Under the pieces are notes generated by a model. The model made no database searches. It was given only the letters and a program-made list of their open reading frames with translations, and was not told the origin of the DNA. A stretch of DNA of 64,000 nt. It comes from Lytechinus variegatus (Eukaryota; Echinodermata; Echinoidea; Temnopleuroida; Toxopneustidae). The translations under genes were made by a program, and so were the position numbers. Numbering within the stretch: the first letter of the stretch is position 1; each line of letters begins with the position of its first letter. The DNA is taken from the NCBI RefSeq assembly GCF_018143015.1, contig NC_054753.1, positions 30,975,292-31,039,291 on the forward strand. The letters are read 5' to 3'. Positions 1 to 64,000 of the stretch are shown here, in pieces.

Positions 1-1459
1 ATATATGAAAATTGCTACCTGCAAATATGTGTCCCTCCAGTGGACCTTTACAGAAGGAATTGCAATCAAACACAACTCAATAAATCAATCACAAGATCCA
101 TGATTGCAGTGCTTTCTGTAATGAGCCCCAGGGCCCAGTCTTACAAGGAGTTATGATTGATCCAATCAATCGTAACTATGGAAATCCATCAGTATCATAA
201 TTTTGCCACAGGAAATTTGCAAAATGTCCTTTCTAAACAAAGGAAAACACCAAATTTATCATATGTAGAAAATTCTTGAACAAACATGCATTTTACATGT
301 TGACTTTGCTGGCTTTCCATAGTTGCGGTTAATTGGATCAATCACAATTCTTTGTAATTTGGGCCCCAGATATACTACAAATTATGCTCTATGCTACACA
401 CAGTATCGTGCACTACTATATATCAAACCTTTTTTTAGTAGGTCCATGGTTAAAGAAAGATTCTTGTAACGATTTCAAAATGACCACCCAAGTGTGTGTT
501 TGAATTTCAAAAAAATGTGTGCCAAAGTATTGTGGAAGTAATTGATGAAAAATCAGCAAAACACTACAAATTTTGAGCACGATGATAATATTGCTTAGAG
601 ATATATGACTGCATATACACTACATTTTAAATAATTAAAGCACTACATGCCATTGCAAATTATATTCTTGGTGTAAATTCTTTGATAGTTTGCTAATCAT
701 AGGAACCGAGATTGAGGCCTCACCTATTTGCACAGTTTATTATGCAAAACTGTGACTTGTCAGTTGTGTCTAAAGTGCCCAAACTGGCCCTCATAGGTCA
801 AAACTGATGGAAAAAGTTACATGAGGTCTGAATGCTTCAGAGATGTTCAATTTAAAGGATTAATGTACCAGTGTTAGGTGTCACTTTACACCCTTGTAAC
901 GATTCTGGTAACATTTGAAGTATTTTGGGATAAATTTGTGTTATTGGTCATTTTGAGGGACATAAGTGACCATAAGCTGTTAAATAGGTTCGTTAAGACT
1001 GATATATTTGGAATCAGTATAATATTCTGCACAAGTAGGACCTTCAAATGCATTCCCATTAGGGAAGAAGGTGAAACATGCTTGCTGTAGTCAAAACATG
1101 GCCAAAATGACCACTTCTATTGTGATTTGTCAAATGAAACCTCTTTATCTGGAATCTGGCTGCATTTTAACTTAGGATAGACCCTTTTAATTGGATGTGG
1201 GTACAAAATATCCTGTTAACGGACCATTTTCCAAAGAGTGGTCAAAATGGTCATTTTTGGTCAAAAATTGGCCAAAATGTCGTGAGTACGATGTATAAGA
1301 CTAACGTTTTTAGAATCAGCACACAATTTTACCCCGGATAAGCCTGTCAAACCTTCCCCACCAAAAATTCTGAATAAAGCCCCCTATCTCCTATTTGTTC
1401 AGATCTGTGTATTCTTATTTTATGACATTTAATTTTAGCCACTATTATTTTGTCTGTAT
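1..1459. other. Intergenic, no gene seen
   Basis: AT-rich sequence with no coding region that can be supported; the 70-codon open frame at 878-1090 has no recognisable motif and is probably chance. No tandem or inverted repeat stands out. Confidence 0.6.
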
Positions 1460-1527
1460 CTTAAAAGAGAGAGAGAGAGAGACGGTACCCCAGGGGGGTG
1501 TATTGTCCTAATCCAGGTGGAAGGGCC

Positions 1528-1903
1528 ATGGATTCCAACATAGGCGGTGGGGGGGATGGGGGGGACATGTCCTCCCTAAATTTTAGGTGGGGGGACGGTC
1601 CGGTCCCCCCCCCCCCCCCCCCCCCCGTAATTTTTTTTCATATCTTTTTTTTTTTTTTTTGGCTAGTCAATTTTTTTTCTGCATCCCCCCAAAAAAAAAT
1701 TCATGTGGACCCCCCTAAAATCTAGGTTGATGACTTTTTTTTTTTGCTCGTTAAAATTTTTTGTTTAGCCACACCTAAAATTTACATTGATAACCTTTTG
1801 GGGGGGGTGCTTGTCCAATTTTTTACCTGTGTCCATCCCAAAATTTCAGGTGGACACCCCCTAAATTTTTTTTTGGCTTCCGCCGCCAATGGATTCCAAT
1901 ATA
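1528..1903. repeat. G/C-run-rich insertion flanked by 15-bp direct repeats
   Basis: ATGGATTCCAACATA (1528-1542) recurs with one mismatch at 1889-1903. Between them lies a segment starting GGCGG and ending CCGCC, made of long G, C and T runs. This looks like a target-site duplication around a degenerate mobile element. A (GA)n run sits just upstream at about 1465-1482. The open frames across it encode only low-complexity peptides. Confidence 0.5.
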
Positions 1904-1959
1904 AAAATGAAAGGGTGATGTATTCTGAATAAAATCTAACCCGATATTAGTTGTCTTTT

Positions 1960-2572
1960 TTAAAGGACGAGTCCACCCCAACAAGTTGATTTGAAAAAAG
2001 GAGAAAAATCCAACACACAAAACACTGAAAATTTTATCAAAATCGGATGTAAAATAAGAAAGTTATCACATTTTAAAATTTCGCTGCCTATTTGAGCAGT
2101 TAAAATTTCACAAAAGAGTTATATGCACATCCTGGTCAGTATGCAAATTGGTAGACTTATGACATCACCCACTCACTATTTTTGTATTTTATTATATGAA
2201 ATATTCTAATTTTCTCCTTGTCAAGTGAAACAAAGTTTTATTTCTCCCTGAACATGTGGAATTATCATTATTTTAACAGTTTATGGTTAAGTCAAGTTGG
2301 TCCTTAATGTCAATTCTGTAAAAATTTAAATATTGTATTATTCAAACAATAAAAAACAAAAGAAATAGTGAGTGATGGATATCACCGACTCTCTCATTTG
2401 CATATTGCTGAGTTGTGCATTTAACTGTTTTGTGAAAAATAAGCGAAACTTTGAAATGTCATAACTATCTTATTTTACATCCGATTTTGATGAAATTTGC
2501 AGCGTTATGTTTGTGAGATTTTTCTCTATCGATTGAAATCAACAATTTTCTGAGGTGGACTTGACCTTTTAA
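1960..2572. repeat. TTAA-flanked inverted-repeat element, family 1
   Basis: The left end (TTAAAGGACGAGTCCACC) is the inverse of the right end (GGTGGACTTGACCTTTTAA). Inside, a segment near each end containing CCGATTTTGAT or its complement is also inverted. Further copies lie at 47,653-48,129, 60,136-60,701 and, in part, 62,788-63,075. No protein is encoded. The size, terminal repeats and TTAA ends fit a non-autonomous DNA transposon (MITE), possibly piggyBac-mobilised; the superfamily is inference. Confidence 0.75.
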
Positions 2573-3360
2573 TATATATATATTATTTTTTTTGCTCTCT
2601 TGCTTCGCTACCTGACAGCTCTCAATGTTCCCGTATATATTGTCCCTTGGTTCTCCATTTTGGGGCTCACTTTTTACATGTACTTTATTCATACCTCTTT
2701 ACCAGTGGCGTAGCTCGGAATTTTTTCCCTGGGGGTCCTTGCTTTTTAATGGGGAAGAGGGGGCAACAAATTTTTCTTTCTCTGTATGCGTCACAGTGGC
2801 GGATCGCCAATTGAGGGTGGGGCCCGAAATTATTTTGACCCATATTTTCATTCGGCCACACAGAAGTTTTTTTTTTTTGAGGGGTAGTCCTCATACACTC
2901 ATTCATTCATTCGCTTATTTCCATTTTCAACAATTACAATAAATAAATATTGTATCCTAATAAATATTCTTGAACATGCATAGTCACTTAATTCTTAGCT
3001 TTATTCTTATAAGACAACATAATGTGATATAATCTCATAAGCCCTATATAAAAAGTGCGACAGTGAAGCGCGAGCTAATTTTTTGTAACTTTCATGTATT
3101 TTGTCCTGAAAATTTGACATTCTGGGCAATGTTTGTGATCCTGAACAACATGCGTACCAAATGCAAGCAGAAATTTTTAATAAATGCTCTGGCCCGATAA
3201 GAACGTTTATTGCAGTTGCCCGGGTATATTTCTACAATTAAATAATGTAAGCGCACGTGCTGAAAGTTTTTGACATTGAAATTCCGAATAAGCACTTTTT
3301 GTGATAAAAAGAAAGGGATAGGTAAGTAACTAAACAACATGATGCGAGCAGAAAATTATT
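2573..3360. other. Non-coding, with short dispersed-repeat fragments
   Basis: No gene seen. It contains a fragment of the kind beginning AGTGGCGTAGCTCGG (about 2703) and a related AGTGGCGGATCG piece (about 2795), which resemble debris of G/C-run-rich mobile elements. A GAAGCGCGAGCT motif at about 3065 belongs to the family expanded at 62.2-62.8 kb. Confidence 0.5.
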
Positions 3361-3450
3361 GATTCTGAGCTGGGAGTTCATGAAAATGTTATTTCTGAGC
3401 TGGGAGTTCATGAAAATGTTATTTCTGAGCTGGGAGTTTATGAAAATGTT
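3361..3450. repeat. 30-bp tandem repeat, three copies
   Basis: Three adjacent 30-bp units contain CTGAGCTGGGAGTT and end TGAAAATGTT. Unit 1 starts GATT rather than ATTT, and unit 3 has one C-to-T change. The open frame on the minus strand repeats only because of this array. Confidence 0.9.
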
Positions 3451-3620
3451 AATTGATTTAATGTGCTTAATAGAGAATGGAATTGTTGATGTTAAGACCT
3501 GAAAACTGGACATTATGAATATAATAGCATGAATCGCGAGCCGATTTTTTTTTTTAATATATATGGTAATAGCTAGGTCCCAGCCACAGTGATATTTTAG
3601 TATCTATCTCTACGGTCCCA

Positions 3621-3791
3621 GGGGCCCGTTTCATAAAGCTGTTCATAAGTTAAGAGTGACTTTAAGAACGATTGGTGATCCTTTCTTGCGGTAAATAACG
3701 TTCACTATTATGTTGGTGATTATTTAGTGCGTAAGAAAGGATCAGTCGTTCTTAAAGTCGCTCTTAACTTACGAACAGCTTTATGAAACAC
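3621..3791. repeat. Palindromic MITE (TTTCATAAAGCTGTTC family)
   Basis: The left half (TTTCATAAAGCTGTTCATAA, then AGAGTGACTTTAAGAACGA) is inverted in the right half (TCGTTCTTAAAGTCGCTCTT, ending AACAGCTTTATGAAA). The whole unit is about 170 bp with a short AT-rich centre. Closely related copies occur at 38,707-38,862 and 63,729-63,912, with a divergent one at 55,402-55,567. It encodes nothing. Confidence 0.85.
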
Positions 3792-4016
3792 TTTCACTCG
3801 TCTTCCTCTAATTTTCCTCTTCTTGTTTTCCTTCCACTTTTCCCTTCTACTTTTCCCTTTTTCTTTTTCCATTTTTTTCTTTTTCCATTTTTTTCTTCTC
3901 CCATTTCTTTTTTTTTTTTGCTCCGCCAATTTTTGTTCAGGGAGCGAGGGCGGAGGCATGCGCACGTGCCCCCCGGCCCCCCCCCCCCCCCCCGCATCTT
4001 CATTTTTATTGGCACT
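3792..4016. other. Pyrimidine-rich and poly-C stretch
   Basis: A T/C-rich tract (3795-3920) is followed by a G/C-rich piece and a poly-C run. Long open frames here in several frames are produced by base composition. The LTR retrotransposon inserted immediately to the right. Confidence 0.7.
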
Positions 4017-4055
4017 ATAGTGTCAGGGCGTACTAATAACTTTAGCAGACGACAG

Positions 4056-4078
4056 CCAATCACGTGACTGCTCACGTG
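4056..4078 (+). promoter_or_regulatory. CCAAT box with two E-boxes in the LTR promoter
   Basis: CCAAT (4056-4060) is directly followed by CACGTG (4061-4066) and a second CACGTG (4073-4078). CACGTG is the palindromic E-box bound by USF/Myc-type bHLH factors. The same block occurs in the 3' LTR. Its role as the element's promoter is inferred from position and motif. Confidence 0.5.
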
Positions 4079-4230
4079 ACTTGTGGTCACATGACAAAAC
4101 CAGCGGGAGGCACGTCGTACAGCGGTCTGATAGGCTACGTACATGTACATATCGACACTGGACTTCACTTCACGAACGACGGCAGGCAAGGACGGACGTG
4201 TCACAAAAGGGCTCTTAAACATATCAGAGA

Positions 4231-4241
4231 ATAAGGTAGGA
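4231..4241 (+). promoter_or_regulatory. Candidate splice donor in the 5' LTR
   Basis: ATAAG|GTAGGA fits a splice donor with the cut after 4235. It could pair with the acceptor at 11,479-11,480 to make a subgenomic mRNA for the TatD gene. Other GT sites in the leader are possible donors, so this assignment is tentative. Confidence 0.3.
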
Positions 4242-4298
4242 TCTTCTCCCGGGTTATATATGTGTATGAATGTTAGTGTTTCGGCCCCTCCACAATAT

Positions 4299-4311
4299 TG
4301 GCGACGAGGAT
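4299..4311 (+). other. Primer-binding site, tRNA-Ser(GCT)
   Basis: TGGCGACGAGGAT is complementary to the 3' end of animal tRNA-Ser(GCT) including CCA (13 of 13 bases). It lies four bases after the CACA end of the LTR, the position expected for a minus-strand primer site. Confidence 0.85.
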
Positions 4312-5786
4312 AAAAGTATTTTTAATTCATTTTCGGCAAAATATTTTCTGTACTTCGCCATAGCCGGCGCTGATAGCAGAATCTGCGCTGGCTGTGGCCG
4401 AATATCAAAAAGCCGCCGCCATCTTGAAATTTTTTAGGTTTTTGATTAATTTCAGCTGTTTGACTCTGTTTCGTCCAAAATATTAAATTACACAACAAGT
4501 AACATATTATTTCAGTTTGAGATTTTATTTTTTGGTGGAAAAAGTTTGATATTTAGTTCCGTAAATTTACTTTATTTTTTTGCCGATCGGCACTGCCGTT
4601 CTAGCCCTGAAGGAATTCAGCGGCCAGCTTGACAGGAGCCAATCGGATTATTTTTGGGACAAACAATATTCGTGTACTATTTAGGGTAAATATCCATTCA
4701 TTTTGTTTAAACATATATTTAAATCCTCCCTCGTTAGGATACTTTTTTCTGGGCCACCGAGTGTGATTGACTTTGATGAATTTTTGATTGAGTTTGAGTA
4801 TGTACTAATTGTGTTGTGAATTGACGACTGTGATTGAGCTGTGACTGAGTGCCGTGTCGTATGCTGTTTGGATGTGTTTATTGTTGATGATATAGTGATA
4901 CGTTGATTATTTTATTACAAGTCTGAATTTGTTCATCTCCTTTGGCCGCCGCGCTGCTGCTGTAATTGTTGTTGTTTTTTTGTAATTATATTTCTGGGTG
5001 TTTTTTGGTGAAAACACCAGAAAATTGCTGCTGCCGCTGCTGCTGTTAAATTGTTAGGGATTAATTATTTTTTTTGGTTACGCCTTAGGAGATTAGGAAA
5101 TTCAGTCTTGTATTAAATTATTTTGTTGCTGCTGCCGGTTGTTGACTGTTATCTTGTTGGTGCCGCTGCTGCTGTTGGGTGAATGCTGTGAGCTGTGCTG
5201 TGGAGGTTCAAATTAATAAATTGCGTAATTAAATAAAAATTGTATATACTTAGATAAATTGTATTCATTATTCCATTTGTCTCAATTTTATTGAATCAGA
5301 TTGAATTCTAGAGTGAAACAATCAACTTTGTAAATATTTACTTTTGTTCAAAAAAAAAAAAAAAATTATAATAAAAATATACTTACATAATTGAATAAGA
5401 AATTAATTGAAATTATTTCTACATTTTACATTTTTTGAACAAGTGAGCGTTCAATTGTTTGATTTTTTTTCCTTTTCTCTCTTAAGGATTGAATCATACA
5501 GGAATTTTTTCTCTTAGGCAAGGTAGCCTTTGGATTTGAATTTGATTACATTCACAGGTCAGGATATTCTGACGTTAGTTCTGTTAATTTCTCTTTCATA
5601 TTTTTATTTAAAAAGTCAATTTTGTCCCAAGTTTATTTTGATTTTATCCGCAAGACAAACTAGTCTGTAGGATAATTTTTGGTTAATTACAGTTCAATTT
5701 GGGAATTTAATTTGTCCCAAATTTATTTTCAATTGACTATTGGGATTCTTTTTTGTTACTGATTAATATTATTTCCTTACATCAAG
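4312..5786 (+). other. 1.5-kb untranslated leader of the retrotransposon
   Basis: No supported coding region. The leader is T-rich and contains several CTG/CCG-rich patches (about 4945-5180) and a poly-A run near 5350. CTTACATCAAG just before the gag ATG could be a splice acceptor, but its pyrimidine tract is weak. Confidence 0.6.
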
Positions 5787-8114
5787 ATGGCGAGCAACAT
5801 GTCAAGAATCAAAATCAACTTTTGTTCGCCTGAGGAATTGATGAGTTTGCCTGGAGTGGGTATGGCCACCGCCAACCGCATTCTACACGCGAGGGAGGCG
5901 GCCGACCTTACTCCAGAGACATTCTTGTCGATACCTCATATACCGAAGGCAGAACTGTTAGTTTACGCCTTTGATTATGAGCCAACAACAACGGCTCATA
6001 ATGTAGACCGCAGAGAAGTGCGCTCCGAAGGAGATGAGCCTGCTACGAGCGCTCCACTTATACCATCTAAGGAGCCCCCCGTAAGCCATGCGTTTGAGGC
6101 TTGGACACAGCACACCCGTGCACAAAGCACACAGGGTGCTGTAGGCCAGTCTTCTCAGACACAGGCTAGGGAGGCTCCCTCATTTTTCGCAGGGGGGAGG
6201 CCAGGTGGCGCTTCTACTCAGCAGCCCTCGGCCTCTCCAGAAGACAGGGTTAAGTCTCTATGGGGTGACCAAATGGGATTTTCAAGATGGAATGAGGGCC
6301 TGTTTCCACCACAGGGTCCCCCTCAAGTGGTATCCCCTTTGCCTGCCCCAGTGGGGCCACCATCGCACCAGAATTATTCCCCTCCATTTGTGCCAAGTTG
6401 GCAACCAAATCACCCCCCCCAGTTTGTTCCGCGGGCGCCAGCAGGCATGCAAGGTCAGGCCACCATGGCTCATGGTGGCCGACATGCAACATTTAGTCAA
6501 TCACCCCCACAGAGATGTCATAATACACAAGCTGGTTCACAATTCACACCAGCCCAATACGATGAGATATATGGCACAATGCTTCGCCTGATGCAATCCA
6601 TGCCATTTGGAATGGGTCAACCTGCTGCCGCTCACAGTGGATATTGCCCACCTTGGGCTGGCAGTAGATACGACCAACAATACTACCCCTACACCGCGGC
6701 CCCTCAGCCATCCCCTCAAGGACCTGGTGACCTGAGATATGGGGGGAGTAACCCCACCTATCAGGGCACTGGACCGCAAGGAGATGGACAAGGGGGCCCG
6801 GTAGCAAATCAGTACCGAAACCCAGCAATGCCATCGGTAAGTCCGGGATACAGGGAGCTGCCGACACATAGCCAGCCACCCCGCGTTACCCGGCTTACAT
6901 CGGCATCTGCTGACCAATATGACGATAGGAGGCCTCCATATCGACCAACAATACTGCCAAAGACAATTTCTTTTGATGGCAAGGGAAGTTGGGCGGCCTT
7001 CTATTCGAAGTTCGTACTCTACACAGAGAGACACGGCATGTCAGAGCCAGACAAGAAGTATCAGCTGTGTCTGGCGTTGGAGGCAGAGGCGAGTAAGTTC
7101 GCGGCTCTCATAAGGGAGAGCAATCCGACTATTTCCTACTCGGCCCTGGTTGCCAAATTGGAGAAGCGGTATTCTCTCCAGGATGAGCCAGAGGTCACTC
7201 GCATGCAGTTCCAATCGGCCTTCCAACGCTCTGATGAAGACCTATTAAAATGGGCGGATAGGCTTCTGACCCTTGCAGGCCAGGCCTTCGTAGGTCTACC
7301 TGACAAGTTTGTCCAGGAGCTTGTTGTGGCAAGGTTCTGCCAGGGCGCCCAAGACAAGGACGCAGGGCACCATGTCCTGACTTCGCGGCCTGGGACACTG
7401 GATGAGGCCATGACCAAGTTCAAGTGGTATCAGTTTACCCAGAAGACCATGCATTCGCATGGCCCTAGGCCCAAGAAAGAAGTGAGGCAGCTCTCTTTAG
7501 GAGACGACGATAATGACCTTAGGGTACATAAGTTGTCTCCTCAGAAGGCTGCCAGCAAGGGAAATTCTAGCCTTGAGGCTAGAATTAGTACTCTCGAGGC
7601 TCAGAACACGGTATGGGCCTCCAAGATGGATGCGATGGTCTCTGCGATCACGGATCTGTCACGAAGCACAAAGGAACTTCTATCGGTGTCAAGAGGCCAG
7701 TCAAGGTATCCCCCTGGCCGTGCCCCTGTTACACCGGATAGATCAAAATATACCTCTGGCCGGGAACCAGCAACACCAGACAGACAAAAATACACTTCCG
7801 GTCGGACTTCGGGTACACCGGACAGGCCGAGGTATAATGCAAACAAGACTCCGGATCGGTCAGTAGGTAGCAGGAGGTCATTTTCAGGCCCCCCGCCAAC
7901 CACACCTGACCGACAACGTGGCTTCACAGGTTGCTTCAATTGTGGGGAGGAAGGCCATTTCAGTAGGGCCTGCCCCAGAGGCAGATCACCTGCAAACAAC
8001 AGACAAGTGAGGGCTGTCACCTTCGAAGAAGGGGGAAATGGTCAGGGATCGGAGGAGATGGGGAGTCCCCGATCCGCTCACGGATCCCCGTCCCAACCAC
8101 CTCTATTCCACTAA
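5787..8114 (+). CDS. gag: Gag protein with N-terminal helix-hairpin-helix and zinc knuckle
   Basis: This is the structural protein of the LTR element, 775 residues. The ATG has A at -3 and G at +4. Residues 12-62 carry a helix-hairpin-helix (EELMSLPGVGMATANRIL) followed by a second, degenerate one; such folds bind DNA backbone non-specifically and are not a usual part of Gag. Residues about 85-390 are rich in Pro, Gln and Gly. Residues about 390-560 look like the capsid-type retrotransposon gag domain. Residues about 640-700 contain four to five short repeats around TPDR and KYTSGR. A CX2CX4HX4C zinc knuckle sits at C716, C719, H724 and C729 and should bind the genomic RNA. The frame is intact. 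It overlaps the pol frame, which is reached by a -1 shift near codon 751. Confidence 0.9.
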   Translation: MASNMSRIKINFCSPEELMSLPGVGMATANRILHAREAADLTPETFLSIPHIPKAELLVYAFDYEPTTTAHNVDRREVRSEGDEPATSAPLIPSKEPPVSHAFEAWTQHTRAQSTQGAVGQSSQTQAREAPSFFAGGRPGGASTQQPSASPEDRVKSLWGDQMGFSRWNEGLFPPQGPPQVVSPLPAPVGPPSHQNYSPPFVPSWQPNHPPQFVPRAPAGMQGQATMAHGGRHATFSQSPPQRCHNTQAGSQFTPAQYDEIYGTMLRLMQSMPFGMGQPAAAHSGYCPPWAGSRYDQQYYPYTAAPQPSPQGPGDLRYGGSNPTYQGTGPQGDGQGGPVANQYRNPAMPSVSPGYRELPTHSQPPRVTRLTSASADQYDDRRPPYRPTILPKTISFDGKGSWAAFYSKFVLYTERHGMSEPDKKYQLCLALEAEASKFAALIRESNPTISYSALVAKLEKRYSLQDEPEVTRMQFQSAFQRSDEDLLKWADRLLTLAGQAFVGLPDKFVQELVVARFCQGAQDKDAGHHVLTSRPGTLDEAMTKFKWYQFTQKTMHSHGPRPKKEVRQLSLGDDDNDLRVHKLSPQKAASKGNSSLEARISTLEAQNTVWASKMDAMVSAITDLSRSTKELLSVSRGQSRYPPGRAPVTPDRSKYTSGREPATPDRQKYTSGRTSGTPDRPRYNANKTPDRSVGSRRSFSGPPPTTPDRQRGFTGCFNCGEEGHFSRACPRGRSPANNRQVRAVTFEEGGNGQGSEEMGSPRSAHGSPSQPPLFH
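8033..8075 (+). promoter_or_regulatory. -1 ribosomal frameshift signal (gag to pol)
   Basis: GGGAAAT (8033-8039) is an X XXY YYZ slippery heptamer in the gag frame (codons GGA, AAT). Six bases later a perfect 7-bp stem can form, GGATCGG (8046-8052) with CCGATCC (8069-8075). GGATCC at 8081-8086 could compete for the stem or pair with it as an alternative or pseudoknot-like structure. The pol frame is open from well upstream of here to 8923. Spacing and frame fit programmed frameshifting; function is inferred. Confidence 0.7.
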
Positions 8115-8923
8115 AGGACAGTCAAAGTAAGGAAGACCATGGAAGCCCAAGGCCACTGGATGCAAATGCAAGTCCAAGGGGCCTGGAATCCTCTGAGGTG
8201 ACCGAGGTCCCTTGGAGGAATCCGCCATGGCCACCAGACATTCCTGGTGAGCGTAAAGATCAAGAGGTAGAAGTAGTCGTTTGTAGGATTGCTTCGACTT
8301 CAACATTAAGTGTTCAATTGACAGTTGGCAAAGAGTCCATTACCTCTGTTCTGGACACGGCGGCAGCTGTAACTATTATATCTGATAGGCTATTCCATCG
8401 CCTCCAGCCTCGGCCGCCCATCCTTAAGCGAAGAGTTCTTAAGGGGGCTGGCCGAGATATGACAATGGACGGTATTGTGATAGGGCCTATAGATATCCAG
8501 CTGGGTAATCAAATACTCAGCGAGGAAATCCACGTAGCTCCGATAGCAGATGAGATGCTATTTGGCGTTGATTTACTAAGGAAACACAATGCCAATATTA
8601 GCATTCCAAATGCTATGTTAACCTTGAATGGTGAAGATATACCAATCATACAACGTGACGGTTCGGGGAACATGGCAAGGGTGTGCATAAGTAAGGGCGT
8701 CTGTGTTCCTCCATGTTCGGTGCGGAGGGTTAAGTGCTCTGTTGCACTTAATCCTGGCCCCTTCTTGGTGGAACCACTGCCTCGCCTGCCCGCACCTGTA
8801 CTTATTCCCCGGAGCCTTCATGAAAGTGACAAAGAGACAGAGGTCTTCCTGATAAATCCCTCTGATATAACCTACAAGTTAAGAAGGGGCAGTCCTGGGA
8901 CGTTTCAAGGACTACAAGCTTAA
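8039..8923 (+). CDS. pol: Pol, first part: aspartic protease, cut off before reverse transcriptase
   Basis: This frame is -1 relative to gag and is probably translated as a Gag-Pol extension from the slippery site; the first codon after the shift is at 8039. The retropepsin domain has the catalytic motif LDTAAAVTIIS near 8353 (DTA; second Ala where Gly is usual in DTGA/DSGA) and the C-terminal motif MLFGVDLL near 8559. A linker of the kind that precedes reverse transcriptase follows up to about 8886. Then the frame enters sequence belonging to the far side of the RT active site and stops at 8921-8923. The protease looks intact. The polyprotein cannot continue into RNase H and integrase in this copy. 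Confidence 0.8.
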   Translation, partial: WSGIGGDGESPIRSRIPVPTTSIPLKDSQSKEDHGSPRPLDANASPRGLESSEVTEVPWRNPPWPPDIPGERKDQEVEVVVCRIASTSTLSVQLTVGKESITSVLDTAAAVTIISDRLFHRLQPRPPILKRRVLKGAGRDMTMDGIVIGPIDIQLGNQILSEEIHVAPIADEMLFGVDLLRKHNANISIPNAMLTLNGEDIPIIQRDGSGNMARVCISKGVCVPPCSVRRVKCSVALNPGPFLVEPLPRLPAPVLIPRSLHESDKETEVFLINPSDITYKLRRGSPGTFQGLQA

Positions 8924-11354
8924 ACTGAAACCCAAAAAGTGTGCCCTGTTCCAAGAAAGGGTGGAGTTCTTGGGTAGAGAAGTGGATGCTACCGGCTTGC
9001 ATCTACCAGAAGAAAACATTCAAAGGGTGGCGAACTGGCCGACTCCTACTTCCACGAGGGAGGTAGAACAATTCTTGGGTTTGGCCAATTACCACAGAGT
9101 GTTCATGAAAGATTATGCACGGGTGGCTGGGCCATTATATGAGCTCACAGGTAAAAATGCTTTTTGCTGGACAGAGGCCCACCAGGAAGCATTTGAACAA
9201 ATCAAGGCTCTCTTGACCTCGGCCCCTGTGCTCACACTTCCAAACGCATATGATCCGTTCATCCTAGATACGGATGCTTCTAGCACAGCAATTGGGGCGG
9301 AGTTATTACAAGTCCAGAATGGTGAGGAGAAGGTTATAGCCTATGGCAGTTTATCACTTTCTCCTCAACAAAAGAATTACTGCGTCACTCGCCGCGAGCT
9401 ACTCGCGCTAGTGTTATTCTGCAGACAGTATAGACATTACCTTCTAGGGAGGCCATTTACTGTCAGAACGGATCATGGTAGTCTGACATGGCTGCTCAAC
9501 TTCAAAACGCCAACAGGACAGCTGTCTCGTTGGCTTGAAGAGTTAGGACAGTATGATATGCAAGTGGAACACCGGCCCGGTAAACGCCACTGCAATGCTG
9601 ATTCCCTTTCGCGCATTCCGGATACGGAGCCAATGTGCGAGGGGTTTGAGCTGGGTGTGGGACTACAGGATTTGCCGTGTGGCGGGTGTTCATATTGTAC
9701 CAAAAGACACAAAGAATGGGCACACTTCGTCGACTGCGTAGACGATGTCGTGCCATTAAGCCAAAGCCAACGGGTCTCAAGAGTGGCGGTCGAAGGTCAT
9801 TTCCCCGTAACACACATGGAAATATCGTTTAATACAACCAACTCATTTGAGATCCGAAGTATTTCAGTTGGCCCAGCTGAGGGGGCAGAGGAACTGCCTT
9901 CTGACAATTTAGTCAAGAAGGAACAAGAAAAAGACCAAGTCCTCGAGCCCCTCCGTGAGTGGTTAACAGACAAGAAAGAACTGGATGAAGGGACTCTGTT
10001 TCTCCTCCCACCAGAGGGAAAGTTTTTGTGGATGAACAGGGAACTCTTTTTTCTCAAGGAAGGAGTTGTCAGGATGAAGAAGGATGTAGGTGATGTTGTG
10101 GTGGTTCCGGAATCACTAAGGCATGACATCATCCGGCTAAATCATGACCCTCCTTCAGCAGGGCATGCTGGGGTCCATCGTACTCGGGCTAAGTTAAAGT
10201 CCAAATACTATTGGTACGGCATGTCGGAAGATATTCGCATCTACATCGCCAGATGTGCCACCTGTAACCAAAACAAGAAGGCAACGCGTCCTGGCAGGCA
10301 TCCCATGAAGAGTTTTCATGCGAGCGCCCCCATGGAACGTGTCCATCTCGATTTCATGGGTCCGTTACCAAAAACAGCACAGGGTAATGAGCACATCCTG
10401 GTTATGGTAGACCAATTTACCAAGTGGGTGGAATGCGTACCCCTGCCCTCTCAAACGGCAGAAATGACCGCTCACGCCGCGGTGAACAGTTTTTTCTGCC
10501 GATTTGGGTATCCATTTCAAATCTTCACGGACCAGGGCAGAAATTTTGAGAGTACACTTTTCAAGGACATGTGTCGTGTCCTTGATATCCACAAGTCAAA
10601 AACAACCGCTTTCCGCCCCCAAGCAAATTCTCAAGTGGAGAGAGCAAATAGGACCTTGATGGATGCAGTGCGGTGCTATGTCTCAAAGTCTCAAAGAGAC
10701 TGGGATCGGCATCTCCAGCAGATCGCAGGTGCTATCCGCTCCTCCGTAAATCGTACAACTGGATTTACCCCCAACAAGCTAATGTTGGGACGCGAGGTAA
10801 ATCTACCCTCTGATCTCGTATTCTCAGTTCCTCAACCTACACAAGAGCAGACTAAGGAGGAATATGTGGCCGAGTTGACTTGTGCGATGCGTAATGCTCA
10901 CATTTCAGCTAGGGCCACAATAAAATCCGCTCAACGGAAGATGAAACGAGACTACGATATCAAACAACATACGAGGGAATTCAAAGTAAATGATCGGGTG
11001 TACATTAGAGACACGGCCTGTGCCAAAGGGAAATCGCGTAAGTTGAACCCCCCTTGGAAAGGGCCGGCGATCATCGTGGAGAAGAGATCACCATATCTGT
11101 ACAGAGTGGCCTTCAGGAGAACAATAGCCACCTACAACCATGTCCGCCTGAAAAAGTGCACGGATCAAGGTAAGGCAATTGTTGAGGCTCCTGGCAAAGG
11201 TAAACTGTATTGTTTTTGCCGGAGGCCCGATGACGGCTCTCTGATGATATGTTGTGATAAATGCAATGAATGGTACCATGGAATATGCGTGGGTATCACA
11301 GAAACAGAAGGAATGGAGAACCAAAAGTGGTTCTGCCCCCCTTGCAGTACATAG
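8883..11354 (+). CDS. pol: Pol, second part: RT C-terminal end, RNase H, integrase, PHD finger; RT core deleted
   Basis: Open from 8883 (after a stop at 8880-8882) to 11,354, in the gag frame rather than the frame of the protease. It has no natural start; the GTG at 8961 is internal. It begins with the post-active-site RT segment (KLKLKPKKC, then VEFLG). RNase H follows with DTDAS (about 9277), RREL, RTDHGSL and NADSLSR. The integrase has an HHCC zinc module (about 10,140-10,290) and a DDE core (LDFMG, FTDQGRN, then E in QVERANR, with 35 residues between the second D and E). The last ~47 residues form a C4HC3 PHD finger (CFC, MICCDKC, WYHGIC, WFCPPC). Fingers and palm of RT, including the YxDD box, are absent, and the reading frame changes at the junction near 8886-8900. 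Integrase would bind LTR ends and the PHD finger may guide it to chromatin. Confidence 0.85.
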   Translation, partial: EGAVLGRFKDYKLKLKPKKCALFQERVEFLGREVDATGLHLPEENIQRVANWPTPTSTREVEQFLGLANYHRVFMKDYARVAGPLYELTGKNAFCWTEAHQEAFEQIKALLTSAPVLTLPNAYDPFILDTDASSTAIGAELLQVQNGEEKVIAYGSLSLSPQQKNYCVTRRELLALVLFCRQYRHYLLGRPFTVRTDHGSLTWLLNFKTPTGQLSRWLEELGQYDMQVEHRPGKRHCNADSLSRIPDTEPMCEGFELGVGLQDLPCGGCSYCTKRHKEWAHFVDCVDDVVPLSQSQRVSRVAVEGHFPVTHMEISFNTTNSFEIRSISVGPAEGAEELPSDNLVKKEQEKDQVLEPLREWLTDKKELDEGTLFLLPPEGKFLWMNRELFFLKEGVVRMKKDVGDVVVVPESLRHDIIRLNHDPPSAGHAGVHRTRAKLKSKYYWYGMSEDIRIYIARCATCNQNKKATRPGRHPMKSFHASAPMERVHLDFMGPLPKTAQGNEHILVMVDQFTKWVECVPLPSQTAEMTAHAAVNSFFCRFGYPFQIFTDQGRNFESTLFKDMCRVLDIHKSKTTAFRPQANSQVERANRTLMDAVRCYVSKSQRDWDRHLQQIAGAIRSSVNRTTGFTPNKLMLGREVNLPSDLVFSVPQPTQEQTKEEYVAELTCAMRNAHISARATIKSAQRKMKRDYDIKQHTREFKVNDRVYIRDTACAKGKSRKLNPPWKGPAIIVEKRSPYLYRVAFRRTIATYNHVRLKKCTDQGKAIVEAPGKGKLYCFCRRPDDGSLMICCDKCNEWYHGICVGITETEGMENQKWFCPPCST

Positions 11355-11425
11355 GGGGGAATAACATCTAAACCAATTATTATGCATCGCACATTGCGAT
11401 AAATGATCTAATAATCTTGTTCTTG

Positions 11426-11480
11426 TTTCTTCCTCCCCTCTTTCCCCCCATATGTGCATTATTCTTCTCTTCCCTTACAG
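11426..11480 (+). promoter_or_regulatory. Splice acceptor for the TatD gene
   Basis: A long pyrimidine tract (about 11,426-11,475) ends in CCCTTACAG, with the AG at 11,479-11,480 and the gene's ATG only 5 bases downstream. This is a strong 3' splice site. It suggests the downstream gene is expressed from a spliced subgenomic RNA in the way retroviral env genes are. Confidence 0.7.
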
Positions 11481-11485
11481 AGAAT

Positions 11486-12883
11486 ATGGACAGTGAAGCC
11501 TTACTGCCGCCGGGGGTGGAGGACGAAATAGAGGTAGAAATTGGTTCGGCCTCGGAGGTTGGTTCCCTAAGGGCTCCCTCTGAAGCCGAATCAACAGAAA
11601 TTAATGTAGAAGAGACAGGCGGATCGGCTCCAGTGGAGGCCCCCTGTGAGCCTGCCTCTGAGGCCGACCCGCCAAAATTGCAAATGGCGCCGCAGGCTTC
11701 GGGGACACTTTCCGAGCATCTGCCCCTCGCATCGCCAGGAGCAGATACTCAGAAGAGGAAGCTCTCCGAGGCCGAGCGCGCCCAAAAAAGATACAAACTA
11801 AATAAACGCAGGAAAGAACGTGGGAAGCGCGCCAAACAGGCAAAGAAACTCGCCCAAGGGCCGCTTTCCGGAACTGCTGCTGGACCCTCAACCAGTGGAG
11901 GCCTTACAGTTGGGGTTGGTCGTGGCCGTGGGCAGATGCCCACTTGGCTTAGACCACCCCAGCCTGTGGAGAGTTCCCCCACTGGGAGAGGGAGGGGAAT
12001 AACCCCACAAATGCTGGAACATGTTTTGGGGGAACGCCCTCGGCCACCACTGCAAGCCTTTGATTCCCATTATCATCCGGACCGTATTGACCTCAAACGA
12101 GCAAAAACACAACTTCAGGGAGAGCCCTGTCACCCAGTCAAGGTAGTCGGGGGAATATGGAATTTTTGCGACCCCGTGAGATATTCCGCCCCCGGCTTCC
12201 TCGACAGGGTATTCAGGGAACTTCCTGAAGGCTACGCAGTGGCTGTGGGCATTCATCCAAAACAGGCCTCTGGCCTGTCGCGCTATCATTTCGAGGCCCT
12301 GCGATTGGCTCTGGCTGACCCGCGAGTCAGGGGCATTTCGGAGGTGGGCCTGGATTGGAGCACTGACGACTCCGAGTGGGGGGCACAGGAGCAGCTCTTT
12401 GAGCGGCTCCTGGGGCTCTCCACCGGAAGAGTCCTCGTCCTCCATCTCCGGGGGGCCAATGGCTCGCGGGCCGGAAATGAGCCAATCCCGCGCTCAATCC
12501 ACAAGTTGGCACGCGACGCCATCCGTCGACGATGCCCGGCCACACAGAGAATCCATCTACACTGTTTCATGGGCTCGCCGGACATCGTCGATGAATGGAC
12601 GTCGACGTTTACATATGCTTATTTCGGGGTAACAGGCAGCGCATCTTACTACTGTGGAGCCGGTGCCAGTCTCAAGAAGCTTGGCATCCGCTCCATCCCA
12701 CAAAACCGTCTCCTCCTCGAGACAGACGCCCCCTACTTGCCCGTCCGCCCTCGCCAGGGTTGGCAAACGGAATCATTTATAGGCGATGTCGGGCAAGTGG
12801 TGGCGTCCATTCGAGGAGTTTCCCTCAGTCAAGTACTCGAGGAGACAACAATCAACGCCAGAGAGTTGTATTGCCTTAAATAA
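11486..12883 (+). CDS. TatD-family metal-dependent nuclease encoded by the retrotransposon
   Basis: 465 residues from the ATG at 11,486 (A at -3, G at +4; the upstream in-frame codons lie in the presumed intron). Residues 1-85 are acidic, about 90-125 strongly basic and probably a nuclear localisation signal, and 130-180 contain GRGRG-type segments. From about residue 190 the protein is a complete TatD-like TIM-barrel hydrolase: FDSHYHPDR (H195, H197), GIHPK, ISEVGLDW (E286), VLHLRG, HLHCFMGS and LLETDAPYL (D414). These are the metal ligands of TatD/TATDN nucleases, so activity is likely; the nearest human type by motif is probably TATDN2. Known TatD enzymes cut DNA, and TATDN2 has been linked to RNA. 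The gene lies after integrase, inside the LTRs, in the position of an env gene. Trimming of cDNA ends or removal of RNA or abortive cDNA are possible roles but only guesses. Confidence 0.88.
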   Translation: MDSEALLPPGVEDEIEVEIGSASEVGSLRAPSEAESTEINVEETGGSAPVEAPCEPASEADPPKLQMAPQASGTLSEHLPLASPGADTQKRKLSEAERAQKRYKLNKRRKERGKRAKQAKKLAQGPLSGTAAGPSTSGGLTVGVGRGRGQMPTWLRPPQPVESSPTGRGRGITPQMLEHVLGERPRPPLQAFDSHYHPDRIDLKRAKTQLQGEPCHPVKVVGGIWNFCDPVRYSAPGFLDRVFRELPEGYAVAVGIHPKQASGLSRYHFEALRLALADPRVRGISEVGLDWSTDDSEWGAQEQLFERLLGLSTGRVLVLHLRGANGSRAGNEPIPRSIHKLARDAIRRRCPATQRIHLHCFMGSPDIVDEWTSTFTYAYFGVTGSASYYCGAGASLKKLGIRSIPQNRLLLETDAPYLPVRPRQGWQTESFIGDVGQVVASIRGVSLSQVLEETTINARELYCLK

Positions 12884-13315
12884 ACAGGCAATGCTACTCT
12901 CTGGCACCTGTCTCCGCCTGCCATTTTATTTTTTTTGTGATAAATGATTTATGATCAATGATTGAATTTTGTTCTAATGAAATAATTGATGCCTATAATT
13001 GGCTACACTTATCAAATATTGTATTGTGTAAAATAGTTATGTATATATGTTATGCCTATGAAATAATTATATATATATATTTAAGTAAAACAGTTATGTA
13101 TATTTATGTGTTTATTTATTTTTTTTATTACATAGGGATACACAGAAGTTTAGGTTAGATAGTTCAAAGGCGGAGACAAGGTAAGGTTATTTTATTTAGT
13201 ACTTTGTATTTGATTTTGTATGTTACTAGGATATTTGTACTATTTGTATGTTACTATTTGTATGTTACTAGGATATTTGTACTATTTTGAAAATCTCCCA
13301 AAGGGGAACCGTGAA
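12884..13315 (+). other. 3' non-coding part of the retrotransposon
   Basis: AT-rich sequence without a supported gene. It includes short direct repeats around GTATGTTACTAGGATATTTG near 13,218-13,280. Confidence 0.6.
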
Positions 13316-13555
13316 AAAGAAAAGAACAACAAAAAAAAAAAAAAAAAGAGAAAGAAAAGAAAAAGAAGAAAGAAAGAAGAAAAGAACAACAAAAAAAAAA
13401 AAAAAAGAAGAGAAAAAGAAGAAAAGAAAAGAAAAGAAAAGAAGAGAAAAAGAAAATAATAGAAAAGAAAAAAAAAAAAAAAGAGAAAGAAAAAAAAGAG
13501 GATGACAAAAAGAAAAAAAAAAAAAAAAAAAGAGAAGCAAAGAAAAACGAAAATA
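13316..13555 (+). repeat. Purine-only low-complexity tract (AAAGA-type)
   Basis: About 240 bases composed almost only of A and G on the plus strand (AAGAAAAG, AAAAAAGAG). It lies between the TatD gene and the polypurine tract. All long open frames across it, on both strands, are low-complexity artefacts. It could form triplex or serve as extra priming sites. Confidence 0.9.
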
Positions 13556-13637
13556 AAAGTGAAAGTCATGTTTATGTTAAGTACTTCTGTTATTAGGCCA
13601 GGATTTAATATAAGTTTTTTGAGTTAGGCAATTTTTT

Positions 13638-13657
13638 TAGGGTGGGGGGAAGTATAG
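13638..13657 (+). other. Polypurine tract before the 3' LTR
   Basis: TAGGGTGGGGGGAAG is followed by TATAG and then the TGTC start of the 3' LTR. The G-rich purine run is in the position of the plus-strand primer. Confidence 0.7.
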
Positions 13658-13938
13658 TGTCAGGGCGTACTAATAACTTTAGCAGACGACAGCCAATCAC
13701 GTGACTGCTCACGTGACTTGTGGTCACATGACAAAACCAGCGGGAGGCACGTCGTACAGCGGTCTGATAGGCTACGTACTACGTACATGTACATATCGAC
13801 ACTGGACTTCACTTCACGACCGACGGCAGGCAAGGACGGACGTGTCACAAAAGGGCTCTTAAACATATCAGAGAATAAGGTAGGATCTTCTCCCGGGTTA
13901 TATATGTGTATGAATGTTAGTGTTTCGGCCCCTCCACA
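13658..13938 (+). repeat. 3' LTR (281 bp)
   Basis: A near-exact copy of the 5' LTR with one substitution and a 7-bp tandem duplication (TACGTAC repeated in GGCTACGTACTACGTACATG). It is followed by ATAG, the right copy of the target duplication. Confidence 0.95.
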
Positions 13939-14130
13939 ATAGCAGTCGACCAGGAATCAAGAAGTGCTGTGTGTTGTCGAGACGCATGAAGACGTGTAGG
14001 CCTATAGAGTCTAACAGTTAAAAAAAGTTCTGCTTATTTTGGTAAGTAAAGCTTTTTGTTCTTTTGCTTCACAATTGTAGAGTATGATAATTAAAAATAA
14101 AGGAAAATGTGAAGGAATAGGCCTAGAGGG

Positions 14131-15640
14131 GGACGGGACAACTCGGACCACGGGACATCTCGGACCGCGGGCCGAGTTGTCCCACCCAGTACGAGATTTT
14201 TTTTCCACAAGTTTGCGTCTATTTTTCCGTCATTTCGAAATTTCTTGTAAAGATTTTTTAGAGATATGGTCTGATGGTAATGTTCTTCACATTTTATTAC
14301 TTTTTTTTTCGCTGAAATAAAAAAAAAGTGTAATTTTAGGCGTTTTTCGACAGCTCGCGATTCCCATAGGCGAGCGTGTATTAACTGTGTCGGTGCTCGG
14401 CTCGGCCCCGCTCAATAACTGACTTGATTTTGTGATCATTTCTCCTCAAAGTACCACTTTTATCGCAGAAGATGGACTTTGTTGTATTCCATTACCTCCA
14501 TTTTCTCATCACAAGGATAAAATTTGGTGTATTTGCACGATTTTGATCAAGTTTTTCACCTTTTTCTCTCTGGTCGCAAGAAGCGAACAACCGATGAACG
14601 GTCCGCTGCTCTTCATCGTAATTCTCCGTAGCTCGGCCGCCTAAACTGGCGGGGTGGGATTTAGCCCGAATCCACAATGGAAGTGGGCGTGCAGTCAAAG
14701 AGCTGAGCTTGACTGAGTGAGAGAGAGAGTGAATTAGAGTTTGAAGCTTGGCAGTGTCGTATAGGCTCTGCCTTTTTTTTGTAAATATATATTTTTCAAT
14801 TTTTTCTATATTGATTTTCCCTGGTTTCGAGCTCTAAGATTGTAATGATATAATTATGCTTCAATTTCTTTGACTGAGTGTGACTGTGGTGTGGATGTTT
14901 GAGTTGCTCAAAAATAAGTTACGTGGCCGGGTGGGGGCTCGGGGCGATTTCACTCTTGCCCCCGAAATGCGAAAAAAATATATTCGGGATTTCGGGGTGT
15001 AGCTGTGTGGGCATGCCGGGCTGAGGCTAGCCATCAATAATTTTTTTTTTTTTGGAGAGGGGGGGCTTAATTTTTCACTTTAAATTGATCATTTTTAGGC
15101 CTTTTTTTCCATTTTATTTTTAATATTGAATTTCCGTGGTGTAGAGTTGAGTTTTAAGTTGCAATAATCAATATGCTTTAATTTCTTTGACTTTGAATGT
15201 GACTGTGGTGTGGATGTTTGAGTCGAACAAAAAATACTTTTACGTGGGTGGGGGCTCGGGGCGATTTCACTCCTGCCCCCTAAATGCGAAAAATATACGG
15301 GATGTAGCTGTGTGGGCATGCCGGGCTGAGGGTAGCCCTCAATAAAAAAATGTTGGGGTTTTTTTTTTTGGGGGGGGCTTAATTTTTCACTTTAAATTTA
15401 TTATTTTTAGGCCTATTTTTTGTACATTTTATTTTTCATATTGAGTTTCCCTGGTGTAGAGAGTTGAGTTTTAAGTTGCAATAATTAATATGCTTCAGTT
15501 TCTTTGATTTTGAGTGTGACTGTGGTGTGGATGTTTGAGCCGAACAAAAAATATGTGGATGGGGGCTCCGAGCATTTTCACTCCTGCCCCCGAAATGTGA
15601 AAATGTTCTAGGTGTATCTGTGTGGGCATGCCAATTTCAT
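14131..15640 (+). repeat. Left inverted arm with three ~310-bp subrepeats
   Basis: The outer ~750 bp match the right arm in inverse orientation almost without gaps, including an identical 70-codon open frame (14,432-14,644 here, 19,525-19,737 there on the minus strand). Then come three related units containing TGTGTGGGCATGCC (ending near 15,040, 15,345 and 15,640), GGTGTGGATGTTTGAG and GGGGCTCGGGGCGATTTCA. The shared open frame is explained by DNA identity of the arms, not by protein selection. Confidence 0.85.
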
Positions 15641-15699
15641 TTTTAATTTTTATATTGAGTTTCCTTTGTGTAGAGAGCAGAGTTTTGGATATAGGGTAA

Positions 15700-16040
15700 A
15701 AGGGACGACGATGTGAGGGATGGCGATGATAGCATACCGGCGATAACGAGGGGTGGGCCTTGATGAGAGGGACGAGGAGGTGAGAGATGGTGATGATAAG
15801 AGGGATGAGGATCTTTGATGACTCTTGATGAGGGGGGGGGTGATGAGAGGGACAAAGGGAAAGAGATGGAGATGAGGATGTGAGGGATGGCGATGATAAG
15901 GGGTGGGCCTTGATGATGAGAGGAAAGACTGAGGTGCATGAGGGATATAAATAAGAGAGATGATGACTCTTGATAAGAGGGGTGCATGAGATGGTGAGGA
16001 CGAGGATGTGAGGGGTGATTATGGGAGGAAATCGGGGGGG
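15700..16040. repeat. Degenerate GATGAG/GAGGGATG simple-repeat region
   Basis: Irregular repetition of GATGAGAGGGAC and TGAGGGATGGCGATGATA, probably an old minisatellite. The 157-codon minus-strand open frame (15,643-16,116) is Ser/Pro/His-rich because of this composition and is not considered a gene. Confidence 0.75.
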
Positions 16041-16714
16041 GGACGTGTCCCCCTACCAAAAATAGGGGGACACAATACCAAATGTCCACCCTACTATTTT
16101 TCTTCATGGAGAACAAAATAATGAATCATTCACAATTGAAATGATACATGTGTTTAGGACTAAATGACCTTTTATTATTGAAAACCCCCTCTTTTTTCTT
16201 GTCAATTGTTTTGGGGTTAAAAATTACCCTACATTTGGGCGATAACCTTTTTTTAAATGTTTGTCAAATTTTGCAGCCTGTGGTCCCCTCTACCTTTGCG
16301 GACAGTTTTGCGCCCAAGGGGATGATGATAGGGACGAGGATGATGGGGAGGGATGGGGATAAGGTGAATAGCCGGCAGAGATAGATTTAAGAAGAAAAAT
16401 CCGTCCCACGAATGCCGCCATGTAGATTCCGTCCCACATAACCCAAAAATATGGCTTGATTTTTGTTCAAAATCATGTCATGTGATGAAAAATCATATTA
16501 GGCCCTACAAGTATTTTGGTTACATTGAAAGAAAATAGGGGTAATCCTTTTTTCCAATTATAAATAAATTAAATTCTTCATTCAATAAAAATGACGAATT
16601 TATGATTTTAAATTTAATTTCTTTTACATAGCATGTGGTTTTTCTTTTTGATTAAATTCATTTTATTGCTTTATTTTTCATCACTGTGCATGTCATGATT
16701 TTTGTCTCACCTGG

Positions 16715-17090
16715 ATGGCAGAGTGAGACTATAGGCGCCGCTTTTCCGACGGCAGCATCAACATCAAATCTTAATGCTATAACCGAAGGTTATTAAATGA
16801 CAGCATAACTTATATCACTGAACATCCTGCAGCGAGGGTTCCAGGTCACATTATCAAGGTCAAGGGTCATGTAAGGTCAATGAACTTTGGCCACATTGGG
16901 GGTATTTGTTGAATTACCATCATATCTCTTTAAGTGTATTGGTATATTTCATAAGACATGGAAATAAGAGTAACCCAGTATCACTGAACATCTTGTGCGA
17001 GTTGTATATAGTAGTTTTCAAAGTCAGCACTACTGTTATATTGAATCACGTGATGCAGGTGAGACCGCCAGAGGCATTCCACTTGTTTTA
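16715..17090. repeat. Dispersed repeat, AAGGTCAAGGGTCATG/GAACTTTGGCC family, single unit
   Basis: Starts near a TCTCACCTGGATGGCAGAGT segment, contains ATCACTGAACATC, AAGGTCAAGGGTCATG and GAACTTTGGCCACATTGGGGG, and ends GTGAGACCGCCAGAGGCATT. The same family forms the tandem array at 42,815-43,965, and a degraded copy lies at 31,650-31,935. Its TCTCACC/GGTGAGAC ends suggest short terminal inverted repeats. Confidence 0.7.
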
Positions 17091-17137
17091 TTGTAGAGAC
17101 TATACTCTTTCTCGAGAAAAAGAAATAAATAAATCAT

Positions 17138-17505
17138 TTAAAGGGATGCTCCGGGATGAAAATATTTATATATGAATAATATAGACATAGCAACATTCAC
17201 ATATCAAAGTGCTTATTTCATAAAAATCTGATAACAAATAGCGGGGTTATTGAATTCAACTTTAAAAAATTAATCTAATTTCACATAATAAAATACAAAG
17301 AACAAGTGAGGATATGACATCATGTATGAGGTTGCTGATTAAATATCCATGAAGAAACGCCAGACCTGTTTCACCAGAAAAATACAAATCATTCTTTAAA
17401 ATGCAGCGATGATATTGTTTTTCCTTATCCGATTTTGATCAAATTTTTATTGTTTCTTTGCTCAAATCATATCATTATCAGCCTCGGGTTCCCCATTGTC
17501 ACTTA
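17138..17505. repeat. TTAA-flanked inverted-repeat element, family 2
   Basis: The left end is TTAAAGGGATGCTCCGGGAT and the right end is near CAGCCTCGGGTTCCCCATTG. The internal CCGATTTTGATCAAATTTT is shared with the better-preserved copy at 39,538-40,132. Its right border is worn. Confidence 0.55.
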
Positions 17506-18834
17506 TATATAGCTCATTAATCTTGCCACAATTTGGTCCAGTTGTTCAAATTATCTAGTAAATACAATATATGTTATTAATTGCAGAAGCTGGTCTTAAG
17601 AGTCATTGAGAAGGTGATCATACCTGCAACTTGCATGATTAATGTAAATATATACCAAAAGTCAACAATTTTCTAACTGGTACACCTTAAATGATTTCAT
17701 CCATACATGATACAAGGAACTAGAAAATGTAGATTGGAAAACAACACTAGGGCAACTTAGTGTTAGATGCAAAGTTCACTTTCTAGAATGGGTGAAACAA
17801 AAACAACATCACTCCAAAGGAACTGCAAAAATTATTTGATAAAAACCAAACCCTCTTCATAGTTGCTATTTGCAATATTGTATTGACGACTCTTCTCCTG
17901 TTTTTAAAACCCAGACAAGAATGACTTGTTGTTACCCCCCCCCCTCCTTGTACCTGTTATTTCTTTGTATTTTCCCTCTTTTTCTTTGTTTTTTTTCTAT
18001 TGATCAATGTTTCATTGTTGAGTATTGTCTTTTTTTATTCCAGTAATAGAATATAAATTTAATTGAAATGAGAGTGATGAACATAATGAGAAAGGGAGAC
18101 AATGATAAGATAAGAATGGAGATAAAATATGATTTGAAAATATTACAATTTACAGAATATAACATATTATTTTCTATTTATTCAAAGTTCATAATTCATT
18201 TTTATTCAGGTTTGCATTTTAAATTCAAACAAGTTAATTAGATGATGCATTTTGGAACAATACTAAATTAAATACATTTTACTTGAATAAACAATAATTG
18301 GTAAAAATGCAAAACATAAAACTTATTTAATTTGGTATTCTTTCCTCCTGTAAAAATTAAAACTAAATAATATGGACATAAGTTCTAGTGGCGAATCGAG
18401 GGAGGGGGCACATTCGCCCCCCTTAAAAAGTACTGAAAAGGCAACTTACAACATTTTTTTCTTTTTTTTTGCTTGTCAAATTTTTCCTGAGAAAAAATTA
18501 CTGTGATTTGGCAGTAAAGACCTTTTGTCAAAAATTCCTAGACAAAATGCCCCCCGGCCCTGATTATATTTCAAATGGGAATAAGACTGAGTGGCCTAAA
18601 ACTTGATTAAAAAATATTCTAAGCTGTAGGGCAAGGCTTCAGTCTCCAAGCTCACGACTGTACAAGTATGTCCACTTCCATTGGCAATTGTGGCTGAATT
18701 CCATCCCGGCAGCCTGACATCCACCCTTGAGACCAAGAAATGAAATTAAAGAAAGTAAATCAGTTTTATTTTAAATCCTGTAAAAAATACAAATAATTAA
18801 TTTAATTAAAAATCAAGCCCCCAAATAAAACACT
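17506..18834. other. Interior of fold-back element, non-coding
   Basis: No open frame worth reporting. It contains a fragment beginning AGTGGCGAATCGAGG (about 18,389) and a worn copy of part of the arm (CCACTTCCATTGGCAATTGT, about 18,671-18,690). Confidence 0.6.
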
Positions 18835-20040
18835 TTTGATGGCTACCCTCAGCCTGACATGCCCACACAGATACACTTAGATCATTTTCACATTTCGGAG
18901 GCAGAGTGAAATCGCCCTGAGCCACCACCCTAGCTCGTAAAAGTATTTTGTTCGACTCAAAACATCCACACCACGGTCACACTCAAAGTCAAAGAAATTG
19001 AAGCATATTAATTATTGCAACTTAAAACTCAACTCTCTACACCAGGGAAACTCAATATGAAAAATAGAATGTACAAAAAATAGGCCTAAAAATAATAAAT
19101 TTAAAGTGAAAAATTAAGCCCCCCCCCAAAAAAAAAAAATTATTGATGGCTAGCCTCAGCCCGGCATGCCCACACAGCTACACCCCGAATATATTTTTTT
19201 CGCATTTCGGGGGCAAGAGTGAAATCGCCCCGAGCCCCCACCCACGTAAAAATATTTTTGAGCAACTCAAACATCCACACCATAGTCACACTCAGTCAAA
19301 GAAATTGAAGCATAATTATATCATTACAATCTTAGAGCTCGAAACCAGGGAAAATCAATATAGAAAAAATTGAAAAATATATATTTACAAAAAAAAAGCA
19401 GAGCCTATATACGACACTGCCAAGCTTCAAACTCGAGTTCACTCTCTCTCACTCGTCAAGCTCAGCTCTTTGCTGTGCACGCCCACTTCCATTGTGGATT
19501 CGGTCTGAATCCCACCCCGCCAGTTTAGGCGGCCGAGCTACGGAGAATTACGATGAAGAGCAGCGGACCGTTCATCGGTTGTTCGCTTCTTGCGACCAGA
19601 GAGAAAAAGGTGAAAAACTTGATCAAAATCGTGCAAATACACCAAATTTTATCCTTGTGATGAGAAAATGGAGGTAATGGAATACAACAAAGTCCATCTT
19701 CTGCGATAAAAGTGGTACTTTGAGGAGAAATGATCACAAAATCAAGTCAGTTATTGAGCGGGGCCGAGCCGAGCACCGACACAGTTTATACACGCGCGCC
19801 TATGGGAATCGCGAGCTGTCGAAAAACGCCTAAAATTACACCTTTTTTTTATTTCAGCGAAAAAAAAGTAATAGAAAGTGAAGAACATCACCATCAAACC
19901 ATATCTCTAGAAAATCTTTACAAGAAATTTCGAAATTACGGAAAAATAGACGCAAATTTGTGAGAAAAAAATCTCGTAATAGGTGGGACAACTCGGCCCG
20001 CGGTCCGAGATGTCCCGTGGTCCGAGTTGTCCCTGATTCG
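18835..20040 (-). repeat. Right inverted arm of fold-back element
   Basis: Reverse complement of the left arm. It carries two of the ~310-bp units (TGATGGCTACCCTCAGCC near 18,838 and TGATGGCTAGCCTCAGCC near 19,144) and then the ~750-bp terminal segment ending CCGAGTTGTCCC at 20,033. The subrepeat number differs from the left arm (two versus three). Confidence 0.85.
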
Positions 20041-20418
20041 CCTAGAGGGTCGATAAAGTGACACGCACATGTAGGCCTAGTACTGTGTATGCGCATCGAT
20101 TAGTCCGATAGTGATACTATCGTGGGCGTGGCGAATTCTAATGCACATATGAAGAAGGTGATATCACAATTCCTTGATATTTGTGTTCGAGTAGCACATG
20201 AGTGAAATCTCTAGCTTACATGTGCGGCGTGTCGATTGTGGGGGACGGGGGTGTCTGAGCCTGAGTGAGTGTTCATGTCCGGACAGGTTATGAAAGATTG
20301 AAAGGTCTTCCCTGACAAGACAGTAATTTCATGACACAATTTTTTGCTTGCAATTTGTTTCATTTGCAATATTTAAAAGATAAGTTGCTGTACAATAATT
20401 GAAATCTAGTAGTAGTAG

Positions 20419-21902
20419 CAGGGTGACCAGACGTCCTGTATTTCCCGGGACTGTCCCGTAGTTTGTCCCGACAAACCCTTCCCGGGATGCTTATTTGTCC
20501 CGTATTTCAGAATATTAAACAAAACGTAGTTCATACATTTAACAGTGACGAATTTTCATTAAATAACCAACAGATGACGAAGTAGAGACAGCAATTAAAT
20601 CAATAGCTGTACATAGACTTTTGCAAGTTCTGCGGTCATTTTCTTGCTAATAACCCAATACATTGCAAACGAACTGGCCTCCGTGTGTGGCAGGCTGTTA
20701 CTTGTTAGCTAGGCATGTAGAATCGGAGCAAATTCTCAATGGTGCAAACAATCTCTCATGATAAACAGTTTTTCCACCAAAATCACAAAAATAGGCTGGA
20801 AATTCTTATAATTATGGATTCTCAGATTCATTATTTGGAGATGTAATCGGAGGAACAAGTTACCAGTACGACAGTACACCAGACGGTGGACTGTACTGTT
20901 TCCAGAAGAAGAAGTTATTGACTTTTCATAGATCTAGTTATTTCAGCTTTCGTTTTGAGTCTTGGTGTGTACGATGCCGCAATGTTTAATCTATTTTTTT
21001 TTTAAGTTTGACAATATGTTTCACTTTGAAATTTTATTCATTTTTAAAACATTTTACTTCATGAAATTTTTAAAATACATTTTAAAAAACCCAATTAACA
21101 TGGTTTCTATTAGATGATTGGATTCTTTTTGTTTGCTTGAAGTTTTAACTTTTTCTTTCTTTTCTACCCTATCCTTCCTGCTTACCCTTTTTTGTTCCAT
21201 CTATCTTTATTTCCTATCTTTCTTTCCTGAATATTTTTTTCTCCCTCTCTGTTCATTTTCTTCTCGACTTCTTTCTTTTACTTTCCTTTTTTATTTCTTT
21301 CATTCTTTCTTTCCTTAAAAATACCTTGGCTTCCTTTTGTCTTCCTGTCCTGTTTCTATTTGTTCTTTCTCTCCTTCCACTGCTTTCTCTTTGTTCGTTC
21401 TCTTTTCCCTTCATTCTTTCACCCCTCTCTTTCTTTCTTCCTTTATTTTATTTCTTTCCTTCTAATATTTATTCTTTTCCCTTTTTCTTTCTTTCCCTTT
21501 CTTCCTTCCTCCCTATTTTCTTCTTTCTTTCAAAGAATGAAGGAATAATTTTCTTTCCTCCTTTTTTTCTTACCTTTTTCCCTTTAATTCTTTCCTTTAT
21601 TTTGTCTTTCACACATTTATTCATCTTTCCTTCCTTTCTTTTTTCTATGTTCATTTCAAAGAATGACAGAAATTTATCTCTTTTATTCTTTCATTCATCC
21701 TTCTTCTTTTATTCTAACTTTATTTTTTTCCTTTTCCTTCATTTTCTTTCCTTCTCAATTCATCTCTTTTCTTTCTCTTTCGTTCACCCATCCTTCCAAT
21801 TCCTTATATTTTTTCACAAGTCTAACACTGTGTGTGGGCTTCTTTGTTGATCTTTGTTTGTCAATTGTCCCGTATTTCACTTTGTGAAATCTGGTCACCC
21901 TG
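20419..21902. mobile_element. Non-autonomous DNA transposon with CAGGGTGACCAGA ends
   Basis: Starts CAGGGTGACCAGACGTCC and ends AAATCTGGTCACCCTG, perfect inverted ends over at least 13 bases. TTTGTCCCG/CCCGTATTTCA motifs occur near both ends. CTAGTAGTA-type sequence lies outside both ends, but the left side is a TAG microsatellite, so the duplication length (8 or 9) is uncertain. The CAGGG end is hAT-like. About 700 bases of its interior are a T/C-only tract (21,130-21,830) whose 174-codon open frame is not a gene. Confidence 0.75.
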
Positions 21903-24878
21903 ACTAGTAGTAACAACCACATACCGGTACTTGTGACTTATAAATATTATGCATGAATTTTGTAACTGTTGAGCAGATATTGTCAGTAAGAGACTTTTTA
22001 GGGCACTGGTCCAAAAATTGGGATTGTCCCAGAAAAGGATAGGCCCTATCCTCAGTCATAAACCAAGACAAATTATGTCATGAAAATTGAGATTGTCCTG
22101 CTTGGGTACAGATTTTCTTCACTTGCACCTGCAGGAGACAACAAGATAGACCTGGAAACTTGACTGCAGGAACAACCACTCATTCAATGAACAAGGTTAT
22201 GATATAACTGTGTTCTCACTTATATCTCCATGTGTGGCAAAATAAGGGTGGCAATGTTTGGCTTATTTTCTCTTTTTCTTTGGGGCAAATGCTTTATTTT
22301 TTTACACTGACAGTTTCCATTACACCTATTATTCATACAATATGACTCTTATTTAAATTTGATTCTTTAGATTATTTTTTCTTAATTAAGAATAGAGATA
22401 AAAAAATGAAAACTTTCTTGCCATATTACTTTCCTCCAATAGAGGGCGTACAAAAAATATGCCCAAAATTCTAGTTTTTGAGCACTCTAGTGAATACAAA
22501 AATTAGTCCCAAGTTACTTATGAAAAATAAATTGCAACTGTATGGAAATTAGTAATTTGGGTCAGTGATATTTTAATGTTTTTTTAAAGTGTTTGCTCTG
22601 TACAACATTGGCATACCATAGTCCTACCTGTAGATTCCCCACAGGCAGGGTGGTAGCAGTGAACAAGTGGGAACAACTGTATTTTTCCAGTAGATGCGGT
22701 ATGTAGGTATGGACAGCAATTAGGGGGATTGAGAGTGCTTAAAATAGATTAAGTGACCTCATGACTTGCTGTCTTCCAGTAATATTGTTATGAGCCCTGA
22801 TAAAGTGATATGTTTATGTAGGCCTAGGCTAATGAACACTTTTTAAAGTAGCTTGGTAGCTTAGAAAAATGATTTTCTTGGAAAAAACCCCAGCCAGTCA
22901 TTTTCAGATTGGACCCCCAAAATGGTGTCCAATGTCTGCACACCCTTTCGCTTTACACACGATTGAGGGATATTGATGAGAAAGGCTGCAATTCAAGGCC
23001 GTCACATGAAATGCCTGAAATTCATTGTTTTTCCACTATTATATGAAATCGCTGATCTGCTATTTTGACCATATTTTGGTTATTTTGAGAAAATAAAGAT
23101 TTTGAAAACCTTAAGCCTATTGAAATTGGTTTCTGATGCATGAATGCTTGCAATACTGGCCAACAACAACAGGCTGGTCAGTAATAAAATCACTCACTAT
23201 AAATAACTGTTACATGTAGAACCATAAAGCTGTTAGGGTGTAATATTTAACTTGGAAGTTGGAGTTTTACCCTTGTCGTTTTTTTGAGCTATGGGTAGTA
23301 AAGACCTGTAACATCGCCCCTTATCAACGCCTAATATTCTTAGCATTGTATCTGTGAATATATTCATTGGTGCCACCACTGCTTCTACCAGTTTGTAGAG
23401 TGGCCGAATGTTCAAAGATACACCTCATAAAAAACAGTCGTAAACAAGCAAACTCAAATCATATCAAACAGCCAGAAGTACCAAATAAGAAGAACCTATA
23501 ATATAATTGTAGCTGAACTAAACTCAATATAAAGATGTTGATGAAATTAAGTCCAGTGATGCTCTGATTTATTAGCCTGAAATCCAGACCTCACTAGGCA
23601 TTGCCTTTACAAATAATATATTCAAATATTCAAAAATAGTGTCACATGATCAACTCAACCAATAGAGAAACAATGGAAGAACAAAAGGTGAAAGGTGAAC
23701 CAATGAGGATGAGATAGGATGATATGAATGAAGAAGAATATTCTGAATATTGTTTAGAAAAGGACAATTGGAACATGTGGAGCTGCATGGAGTTGGAATG
23801 GCAATGGAATGACATGATGTAGAAACTACATGTAAGGAATGAGAGAATCAGGTGCCTTTGGTGTAGAAATGGGAAGTGAATGGAAGGCAACGTATGAAAC
23901 AAACAATTATATTAATCATGGCAAAATTCAACACTTACAATTGGTTTACCCAATTTTCTTAAGTGTACAAAATGCAGCAGATTAGAGCCCCATTTCCCAT
24001 GTTTACATCATGTGTATAAATGACTGGAATCCTATGTGTGTAGATATTGGCAACCAAGGAATTGTCAAATTTGCACCCTCTTTTTGACCAATTTTACGGC
24101 CGATTCTCATCACACTAACTTCCGTAAATATTCTGACTCTTCAAAACCAGTTCTATAATGTCATGGCGCTGGCTGATTGTCTCGTGACTCCCTTTACGAG
24201 CTCTAGCGCATGAACTGGCAATTAACAGTTCTAATAATTATCAGATTTCTTGGTATGCATACATGTAGCTGTTTTGAATTGGGGTTCAATAGAGATCTAA
24301 AAAGGCTTGATACATCTAAACTCTATGAATTTTCAACCTCTTTTCACCTAGTAAGTTGTTTTCAAAGTCAGCTATAATGCAAGTTGACTACTTTGTCAAT
24401 CTGCAAAGTACATATAGGTATAGCAGGTATGGAATGAAGTGGCCAAAATCAGCATTGGTAAAAATACACTGTAATTCACTTAATGCTGGTACGTACAATC
24501 TTTGGTGTTTTTATTTTTATCAGTGAATAATTCTTTTATTATTTTAGAAGTAAAATTGAACACATCCAATTAAAGTCAGGTATCAAGATTTGTGTGCTAT
24601 GCTATATAGCCTACCGGTACTGGTACATGTACCATGATTAAAGTCTTTAATGGGGAATGCCCTTTCAAATTCTTTTACATCAAAATATACCTCCTTATTA
24701 ATAAAGGTTCTTTTTTTAACTACACAGGATCAAGACAAAGACCATTAGAAATTACTGTGAATTTTTCACCATCCACATGTATTCAACGTCCAATTTAGGC
24801 TTAAAATACATGTAGACATTATTTTTTCGATTGTCATAAAAAAGAAAACCAAAGGATTGATTTTCCATCTGTTTCCTC
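21903..24878. other. Intergenic, about 3 kb, nothing recognised
   Basis: No supported gene, RNA or clear repeat. Short open frames on the minus strand (23,233-23,415 and 23,642-23,902) have no motif. The 5' exon(s) and promoter of the first FEM1-like gene may lie here but cannot be located. Confidence 0.5.
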
Positions 24879-24928
24879 AGATAATGGACACACTGGTTTA
24901 ATAATTGAGACCATTCCCATCTCTCAAA

Positions 24929-26632
24929 ATGGCATCCGATCCAGAGAGCGATCTGCACAAACTTGAAGATTCTCCTACACAAAAGAAGATTGACCAGTGG
25001 ATCAAAGATGGTATTGACTTAGTGTGTCTAATTGACAATGGTGAGATAAGAGATGCAGTTGGTGTAAGAAAATATCTTGCTTTGTCAAACAATCCCATTG
25101 ACAAAAGGAATGATACAGGACAAACACCATTGATGGTTGCATGCAGAAAAAGAAAGAAGGATGTTGTTAGTTTTGTGTTGGGAGCTGGGGCTGACCCTAA
25201 CCTGACTTGCAGTGTTAACGGTAGTACTGCACTTCATTATGCCTGCCAAGGGGAGGGAAGTGTAATGTTGCGATGTAGAGAGGAACCAAGTTACCCTCAA
25301 GACGAGCTCCGTGACATCATCAATATTGTGAAAGTACTTGCAAGTTATGGCGCTGTTCTGCAGGTAAATTACAAGGGATTGAGTCCAGTTTATATTGCAG
25401 CTTTGAATAGTTTCAAAGATGTTGTGGATTTCTTCGTATCAAGCAATATGCTAACGGTGCCAATGAGTGTCAAGGTTAAAGCATATGAACTGTTGGGAGC
25501 TTCGCAGGCAGTCTTTGATAAGCACCATACTATGGATGCCTGTAAATCATTTCATCTAGCTGCATCTTTTCATTCTTCTGAGGATAGCAATGTAACACCT
25601 TGCCATGTCACCTCTGATCTTGATGCCTGGTTTGTAAATTTGATGGACAAAAAGAATCCAAGTGACTCTGAAATGTCTGAGGTCAAAGTGAAAGCCTTGT
25701 CCATTGCTGTTAAAAGCTTACCAAACAAGGCCCTTGACGACTTCTGGGATGATTCAACCAGTCTTGCCGCAGATGACTTATTTAATGGAAAGGCTGTTGA
25801 GAAAGGATATGAACTGTTTGCTGCACTCATAAAAGCTGAAATGAAGCATGAGAGTCTCTCTGGCTCTGTCATGGAGATAATGGATGAGGAGGGTACATCA
25901 ACGCTCTATCAGGATTCACCAAAGTTACACATGCCTTTTATTCCTAAACTGTTGGAGGATTATGCTGATGCTTATAGAATCAGCAATACCCAGCCCCCAT
26001 ACAAGAGCATTGAACATATGGGGAATATGATATTCAACATTGCATATTACTTGTCTGAATCCAAATACCTAATGGAATGCCTTCCGTTCATTGGCCACAT
26101 AGTTAACATGAAGAGGAAAGATGTGCAAGGAAATGACGGGGATGAACGGAAATCAATTTTGCATGTCTTCTTTGAACGGATGGCAGATGCTATGTGGGAG
26201 GATGTGTACAGCTGGCAAAGCAAACAAACAAGAAATAGATTGAAGTTTACCATTTGTAGGCTCCTCCACTACAATGGTCTGGACAGAGACTTGGACAAAT
26301 CCCTCTTGGAAACACTATTTGAGGTTGCTCCTGTTGCTCGTGATATGGATTTTATTGTGTCAGTTGCACAAGTATTGATACGGTATGGGTGCCCTACTGA
26401 GGATGGTTGCCTTGTCCTTGGTGATATTGAGGATGATGACCAAGTGTTGTCAGAGTTATTAGAACCTACAAAACCAATCCCTCTAGAGGAACTAGCTGCC
26501 AGAGCAATACTCAACAATAGGATACCATACAGAAAGATGCTTCCTGATGTCTTGTGTGAAAAAATAGAGGGTGAAAAGCTGTTCCCTGATCCGTCTGATT
26601 TGAATTCATCAACTGAATCAGACAATGACTGA
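24929..26632 (+). CDS. FEM1-like ankyrin-repeat protein, copy 1
   Basis: 567 residues from the ATG at 24,929 (MASDPES); the frame is open slightly further upstream but without an ATG. A splice acceptor (GTTTCCTCAG, AG at 24,879-24,880) precedes it, so the coding sequence is a single exon behind a 5' UTR intron; a five-codon upstream ORF starts at 24,884. Ankyrin repeats lie at about 61-93 (TGQTPLMVAC), 97-148 (with a ~20-residue insert after STALHYAC) and 149-175. A helical stretch like the TPR-type segment of FEM1 (KAYELLGASQAVFD) lies at 185-213. The C-terminal box (PLEELAARAILNNRIPY, then LPDVLCEKIEG) resembles the FEM1 C-terminus. FEM1 proteins recruit substrates with C-terminal degrons to CUL2 ubiquitin ligase; this role is inferred from resemblance. 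The tail is acidic. Confidence 0.75.
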   Translation: MASDPESDLHKLEDSPTQKKIDQWIKDGIDLVCLIDNGEIRDAVGVRKYLALSNNPIDKRNDTGQTPLMVACRKRKKDVVSFVLGAGADPNLTCSVNGSTALHYACQGEGSVMLRCREEPSYPQDELRDIINIVKVLASYGAVLQVNYKGLSPVYIAALNSFKDVVDFFVSSNMLTVPMSVKVKAYELLGASQAVFDKHHTMDACKSFHLAASFHSSEDSNVTPCHVTSDLDAWFVNLMDKKNPSDSEMSEVKVKALSIAVKSLPNKALDDFWDDSTSLAADDLFNGKAVEKGYELFAALIKAEMKHESLSGSVMEIMDEEGTSTLYQDSPKLHMPFIPKLLEDYADAYRISNTQPPYKSIEHMGNMIFNIAYYLSESKYLMECLPFIGHIVNMKRKDVQGNDGDERKSILHVFFERMADAMWEDVYSWQSKQTRNRLKFTICRLLHYNGLDRDLDKSLLETLFEVAPVARDMDFIVSVAQVLIRYGCPTEDGCLVLGDIEDDDQVLSELLEPTKPIPLEELAARAILNNRIPYRKMLPDVLCEKIEGEKLFPDPSDLNSSTESDND

Positions 26633-28313
26633 AACCATAAATTCCTGTTTCATTCTAGATGAGTTCTTGATGCATGGAGGTGAAAATATGAACATTAAAA
26701 AAAATGTCAAAATGACAGTTTCTACTCGTGCAGGGAATAATTTTCTTGTATTGCAGTGCAAATTGTTTATGTTTTTTGCCTTAAGTTTGTTGCCATTTTT
26801 CCCCAGGAACAAACTGCTTGTATTGTAATGTGTAAATAACCTTTGTACAGTGTACTATTAACATATTTTAGTCATCTTAGAGACTTACTATTTAATGAAG
26901 GATGAAATTGATACTGAAAATTCATTTACTGGTGCCTACAATTATTATATCGCTTTTAGGAACCCATTCACTGAGGTGCATGTATGTTGGATTGATAATT
27001 GTATTAGAAATCAAAATTGCTTTAAATTCTTAGGTGATGTAAATCATTTCTATCTCATCACATCTTGCCCCTCATTGACCTTGGATATTTTACTTGCCCT
27101 TTTGATTACCCATCTGATTGTTCTAAAAGTATAAGTACCCCTGTGAAAAGTGGCCTTGTCGAAAATATGTCAATATTGAAGGCCTGTTCCTTGTTCTATT
27201 CCAGTAAAAAAAAAAGCTACATACATGTAGTACAACAATGAAAGTTTTACATGTAGTACATTCATCGCTTGACAGCTGAGTGTTTTTCTCTATGAAAACT
27301 CAAAAAAAAAATTTGGCCATGGATTGTTACACAGAATAATTTTCCTTGTATCACATTGCAATTTGCTCCACATTTTTGTTATGCTGCTACAGTACACAAA
27401 ACATGTACAACATAGAAGAATCAGGATGATACAAAATATAATTTCACATTTTTTGCAGCAAAAGTGCACCAAACATGTGCAAGAGGGTTCCCGTGCTTCG
27501 TAAATAGTGTATTGTCGCTTATCGTTACTTTTCATCACTATCTAAAATATGTGAAAAAAAAACATAACGCATGACAAGCGACTTCCACAAACTTATTTGC
27601 AAATCTTCTTAACTGTTAAGCACCCTATTGGCGATTGTTGGAGTTTTCCAGTTTTAAAATTCATGTCCTTGCAAACCTTTAAGCACCTTACGCCCCATAT
27701 TCAACCAGTGTTATCTCAGATATATCATTGGGGCTCAATAGGTTAAGATATTCTGAAAGTCTAGGAGACTTTATCTTTAACTTTTCTAATTTTCAAGAAT
27801 AGTTATTAACCAGTGATGTGATCTTGGGCTTGGGGCATTATTTTGTAAATATAATGAACGGCAATAGCGTACTAGGATTTTTGAAAGGGGGAGTTTTTAA
27901 GCTGAATGAAATGTTAGCAATTACAACCCATAAATGAATTTTAAAAAAAAAGTCTTCACCACATATTTTAAATTGTTTTATACCCAATTTGACAACCCCC
28001 CCAAAAAAAAAAAAAAAAAATATATTCAACATTTTTTATTAAAGAATGTTTGAATTCTTAGGGGGGTGGGTATCCAAAAAAATAAGGGGGAGGGTTGAAC
28101 ACCTGTAACCCCCCCCCCCCCTGCGTACACCACTGATGGCCGGAATGAACATGATTCGTATTGAGGAAGTGTTCTTTCCCAAATTGTGTTATGTTTTTCA
28201 TTGGCAACAAGCTCCCTCTTCAGGTCATGTGATTTAGAATTTTACTGAAAAGCACTTTAAAATGTAGAAAACTTCTTACAATATTGTTAAGTAATTATTG
28301 TTTCCTTTTGTAG
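26633..28313. other. Intergenic/5' intron between copies 1 and 2
   Basis: Low-complexity poly-A and poly-C runs at 27,990-28,125 belong to a worn G/C-run element ending GCGTACACCACTGATGG. No gene is supported. The sequence ends in the splice acceptor of copy 2 (CCTTTTGTAG, AG at 28,312-28,313). Confidence 0.55.
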
Positions 28314-28354
28314 ATTCTTGAGGCATTTGGTCCGAGATCCATACTGATATCCTG

Positions 28355-30094
28355 ATGGCATCAGAGTCAGAAAACAATTGTCAAGAAGTTGGGGATCCTC
28401 CTTGCCAGAAGGAGAAGATTGATCAGTGGGTCAAAGATGGTGTTGATTTGGTTTCTCTGATGCATGAAGGGAAGGTGAGCTACGCGGATGATGTGAGACA
28501 ATACCTCGCCCTTTCAAACAATCCCGCTTGTGTGGATAAACCAAATGGAGTAGGACAAACACCATTGATGATTGCCTGCAGGAATAGACAGAAAGACATT
28601 GCTAATCTCTTATTGGAAGCTGGAGCTGACCCTAACCTGACTTGCACTTATTATGGTTGCACTGCACTTCATTATGCCTGCGAAGGGGAGAAAAGTCTAA
28701 TAATACAGTGTAGAGAGGAACCAAACTACCCTCAACGTGAGCTCGGTGACATCTTAGAGATTGTGGAAGCACTTGGCAATCAGGGCGCAGTTCTAAAGAT
28801 GAATGATAAGGGGTTGAGTCCAGTTTGTGTTGCAGCTTTGAACAGTTTCAAAGATGTTGTGGATTACTTTGCTTCCAGCTCTGTTATTTCAATGCCTGTT
28901 GATGTCAAGGTTAAAGCATATGAACTGTTGGGAGTTTCGCAGGCAGTCTTTGATAAGCACCATACTATGGATGCGTGTAAGTCATTTCATCTAGCTGCAT
29001 CGTTTTGTTCTTCTGAGGATAGCAACGTAACACCTTGCCATGTCACCCCTGATCTTGATGCCTGGTTTGTTAATTTGAAGGACACAGAGAATCCAAGTGA
29101 CAATGATATGTTTGTGGTCAAAGCAAAAGCCATCGTCATTGGTTTGCATTGTCTTTCTGATGAAACCAGAAATGAACATGACTTCTACGACACCTTGGCT
29201 GAATACGGTCAGCTAGCATTGTTTGAAGGCAAAGCTCCACAAGAAGGATATGAGATGCTTCGAGACCATATACACGGAGAGATGACGGATGAATACACAA
29301 CAATAGGGACAGTGATGGAGATGATCAGGGATGCATTAGAACCTGCTCTATGTACCCGTCGTGGTGAATCTTCAATGTTAAAACATATCATCAAACTGTT
29401 GGATACCTATGCTGAAGAAGTTGATGCAGATAGCAGTGAGCAGCTAGATGTGTGGGAAGTAGTTGAGGTTCTTGGCAATGTGATGTTTGGGTTTACATAT
29501 TATCACTCTCAGACAAAATACCTAGAGTCCAGTTTTCCATCTGTGGTACGTGCTTTCAACTGTCTCAAAAAAATTGCTACAGTTTATGATGCAGAGATGG
29601 AGAAGTCAATTCTGGCAGTCTTTATGGATAAGTTGGCTCAAACAATGTGGGAAGATATGTACTGTGGCCAGAGCAACGAGACAAAGAAACGCTTGAAGTA
29701 TACTATCTGTCGACTCCTCCACTACATTGGCTTTGATCCAGACACAGATACCTTCTTGTTAGACACCTTCCTTCAAGTTTTCCGTGTTGCTTATGATACA
29801 GAGTGGATACTCTCCATTGCTCATGTGTTGATCCGTTATGGTTGTGACACTTCAAGCGTTACGCTCGTGGATGTGGATGAAGATGATGAAGATATGCCAC
29901 TACTGAAGGAACTCTTAAGTCCATCCACTAGTCCTCTCACACTTGAGGAGCTTTCTGCTCGGGCATTACTCTGCTATAGGATACCATACAGAGAGAGACT
30001 TCCTGATATCCTGTGTGAGAAAATAGAAGGAGAAAAGCTGCATCCAGATCGTTCTGAATTGTACTCTTCACCAGAAAATTCTGATTCAGATTAA
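28355..30094 (+). CDS. FEM1-like ankyrin-repeat protein, copy 2
   Basis: 579 residues. The ATG at 28,355 is the first after the acceptor at 28,312-28,313; the UTR exon begins ATTCTTGAGGCATTTGG, a sequence shared with copies 3 and 4. It has the same architecture as copy 1: QWVKDGVDLV, three ankyrin repeats (GQTPLMIAC, CTALHYACEG, LSPVCVAAL), KAYELLGVSQAVFDKHH, a helical middle, and a C-terminal LEELSARALL...IPYRERLPDILCEKIEG box with an acidic DSD end. It is nearly identical to copies 1 and 3 over about 28,900-29,110 and clearly diverged elsewhere. Intact, so probably functional. Likely a CUL2-type substrate adaptor by resemblance to FEM1; the substrate is unknown. Confidence 0.75.
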   Translation: MASESENNCQEVGDPPCQKEKIDQWVKDGVDLVSLMHEGKVSYADDVRQYLALSNNPACVDKPNGVGQTPLMIACRNRQKDIANLLLEAGADPNLTCTYYGCTALHYACEGEKSLIIQCREEPNYPQRELGDILEIVEALGNQGAVLKMNDKGLSPVCVAALNSFKDVVDYFASSSVISMPVDVKVKAYELLGVSQAVFDKHHTMDACKSFHLAASFCSSEDSNVTPCHVTPDLDAWFVNLKDTENPSDNDMFVVKAKAIVIGLHCLSDETRNEHDFYDTLAEYGQLALFEGKAPQEGYEMLRDHIHGEMTDEYTTIGTVMEMIRDALEPALCTRRGESSMLKHIIKLLDTYAEEVDADSSEQLDVWEVVEVLGNVMFGFTYYHSQTKYLESSFPSVVRAFNCLKKIATVYDAEMEKSILAVFMDKLAQTMWEDMYCGQSNETKKRLKYTICRLLHYIGFDPDTDTFLLDTFLQVFRVAYDTEWILSIAHVLIRYGCDTSSVTLVDVDEDDEDMPLLKELLSPSTSPLTLEELSARALLCYRIPYRERLPDILCEKIEGEKLHPDRSELYSSPENSDSD

Positions 30095-30689
30095 AATAGG
30101 ATTCATGTCAAGTTGATTTGATAGGAAAATTCATCGAAATTTCAAGATAACTTGACTACTCACTATAGTGTCTGGCTAGCACAAGTTTTGTTGAACCATA
30201 CAATATGTGGGTTACATGTTTGTAAATAATTTCATTTTTTTTTAGTTTGTACACATGTGCATGTACTATACAATATTGCACACTTTACTGCAGGGGCTTC
30301 AGGTCTGTTGTCTGGTATGCAGAATATTTATTCATAGATGTTGTATCACCTTGTTTATATTTTTGTACAAAACTTTTTATAGTGAATGATTCCAGCTGAT
30401 GGGTAGATCTTATGAGCAAACAGATCAATCTTTAGAATCTTCATGTATTTCTGGAGATAATGTGAAAGAGAGTAAGAGACAAACATTACATTTGCTTGGG
30501 AAGTCTTAATGTCACATTTCAATCAAGCATCCAATCCCTCTTGTTTGGTTTGACTGGTCACTTCATATTACTACAGCATTTTTAACTTTATTTTGAATAA
30601 TATTCAGCAAGTTGTTCACTTCTGTTTAAACAGTTGAATCTTTCCCTTTGGATAGATTTTTTTATATACGTCTGTCTGTCCGTCCATCC

Positions 30690-30870
30690 GTTAACTCTTT
30701 TATAATCGCAGTAACTTCATTTTAAGTTAACCTAAGGTCCTAGGCTCATATAATTTGGTGTGTATGATACTAGCATGGATACCAGGAAGCCCATTGTTTT
30801 TGAGGTCAGAAGGTAAAAAGTGAAGTAGCCACCTTCCACTTTATTTGCTTGACCAATAACTCAATTTTCC
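30690..30870 (+). repeat. Dispersed repeat, inverse copy at 35.5 kb
   Basis: Contains TTTGAGGTCAGAAGGT, GCCACCTTCCACT and TTGACCAATAACTC; the reverse complement of each recurs in order at about 35,505-35,630. Probably part of an old mobile element; the borders are unclear. Confidence 0.6.
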
Positions 30871-30899
30871 GCGTTACAGGCGGGTGTATTATGTGCTCA

Positions 30900-31640
30900 C
30901 CTTAGTGAAAAGTTTTAAGTTCTCTGGCCCAAACTTGCAAAGTTGAGGGTTGTGTGATGAATTATTGATCAATTGTGATCACTTTTTCGTTTGAGAAAAT
31001 TTCATGCGTTATTAAATTGAAATGTAATGCATGAGTGATCGTGAATTGCAATTTTTAGTGCAGCATTTTTACTTTATCATGTGGATCTCAGCAATGTGTT
31101 TATGAGAGTCAGAAAAATCATAAGATAGGACTTAAGTAGGTGAAGTACATTGGTGGGATAAAGGTCAACAGAACGATTAGCAACCCCTCCCCCACCTCTC
31201 TCCTCCTTAGAGACTAAACTTGGCTAGGCTTGGCAGGAATTAGCCTTAGTTTTGTTTATTGGTTCGTCATTAGGAACTGGCAAAGCTAAGGGTGTTATGC
31301 TAAATACCGGTAAATGAATGAGATAAGTTTGGGTTTCTTTGGCAAATTGATGATGTTCAAATGCTGCCCAAAAAAGTGTTATTTGTGTTCACTCATGCAT
31401 TAAAGTTCAATTTAATGATTTATGAAACTTGCTTTAGCAACCAAAACTGGTCACGGTTGATCATTAATTTATCACAACGCCCTCAATTTTGCAAGTTCCA
31501 AAAGCATGAATAGTTTTTTAAGTTTTTGGTGTCATTTGAAAGTTGACTTTTTTGGCTTCCATAATATGTGTTTTCCCCAAAATGGTATATTTTTTATTTG
31601 GCAGCCATTTCAAAAGTGTATAGTTTTCGGGAAGGGGGGG
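30900..31640. repeat. Fold-back repeat with worn inverted arms
   Basis: The segment around 30,930-31,080 (TTGCAAAGTTGAGGG..., ATGCATGAGTGATC) is the degraded inverse of 31,385-31,500 (CACTCATGCATTAAAG..., CCTCAATTTTGCAAGTTCC). A second copy lies at 44,395-44,950. No coding content. Confidence 0.6.
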
Positions 31641-31649
31641 GGGGGGACG

Positions 31650-31935
31650 CACTGTATTGGCGCCATGTGAGTAATTGTTGAGTTGCCATCATAATTTTGA
31701 AAGTTTATGGATATGTAATGAAATGTGGACATAGGGGTAGTCCAGTATCATTGCTTATCTTGCATAAGTGGTACTGTAGGTCACTTGATCAAGGGTCAAT
31801 GAAAGTAGTATTATATTATATCATAAATGGTGTTTTGTTTTATTTCATACATGTACATGTAGTCAAAGTCAGCACTGATGCCACATTGAATTGCGTAATG
31901 CAGGTGAGACTGTCAGAGGCAATCCATTTACCGAG
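31650..31935. repeat. Degraded copy of the GAACTTTGGCC repeat family
   Basis: It retains TTGTTGAGTTGCCATCATAA, AGTATCATTGCTTATCTTGC and the end CAGGTGAGACTGTCAGAGGC, which align with 16,890-17,085. The core is deleted. Confidence 0.6.
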
Positions 31936-32279
31936 AGTGAGTGCTAGATGCCGATTTTGAAATTGAACAGCTGAAAATAATTCAATGGAAGCACCCACAC
32001 TTCGTATTATTGAAATTTTAGTTGATAATTTCATATAATTTACAATACTTACCCTGTATCAAAGCTTTAGATGCACTTTTAAAATTCCCTCAAATTGAGA
32101 GCTTTGAATGTTCTTGGCAAATAAAGTCAATAGGAATATATTTGTCTAAGTTCCTCTGTCTTGTATTCAAACTCATGTAAGCTATCTCTTTAGCAATTAG
32201 TAGGAGAATTAAAACCTGGGATATTCATATTCATTTATTCCTCAGATTCTTGAGGCCTTTGTCTGATATCGTCATCCTG

Positions 32280-34001
32280 ATGGCATCGGTCATAGAAAGC
32301 GGTTGTCCAGAAGATGGAAATTGTCATATTGATGAGTGGATCAAAGATGGTGTTGACTTGGTTTATCTCATTGAGCACAGACAGTGTAATGTGGATGTTG
32401 TGAGACGGTACCTTGCTTCTTCAGCTGATCCTTCTTGTGTTAACAGATGTAATCATTCGGGACAAACACCCCTGATGATCGCTTGCAAGTATAGACAGAA
32501 AGACATTGCTAATATCTTGTTGGAAGCTGGAGCTGACCCTAACCTGACTTGCACTGTCAATAGTAGCACTGCACTTCACTATGCCTGCGAAGAGAATGGA
32601 AATCTCATTAAACAGTGTAGAGAGGAACCTAACTACCCTCAATTTGACCTTGGTGACATCATAGAGATTGTGGAAGAACTTGGCAATCAGGGTGCAGTTC
32701 TGAAGATGAATGATGAGGGATTGAGTCCAGTTTGTGTTGCAGCTTTGAACAGTTTCAAGGATGTAGTGGAATACTTTGCATCCAGCTCTGTTATTTCAAT
32801 GCCTGTTGATGTCAAGGTCAAAGCATATGAGCTTTTGGGAGTTTCGCAGGCAATCTTTGATAAACACCATACTATGGATGCCTGTAAATCATTTCATCTA
32901 GCAGCATCTTTTTGTTCTTCTGAGGATAGCAATGGAACACCTTGCCATGTTACCTCTGATCTTGATGCCTGGTTTGTAAATTTGATGGAAAAAGAGAATC
33001 CAAGTGACTCTGAAAAGTTTGAGGTCAAGGCAAAAGCTTTCATCTTTGGTATGCAGTGTTTGCCACATAAAACCAGGGATAGACATGATTTCTACAGAGA
33101 AATGAGTGAATGTGCCCGAAGCGCTTTGTTTAAGGGCAAAGCTCCACAGGATGGATACGAAATGCTTTTAAACCTTATTCATAGGGAGATGTCAGATGAT
33201 TACCCTCTGGGATCTGTAATGGACATGATACAACATGCACTAGCACCCAGGCTGCGTCCTCTGCCACGCATATTTAAATATGTCAACAAACTATTGGATG
33301 CGTACGCTAATGCATTTACAGCAGATACTTGTAGCACCCAGTTGAAAATAAGGAAATGGGATATTGTTCAGAGCCTGGGTGAACTGATGTTCAATTATTC
33401 ATATTATCACTCATCAAAATATCTGGAATCTAGCTTCCCAGCTGTGGCCACAATCATCAACTGCATTAAGCAGATATCTGCAGAGGACCTTATGGGAGAT
33501 TGTGGAAAGGTGTCAATCCTTGAATGTTTTATTGATAAGTTGGCTGAAGCCATGTGGGAAGATGTATACTCTGGTCAAAGCAAAGAAACCAGAAATAGGT
33601 TGAAGTTTACAATCTGCAGACTCCTCCATTTCACTGATTTTGATCCAGACATAGATCCATCTTTACTTGACACATTTCTCCAAGTTGTTCGTGTTGCTTA
33701 TGACATGGAGTGGATACTCGCTGTATCTTGCGTATTGATCCGTTATGGTTGTTCAGCTGGAGCTGTTACCCTTGATGAGGGTATAGATGAGGATGATCCT
33801 GGAGTACAGGAACTTCTTACACTCTTAAGCCCACCCACAACTCCTGTACCTCTTGAGGAACTGGCTTCTCGGGTAATTCTCCGAACAAGGATACCTTACA
33901 GAGAGAGGCTTCCCGATGTCCTGTGTGAGAAAATAGAGGGTGTAAAGCTATCCCCCGATCCTTCTGAAATGTATTCATCCCCAGAATTTGATGCAGATTA
34001 A
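32280..34001 (+). CDS. FEM1-like ankyrin-repeat protein, copy 3
   Basis: 573 residues from the ATG at 32,280 (MASVIES); an in-frame TTG further upstream is not a start. The acceptor TTATTCCTCAG (AG at 32,244-32,245) precedes an exon beginning ATTCTTGAGGCCTTTG. The domain order matches copies 1 and 2: DEWIKDGVDLV, three ankyrin repeats (GQTPLMIACKYRQ, STALHYACEE, LSPVCVAAL), KAYELLGVSQAIFDKHH, a helical middle with KETRNRLKFTICRLLHF, and a C-terminal LEELASRVIL...IPYRERLPDVLCEKIEG box. Closest to copy 2, sharing NQGAVLKMND and SSVISMPVDVKVKA. Intact. Its role is inferred as for the other copies. Confidence 0.75.
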   Translation: MASVIESGCPEDGNCHIDEWIKDGVDLVYLIEHRQCNVDVVRRYLASSADPSCVNRCNHSGQTPLMIACKYRQKDIANILLEAGADPNLTCTVNSSTALHYACEENGNLIKQCREEPNYPQFDLGDIIEIVEELGNQGAVLKMNDEGLSPVCVAALNSFKDVVEYFASSSVISMPVDVKVKAYELLGVSQAIFDKHHTMDACKSFHLAASFCSSEDSNGTPCHVTSDLDAWFVNLMEKENPSDSEKFEVKAKAFIFGMQCLPHKTRDRHDFYREMSECARSALFKGKAPQDGYEMLLNLIHREMSDDYPLGSVMDMIQHALAPRLRPLPRIFKYVNKLLDAYANAFTADTCSTQLKIRKWDIVQSLGELMFNYSYYHSSKYLESSFPAVATIINCIKQISAEDLMGDCGKVSILECFIDKLAEAMWEDVYSGQSKETRNRLKFTICRLLHFTDFDPDIDPSLLDTFLQVVRVAYDMEWILAVSCVLIRYGCSAGAVTLDEGIDEDDPGVQELLTLLSPPTTPVPLEELASRVILRTRIPYRERLPDVLCEKIEGVKLSPDPSEMYSSPEFDAD

Positions 34002-34726
34002 ATCATGAGAAATTTGTTATACTTGTTTTTAATGGACATCTATAAGTACAAATGGTTTAATAATCGCAAAAAAAAATGTGTCTTCTGCCTTCTTTGACCT
34101 CAAAATTTTCATCAAGATGATCAAGTAAGAGTAGTTTTTAGTCATCCGTGTATGTCTCTATTTCATAAAAATTACAGAAATATGGTTATTGGATCCTTGC
34201 AATTTCTGATAACTTCTTTTTTTTTTCATTTTGTTGAAACCAGGGTGTTTCAATGTTGTTTTTTTCCATCTGCAAGAGCAGTACGCATTTTTGCTTGCAT
34301 GCAGCTTGAGCACGGTAATAAGCGTGCGCGCTATGCATTTTATTAGGAAATGTATTGTTTTTTTCACAGAATACAATTTTTCATTTGAACAGGTCTGTAA
34401 TACAGTGTTCGCGGTTGTAGCATGGACGTAGTTTGTTGTTACACTACAGTATGCTGTAAATTATGTATTCAAAAGTGGAGAGGTATTAAAACAAACACAC
34501 ACTTATGTGAGTGAAAGGAAGCACTGCTCTCAAGGGGTAAAACAAGGTTGAAAATCTTGAGATACATTCAGATATATGTACATGTATGGTATGTTTTTAT
34601 ATGAAAGATGGTTGCATGCTGTGGTCCTAGATACACATTTTTTTTGTGTGTAATTGTATACAGTTTTCAGACATTTGGGGGTGTATGAAAATCTTCTAGC
34701 TCAGTTTTTGTCTTTTACCCCTTCAG
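34002..34726. other. 3' flank of copy 3
   Basis: Likely 3' UTR and spacer. An ATTAAA at about 34,485 could be a polyadenylation signal. No other gene is supported. It ends in a pyrimidine-rich acceptor-like CTTTTACCCCTTCAG. Confidence 0.4.
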
Positions 34727-34839
34727 ATTCATGTAGATTTTGATCAATACTGTTTTGCCCTGATGGCATCTGCAAGTGACCAAACTCAGGTATCCTTGTC
34801 ATAAAGAAGATTGATCAGTGGATCAAAGATGGTATTTAG
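34727..34839 (+). pseudogene. 5' relic of a further FEM1-like copy
   Basis: After an acceptor-like CCCCTTCAG (AG at 34,725-34,726) come ATTCATGTAG, then CTGATGGCATCTGCAAGTG (ATG at 34,763), then, in another frame, KKIDQWIKDGI before a TAG at 34,837-34,839. These are the UTR exon start, start codon and first conserved motif of the family. The frame from the ATG stops after 13 codons, and no ankyrin repeats follow. It is a truncated, frameshifted duplicate. Confidence 0.8.
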
Positions 34840-35494
34840 ACTGTGGGATGGTCGCTAAAATTGTGACTTTTCGTGGGGCGGCAAATGCAACCACGGTTCT
34901 TGGACATGATAATATGTAAAATATTATGAGTGAATACATGCAACATGTTGCCATCGCTCAATTCTGCTCCTGACCTCAAAATTAAAATAATAATATGCGA
35001 AATCGTACCATTGATTCGACTGGAAATTCCGCCATTCACCCCGTGTGTTAAGGACTTCCGCGAACGCGCGCAAGCGTGTAGAATGCATGTAACCTCGTTC
35101 GCGTTTATTTTTTATTCGTTGTAGAATATACGATGGCGGATAAGATGTCGTCGTGTTTTGACAGCGAAAAATAACGATTTACCAATAGCAAATATATGCT
35201 ACATGCACGTCTTACCCAAGGAAAGAGGGCCAGTAAATTTCTTTCAAGTAAAGAGCTAGAACAAATCTAAGCCTTTGCTGCATTCGTGTGTAGACTACCT
35301 GGGACTTCAGAATAAAAATAACCAATTTCATGGTTATTTTCCTTTTTTATACAGTTTTGAATTTTAGTTCTCATTTCTTTTGTATGTTCTTCATCTATTT
35401 TACATCACAACCAGTGAAAAACTAATTTCCTTTATTGACAAAAGGTTATTCTATTTAACCTGGATCTCACATACATATAACAAGAGTGTCGCTT
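34840..35494. other. Non-coding spacer
   Basis: No supported gene or clear repeat. Short open frames have no motif. Confidence 0.5.
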
Positions 35495-35640
35495 AGACAC
35501 AGAAAATGGAGTTATTGGTCAAGCAAGAATAGTGGAAGGTGGCGACTTCACCTGTGACCTTCTGACCTCAAAATCAAAAGAATTCCTGGGATCTATGCTA
35601 GTATCATACACACTGAATTAAACTAAAGTTGTCGGGTTTA
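35495..35640 (-). repeat. Inverse copy of the 30.7-kb dispersed repeat
   Basis: GAGTTATTGGTCAAGCAA, TGGAAGGTGGCGACTT and ACCTTCTGACCTCAAAA are the complements of 30,690-30,870 in reverse order. The two copies flank FEM1-like copy 3 and the relic in opposite orientation. Confidence 0.6.
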
Positions 35641-35751
35641 AATAGACTGCAGAAGGGTAAGATGTAAACCTGTCACTGTGACCTTGTCCTTTGACTTTTG
35701 ACGGACACCGAGCATGATACATGTACCATAATACGTCCCGTAGAACGGGCA

Positions 35752-36052
35752 TATAATAATAATAATAATAATAATATGTCCATTTATATAGCGCAGTTAC
35801 TATGTGCATATACTCAACTGCGCTTTGATACTTGGTATCATATTATTACCCCGGCTGTAGCTGAGCTGCCATATTAATAGGCGCTAAAGCGTTCAAGGAA
35901 AAATCCTACCGGGTACCCATTCACCTCACCTGGGTCGAGTGCAGCATAATGTGGATAAATTTCTTGCTGAAGGAAATTACGCCATGGCTGGGATTTGAAC
36001 CCACGACCCTCTGTTTCAAAGTCCGGAGACTAATCCACTGGGCCACAACGCT
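35752..36052 (-). repeat. SINE derived from tRNA-Gln, minus strand
   Basis: Read on the minus strand, the head (36,052 to about 35,985) has GTGGATTAGTCTCC and GGACTTTGAAA, then a B box GGGTTCAAATCCC, closely like tRNA-Gln(TTG). A CACCTGGGTCGAG-equivalent body follows, then a tail with AGCGCAGT and an (ATT)n run at 35,752-35,776. This is the structure of a tRNA-derived SINE with a microsatellite tail. Confidence 0.8.
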
Positions 36053-36059
36053 CCACAAA

Positions 36060-37801
36060 ATATAAAAATGAAGTGACATTAAAAAAGTCGTCATAAACGG
36101 GGCACACCCCATTTGCTTAATCTGGGGGGGGGGGGTATTTGAAAAAGATAATGTCATGTATAAAAACAAACATCAACAGATTATTCTATTTCATCCTGGA
36201 TTTTTATTCTTTCTCCACCTATCTGTCTAACAAAGAAATCAATAGTTTCATTCAATAATAAACATAAAATTGCTAGAATAAAAATTTAAGGTCATCCTGT
36301 CATTTGTATGTTTACACAAGAATCAATACTATCATGGTCACCATGTACTCTCTCCTCGTCATCATTATCATACTTGTTACATGCTTCATCACATATATGC
36401 ATACAAGAGTCAAATTTTGTGCGTGTATTAACAGGTTATAAATCATGGATATAAATGTACATTATTTTCAAAACGTTTGATGTTGGACTACACAGTTGGT
36501 TTAAAATGGAATCTCCAACTGATATAACTTGGATAGTTAGTATACAGTATGCCTGCTTGTTTGACCTAAGACCTAAAAAAACATTGTGTTGCCCTCAGTA
36601 GTCTGACCCACAGTAATGAAATAAATGCAAACAAACGGATCACTATTTTATCTGCATGTATTTTTGTTTATGATTAAATTTTTGCAGACACAAAATAGTT
36701 TAAATGCAATGTTTTGGCGAAAGACTGTCAGAGTTAGGCTAATGGTTTGCTTAAATTTATTCAGTGGCTTGTTTGGACAAGTTTTTACTGCATATTATAC
36801 ATGTAGATCATCTCATGCAGATCATCCCTAGCATGGTTATCTTTATGCAGCACACCTGCAAAGGCATTTTTTGTTGTTCAACCAAACATCCGAATTCTGG
36901 CTTATTAGGGCAACATAACAAATTTTTAGGCCTTGTTCTCTCATGTATATAGGCCAATTGCAACACTACTCATGGTACACATTTTAGAAGTGACACGTGG
37001 TGCTATGAAATAGTATGTCCATCAGTGTAGCGTTGACACTCCACACATTAATCAGGATCGAGTCCAATCAACATTTGTTGGTTCTCATGTCTTTATTAGC
37101 CAGATATTTGCCAGATATTAGATCGTTCACAAAACTGCGATCACTTCGATGACATCCATATTTTCCAGCCTTTTTCCAGGCGCATACAATAATCAATAGT
37201 CTTAGCTCAAGACACTACAATCAGGAAAAGCAATCTTTCATCTGGTAATAATGGCATGATATCTTCAGATATTTTGTTTGGAGAATACCACATATAGAGT
37301 ATAAATGGGTCCTTTGAAGAACCCTGTGGAATGCCAAGAATCACGATGAATCATCAGTGACATTTTGTATAATATTAGAATTTGAGAAACGTGTACTGTA
37401 GAGCGCAGACTGAAGATTTGGATTTGGCTGTTATGATGTCGCCCATGATGGTCGATTTACAAAATCTGAATTTGAACAATAATTTGAAGAACAACCATAC
37501 ATGTTTTGAAAAAACTTCTACGATTATGTAGGCCTTTTTTGAAATTGTTATTTTGTAAATTTATAATGATAATTGAACTGTTGTATATATGGAACTAAGT
37601 TTTGAAGGTGAGCAAATTCAGCAGGATGCTGATGTTTTGTTAATTGATTATTACTTTGAAGGTGTAATGCAAATAATTATTTTGGTTGTATATAATTTCA
37701 TTACTTTCATAATTCATATTATTATGATACCCATGTAAAGTACTTGTATGTTGTATCTTTGTATCATACTGGTATGTCTTAGCATTCATGAACATATGAA
37801 A
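36060..37801. other. Intergenic, nothing recognised
   Basis: About 1.7 kb with a poly-G run (36,124-36,134) and no supported gene or repeat border. Confidence 0.5.
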
Positions 37802-38296
37802 TTAAAGAAGGTCACCCTGACGAAAGTTACTTTCAATAAAAGCGAAAAAAAGGGGGAGGGGAATGTTGATGAAGATTGATGAAAATCTGTCAAAGAAAAA
37901 AAGAGAGTTATGAATTCTGTGGGTTTTTGTAATTTTTGATGTCATACTTGAGCACTTGAGCAGCTATCCCATTCATGTGTAAAGTATAAATTCCTTAAAT
38001 TTAATTTTCTTAATGGAACTTAATGAACACAGAAGTATGAAATGATGTGTCTGATGATATACATCCATCCACCCCACAAATTTTGAATATCAATTTCAAT
38101 TTAAAAAACAACTTTTTTCTTTATTCATATCACAAAACGTGAGGAGCTGCTCGTCTGCAGTCACAAAACAAACTTAACTTGCTACTACGGTATTTTCTGA
38201 CAGATTTTCATCAATCCTTCACCAATATTTATCTTCATTTTCTGCTTGTATTAAAATCAAGTTTGATATTGATAACTAGAGTGAACTTCTCTTTAA
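37802..38296. repeat. TTAA-flanked inverted-repeat element, family 3
   Basis: The left end TTAAAGAAGGTCACCCTGAC is the inverse of the right end AGTGAACTTCTCTTTAA with worn bases. TTTCATCAATCCTTCACCAA near the right and GATGAAAATCTGTCAAAG near the left are inverse subterminal pieces. Related copies are at 49,442-49,946 and 63,128-63,720. Confidence 0.7.
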
Positions 38297-38706
38297 AGTA
38301 CTCTGTTAACAATTAAAAGTTCTTTCTGATACTTGCATAGAATATAATCGGTCATCTGGTCGCTCTCTCCTCATTTCAGAGGTGTGAGAGTTAATTTTTT
38401 TAATAGCTTTTGGGGATTTCATTTCAGCTTGTTCTAAACTATCCTTTGTACAAAAGTATGGGAGCTCTTTCAATTTCATTGTTTTCAGTTCAGTTTGTTT
38501 GTGATCTCTCAAACCCCTGTTTGTTGGATCCCTAATTCAATGTCACTATTTCAATTTTCTCCTAAAAGGATAATACATTTGATGAATATTCATTTAAAAA
38601 GACCAGTCACAGAATTATATTGCCTGTACCAAAGGGATGCTACAATGGGGTATCAGAAAAAAAACGAGTCATGTTATGTAAGCACCCATCATACACTATA
38701 CTCCTG

Positions 38707-38862
38707 GTGGGTGTTTCATAAAGCTGTTCGTAAGTTAAGAGCGACTTTAAGAACGACTGGTGATCCCTTCTTGCAGTAAGTTGCATATTGCATTGGCGAT
38801 GGTTTAGCACATTAGAAAGTATCACCAGTCGTTACGAACAGCTTTATGAAACTGCACCCTGG
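38707..38862. repeat. Palindromic MITE (TTTCATAAAGCTGTTC family)
   Basis: TTTCATAAAGCTGTTCGTAA at the left and CGAACAGCTTTATGAAA at the right, with GACTTTAAGAACGACTGGTG and its partial inverse inside. Same family as 3621-3791. Confidence 0.85.
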
Positions 38863-39406
38863 GGAGAATTGTTAATAGATGTACAGATGTAGTTAATTCT
38901 TTGTAGATTACAAGGAAATTGAGTTGATTACCTTATACTTTAATATTTGGAAAATTATAAGCAGACATACATGTCTGTAATATTTTGTGGAAAGAAAATC
39001 TTTCAATTGAAAGTTTAAAGTATATAATATTCTTTGTTATTTCATGATTGGATACAATAAATACATCTGTGCATGTACGTTTTTAGATTTTTTTCTTGTT
39101 AATTGTGTGCATTGACTCATAATGACAGTGAAGTGGTTGTTCTAATTGCTTCAAGGAGGATCAATTAAATCTAGGCTTAGTTTGCATCTTCATCAGAACA
39201 AAATAACACAAAAGCTTGGAAGTTTACATGGCAAGGTTTGTTATCGTGCCATTTAAAAGTTATGTTGTCATGGCAAGATAAAAAAAACTACATTACAACA
39301 TACATGCATATCAATTTGAACGATAATCTTGCCATGTCAGCATATTGCTATTAAAACTTACAATGATAAGATGAGTTTATCCATTTTGTCAGGAAGATGG
39401 TATTGC

Positions 39407-39519
39407 CCTGCAGCATGGACCTGTCCACAGTTATTCTATTGTTACTGGGGGTGCTGAGCATTGTCACAGCACCCCCAGTAACAATAGATAATTCTCGGTG
39501 GCCAGGTCCATGCCCTGTA
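39407..39519. other. Long near-perfect hairpin
   Basis: A perfect 21-bp stem (39,436-39,456 with 39,467-39,487; starts CTATTGTTACTGGG) closes a 10-base loop. It extends outward with mismatches through CATGGACCTG/CAGGTCCATG to about 39,407-39,519, roughly 45 paired positions. It could be a short palindromic element or a precursor of small RNA. No related copy was seen in the window. Confidence 0.7.
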
Positions 39520-39537
39520 GGAACCTTGGTCATACTC

Positions 39538-40132
39538 TTAAAGGAATGGTCCAGGCTGAAAATATATCTAAGTTAATAGAGTAAAATTCACAGAGCAAAA
39601 TGCTGAAAATCTCATCAGATTCGGATACCAAATAACAACGTTATTGAAGTCTAAAGTTTATCAATATTTTGTGAAAACAGTTATATGCACATCGTCATGA
39701 ATATTCATTAGGTGGACCGATGATGTCACATTCCCACTTTCCTTTTTCTTATGTTCTTACATGAAATCATTAATGTTTCTTTATTTCACAAATGTGTCTC
39801 CATTATGAAATAAATTGCGGCCATAAATAATTGAGTGCACTTTAATCAGTTGTCAATTCAATTGTTTAAGTTCTTGGTATAAAAATTTTGAATAAACCTA
39901 ATTTCATATAATAAAATACAAAATAAACAAGTGGGGATGTGACATCATCAGCCCATCTAATGAATATTCATAAAGACATGCCTAGAACTGTTTCACCGAA
40001 ATAATGCAAATCTTTAAAATTCAACATCTTTGTTATTTGCTATCCGATTTTGATCAAATTTTCACCATTTTGCTTTGTGAATGTAACTAATTATTGAGGT
40101 ATAGATATCTCCAGCCTGGACCATCACTTTAA
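39538..40132. repeat. TTAA-flanked inverted-repeat element, family 2
   Basis: The left end TTAAAGGAATGGTCCAGGCT is the inverse of the right end AGCCTGGACCATCACTTTAA. Subterminal ATCAGATTCGGATA and TATCCGATTTTGATCA are also inverse. No coding content. It lies in the upstream region of FEM1-like copy 4. Confidence 0.8.
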
Positions 40133-40622
40133 TCATATTAAACCCAAGCATTTAAGATGAGGAAGGGCAGTATGTTCAGCACTTGTAAAGGATATTGTTT
40201 CCTATTTGTTTAGGGTATGCCATGGCATGTATCTGTGTTGGTGACCAATTTGGATCAAAGATCAATGATCAATGAACTGCTATATGTATGAACTATAATT
40301 TCTCACCAATCTGTCAATGTTGCAATTTAAAGACATCTGCATCAACCGGTAATAATCTATGGCATCTCTTCATAGAAATGTATAATCAACCGGATGTACA
40401 CTTTTATGAATTTAAACTTGCACTTTGATGCCCTTCTTTCATGGATTTTGCCGGAGGTATAGTGAAGACCTGAGTGTTGAGGGTGGTTTTCTTGATTATC
40501 AATAGTCAGAACCTTGCCTGTGAACAGTTTTAGCACATTGGTATGAATTCAAATTTAGAGTTCAATATTTATTTTTATCTCCTCAGATTCATGAGGCATT
40601 TGAGATCCATACATTCACACTG

Positions 40623-42344
40623 ATGGCATCAGACATGGAAAGTAGTGTGAAGAATAAGATTGTTCAGTGGATCAAAGACGATGTTGATTTGGTGTCCCTC
40701 ACTGAAGGAGGAGAGATTGGGGATGCAGAGGATGTGAGGCAGTACCTTGCTTCTTCAAGTGATCCTTCTTGTGTTAACAGATGCAATCACTTGGGACAAA
40801 CACCCCTGATGATCGCCTGCAAAAATAGACAGAAAGACATTGTTAATCTCTTGTTGGAAGCTGGAGCTGACCCTAACCTGACTTGCACTGTCAGTGGTAG
40901 CACTGCTCTTCATTATGCCTGTCAAGGGGACAAACCTATGATTTCCATATGTCGGACTAAAATAAAGTACCCAAAACAGGAGCTTCAAAGAATTATTGAT
41001 ATCATTGAAATTCTGATCCACAATGGAGCAATCTTGCAAATGAATGATGATGGATTGAGTCCTGTTTGTGTGGCAGCTCTAAACAGCTTCAAAGATGTGG
41101 TGGAGTACTTTTCATCAAAAAGTGAAATTCCAGTGCCTCCTGGAGACATGGTCAAGGCATATGAATTGTTGGGAGTTTCACAAGCACTCTTTGATGTATA
41201 CCATTTAGTTGATGCATGTCACTCCTTTCACCTTGCTGCATCTTCATGGAAACATCCTGGAAATGAGAGTGATTTATCTTCACTTCATGTTGACTGTGCC
41301 CTCGACAATTTCTTTACTCACATGACAACTCTTGTTCTAAATGGTGTTCTGAGGAGTAAGATCAGGCGGAAGGCATTTACTATCGGTATTAAGTCCATAC
41401 CTGACAATGCAAAAGTTAAATATGATTTCTGGCGATTTACATCCAGTTACACTGATCCAGCTTTCTTTGAGATTGGTTCAGAAGAGGGCTACAATCTCCT
41501 GTTGTCTTTGGTAAGGAAAGAAATGCTTGGGAAATGTCCACTTGGAACTGTCCTGGACATGATTCAGAACGCATTGACGTCCAGATTGTCAACATCATTA
41601 GGGGTGAAGTTCATTCCAAGGTTGTTGCAGGTATACGCAGAGGGATTCCAAGGAGATAGCGGGATGCTCAGAGAGAAAAGACCAGAGATCTTAGAACTAT
41701 TGGGAGGTCTGTTGTTCAACTTTGCATACTACCAATCACAAGCAAAATATCTTGAGGAAGTGCTGTCATATGTCAAGGATATTCTGCATTGCATGAAGAT
41801 GTATGCTGAAGATGGCTGTCCAACAATTGGTGACCGTCCAATATCAGTCATCTCTGTTTTCTTTGAAAACATGGCCAATACAATGTTTGACGATATGTAT
41901 TGTGGGCAGACCAAGGAAGCAAGGAATTGATTGAAGTATGTCATTTTCAGTCTCCTCTTCCACAACGGCTATGATCCTGCTTCAGATTCTTCATTACTAG
42001 AAACACTGGTGAAGATTGTTGCTGTGGCCCATGATAGAGATTTCATTATCCCAATTGCCAAGCTGCTGATTCGATATGGTTGCCCACCGGACAGTGTTTG
42101 CATTGAGCAATCTGAGCAGGATTATCCAGAGGTGATAGAAATGTTGCCTCTTTTGAACCCAACGTCTCCTCCATCTCTTGAGGAGCTAAGCACACAAGTT
42201 ATCCTGCGCAACAATGTTCCTTACAGAGAAAGACTTCCAAGTTTGCTCTCTGAGAGAAAAGATGCAGATATGTACTTCAGACCACCTCCTTCTGATTTAG
42301 ATTCTTCTGTTTCTTCAGATTCTGAGGAATCAGATGAAGACTGA
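40623..42344 (+). pseudogene. FEM1-like ankyrin-repeat protein, copy 4, interrupted by an in-frame TGA
   Basis: The start ATG at 40,623 (MASDMES) follows an acceptor (TATCTCCTCAG, AG at 40,585-40,586) and the shared UTR start ATTCATGAGGCATTTGAG. Codons 1-435 are open and end at TGA 41,928-41,930; the same frame then continues 137 codons to a normal end at 42,344. At the stop the paralogues read Arg (RNRLKF), here RN-stop-LKY, so AGA became TGA by one base. The interrupted part loses the last ankyrin-like helices and the whole C-terminal box. Domains are otherwise as in the family: three ankyrin repeats (GQTPLMIAC, STALHYACQG, LSPVCVAAL) and KAYELLGVSQALFD. It lacks the block that copies 1-3 share. 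Either a very young pseudogene, a segregating null allele, a sequencing error, or a truncated protein. Confidence 0.75.
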
Positions 42345-42450
42345 GAGATAAATATCAACAATGGACGCCCGGTTCCCTTAGAAGGATTGTTGAGCATCTA
42401 ACTGATCATGGTCTGAATCACTCACTAGTTCTATTATTTAATCATGTTTG

Positions 42451-42456
42451 AATAAA
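42451..42456 (+). terminator. Candidate polyadenylation signal of copy 4
   Basis: AATAAA lies 107 bases after the terminal stop codon of copy 4, a normal distance. No cleavage-site evidence is visible. Confidence 0.4.
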
Positions 42457-42814
42457 TGATAAGACCAAGTGAACAGTCAATGTAGCAATCTGGTACAGCC
42501 CTGAAATGTCGCAACTTAATTTGAATTTCCCTGACTCTATGAAGTCTTTAACTTAAATGACCAACATCAAACCATTTAAGTCTTTAAAGTTTAAATTAGA
42601 CATTGTGCTCTATGCATCATTTTGAAAAATAATTACCCCCCCCAAAGAAAAAAAAATGTTAACTTCGAGACTTTTTTCTATCAGATGAACCTTGCCTGTT
42701 ATGGCTTACTTTTTGTAAGCATGCAGATTTAGTTTGCTCTATTCTGCCTCCATCAACCAGCTATATGTAATGTAAATTTTGATTGGAATTGAAATACATG
42801 TTGATGCCATCACT

Positions 42815-43965
42815 GCTTTTCAGACGACAGTGGCAGCGGCATCAACATCAAATCTTAACCTTAGGTTAAGTTTTTGAAATGACATAACTTAGAAAGTATA
42901 TGGACCTAGTTCATGAAACTTGGCCATAAGTTTAATTAAGTATCACCAAACATCCTGCTTGAGTTTCACGTCACATGACCAAGGTCAAAGGTCATTTAGG
43001 GTCAATGAACTTTGGCCGATTTGGGGGTATCTGTTGAATTACAATCAAAACTTTAAAAGTTTTTGGATCTGATTCATGAAACTTGGACATAATAGTAATC
43101 AAGTATCACTGAACATCCTGTGCAAGTTTCAGGTCACATGATCAAGGTCAAAGGTCATTTAGGGTCAATGAACTTTGGCCGAATTGGGGGTATTTGTTTA
43201 ATTACCATCATAACTTTGAAAGTATGTTGGTCTAGTTCATAAAACTTGGACATATGAGTAATCAAGTATCACTGAACATCCTGTGCGCATTTTAAGTCAC
43301 ATGACCGGGGTCAAAGGTCAATGAACTTTGGCTATAATGGGGGTATCTGTTGAATTACCATCATAACTTTGCAAGTTTATTGATCTGACTTTTGAAACTT
43401 GGACATAAGAGTAATCAAGTATCACTGAATATCCTGTGCAAGTTTCAAAGGTCAAAGGTCATGTGAGATCAATGAACTTTGGCCGCATTGGGGGTATTTG
43501 TTTAATTACCATCAAAACTTTGAAAGTATGTTGGTCTAGTTCATAAAACTTGGACATAAGAGTAATCAAGTATCACTGAACATCCTGTGCGCATTTTAAG
43601 TCACATGACCAGGGTCAAAGGTCAATGAACTTTGGCTATAATGGGGGTATCTGTTGAATTACCATCATAACTTTGCAAGTTTATTGATCTGACTTTTGAA
43701 ACTTGGACATAAGAGTAATCAAGTATCACTGGTCAAAGGTCATGTGAGATCAATGAACTTTGGCCGCATTGGGGGTATTTGTTGAATTACCATCCTATCT
43801 CTGTAAGTGTATTGGTCTAATTCATAAAATGTGGAAAGAAGAGTAACCAAGTATCACTGAACATCTTGTGTGAGTTATAGTAGTTTTCAAAGTCAGCACT
43901 GCTGCTATGTTGAATCGCGTGATGCAGGTGAGACGGCCAAAGGCATTCCACTTGTTAGTTTATCT
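42815..43965. repeat. Tandem array of the GAACTTTGGCC repeat, six cores
   Basis: Begins near GGCAGCGGCATCAACATCAA and ends GTGAGACGGCCAAAGGCATT, like the single unit at 16,715-17,090, but the central part is repeated. GAACTTTGGC is found near 43,008, 43,170, 43,326, 43,471, 43,627 and 43,755, a spacing of about 130-160 bp. Units 3+4 are almost identical to units 5+6, a ~300-bp higher-order duplication. Each unit has ATCACTGAACATCCTGTG and AAGGTCAAAGGTCAT. No coding content. Confidence 0.9.
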
Positions 43966-44394
43966 TAGCAGGTGTGCTTGTGAGTGTCAGAGTAATGTGA
44001 TGGTACCTGTTACATGCAAGGGGACTGAGATAGGGTGAGACTGGGTTAAAGGGACATTCTTTTTTGTGTTCGATTACAAATTATGTACTCACCCTACCCT
44101 CCAGCCCCCTTCTTTCTCCTGGATGGTATTCAGAACTTAAATGCCAAGTAACTGATGGGTCTTTCTTTTCCGTTGAATGATTATTAAAAACTTGACTAAT
44201 TACATGTATGGGGATTTATTGAAAAAGCTGAATGTTTGATTGATAATTTATTGAAAAAGATTATTGTTTGATTGATCACTTTGATTGCATGGGTTTATTT
44301 ACTAACAAATTGTTGATTGAATGATTGATAGGTAAAAGTTGATGACCGAATTTTCAGAATTTATCAAATAGACAGTCCACTATTAACTTAATAA

Positions 44395-44950
44395 TAATGA
44401 AATAGCGAGCAGTCTCAGTCTCAACAGGAGGGACGGACCTGTAGGAGTGAGGCTAAACGTTCTGTTGACCCTTTTCCCATCAGCTTACTTCACCCACTGA
44501 CGTTTTTTCTTACCCCTATTCTCCTGACTCCAATGAACACACTGCTGAGACCCACATTGTGAAGTTAAACTGCTGCCCTAAAGATTGCAATTCATGCTCA
44601 CTCATGCATGGAATTTCAGTTTGATAGTTCATGAAATTTGCTTGAACAATTTGAATTGATAATGACCATTAATTTATCACAGCATCCTCAATTTTGAAAG
44701 TTCCAAGGGACTCGCCCCTCAAAAACTGAAAGAAATGGGAAGGCTAATAATTCCTGCCCGCCCTAATTTTCATACCCTTTGTTTAAGTGGGCAGTGCACA
44801 CTCAATCACGAATAGTTTTCCAACTTTTTGTTGTCTTCTGAAAGTTTACTTTCCATATATACAGGTATTTTCCCCAAAAGTGACATATTTTTTGTTTGGT
44901 AGCCCTTTCAAAAGTGTATAGTATTTTTAGACACACTGTATATTGGTAAT
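44395..44950. repeat. Second copy of the 30.9-31.6 kb fold-back repeat
   Basis: CACTCATGCATGGAATTTCA, ATTAATTTATCACAGCATCC, CCTCAATTTTGAAAGTTCC and CCTTTCAAAAGTGTATAGT follow the same order as 31,385-31,640. Its left part around GAACGTTTAGC/GTTCTGTTGACC relates inversely to 31,140-31,190. Confidence 0.6.
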
Positions 44951-45634
44951 TACAGTATAATTTGCGATTGTTTTTTCATTAGTTCACAGCAGATGTGCTG
45001 CCAGCTTGTTATTTATTTTTTTTGGGGGGGGCACTTTGTCAAAACTCTGATTCTTATTGATATATTGGTGGTAGATTGTGTCGACATATGCCTCTTTTAA
45101 AATTTGTTAACAAACAAAAATAAAGAGAAAATGAAATCGTACATGAAATGGGCATTCAGGCTGAAAATAGTTGTAATAAAGTCACCAAGCAGAATGCTGA
45201 TAATTACATCAAATGTTGCATTTGGATTGGTAATGAAGTTGTCATAAATCCACACCATGTAATGAAACTAATTGTTGAATGTCAAATATGACTTCAATCA
45301 TAAATATAAATGCAAAGTCAATACAGATTGTCACGAAATAGATGTTCAGTCTGTGAGGTCCAGAACATTCTCACCTGAGCCCTTGGGCGCTCCCCTCACC
45401 ATGCTCCAGGCATATACTCGACAACAAATATGTAATAGAAGGGTTTAGGATATAGGAAAAAAGAGGGTTTAATTATTGGGAAGGGGAAGGTAGTTCTTTG
45501 TTCTGTGATTAGTGGTTTTCTGAAAGTATTATCAATTAGAGCTTTATGGGTTGAGATTAAATCAATGAATAAGGGTTCTTAGACAGGGGATCTGGATATC
45601 AAAGGTAATTATTTGATTTAAGATTTTGAGACTT
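44951..45634. other. Non-coding spacer
   Basis: A T/G run at 45,015-45,030; otherwise no supported feature. Confidence 0.5.
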
Positions 45635-45872
45635 CCCCTGCAGAAATTTAAGCGTGCCGCTTGCTAGTAACTAGCATGCGACTAGCAGGGCGCTCGCTTA
45701 ATAAGCGAGTGCCTGCTAGCGAACAGTCCCTGCTCGCTAAAAGATCACTTAACTATTACTCTGCACGCATATCACACGCTTATTAAGCTAGCCGCATGCT
45801 AGTTACTAGCATGCCGCAAGCTTGCGCAAGCTAGTCGCACGCTTCCCGCAAGCTTGGAAATTTCTGTAGGGG
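45635..45872. repeat. Palindromic element with CCCCTGCAGAAATTT ends
   Basis: Left CCCCTGCAGAAATTT and right AAATTTCTGTAGGGG are inverse with one mismatch. The 238-bp interior is dense in smaller palindromes and repeats of GCTAGTAACTAGCATGC, CGCTTATTAAGC and GCAAGCTTGC. No protein. A fold-back MITE is the simplest reading. Confidence 0.75.
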
Positions 45873-46423
45873 TTACGGCTTAATTAGGGCAAAGCTAATG
45901 AGCATGGTTAGCTCAATTGCTTGTCAAGTTGACATACCTGTTTGGATAACTAAGTTGTAAGTCAAAATCATCAGTGGAAGATTGTTATACCTACCACATA
46001 TAAGGGTTAATAATATAGTAGTCCTTAATGTGAGTATCATTAACATAAACTACTAGCATATTCTCAGCCTAGCTGGACACTTGTCATGCAGGCTCTGACC
46101 CTTTGATCATATTGCACAGTGATAAAAAAGTTGAATTAATTGCGAAACATGAATTATGTATTGCAATCAGATTATATTATAATGTTCAATAAGGTTAACA
46201 CATAATGAAGCAAAGCAGTGAGATTAGTATGTTTATGTACAGTAAGTAAAATGTAACATTCTCAAAATAAATAACCCTTTCCAGTCTCATGTGCACTCCT
46301 GGGCCCATTTCATAAAAGACTTACAAATGTTGTACCTTTGCCATAATGACAACTACCATGGCAACAGGGCTCAGCAGCCAATCATAATCAAGGTTTCAAT
46401 GGTAGGTGCCATGGTGACAGCCC

Positions 46424-46545
46424 GCTAGACCGAAGGTCCGCTAGACCGAGGGTCCGCGAGACCGAGGGTCCGCTAGACCGAGGGGCCGCGAGACCGAGGG
46501 TCCGCGAGACCGAAGGCCCGCGAGGCCGAAGGTCCGCGAGACCGA
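46424..46545 (+). repeat. 16-bp minisatellite, left copy
   Basis: Seven to eight units of AGACCGAGGGTCCGCG with variants (CGCT for CGCG, GAAGG for GAGGG). A 48-base periodicity makes open frames with a 16-residue repeat on the minus strand; these are artefacts. Confidence 0.9.
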
Positions 46546-47374
46546 CTTTTTTCCCTTCATCGGTTGCCGGTTGAAAGCTTGATATTCCAAGCATTTTGGT
46601 AACAATGATTGAGATGGGTAACTAAAAGAACAATTGACGCAAGCGCGCGAGCTGAAAATTTTGATATTTCGATCTGAAAAAAATGACAGTTTAATGGACT
46701 TTTTAATAAAGAACAAGATGTATATCCAACCAAATATTATTGCAAATCGAAGCGGGAGTTCTTTTTTAGGCTTACCTGAAAACGGGACACTCTATTCACC
46801 TATTTAATCATGAAAAGTATGAGTTTATTGCTAAAGAAGTGATGTGAGCGCGAAATGCGAGCTGAAAATTTTTTTATATTCCACTGTGAAAAACGGATAT
46901 TTTGAGCACGATTTTGAATACAGAACGAGTTGTGCATATCAATTTCGCTTGCCGATTTCTGTCTAACATTACAATCTTATTTTATTTTTACACATCCGGA
47001 ATTATTGGGGGGGATGGTAAAACGATATGTTTGCCCCCCCCATCCCCCAGGATCGACGCCTCTGATCGTAAGTTTATACTGTAAGTTGCAGAAACACCCC
47101 CTCCCTGCACAACATCCCCCTACAGAGACGTTTCGCGCGCGGAGTACGTGTTTCGCACCGCCCTAGCGGTGGTGCGAAACACGTACTGCGCGTGCTCGCA
47201 TTATAATTTGTTGGTGAGATATGTGTCTCTTTCTCATGAGTCATGAAATCCTAGCAACGCCAATGATTCTATATAGTTACCGGGAATTATTTGGCACCCC
47301 CCCCGTTAACAGGCACCTGTTACGCCACTGCAACGAAGCGTCTTAAACCACTCGACCGCGCTGAAGGGAAAAAA

Positions 47375-47477
47375 GTCGGTCTCGTGGACCTTCGGTCTCG
47401 TGGACCTTCGATCTCGCGGGCCTTCGGTCTCGCGGACCCTCGGTCTCGCGGACCCTCGGCCTCGCGGACCTTCGGTC
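47375..47477 (-). repeat. 16-bp minisatellite, right copy, inverted
   Basis: Six to seven units of CGCGGACCCTCGGTCT, the reverse complement of the left array, with the same kinds of variants. Confidence 0.9.
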
Positions 47478-47652
47478 AAGTGGTCGGACCCCGGTGCCAT
47501 AATGGCAAAGTTACAACAGTTGCAAGTTCTTTATGAAATGGGCCTCTGTTCAAAACAAATCAATCTCCACTGCTCCTCTATATGGAAAATAGAATAAAAC
47601 TAACTGAATAAAGGTGAACACAAAATAATTGAGACGTACCACTTTAAATCTT

Positions 47653-48129
47653 TGAAGGTCAAGTCCACTCCAGAACAATGTTGATTTGAATAGAGAAAGA
47701 TCAAACAACACTGAAAATTTAATCAAAATCGGATGTAAAATAAGAAAGTTATGACATTTTTAAGTTTCGCTTGTTTTTCACAAAAGTGTTATATGCACAA
47801 CTCAGTGATATGCAAATGAGAGAGTTGATGATGTCTCTGACTCTCTATTTCTTTTGTTTTTTATTGTTTGAATTATGCAATATTTCAATTATTTCACTTA
47901 ACAATGTTGAGAAAATTAGAATATTAGAAATAATGATTGGATGACGTCATCATTATTTGCATACCAACCAGGATTTGCATATAACTATTTTGTGAAATTA
48001 AGAAGAACTTCATAATATCATAACTTTCTTATTTTACATCCAACTCTGATGATATTTTCAGTGCCATGCTTGTTGGACTTTTCTCTTTTATTTCAAATCA
48101 ACTTTTTGGTTGGGTGGACTTGTCTTTTC
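47653..48129. repeat. TTAA-type inverted-repeat element, family 1
   Basis: AAGGTCAAGTCCACTCCAG at the left and GGGTGGACTTGTCTTTTCA at the right, with internal AATCGGATGTAAAATAAGAA and TTATTTTACATCC inverted. The terminal TTAA is mutated. It shares the body of 1960-2572. Confidence 0.8.
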
Positions 48130-48506
48130 AAAATAATCAAATTTCAACCAATCAAATACAAGGAAAAGGTATGGCCCACAAAATAAACTAACCTCTTTTA
48201 AATAAGAACCAATGAAAGCGTAGAACAGTGATCATGATGTGGAACTGAATACTAAGAACTAAACAATGAGGCCATGTGGAGAAAGAATAAGGGAAAACTA
48301 GGAAGCACGACTGAAGGGAAAATGAATGAGAGAATGGAATGCAATGAACCTGGTGTTGCTATGATATATATGGGTATGGTGAAGATGGAATAAAGGATGA
48401 TCTCATGACTTGGGATGTTAATAAACCAATTGTACAGAATAATGTATGGAAACCAAAATGTGTATTAAAATGATATGAATCAAGTTTGAATATACTTTGG
48501 TTGGTG

Positions 48507-48858
48507 TGGAAGCGCCGTGGTGTAGTGGTTCTGACTCTCACCTTGTAATCAGAGGGTCGTGTGTTCGAATCCCACCATGGCCTAGCACCCTTTGGCAAGG
48601 TGTCAATCCACAATTTGCCACTCTCTACCCAGGTGTTAAATGGGTACCCGGTAGGATGTGAAAGTCTGTGTAATATGCCTAGCAACGTAGTCTTGGAACT
48701 CTTGTTGAAATGCTCTCCAGGGAGTGGAGAAGGTACATACATTGTATGCGGGCATGCAAGATCTGATGACTGGGGTAATAATATATCTGTAAAGCACTTA
48801 GAGACATAGTTCCGATGTGTTAAGCGCTATATAAATGCAGAATATTATTTTTATTAAA
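48507..48858 (+). repeat. SINE derived from tRNA-Thr, plus strand
   Basis: The tRNA-like head at 48,514-48,581 keeps a 7-bp acceptor stem (GCCGTGG with CCATGGC, one G-T pair), an A-box region GGTGTAGTGGTT, an anticodon loop CTTGTAA and a B box GTGTTCGAATCCC, resembling tRNA-Thr(TGT). A tRNA-unrelated body follows, then the tail GTTAAGCGCTATATAAATGC of a kind shared with LINE 3' ends. It is not annotated as a tRNA gene because the arm lengths are irregular and the body continues without a terminator. Confidence 0.85.
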
Positions 48859-49441
48859 TACAAATGGGGTATGTTTATGCTTCCACTTTCTAAGCCAGAA
48901 TCAGTGATTTCATACTTGATTAGCTCAAAACACGGATGTGTCCATGTTTATATTCATTTAAAGGACGTTTCAGACACATCACTCCTTTGGTCACATTGTA
49001 TTTATGGAGATGATGCACATTACTCCTCAAAGCGGTAGGAATCGATCGTGTTCCCATACATGTGCAGTGTGACTTTAAGTCTTGGCATGATGAAGATACT
49101 CATACAAACTATACATGTATCTCCATTGTTGGTCTTAAATCTTGGTTTATTTGTTTTAAAATCTGATTTGCATCAAAACGCAAATCCTTTTTGCAATGTG
49201 ACCATGTATAAAACATTTCATCCACCATGCAGCCTAAACATCATAACCACCAAATGAACATATCACCATTTATTGATCAATGGTAATTATAAGGATGGAT
49301 ATTCATCAAGGGGGTGATTCCATACGTGTCGTACGGCACATTTAGAGAACATTTGACAGTTTTTGACAAGAAAAAACAAAAAATATTCCAATAACTATAG
49401 GTGATCATCAAGTACTACCAGAGTGTTAGAAAAACCAAGAC

Positions 49442-49946
49442 TTAAAGGGGAAGTTCACCCTGACAAAAAGTTTATTATAAAAATAGCAGAAAAAATAATC
49501 AAAAATATTGCCGAAGGTTTGAGAAAAATTCATCAAATAATTAAAAAGTTATTAGAATTTAAACTATTTGATTTGTGACGTCATATGCGAGCAGCATTCC
49601 TACATAGCGAATGGTAAAAAATCAATGAAATTTCATTTTCTCAGAAAATTGAAAATGGTTTTCACTGTACCTTTTGTATATCAATAGACAAATCATTTCA
49701 CACCCGATCATGAATAGAAAACAAAATTAAGCCATCAGGATCCATACAAAATTTGAAATTCATGCATTTTATATTACATAACCAATGGGGCAGATGCTCG
49801 TTTATGACGTCACAAATCCAAAACTTTGAACTCTAATAAATTTCTTACTCTTTAACGGATTTTCCTCAAACCTTCACCAATATTTATTACTATTTTTTCT
49901 GCTATTTTTACAACAAAGTTTTCTTCAGGGTGAACTTCCCCTTTAA
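49442..49946. repeat. TTAA-flanked inverted-repeat element, family 3
   Basis: TTAAAGGGGAAGTTCACCCT at the left is the exact inverse of AGGGTGAACTTCCCCTTTAA at the right. Subterminal pieces (ATAGCAGAAAAAATA and TATTTTTTCTGCTAT; GTGACGTCATA and TATGACGTCAC) are also inverse. A clean, well-preserved copy. Confidence 0.9.
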
Positions 49947-50380
49947 AATGACTTGAATTCACATCCTGTATAATACAGATTTAAAATAGTAATGTGTCAT
50001 ACGGATGCAGAAAAAGTGGCTTTTTTAGAAACCTCAAGTTTATACTCAAAATTCTGAGTTGGGCAGATAATTTTCATAGAAACTGAACTCAAATTGACAC
50101 TCTACCCAAGAACAAACGCATTCATAAAAGAAACCGAAATAAATATTCATGAATAAAAGCAAATTATAATTTTCGTGAACATTGTGGCGTACGGGACATT
50201 CGAAATGAGTCGTACGGGACATCTCTAAATTGAAGCCATACTTTCTTACTTTATAACTTTGACTTCTTCAATCACATTATTTGGCTGATGATAATGATAA
50301 TCCTATCAAACTAAGACATTCATTAGGTTAGAAACGTCTATTAGCTGAATATTTCTGTCAATATATCATAAACAAAATAA

Positions 50381-50494
50381 TGTGTCATACGGGACAACTG
50401 TGTGTCGTACGGGACACGTGTGTCGTACAGGACACTTCTGTGTCGTACAGGACACTTGTGTGTTGTACAGGCTCTTGCGTGTTGTACTGGGCAG
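50381..50494. repeat. ~20-bp tandem repeat of the GTCGTACGGGACA motif
   Basis: Six units of about 18-21 bp starting TGTGTCGTAC: two with GGGACA, two with AGGACA and two worn ones (TGTTGTACAGG, TGTTGTACTGG). Confidence 0.85.
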
Positions 50495-51112
50495 CCTGAA
50501 TAAAAAAAATGAACTTTTTATCAATCAGAAGGAGCATTGCCCCTAAATTCTTCCTTTTTTATGAAAAATCTTTTAATAAGTAGTTATTCAGGACAATATT
50601 ATTAAGTAACATCAATATATACAATTGGGAGCAATATGTTATAGTTTTTTGTCATGATGGGAAATGTACAAGTGTTCACAGCATTTTTACGAGTTGAAAA
50701 ACTTGAGGTTTTGTGTGAAGTTATATTTTAGGGAATTAATTGATGATTTCCAAACACTATTTAAACAATAAATGAATGAAACTTTGTGTAAATTATGGGG
50801 CTAAAATGTTATAATGTTTTATATAAAATGTATATCTACATGATATATGTCACAACTGTCACTTGTAATTCCACAATTTTTTTTCCTAAAGAAATGCGGT
50901 TCTACTTTTTCAAACCCATCTGCATTTCATGAAACCATATGGTTTGTCTTATTTTCCAGATTTTGTTTACAACTTGAAAAAAGTAAGGAGTTTCAATACT
51001 GTATATAAAAAAATAGTGATCATCAAGGGAAGTCCAAATAGATGATCATGATGATTGATATGTATTTTTTTTACATCTTATAATAATTCCACATTAAATG
51101 CATTATTATATT

Positions 51113-51146
51113 GTGTGTCGTACGGGACATGTCCCGTACGACACAC
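51113..51146. other. Perfect 34-bp palindrome
   Basis: Two copies of GTGTGTCGTACGGGACA meet head to head with no spacer, giving a perfect 34-base palindrome. A further copy of the motif follows at 51,150. Confidence 0.9.
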
Positions 51147-51698
51147 GCTGTGTCGTACGGGACAACTTTTAATAGGACAATAATTGAAAAATGAAGGGCA
51201 GTAATTAGATCCTTATGGGATAAATCGATCACCCATGGGTCAAACAAAGAGAAACTGATTTTATGAAATTGCATCATCAAAAATGAAATTGTAGGAAAAA
51301 CTTTTGCATTGTCATGTGTCGTACGGGACATTGCCAAAAATAGGTTCGGAAAAATCAGGGCTGCCCCTATTATGGATCATGAAAATGTTGTAGATATTAT
51401 TTGGAACCATCAATGATATATTATTCTATTGACCTGCAATATTTTCAATCTTCTCTTGCTTTGCAAATAATTGTTTCAGGCTGTGTTTGTACTTGACTAT
51501 TCAATTAGCAAAATTATTGAAAATTTAAAATTCCATTGTTCCTCCCAATCAAAACTATATCTGTCTTCACTTTTGGTTAAAACTCATAATTTTCATAAAA
51601 TTTAGGTATCATAGTAAAATATTACACAACTTATGACTTATTGAAAGCATGTTGAAATTTATATTTTTGAAGTTCTAGTGTGGAACCCCCCAAGGGTT

Positions 51699-52508
51699 CA
51701 ATCTTGACCATATTGGTTGAGCCTATAAAGGCTACCGGTATCTGAGAAAAACAATTACTTGTTATAGACCAAGTCTATATAATTCTAAAAGAACACCCCC
51801 CCCCCCCTCCCTTACGAAGTTTGCAATTGGATAAAAATCAAGACCGGGGGGGGCACTTACATTGACAAGCGGATACCATGCGCACCCAAAAAACACGTAA
51901 AACATGTAAAAAGGATGTATTTTTCAAGATGGGGCACGTTACGTAATAAGCGTGTCAAAAACACTAAAATAATGAAAAAAGGGTATCTATTTCGCTGTAT
52001 AGGAAAGCTACATGTTTTGGGTTAAATTTGCAAGGGTATACAAATAGACTAAAATGTTTTTAATATAAAGGATGTACTTTTTGCCCCAACAGCCAACATT
52101 ATGTGTTTAGAGTCCAATTTGCGAGAGGTGTGGGAGGTGGGACCGTGCTAAACCCAATTATGTATAAGGTAAAACCAATGTCCGTGACGTATAACAATTA
52201 AAATATTGCTGTATTTGTTTAGGGGTTCCACACAGGGAATAATTTCCAATTAGGGTATCGTTTTGTTTCCAATACTTGTTAAGGGTAGGGTTTCACACGC
52301 CAATAATTGTTAAGGGATGCATTTTCAGAATAAGAAAAAGACTTGTTTAGGGTGCCTTACAAGACCCCATGGTTGCACATAGTATCCACCCGTCAATGGA
52401 AGCAGTGCCCCCCTCCCATGACTATTTTGGTGATCATTCTACATGCAGACTTTGTTATTAACTTCATTCTGTAAAAGTGTATTTTTTATATTTTCTTTTT
52501 GTGTCCAG
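51699..52508. other. Upstream flank/5' intron of copy 5
   Basis: Contains poly-C (51,797-51,810) and poly-G runs and worn repeat debris; no gene supported. It ends in a pyrimidine-rich acceptor TTCTTTTTGTGTCCAG with the AG at 52,507-52,508. Confidence 0.5.
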
Positions 52509-52541
52509 ATTCTTCAAGTTTGGTGCAGATGATGACCAATC

Positions 52542-54467
52542 ATGAGCAAGAAGAAGAAAGACGGCCAAAGAGATCCCATCAACCTTGCCTCTATTATGAT
52601 TGAAGTACGTGAATCCCGAGATACATGTCTCATACTCAGTGTGGCCAGAATTGAATCACTCTGTTCTACTCGCGAGGTGGATGTGAATTCCAGGAATTAC
52701 CTTGGATGGTCACCGCTGATGATTGCATGTATGCACACAAACAATGAATTGGTTAGCTTTCTACTGAAGCATGGTGCAGACCCGAATGCTACAAGCACCA
52801 AAGGGGGTAACACACCTATGCATTTTGCATCAATAGGATGCAATTGCTGCTGCTTGTGGGGAGAAAGCTGTCACTTATTTGATAGCTACCTTAACAAGGT
52901 AGCCAAGAAGCCAATAATAGACATGATGAGAAACCTGATCAGTCATGGAGCAACCCTGCAGTGTAATTCTGATGGGTTGGATCCCCCATCTTTTGCTGCA
53001 CGACACAAATTCAAGGCTTCTGTGGACTTTTTCGTGAATAGGGGTACATGTAGATTAAAGGTACCCTCTGAACAGAAAGCACGAGCTTGTGAAATCTATG
53101 CTGTGGTAGTTGCATTGACTATGGGCTATTGCAAAGCTGATGATGTAACTCCTCATGAATATCTCTGTAAAGCGTTTGCTATCCGGAAGGGAAGTGGAGT
53201 GCCAGTACCAGATCAGGAGAGAGTAGGAATAGCCAATCATTTTTCCTTATTTAGAATGAAGGCATGCACCACCGAAAAGGATTGGCAACAAATTCAATCT
53301 GACAATTGGGCTGTAAGAATACAGTGCTTCCTAGTTGCATGTAGAGTGTTACCAGTGGAAAAGAGGGACATATATCTCTTTCCAAGACTTCTAACCCATG
53401 GACATGATTGTTATCTCTTTTCCAAAGGAAATGAACGGCGTTCTGAGGGTACTCAAATATTTGAGGAAGCAGTCCAATGGGAATTGAAATCCACCACGGC
53501 CAAGCTGGGGAGTGTCTTGAAGATGATCCTTAATGTCCTCTACGTCATTTTCTTTGTTAGGCGAGATATTCAGCTAAGACATGACCTTTTTGGGGAGTGC
53601 TACAAGCTTCTTGAACTTTGTCTTCAAGAATTCACAGAACTCTCAGATTCTCATCTACACAAGTTTGCAACAGAGTTGGCCCATGATCACCTTGGAGCAT
53701 TCCTCTATCATGTTCCTCTCTATGATTTCTCCATGTCAAAGGAAATGTTCAAGTCACTTCTTCAAGTCTTTGGACGTATGATTTGTATGATGAGAAGAAG
53801 ATGTGGAAGAAGTTCCCCATCAGTTACCCACTATATCATGGATAGGATGACTCAAATACTCTTGGACTCTGATAGTAAGGGTACATTGAAAGAAAACCGT
53901 GTGAAGCTGCTCATATCAGCTCTAGTTCAGTGTGAAGATGCGACACAGATAAGTGACAGTGGTAATTCAATGTTGCATCCTTTGTTCAATATTATCACTT
54001 ATGATCTGTATCCATCATTACTCCGGGATGTGTCTCTTATCCTTATCCGCAATGGATGTGATCCTGATGTTCACAATGCTGATGGTAAGACTGTAAAAGA
54101 GATGCTTTGTAATTACGTATTCTTTGATCCAAACTCACCTAAGGACAAACAAGTGGTGACTGTCATCTCTCCACCCACAGAAGTTTTGAGATTGGAAGAG
54201 ATAGCAGCTAGGACAATCTTACGTCACAAGATACCCCATGAAGGTATTCTGCCGAGACACCTGTCTGTCATGGTTAAAGGAGAACCTGAACCAGACGCAG
54301 AGCTCTTTCTTTCAAGTCCTCCAAGATTTAATTTTAAGTATGGTGATTGGGATTATGATGATGAGAGATTGGATGAGTCTGATGATGATGATGATGAGTC
54401 TGATGAGTCTGATGAGTCTGATGATGATGATGATGATGATAGTTGGGATGGCGAGAATGATGATTAG
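52542..54467 (+). CDS. FEM1-like ankyrin-repeat protein, copy 5 (divergent)
   Basis: 641 residues. The ATG at 52,542 follows an acceptor at 52,507-52,508 and a UTR exon start (ATTCTTCAAGTTTGG) recognisably like the other copies. The N-terminus is basic (SKKKKDGQ). Ankyrin repeats: YLGWSPLMIAC...KHGADPNATSTKGG, NTPMHFAS with a Cys-rich insert (CNCCCLW), and GLDPPSFAARHKFKASVDFF. The helical middle is diverged. The C-terminal part keeps SLILIRNGCDPDVHNADGKT and the box LRLEEIAARTILRHKIPHEG followed by ILPRHLSVMV, the copy most like classical FEM1 here. The last ~35 residues are nearly all Asp, Glu and Ser, encoded by a GATGAT repeat likely to vary in length. Likely CUL2-type adaptor by resemblance; probably the oldest paralogue of the cluster. 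Confidence 0.75.
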   Translation: MSKKKKDGQRDPINLASIMIEVRESRDTCLILSVARIESLCSTREVDVNSRNYLGWSPLMIACMHTNNELVSFLLKHGADPNATSTKGGNTPMHFASIGCNCCCLWGESCHLFDSYLNKVAKKPIIDMMRNLISHGATLQCNSDGLDPPSFAARHKFKASVDFFVNRGTCRLKVPSEQKARACEIYAVVVALTMGYCKADDVTPHEYLCKAFAIRKGSGVPVPDQERVGIANHFSLFRMKACTTEKDWQQIQSDNWAVRIQCFLVACRVLPVEKRDIYLFPRLLTHGHDCYLFSKGNERRSEGTQIFEEAVQWELKSTTAKLGSVLKMILNVLYVIFFVRRDIQLRHDLFGECYKLLELCLQEFTELSDSHLHKFATELAHDHLGAFLYHVPLYDFSMSKEMFKSLLQVFGRMICMMRRRCGRSSPSVTHYIMDRMTQILLDSDSKGTLKENRVKLLISALVQCEDATQISDSGNSMLHPLFNIITYDLYPSLLRDVSLILIRNGCDPDVHNADGKTVKEMLCNYVFFDPNSPKDKQVVTVISPPTEVLRLEEIAARTILRHKIPHEGILPRHLSVMVKGEPEPDAELFLSSPPRFNFKYGDWDYDDERLDESDDDDDESDESDESDDDDDDDSWDGENDD

Positions 54468-55177
54468 GAATATGTGGAGCATTTGCTTGTCACAGTGTCA
54501 ATAAGGAGAATTGCTATGTGGAAGTCATGGTTAGGATTACTAGTAGCTGAAAAGGAGGAGTAAAGAAGAAAATGATAACTTATTTTGAGTTACTATTTCA
54601 ATTATCAGAGAATTGAATGATAATGTAAGCATTGATCCAGTTCACATCAAATCTTTTTAACCACGATTGTAGGCCTACTATGCTTACTTCAACAGCTGCT
54701 ATACTTATATACTAAAATTGTTTTATTACTGATTCATATTGCTCTAAACCAACAAGGACAAGGTGCTAAACATAGCAGTGTTCTCAAGTTACATTTGTTT
54801 TACAGAGAGGTATTTGATGATGACTGCAGTATGAGCCTTTAAAGCCTGTGTATAGCTTTGGTAAAGGGTCAATAATGTGATTGATAATCGAATATCATCT
54901 AATATGACAGTCTTACTGAAGCGTACAGACCGTTAGATATTTTTCCAACTGCACTTCTCTGAGAAAATTTCAAATATTCAAATCTTGGATATATAGCGCC
55001 CTCTCTCGGCGATGCTTGTTTTGAATTTTAAAAATGGGCATTCAAGCACTTATCTTATAAATTTAGTGATTAGATATCCAAAAGTTACAGACAAAGAACA
55101 TATCTTGACAGTTTCAGCCCATTCCATGATTTGGAATAGGATTTAATTGAAAGACAAAAACACACAGATATTTTAAT
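54468..55177. other. 3' flank of copy 5
   Basis: Probable 3' UTR and spacer. A clear AATAAA is absent nearby; AATAAG occurs at about 54,500. No other gene supported. Confidence 0.45.
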
Positions 55178-55198
55178 TTGATCGGGTGACCCGATCAA
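55178..55198. other. Perfect 21-bp palindrome
   Basis: TTGATCGGGT, a central G, then ACCCGATCAA. The preceding ATTTTAATTTGATCG recurs at about 59,527-59,542, so it may be an element terminus that folds back. Confidence 0.7.
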
Positions 55199-55401
55199 GT
55201 TAAATTCCCATGTAAAATCGCAAAATTTATCCTGTAAAACACATTTTCATTTCATATCCTCCACATCATAACTGTTATAGGGCATATCCATTCATATTAG
55301 CTAGTTATGAATTGGAATAGTGATATGTGCATTTTGGTGGATTTACCAAAACTATACACAAGCTTTAACATATTGATAATAATAATAATAGTAGGCATAT
55401 T

Positions 55402-55567
55402 ATGGGGTGTTTCACAAAGAGTGACTTAGAGTCACACTGAGAAGCACTCAACCTAATTCCATTGATGACTACATAGTAGTTGACATTATCTGACCAATGC
55501 GTTGATGTGTTAAAACTTGGAATTTAAGTATGACTTTTTATAAGTCTTTGTGAAACAAGCACCCCCA
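55402..55567. repeat. Palindromic MITE, divergent relative of the TTTCATAAAG family
   Basis: GGGGTGTTTCACAAAGAGTG at the left and GTCTTTGTGAAACAAGCACC at the right are inverse. The interior is less palindromic than in the 3.6-kb copy. Confidence 0.7.
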
Positions 55568-56669
55568 AGACCAGTACAATGCATGGAATACTGTACAACC
55601 ATGAATGTCAGAAATCTATTCCTTACACAATGGAGTATAATTGTTTGCAGGAATTGTTTACTTCTTCTGAGGGAATCAAGCAGAAAAAGGATTCAAGTGT
55701 ATATAAGGGCAATTTTCCTTCAAATTCTCTATTTGAAATAACAACATTTAATCTTTCAGATTTGCAAGCATAAAACCTATTTCCATGCAGTATATACTAA
55801 TTGTATTCTACCAAAAGATAAAGGGTTTAATTCTAAGAGATAGCTTCTTGTTCTCAAGCTTACTTCTCAGGCTTTGCCCCCCCCCCCCTGAAATTTTCCT
55901 ATTCAAATTGATCATTCATATTGGATGTCACAAAAGCTTTCATCCATCACATGCAAGTTTACTTACCATTCAATAAACCCTGAGGAAAAATAAAAGCGAC
56001 AATTTTATTCTAGAATAATAATTAATACCCTTCGTAATTCATCCTTTGAAGATAGCATTAGAAAACATGAATTCAAATACAATCTTGCAAAACAATTATA
56101 GTATAGTGGCAGAATTTTCTACTGAGATAATTGGTTATTATCCCCACTGCAAGATGTATGTGTTGATGTTGTCACCAGTTTTGGTATTTGTTCATATTGC
56201 CCTTTTGACAGAGTAGTTGGTTGTTTCATCCTTTCCAGTGTGTTGATCGGTGTTAAAATTGTTTTGTGATCATGATTTGGGCCTACAGCTGTGTTCATCA
56301 CTTTGATGGTAGAACTGCCAATTTGTAATCATGTTTTGATGAAGAGTTTTGTCTGACTTGCACCGACTAATGTTTATACGAAGCTGCTGAAAATCATTGC
56401 ATTTTATCCAACGGGGGATCCAGGGGGAGCACATCCCACCCTGCCCCCCCCCCCTGAGAGATGTAATAAAAAAAACATGTTTTAGTTAAAATTCTCGTCC
56501 ATATGCAAATGAAGGCCGTTTTTTTATTAGAAAATCACATACCACACTCTACAATACATGAAATTTAAGAGACGAGGTTCATTATCAATATCATGGATAA
56601 TTCAGGGTAGTTAGCTTGCTAATTCGTGTGGGATTAGTAAAATAATATAAATTTTATGTCCAAACATAT
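55568..56669. other. Intergenic, nothing recognised
   Basis: About 1.1 kb with poly-C runs (55,878 and 56,444) and a GGGGGATCCAGGGGG fragment of the element family seen intact at 58,990. No gene supported. Confidence 0.5.
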
Positions 56670-56676
56670 TTTAGAA

Positions 56677-57745
56677 AATGCTGGAGTGAGTACTTATTTA
56701 GATTTATTTCGATCTATGTATTGACCTGTTCACTAAATGTTATTACTCGATAATTAAAACATTTTCGTTTTGAGATTTTAAAGAGTACTCAAGGGTCGAA
56801 GGAACATTTATTACAAATACATTTAGGATTGTAAAATGTAATGAGGTCAGAAATTTGCAGATATATTGAAAAATAAATGGAGTATTTAAGCTTCATGAGG
56901 TCCTGTGATTCACAGGAAGGCACAGATGCTAAATTCATAAAGTTAAGTTTTTTTTGAAGTATGCTTATTTTTAGTCAGGTATGTGTATACACTTGTTCGA
57001 TATTTTTAAACACATAAAATAATAACATATTCAATAGTCCAAATGAAAAAGTGGGTTCGCAAATTATATTTGTGGCGTTATTCCAAAGGTTTCAAACTTT
57101 GTTCATTCAAAATAAATATGAAGTGTGTTACAAGATAACTTACTGTACAATCCTTAGGCCTATTCGGAATGTTGAACCTCATTTCAAACCTTCAAATTGA
57201 TTTATCTTATGATTATTCAATCCCATTAAGTAACAAACCTATGAGAAATTGCTGGAGTGAGTACTAATGTGAGATTTATTTTGATCTACGTACTAGGCCT
57301 ATTCACCAAATGTTATTACTCAATGTTTGAAACATTTCCATTTTGAGATTTTAAAGAGTACTAGGAAACATTTATTACAAATGCGTTTAGGATTGTAAAA
57401 AAATAATTAGGAAACAGAAATTCAGGCTTCATTAGGTCCTGTACTTAACCACAGGAAGGCACAGATGCTAAATTCATGAGGTTAAGATTTCTTGAAGTGT
57501 ACTTAGTAGTTGGGTATGTGTATACACTCGCTCTGAAAGTTTGTTTTTTGTGAAAAGCGCAATATGAAACAAGTTCATTTTTGTAAATGATATTTGTAGA
57601 ATTGTTTCAAAGGATTGTTAATCCGCCAATAAGAGAAGGTATGTTACGAGATAAGTTCTGCCCATGCCTTAGGCCTATTCGGAATATTGAACCTCATTTC
57701 AAACCTTCAAATCTTTGGATATCCCATGGAGTAACTAACCTTCAA
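56677..57745. repeat. Tandem duplication of a ~550-bp unit
   Basis: Unit 1 (about 56,677-57,230) and unit 2 (about 57,245-57,745) share GCTGGAGTGAGTACT, TTTTGAGATTTTAAAGAGTA, CACAGGAAGGCACAGATGCT, GTGTATACACT and CCTTAGGCCTATTCGGAAT in the same order. Divergence is considerable, so the duplication is old. Confidence 0.85.
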
Positions 57746-58985
57746 AATAACAAGCTATGCTTAAATGTTTGAAATACTGTCATTTTTTAATCTCATACTT
57801 TCAGGCAACAAAATAAAAGTTACAGATGGACAAGCAGGGTTTTTTTTATCTAAGAGACAAATTTGGTTGAGATGTTCATTTTGAAGTTTAAAAAATGATT
57901 ACCTGTGCCTTTTTCAGTTTGTATTTTTTTGTCTTCCAAACTACATAACCTGAAAATGTGTTCTGGTTAAAGATGTTTGATTGTGATTATGTAATTAATA
58001 AAGATTTTTTGGAAAGCATAAAAAGAGTATATTGTATTGTGTACATATTTCTTTATGACATATCCAAGCGGGAAAGTAATGATGGCCTCCCTACTTTTTA
58101 TGTATTTCAAAATCACAATTATCTCAATTTTTTGTTCAAACTCCTTATAATGGTTAATTGGCAAATTTTGTTACTCTGGAATAGTTTACCCAAAAGAAAT
58201 TTTGTAGAATAAGAAGGCAAGGGGAAAGGAGAGACGTTACATCAAGCAGCTCGTTCATATAAAACATATTACTCCAAAATCTTTATTGAAAAAACTTGCA
58301 AAATTTCATAACTTTTTGAACTTGTTATATGATTTCTGTATTAATGTTGACTTGTTTCAATTTTCTCAATATCTGATCTGGGTACCCCTTACTAGTTTAG
58401 CCATTCCACGTTTGGTCAATTCTCTAAAAGTTCATAATGCTTTTCCAATTCCTAACGAGATTTATGTGTGTACTGTGAAACAGTATTATGAAATTATATG
58501 AAATATGTAATATAGGTTTTCCTATCCAATTTCATCAGAGTTGCAATTAAATTAATGAAAGGACGTTCAAATTCGAAATATTTCGTCCACCCTCTGCACA
58601 CATAGTTCATTTTCATTCATTTAGTATTCAGTTCCGTTCTATGTAATTCCTTTCAATTCTGTAGAAATTCAATTTAGAGAGAAATTCGTTCAAATTAATG
58701 GCCCTTAGGTGTCATTTAATTTCGCGACGACGAGCTGATCGTTTAATTTCGCCGAAACACCATTTTCAATTTCATTTATCGGCACACATAATTGCACTTT
58801 AAACTTCCAAATTCAGATAACATGTTTCTGTATTCAGTTTTTTTCAAACTTTACCCTTTCTATTTTTTGCGGATCTTTTCAGTTAGAATCATTTTATTCC
58901 ATTATGATTGATAAAGACGTAATTCATGTAACACTTAAAGGATATGGTTGTAAACGCTTATTCTTTTAGTGATTGATGAGTTGGT
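57746..58985. other. Non-coding, with a possible LINE tail
   Basis: Open frames at 57,958-58,212 and 58,286-58,501 have no firm homology; a LLWNSLPKRN peptide near 58,175 is reminiscent of the C-terminal region of LINE polyproteins but is too short to call. Confidence 0.4.
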
Positions 58986-58989
58986 GAAG

Positions 58990-59142
58990 GGGCGGATCCA
59001 GGATTTCCCAAAAGGGGGCACATTTTCTGGAGGAATATGACGAGCAAAAAAAGAAGGTTTTTAACAAAAGAATAAGGGTAATTGTGCCTCTCAAAGGGGG
59101 GGGGGCACGAGTTGGCTGTGCCCCCCCCCCCTGGATCCGCCA
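58990..59142. repeat. Short inverted-repeat element, GGCGGATCCAGG ends
   Basis: GGCGGATCCAGGATTTCCC at the left and CCCCCTGGATCCGCC at the right are inverse. The interior has G and C runs and GCACGAGTTGGCTGTGC, a small hairpin. Fragments of the same family occur elsewhere in the window (2.8, 18.4, 28.1 and 56.4 kb). Confidence 0.75.
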
Positions 59143-59767
59143 TTGAGTGGGTGGATGACCTAGTATGCCAATGGTAGGTATTTTTTCTTCATCATCTTGT
59201 TCTTTTTTATATCACATAATTGTATATAATTTAAATCGTTTTGGGGAAGGGATGGGTATCATGGTATTGACCACAGTCTATAGTTATGAAAGTGGAACAA
59301 AAACGAGTTGTTGTTCCGATGATGGTCTGTCAGATGTAAAATTCAGTAAAATTTTTAACATCCAATTTAGGAGTAAAACCCATTTCGATAATTATACAAA
59401 AGAAGTAAAAAACAACAACAACGAAAAACACTGTCCATATCCTGTAAGTGATTGCATATTAATGATTTTGAATTCCTAAACGTTCGCAAGGAAGGTACCG
59501 GTGCGAATTTGAAAACACTACTCAGCTATTTTAATTTGATCGCTCTTTATAAATGTTTAAATGAGATAACTATGAAATCGCGTGCCATTAGAATTAAATT
59601 AAATTAAGTATTTGGCTATTTAAATGCTGATCTCATAGGTCATTCAAATTAGTTGCAAATTGAGTTATTACATCATTAAATCGGTTGAAATTTTGACGAA
59701 ATTGGACGGGAAAACCTATACTTGATTTCATAAATGTTGCTTTTTGTAACATGAACATCTATCTTGG
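59143..59767. other. Non-coding spacer
   Basis: A 104-codon open frame (59,165-59,479) has no motif and a composition like its surroundings; not called as a gene. Confidence 0.45.
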
Positions 59768-59936
59768 CCAGGGCTCTGTAACGCAAAGGTTTGCGATGAA
59801 TTGCAAAATATGAAATAACCGCATTGATTGGTTCCCGGTCAGTATTTTAAGCAGAACGCACATGCAACGGTGATCTTGATTGGTATTTAGCGATTGATTG
59901 CAAACCTTTGCGTTAGGCAACCCTGGTGCCTAATCA
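59768..59936. repeat. 169-bp MITE with CCAGGG...ACGCAAAGGTTTGC ends
   Basis: Left CCAGGGCTCTGTAACGCAAA and right TTTGCGTTAGGCAACCCTGG are inverse with a few mismatches; the inner ACGCAAAGGTTTGC/GCAAACCTTTGCGT is perfect. Confidence 0.85.
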
Positions 59937-60135
59937 AAATGATCTGCGTAAGTTTTTCATTTTAATTGCTTGATTCAGAGAAAATGAAAGGAAATAAGTG
60001 GAATAAGGAGTATAAAGAAGAGAGAGAAAGGAGCTTAGAAACTGAAAATGGTGGAGGAACATTAGAAAGAAGAAAGGAAGGGAAAAGAGAGAACGGGTTA
60101 AAGGGGGCGAAAGAAAGAAGAAAAGGAAACAAAAA

Positions 60136-60701
60136 ATTGATTTGAATAAAAAAGTTAAAATCCAATAAGCATAACACTGAAACTTTCATCTAAATCGGAT
60201 GTAAAATAAGAAAGTTATGACATTTTAAAGTTTCGCTTAATTTCACAGAACAGTTATATGCTCATCCTGGTTGCTATGCATGCAAATGAGGAGACTGATG
60301 ACATCACTCACTATTTCTTTTGTAGTTTATTTTATGAAATATTCTAATTTTCTCCTCAATGGCGAGTGAAACGGTGATCAATTCCTCCCCGAACATGTGG
60401 AATTAGCATTGTTTGATACAATATGATTCAGTCAAGTCGGTTATGGTCAAATCTCTAAAAAAATTAAACATTGTTTAATTCAAACAATAAAAAACAAAAG
60501 AAATGGTGAGTGGACATCATTGACTGACTCATTTGCATGTCACAGAGTTGTACATATCACTGTTTTGTGAAAAATAAGCGAAATTTTAAAATGCCATAAC
60601 TTTTTTATTTTACATCCGGTTTTGATGAAATTTTCAGTGTTATGCTAGTTCGATTTTTCTCTATTCTAATCAATATTTTACTAGGGTGGACTTGACCTTT
60701 A
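60136..60701. repeat. TTAA-type inverted-repeat element, family 1
   Basis: The body matches 1960-2572 (AATCGGATGTAAAATAAGAA, CTCCCCGAACATGTGGAATT, CGGTTTTGATGAAATTTTCA) and the right end GGTGGACTTGACCTTTAA is intact. The first ~20 bases of the left end are lost or mutated. Confidence 0.8.
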
Positions 60702-61940
60702 AGTAAACGGGTAACTTGTTTTCTTGTTAGTGCCCTTTCTGGAATCAGTGCCCCTTCTTACCCATGAAAGTGCCCCTTTACCTAAAAAGGGCCCGTTTTA
60801 TGTGTAAGCAAGTGCCCCTGGCCTTCTTTTACCCAAGAAAATTGCCCCTCACGGACGTGTTCTGGACATGTCCATTTCATACGAGAAGGACCCGTCATAA
60901 CATGCCGTTTGCAAGTGCCTCTTTGCCTTTTCAAAGGTGCCCTTTCTCATATTTTCACCTAAGGACTCATTTTTATTAACGAGTGCCCATTCAAAACAAG
61001 ACTTATGAAGGAAAAAACTTGTAATGAAAATCTTACGTGCCTTATCAAAGTTTCATGAGTTATGTAAATGGGATAGAACAAGGAAAAGGAAAGGTAAAAA
61101 GATGACATATGATATTTTCAAAAATATTTGTTATCAAAAATAAAAATCTATCACAAAATTGGATTTTCGTCATAAGAATGTCAAAATTTTTGCTCGCTCG
61201 CAACCTCTTATTAATTTACGTGGTACAACATAATTATTTAGCCTGCTCAATTTTTGGGGGACATTAGTCATATTTTCTTTGTTTTAAGATGTACCCTAAT
61301 AAGAAACCTTATAAGGATTACAGCTCTCGAAATATTTTGTTTTCCAAGTCAGTATAAATTTAGAAATAACTAGTTGTATGTTTTATTAGTTTTGTTTGAA
61401 ACATACGCCTCCCGTTGCAAAATCAGTGCTTGGAATGTAAAATGCCCCGTTTAAATAACAAACTTTAGCTCGCGTTTCGCGCTCGTTAATTAAATTTCGT
61501 TTTCTTTCCTTGTTTGTGTGTATGAGCAGGGAAAATACATGAGAACGAAATAAAAAGAGAAAACGAAAGAAGATTGGGATCATGGGGGAAAAGAAATAAG
61601 GAGGAATGAAATAAAAGATAATGAAGGGAATAAAAGGAGAAAATAATTGTCGAGACAAAATATCTTTGGAAACGCTTCTCAAAAGCAGTCTTAATTCGAC
61701 GTAGGGTGACTATTCAGATTATTATTATTTTTTTTTTTGGAGTTCCAAAAAATCCATGCCTTGGTGCAGCTAGCTTTATGGGAGGTTACTCAAATGTCCG
61801 GCGGTATAGAGATCTTGATTTCTTTTTAAATATTTTCTTGTTTGTTAAATTTGCTTGCTTGTTTTCTTACTTGACATGCTTGAAGAAAAACCAAACAATT
61901 CAAAGCTTTCAATACCGAAGCCGCCAACAAATTGATAGAT
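60702..61940. other. Non-coding, with GTGCCCCTT-rich stretch
   Basis: AGTGCCCCTT/AGTGCCCTTT recurs at irregular spacing over 60,728-60,995, an old minisatellite-like stretch. No gene supported. Confidence 0.5.
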
Positions 61941-61944
61941 AGGC

Positions 61945-62020
61945 CTACTTCCTTTCTTTCCTTAATTCCTTCTTTCTCTTCTTTCTATTTTCCCCTTTCT
62001 TTCTTTCTTTCTTTTTTGTT

Positions 62021-62059
<39 letters not shown>

Positions 62060-62100
62060 GTCTTTTCTCTCTTTTTCTTTCCTTCTTTGTATATTATCTT
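61945..62100. repeat. Pyrimidine microsatellite (CTTT)n/(CT)n
   Basis: Long T/C-only tract with CTTT repeats and a pure (CT)n run at about 62,026-62,047. The open frame across it is an artefact. Confidence 0.9.
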
Positions 62101-62164
62101 TCTTCCAAGCCAGTTGCGTACCGTGGGTCACGGCATTGGGGGGCACCAGCAAAGAAATCGAATC

Positions 62165-62790
62165 ACCTAGTGAGCGCGCGAAGCGCGCTCAGTTGGTGGT
62201 ATGCTGACCTAACAGAGACAGTTTAAGGACAGTGTCATTATAAACAGATATGTATGTCACTAATCACATAATGCGAGCGCAAAGCGCGAGCTGAAAATTT
62301 TTGATATTCAGACCTAAAAAGGACATTTTCAAACGGAAATTTAAGGGCTATATTTTAGGAATCTATTAAGAGTATACGTACCTCACCATAGTAATCTAAT
62401 GCGAGTGCCAAGCGCTTGCTGATTTTTATTTAGAATTATATGCATCCAAACACATAAAGCACTTATAGTCATTGTAATCATGATTAACATGCGCTTTAAT
62501 ATTGCGAGCACGAAGCGCGAGCTGAAATTTTTGACCCCAAACATGGATATTTTAAGGACTATTTTTAAACAGAATCCACATATCTCACCATAGTCATCTA
62601 TTGCCAGTGCCAGGCGCATGCTGGTTTCGTTAGATTTACACCTAAAGGCATACTTTTTGTAGGCATTGTAGTCATGATTATCATACGCATCTTACCAGTC
62701 AAATATTCCGAGCGCGAAGCGCGAGCTGAAAAATTAGGATATTCACACCTAAAGAGGGGCATTCTTAGGCTTGTGCTAATGCTAATTCCA
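62165..62790. repeat. GCGCGAAGCGCGAGCTGAAA repeat, about three units
   Basis: GAGCGCAAAGCGCGAGCTGA (about 62,274), GAGCACGAAGCGCGAGCTGA (about 62,506) and GAGCGCGAAGCGCGAGCTGA (about 62,709) are spaced ~200-230 bp. Half-unit variants (GCGAGTGCCAAGCGCTTGCTG, GCCAGTGCCAGGCGCATGCTG) lie between them, so the true period is ~110 bp. Single units are at about 3065, 46,640 and 46,848. Confidence 0.75.
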
Positions 62791-63075
62791 CATGTTCAGG
62801 GAGGAATTAATCGTTGTATCACTTGACAATGAGGAGAAAATTAGAATATTTCATGTGATAAAATAAAAAAGAAATAGTGAGTGGATGGCGTCATAGTCTC
62901 ATTTTCATACAAACCAGGATGTGCAGATAACTGTTTTGTGAAATTTAGCGAATTTTTAAGACAGTGTCATAACAAATATTTGACATCCGATTTTGATGAA
63001 ATTTTCAGTGTTATGCTTGTTGAATTTTTCTCTTTTTATTCAAATAAACTTTTTGTTGGGATGGACTTATACAAA
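62788..63075. repeat. Partial copy of TTAA-type element, family 1
   Basis: CCACATGTTCAGGGAGGAAT, AGGAGAAAATTAGAATATTT and CCGATTTTGATGAAATTTTC are shared with family 1. The end TTGGGATGGACTTATAC is a worn right terminus. The left part is missing. Confidence 0.65.
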
Positions 63076-63127
63076 ACTTATTTGCCCCTCTGCAACCATA
63101 AAATGACATGGTTCTATCTTATTTAAA

Positions 63128-63720
63128 TGGAAACTTGACTTCACCCTATTTATTGTAGAAATAACAGAAAAAATAATACGTTGGTGATGACTGGAGGTAC
63201 ACAGAAAAAACTGTGGTGTTAACCGGTGTACATAGAGGACCACACCAGTTATTTACACCGGTGTTAAATTGGTGGTGTTAGTTTTACACCTATAGGTGTT
63301 ATTACAACACCTATGGTTGTTACATTCACACTCTTTGGTGTTATGTTCAATCTCTAGGGTATTATTTTAACACCTCAGGGTGTGGTCCTCTATTAAGACT
63401 AATTGGTGTCAGTTTTAACACCACAGTTTTTACAGTGTAAATTCATAAAATGTTAAAAATCATTAGAATTTTTGACATCGTATGCAAGCGCATTCCCCAT
63501 ATCGTGGCTTGAAAATCAGTGAAAAGTCCATTTCTCAAAAAATTAATGAAAATACTCTTTATTATGTACTTTATATATCAACAGACAAGTCATTTCACAC
63601 AAGCTCCTGAAAGAAAATTCAATATTAGTCATCATGAACCATTATAAAATTTATATGCACTTCATATGATATGATTTATGAGACAGCAACTCAAATATGG
63701 ATTTTCAACAAAAAAACAAT
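63128..63720. repeat. Family 3 inverted-repeat element split by another insertion
   Basis: GAAACTTGACTTCACCCTAT and AGAAATAACAGAAAAAATAA on the left and TATGCAAGCGCATTCC, TATATCAACAGACAAGTCAT further right match 49,442-49,946 in order. The 240-bp GGTGTT palindrome (63,199-63,438) sits inside. The right end is worn. Confidence 0.7.
63199..63438. repeat. Palindromic MITE with ACACAG...AACTGTGGTGTTA ends
   Basis: ACACAGAAAAAACTGTGGTG at the left is nearly the inverse of CACCACAGTTTTTACAGTGT at the right. ATAGAGGACCACACC and GGTGTGGTCCTCTAT are a second inverse pair. The middle contains at least six GGTGTTA-type direct repeats. Confidence 0.85.
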
Positions 63721-63728
63721 GATGCTCC

Positions 63729-63912
63729 TGGGGCCAGTTTCATAAAGATGTTCTTAAGTTTAGAACGACTTTAAGAACGAGTGGTGATTCTTTCTTGTGG
63801 TACATGATATTCACCATTAAATGTTCATTGGTGATTATTTAGCGCGTAAGAAAGGATCACCCGTCGTTCTTAAAGTCGGTCTTAATATAACTTGGAACAG
63901 CTTTATAACACA
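63729..63912. repeat. Palindromic MITE (TTTCATAAAG family)
   Basis: AGTTTCATAAAGATGTTCTT at the left and GGAACAGCTTTATAACACA at the right, with GACTTTAAGAACGAGTGGTG and CCGTCGTTCTTAAAGTC inverse inside. Same family as 3621-3791. Confidence 0.85.
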
Positions 63913-64000
63913 CTCACCTGCGTCCCGTTGCAGAAAGAGTTGCATTCAATCGAAACTCTAAAAATCATCCAATCAACAGCGCGCATTTGGGACTTGCGAT

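What the first reader, a model, noticed from the sequence alone, without database searches (positions are those of the whole stretch)
11486..12883. A TatD-family nuclease as the third gene of a gypsy-type retrotransposon
A complete TatD-like hydrolase, with all metal-binding motifs in order (H195-x-H197, GIHP, E286, LHLR, HLHCFMGS, ETDAP with D414), is encoded inside the LTRs after integrase, where an env gene would be expected. It has an acidic/basic N-terminal extension that looks nuclear-targeting. I know of no standard gypsy gene set that includes such an enzyme, though a described family may exist. All catalytic residues are kept in a young element, so selection probably maintains it. A host TATDN2-like gene captured by the element is the simplest origin.
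Basis: partly seen in the sequence, partly recalled or inferred. Interest (0 to 1): 0.88.

Follow-up and report, generated by a model that had tools for sequence, protein, structure and literature searches.

The report
Retrotransposons carrying a TatD nuclease gene
A group of related jumping genes in what is probably a sea urchin genome carries, where retroviruses keep their envelope gene, a DNA/RNA-cutting enzyme that looks borrowed long ago from an animal gene like TATDN2 and still under selection.

Summary
The finding holds. The TatD ORF (11486-12883, PF01026 E=3e-30) lies after RNaseH-integrase-PHD and inside LTRs (4016-4297, 13653-13941) that differ by one substitution. It is not a one-off. 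In this genome (869.6 Mb; probably Lytechinus variegatus, inferred) 14 of 22 listed integrase loci at least 50% identical to the window's have TatD just downstream, against 0 of 62 more distant ones. They form five families (A-E); LTR pairs were found in A and B. TatD and integrase trees share their one supported split. The TatD domain is under constraint (dN/dS 0.14-0.25 where changes suffice, like integrase). A strong predicted splice acceptor precedes the ORF, so expression is probably env-like. Relatives in bivalves, Lingula and L. pictus, mostly with a zinc finger, join the same clade, apart from host TATDN2 but nearer to it than to bacterial-type TatD. Caveats: the window copy has lost 800 bp of RT; a sister family with PHD integrase shows no TatD; several copies are frameshifted or lack a catalytic residue; most TatD loci have no listed integrase. 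Most likely an ancient TATDN2-like nuclease acting in the nucleus on element DNA or RNA:DNA; substrate inferred. New variant of a known kind.

The parts
4016..4297 (+). 5' LTR (TATAGTGTC...CCACAATA), 282 nt
   Evidence: direct repeat with 13653-13941, 1 mismatch plus 7 gap columns
5787..8114 (+). gag ORF, 775 aa, with N-terminal helix-hairpin-helix and C-terminal zinc knuckle
   Evidence: PF00633 1.3e-7, PF00098 3.8e-6
8198..8923 (+). protease and protease-RT spacer ORF
   Evidence: PF13975 7.1e-6, just under its curated cut-off
8885..8890 (+). junction of an 800-bp loss in the RT region of this copy; the two flanking alignments overlap by 6 nt
   Evidence: comparison with the C1:64.0 Mb and C3:71.0 Mb copies
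8961..11354 (+). RT C-terminal end, RNase H, integrase (H2C2, rve) and C-terminal PHD finger ORF
11461..11480 (+). predicted 3' splice acceptor (pyrimidine tract + ACAG) 5 nt before the TatD ATG
   Evidence: score in the top 0.09% of 6995 AG sites of the window; none of 107 control ORFs has a site of score 5.5 or more within 22 nt
11486..12883 (+). TatD ORF, 465 aa: acidic 1-85, basic predicted helix 86-123, TatD domain about 187-465
13639..13652 (+). polypurine-rich tract abutting the 3' LTR
   Evidence: read in the sequence
13653..13941 (+). 3' LTR, 289 nt

Best explanation
The TatD ORF is an established third gene of one clade of Ty3/gypsy-type retrotransposons, not a passenger. SHOWN: it follows integrase in five families in this genome (LTR pairs around it were found in three A and three B copies), its tree matches the integrase tree at the one supported split, and its domain is under purifying selection. 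WELL SUPPORTED: it derives from one ancient TATDN2-like source and was joined to a zinc-finger/helical N-terminus that family A later lost or replaced; it is made, like env, from a spliced subgenomic RNA using the acceptor in front of its ATG. INFERRED: the protein enters the nucleus through its basic N-terminus or finger and works as a metal-dependent 3' exonuclease, AP endonuclease or RNA-of-hybrid nuclease on the element's own nucleic acids (cDNA ends, residual RNA:DNA hybrid, damaged or gapped integration intermediates), or on R-loops at the target, raising the yield of integrated copies.
For: 14 of 22 A-like integrase loci have TatD downstream versus 0 of 62 others, Fisher p 1e-10. gag-pol-TatD-LTR order in family A (C1, C3) and family B (C9:12.2 and C11:33.9 with LTRs identical over 360 and 361 nt; C1:53.5); families C, D, E with integrase upstream. 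TatD domain dN/dS: window vs C9:0.72 0.25 (p 0.007), vs C8 copies 0.15 and 0.14 (p<1e-13), E copies 0.20 (p 0.0004); N-terminal part 0.40-0.73 in these same pairs. DE|ABC is the supported split in both integrase and TatD trees; 31 element-type rows form one clade, 100/100. Acceptors in the integrase-TatD interval of A-E, 0-8 nt before an ATG in A, B, D, E. A CDP-type motif before GxHP is in 58 of 63 element-type rows (loose pattern) and in hyena TATDN2, and in none of the seven bacterial-type rows of the tree. [quoted passage not shown] that paper was not seen).
Against: Family I, with PHD integrase of the same clade, shows no TatD: 5 of the 22 loci, grouped by score; 2 of the 5 inspected for about 3.5 kb downstream. 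No LTR pair was found for C9:0.72, the C8 copies or the C copy; none was looked for in D and E. Copies C (A at site 414), D (L at site 257 and a frame change) and E (frames broken) are not intact. In the C8 copies TatD-domain dS (0.33) is three times integrase dS (0.10), so parts of one element differ in history. The C3 copy's N-terminal part gives dN/dS 1.01 on 4 changes, and the truncated C9:19.3 B copy 1.82 on 7 changes. The host TATDN2-type gene has CYP, and P0068 CDE, in place of CDP. No RNA data; no biochemical data for any element TatD.
Confidence: 0.55

Rival explanations
1. One-off transduction or insertion of a host TatD gene into this element.
For: Only two loci have a fully identical TatD.
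Against: Six other A copies or remnants, plus families B-E, have the gene next to integrase; the host TATDN2-type gene is matched in four pieces and about 28% identical to the window's.
Confidence: 0.02
2. The nuclease acts outward, not on element nucleic acid: it destroys competing or foreign DNA/RNA or blunts a host defence.
For: The bacterial anti-phage nuclease QatD is a distant TatD relative (NCBIfam hit 1.6e-9, far below its cut-off); the gene is accessory, since family I shows none.
Against: Nothing here points to a particular host target; a basic, probably nuclear N-terminus is unexpected for a cytosolic sensor blocker (inference).
Confidence: 0.2
3. TatD serves as a DNA- or RNA-binding or structural protein and its catalysis is dispensable.
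For: The C copy has A at site 414, and an H-type ORF of 1142 aa has R at 320 and N at 414 yet is open.
Against: In 63 element-type rows (the window's own included) H257, H320, H359 and D414 are kept in 63, E286 in 62, H195 in 59 and H197 in 57, the remaining H195/H197 cells being alignment gaps.
Confidence: 0.1
4. Echinoderm and bivalve elements captured TatD separately.
For: Long branches; contexts of bivalve genes were not seen, apart from one gene model (P0028).
Against: One clade at 100/100 with a shared zinc-finger and NSPAxLxHW module (25 of 42 long hits have both), and P0028 joins gypsy protease-RT spacer (E=1e-8) to TatD.
Confidence: 0.1

Closest known systems
TATDN2 (animal TatD-domain protein; here host gene C3:20.29 Mb and hyena P0070)
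   Same: TatD domain and motif residues; CDP-type motif before GxHP in hyena TATDN2 (CYP in the host gene)
   Different: about 25-31% identical; host gene matched in four separate pieces; element TatDs form their own long-branched clade
Ty3/gypsy (Metaviridae) retrotransposons
   Same: LTRs, gag, protease, RNase H-integrase order, RT in relatives, polypurine tract
   Different: third ORF is a nuclease instead of env or nothing; integrase ends in a PHD finger
Retroviral and errantiviral env (recalled)
   Same: third position and probable expression by splicing to an acceptor before the ATG
   Different: an enzyme, not a membrane fusion protein; only PF01026 is found in it
Bacterial TatD/YcfH and QatD (Qat anti-phage system)
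   Same: fold and metal-site motifs
   Different: well below NCBIfam cut-offs; the seven bacterial-type rows of the tree lack the CDP-type motif

Membership tests
TatD hydrolase family (PF01026) | profile score over the curated cut-off | tested here: met
   105.8 bits vs cut-off 27
TatD hydrolase family (PF01026) | metal-site residues HxH, E, H, H, D (roles recalled) | tested here: met
   H195 H197 E286 H320 H359 D414
TatD hydrolase family (PF01026) | TatD alpha/beta barrel fold | tested here: met
   predicted model; best PDB match 6l25, E 3.8e-16, TM 0.79 by target
TatD hydrolase family (PF01026) | nuclease activity | not testable with these tools
   needs recombinant protein
TATDN2 orthologue | groups with host TATDN2 genes | tested here: not met
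   host C3:20.29 Mb pairs with hyena TATDN2 (96/90); element TatDs are a separate clade
TATDN2-derived | closer to TATDN2 than to TATDN1, TATDN3 or bacterial TatD | tested here: inconclusive
   separated with TATDN2 from bacterial-type rows 100/99; CDP motif shared with hyena TATDN2, CYP in the host gene; TATDN1/3 not in the tree
Ty3/gypsy LTR retrotransposon | PR-RT-RNaseH-INT order between LTRs | tested here: met
   LTRs and pol order; RVT_1 in the family E pol; the window copy has lost part of RT
Ty3/gypsy LTR retrotransposon | target-site duplication | tested here: inconclusive
   GCAC/GCAC in C3:71.0, GCAC/GCAG in the window, none seen in C1:64.0; not worked out for B
Env-bearing errantivirus | membrane fusion protein as third gene | tested here: not met
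   third gene hits PF01026 only

The most novel reading that the evidence does not exclude
An animal-wide retroelement lineage (echinoderms, bivalves, brachiopods) replaced or forwent env with a zinc-finger TatD nuclease of TATDN2 descent. Together with an integrase PHD finger that reads H3K4-methylated promoters, the nuclease opens R-loop-rich targets or finishes integration; and many invertebrate genes annotated 'TATDN2' are really genes of this lineage, some re-domesticated by the host.
Probability: 0.2. Interest if true: 0.9.

Novelty: new variant of a known kind. Interest (0 to 1): 0.75.

Why it matters
Accessory enzymes conserved through a retrotransposon clade are uncommon (recalled); a nuclease outside RNase H and integrase would point to an unrecognised step in the element life cycle that can be tested with one purified protein. 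It would also mean that multi-copy 'TATDN2' annotations in invertebrate genomes need re-reading as transposon genes.

Tried and rejected
One-off capture: rejected. TatD as a neighbouring host gene: rejected, since it lies between integrase and the 3' LTR in the six A and B copies with LTR pairs. First codon-based dN/dS by tblastn gave 0.6 for the C3 copy because of frame changes; replaced by a column-wise DNA comparison. A motif pattern of mine was one position short (0 hits) and was corrected. Scan of viral contigs with the single protein: 1 pattern match, no relative; with the alignment, 7 of 28 matches were relatives at 24-31% identity (L001-L007), not studied further. Bacterial genome contigs: 17 pattern matches, no relative. 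The F copies were checked for LTRs and pol in the pieces held: no LTR pair found; an integrase-like stretch (32%) lies downstream of one of the two. A viral-structure search with a bivalve TatD model found one giant-virus protein at E 4e-12 and nothing else under 0.001. The joint probability printed for five families is not used, because the ATGs of B and D were chosen after seeing the acceptor and C has no assigned ATG. Print search: only searches were answered (TatD+retrotransposon+LTR: 4 papers; TATDN2+Gypsy: 0; retrotransposon+TATDN2: 8). For most of the listed papers I saw title and start of abstract only; passages were read in three of them and in PMC12754012. None that I saw describes a retrotransposon-encoded TatD. 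Nine further paper searches failed in the database, so absence from print is weakly tested.

Full report
The observation. The ORF at 11486-12883 encodes 465 aa with a TatD domain (PF01026, 3.3e-30, residues 192-462), all metal-site motif residues and a confident TatD fold. It follows an ORF with RNase H, integrase and a PHD finger (8961-11354) and precedes a polypurine-rich tract and the 3' LTR. The LTRs, 4016-4297 and 13653-13941, show 281 matches, 1 mismatch and 7 gap columns, so the insertion is young. The copy is not complete: relative to the C1:64.0 Mb copy 800 bp of the RT region are absent at about 8885-8890.

Host genome. The window is C14:30975292-31039291 of an 869.6-Mb genome in 33 contigs. 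A Lytechinus pictus protein of 289 aa is 84% identical to the TatD. I infer a sea urchin, probably Lytechinus variegatus; the assembly-size match is recalled, not tested.

Copies in the same genome. A six-frame search with the TatD gives 61 matches, which I merged into 40 loci. A search with the integrase-PHD region scored 86 of 1478 candidates and lists 88 matches; I used 84 loci after leaving out 4 extra pieces of loci already counted. Of 22 loci with at least 50% identity, 14 have TatD on the same strand: 13 within 6 kb downstream and one (C3:23.49) adjoining with a short overlap. Of 62 below 50%, none does (Fisher p 1e-10). The 14 are seven family-A loci (window, C1:64.0, C9:0.72, C3:71.0, two on C8, the C3:23.49 remnant at 80% identity), three B, one C, one D, two E. 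The 8 without are five at 53% identity that I take as one family I by score (two were compared and are near-identical) and three others. I looked about 3.5 kb downstream in 3 of these 8 and found no TatD, and the PF01026 search (49 matches, 64 of 64 candidates scored) lists none within 6 kb of the other five.

Families. TatD domains of A-E are 35-54% identical to each other and their RNaseH-integrase regions 55-69%. LTR pairs were found in three A copies (window, C1:64.0, C3:71.0) and three B copies; B copies on C9:12.2 and C11:33.9 have LTRs identical over 360 and 361 nt, while C1:53.5 has 4 mismatches and 8 gap columns. No LTR pair was found for C9:0.72, the two C8 copies or the C copy within the pieces held, and none was looked for in D and E. 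In both the integrase and the TatD tree of five rows the supported split is DE|ABC (100/99 and 97/94), and B and C are the closest pair by identity in both; the TatD tree carries a long-branch warning for D with E. With outgroups, the A-E integrases and family I fall on one side of a 100/100 branch, family I being unresolved inside, so TatD was either lost in I or gained just after I split off.

Selection. Compared column-wise, the TatD domain gives dN/dS 0.25 (window vs C9:0.72; 9 silent, 7 amino-acid changes; p 0.007), 0.15 and 0.14 (window vs the two decayed C8 copies), 0.20 (E copies) and 0.12 (F copies). Integrase gives 0.24, 0.25 and 0.30 in the same A comparisons, and the TatD N-terminal part 0.51-0.73 there and 0.40 in E. 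Other pairs have too few changes: none with C1:64.0; 1 silent and 0 amino-acid with C3:71.0; 0 changes between B copies C9:12.2 and C11:33.9 and 1 silent change between C9:12.2 and C1:53.5. Against: the C3 copy's N-terminal part gives 1.01 on 4 changes, and the truncated C9:19.3 B copy 1.82 on 7 changes. Not every copy is intact: C has A at site 414, D has L at site 257 and its acceptor-side ATG is out of frame with the domain (by arithmetic on the outputs), and the E ORFs are broken. ORFs running from the acceptor-side ATG through the domain with all motif residues were seen in A (window, C1:64.0) and B (C9:12.2, C11:33.9).

Expression. A strong 3' splice acceptor lies between integrase and TatD in all five families (for A, B, D, E; for C). 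The AG ends 5, 1, 0 and 8 nt before an ATG in A, B, D and E; these sites rank in the top 0.09%, 1.03%, 0.06% and 0.64% of the 6995 AG sites of the window. In C it lies 23 nt before an ATG whose frame I did not assign. In B the ATG is the second of the ORF. None of 107 control ORFs has a site of score 5.5 or more within 22 nt, and 1.0% of all 2804 ATGs in the window do. The scoring matrix is a generic one typed from general knowledge. Possible donors in the leader were only listed, and are weak. This is the layout of a retroviral env message (recalled), but no RNA was examined.

Origin and spread. The protein search scored the 7996 candidates sharing most words and returned 92, including Saccostrea, Magallana, Pinctada, Mizuhopecten, Lingula and L. 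pictus. In a tree of 44 rows (36 of the 92, and 8 of 13 genome rows), 31 element-type rows form one clade at 100/100. Of 42 hits P0001-P0064 of at least 380 aa, 28 have a C2H2-like finger, 34 an NSPAxLxHW-like motif and 25 both; five, the window protein among them, have neither. The Magallana model P0028 begins with gypsy protease-RT spacer (E 1e-8 to the window ORF; 6e-7 to family E pol) and runs into TatD, a sign that the bivalve gene too sits in such an element; the DNA around the bivalve genes could not be fetched. The host gene at C3:20.29 Mb, matched in four pieces, pairs with hyena TATDN2 at 96/90; a branch at 100/99 separates TATDN2 plus element TatDs from six bacterial-type rows (of these only P0089 is named as bacterial). 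A CDP-type motif before GxHP is in hyena TATDN2, P0066, P0073 and P0076, in 58 of 63 element-type rows by a loose pattern, and in none of the seven bacterial-type rows of the tree; but the host gene has CYP there and P0068 CDE. P0068 combines a TATDN2-like domain with the finger. TATDN1 and TATDN3 were not included, so TATDN2 descent is favoured, not proven.

Mechanism. The protein is best read as a nuclear nuclease: an acidic start, a basic predicted helix (17 K/R of 40) or a finger, then an active-looking TatD domain. [quoted passage not shown] TatD enzymes are also known as 3' exonucleases and AP endonucleases (recalled, except that NCBIfam names one model 3'-5' ssDNA/RNA exonuclease TatD). 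I favour action on element cDNA, residual hybrid or integration intermediates. Action at target R-loops, with the PHD finger as reader of methylated H3K4 (recalled as a property of such fingers), is the bolder variant; family B has no recognisable PHD, so the two need not work together.

Verdict. Novelty in print was tested only by three answered searches, so a description elsewhere cannot be excluded.

Noticed in passing
window 5787-5990: Gag starts with a helix-hairpin-helix motif (PF00633), also matched at the gag N-terminus of families B (46%) and C (37.5%); unusual for a gag protein as far as I recall.
   Followed up: partly
window 11211-11345: Integrase ends in a PHD finger, also in families D, E and I and truncated in C; not recognisable in B.
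   Followed up: partly
L036 (C4:64.9 Mb) and C4:63.57 Mb: Two open frames of 1142 and 1145 aa; the one read (C4:64.9) has finger and TatD domain, R and N at two metal-site positions and no integrase in the upstream pieces held: possible domesticated, catalytically altered host genes.
   Followed up: partly
L039/L040 (C13:21.7 Mb, C9:7.85 Mb): F-type TatD copies, close to L. pictus P0004 in the tree, share homology from about 0.2 kb upstream of the ORF to about 1 kb downstream, with no LTR pair found; an integrase of 57% identity lies 16 kb upstream of the C9 copy.
   Followed up: partly
L022-L025 (C8 copies): TatD-domain dS to the window is 0.33 while integrase dS is 0.10 in the same copies: suggests recombination between element lineages.
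   Followed up: no
window 3628-3789: Inverted repeat with 47-nt arms, 94% complementary, 68 nt apart, beside the 5' LTR: looks like a small palindromic MITE.
   Followed up: no
window 14787-15675: Tandem repeat of about 315 bp, up to four copies.
   Followed up: no
PMC6962438: The giant squid Hox cluster figure legend lists 'TATDN2' next to transposon-type genes such as POGK and ZMYM1 (passage); such annotations may be element genes.
   Followed up: no
C9:17.3, C10:5.3, C3:57.9, C1:30.1, C6:1.27 Mb: Sister family I with PHD integrase; the two copies compared are near-identical (tree distance 0.0019) and have no TatD in about 3.5 kb downstream.
   Followed up: partly
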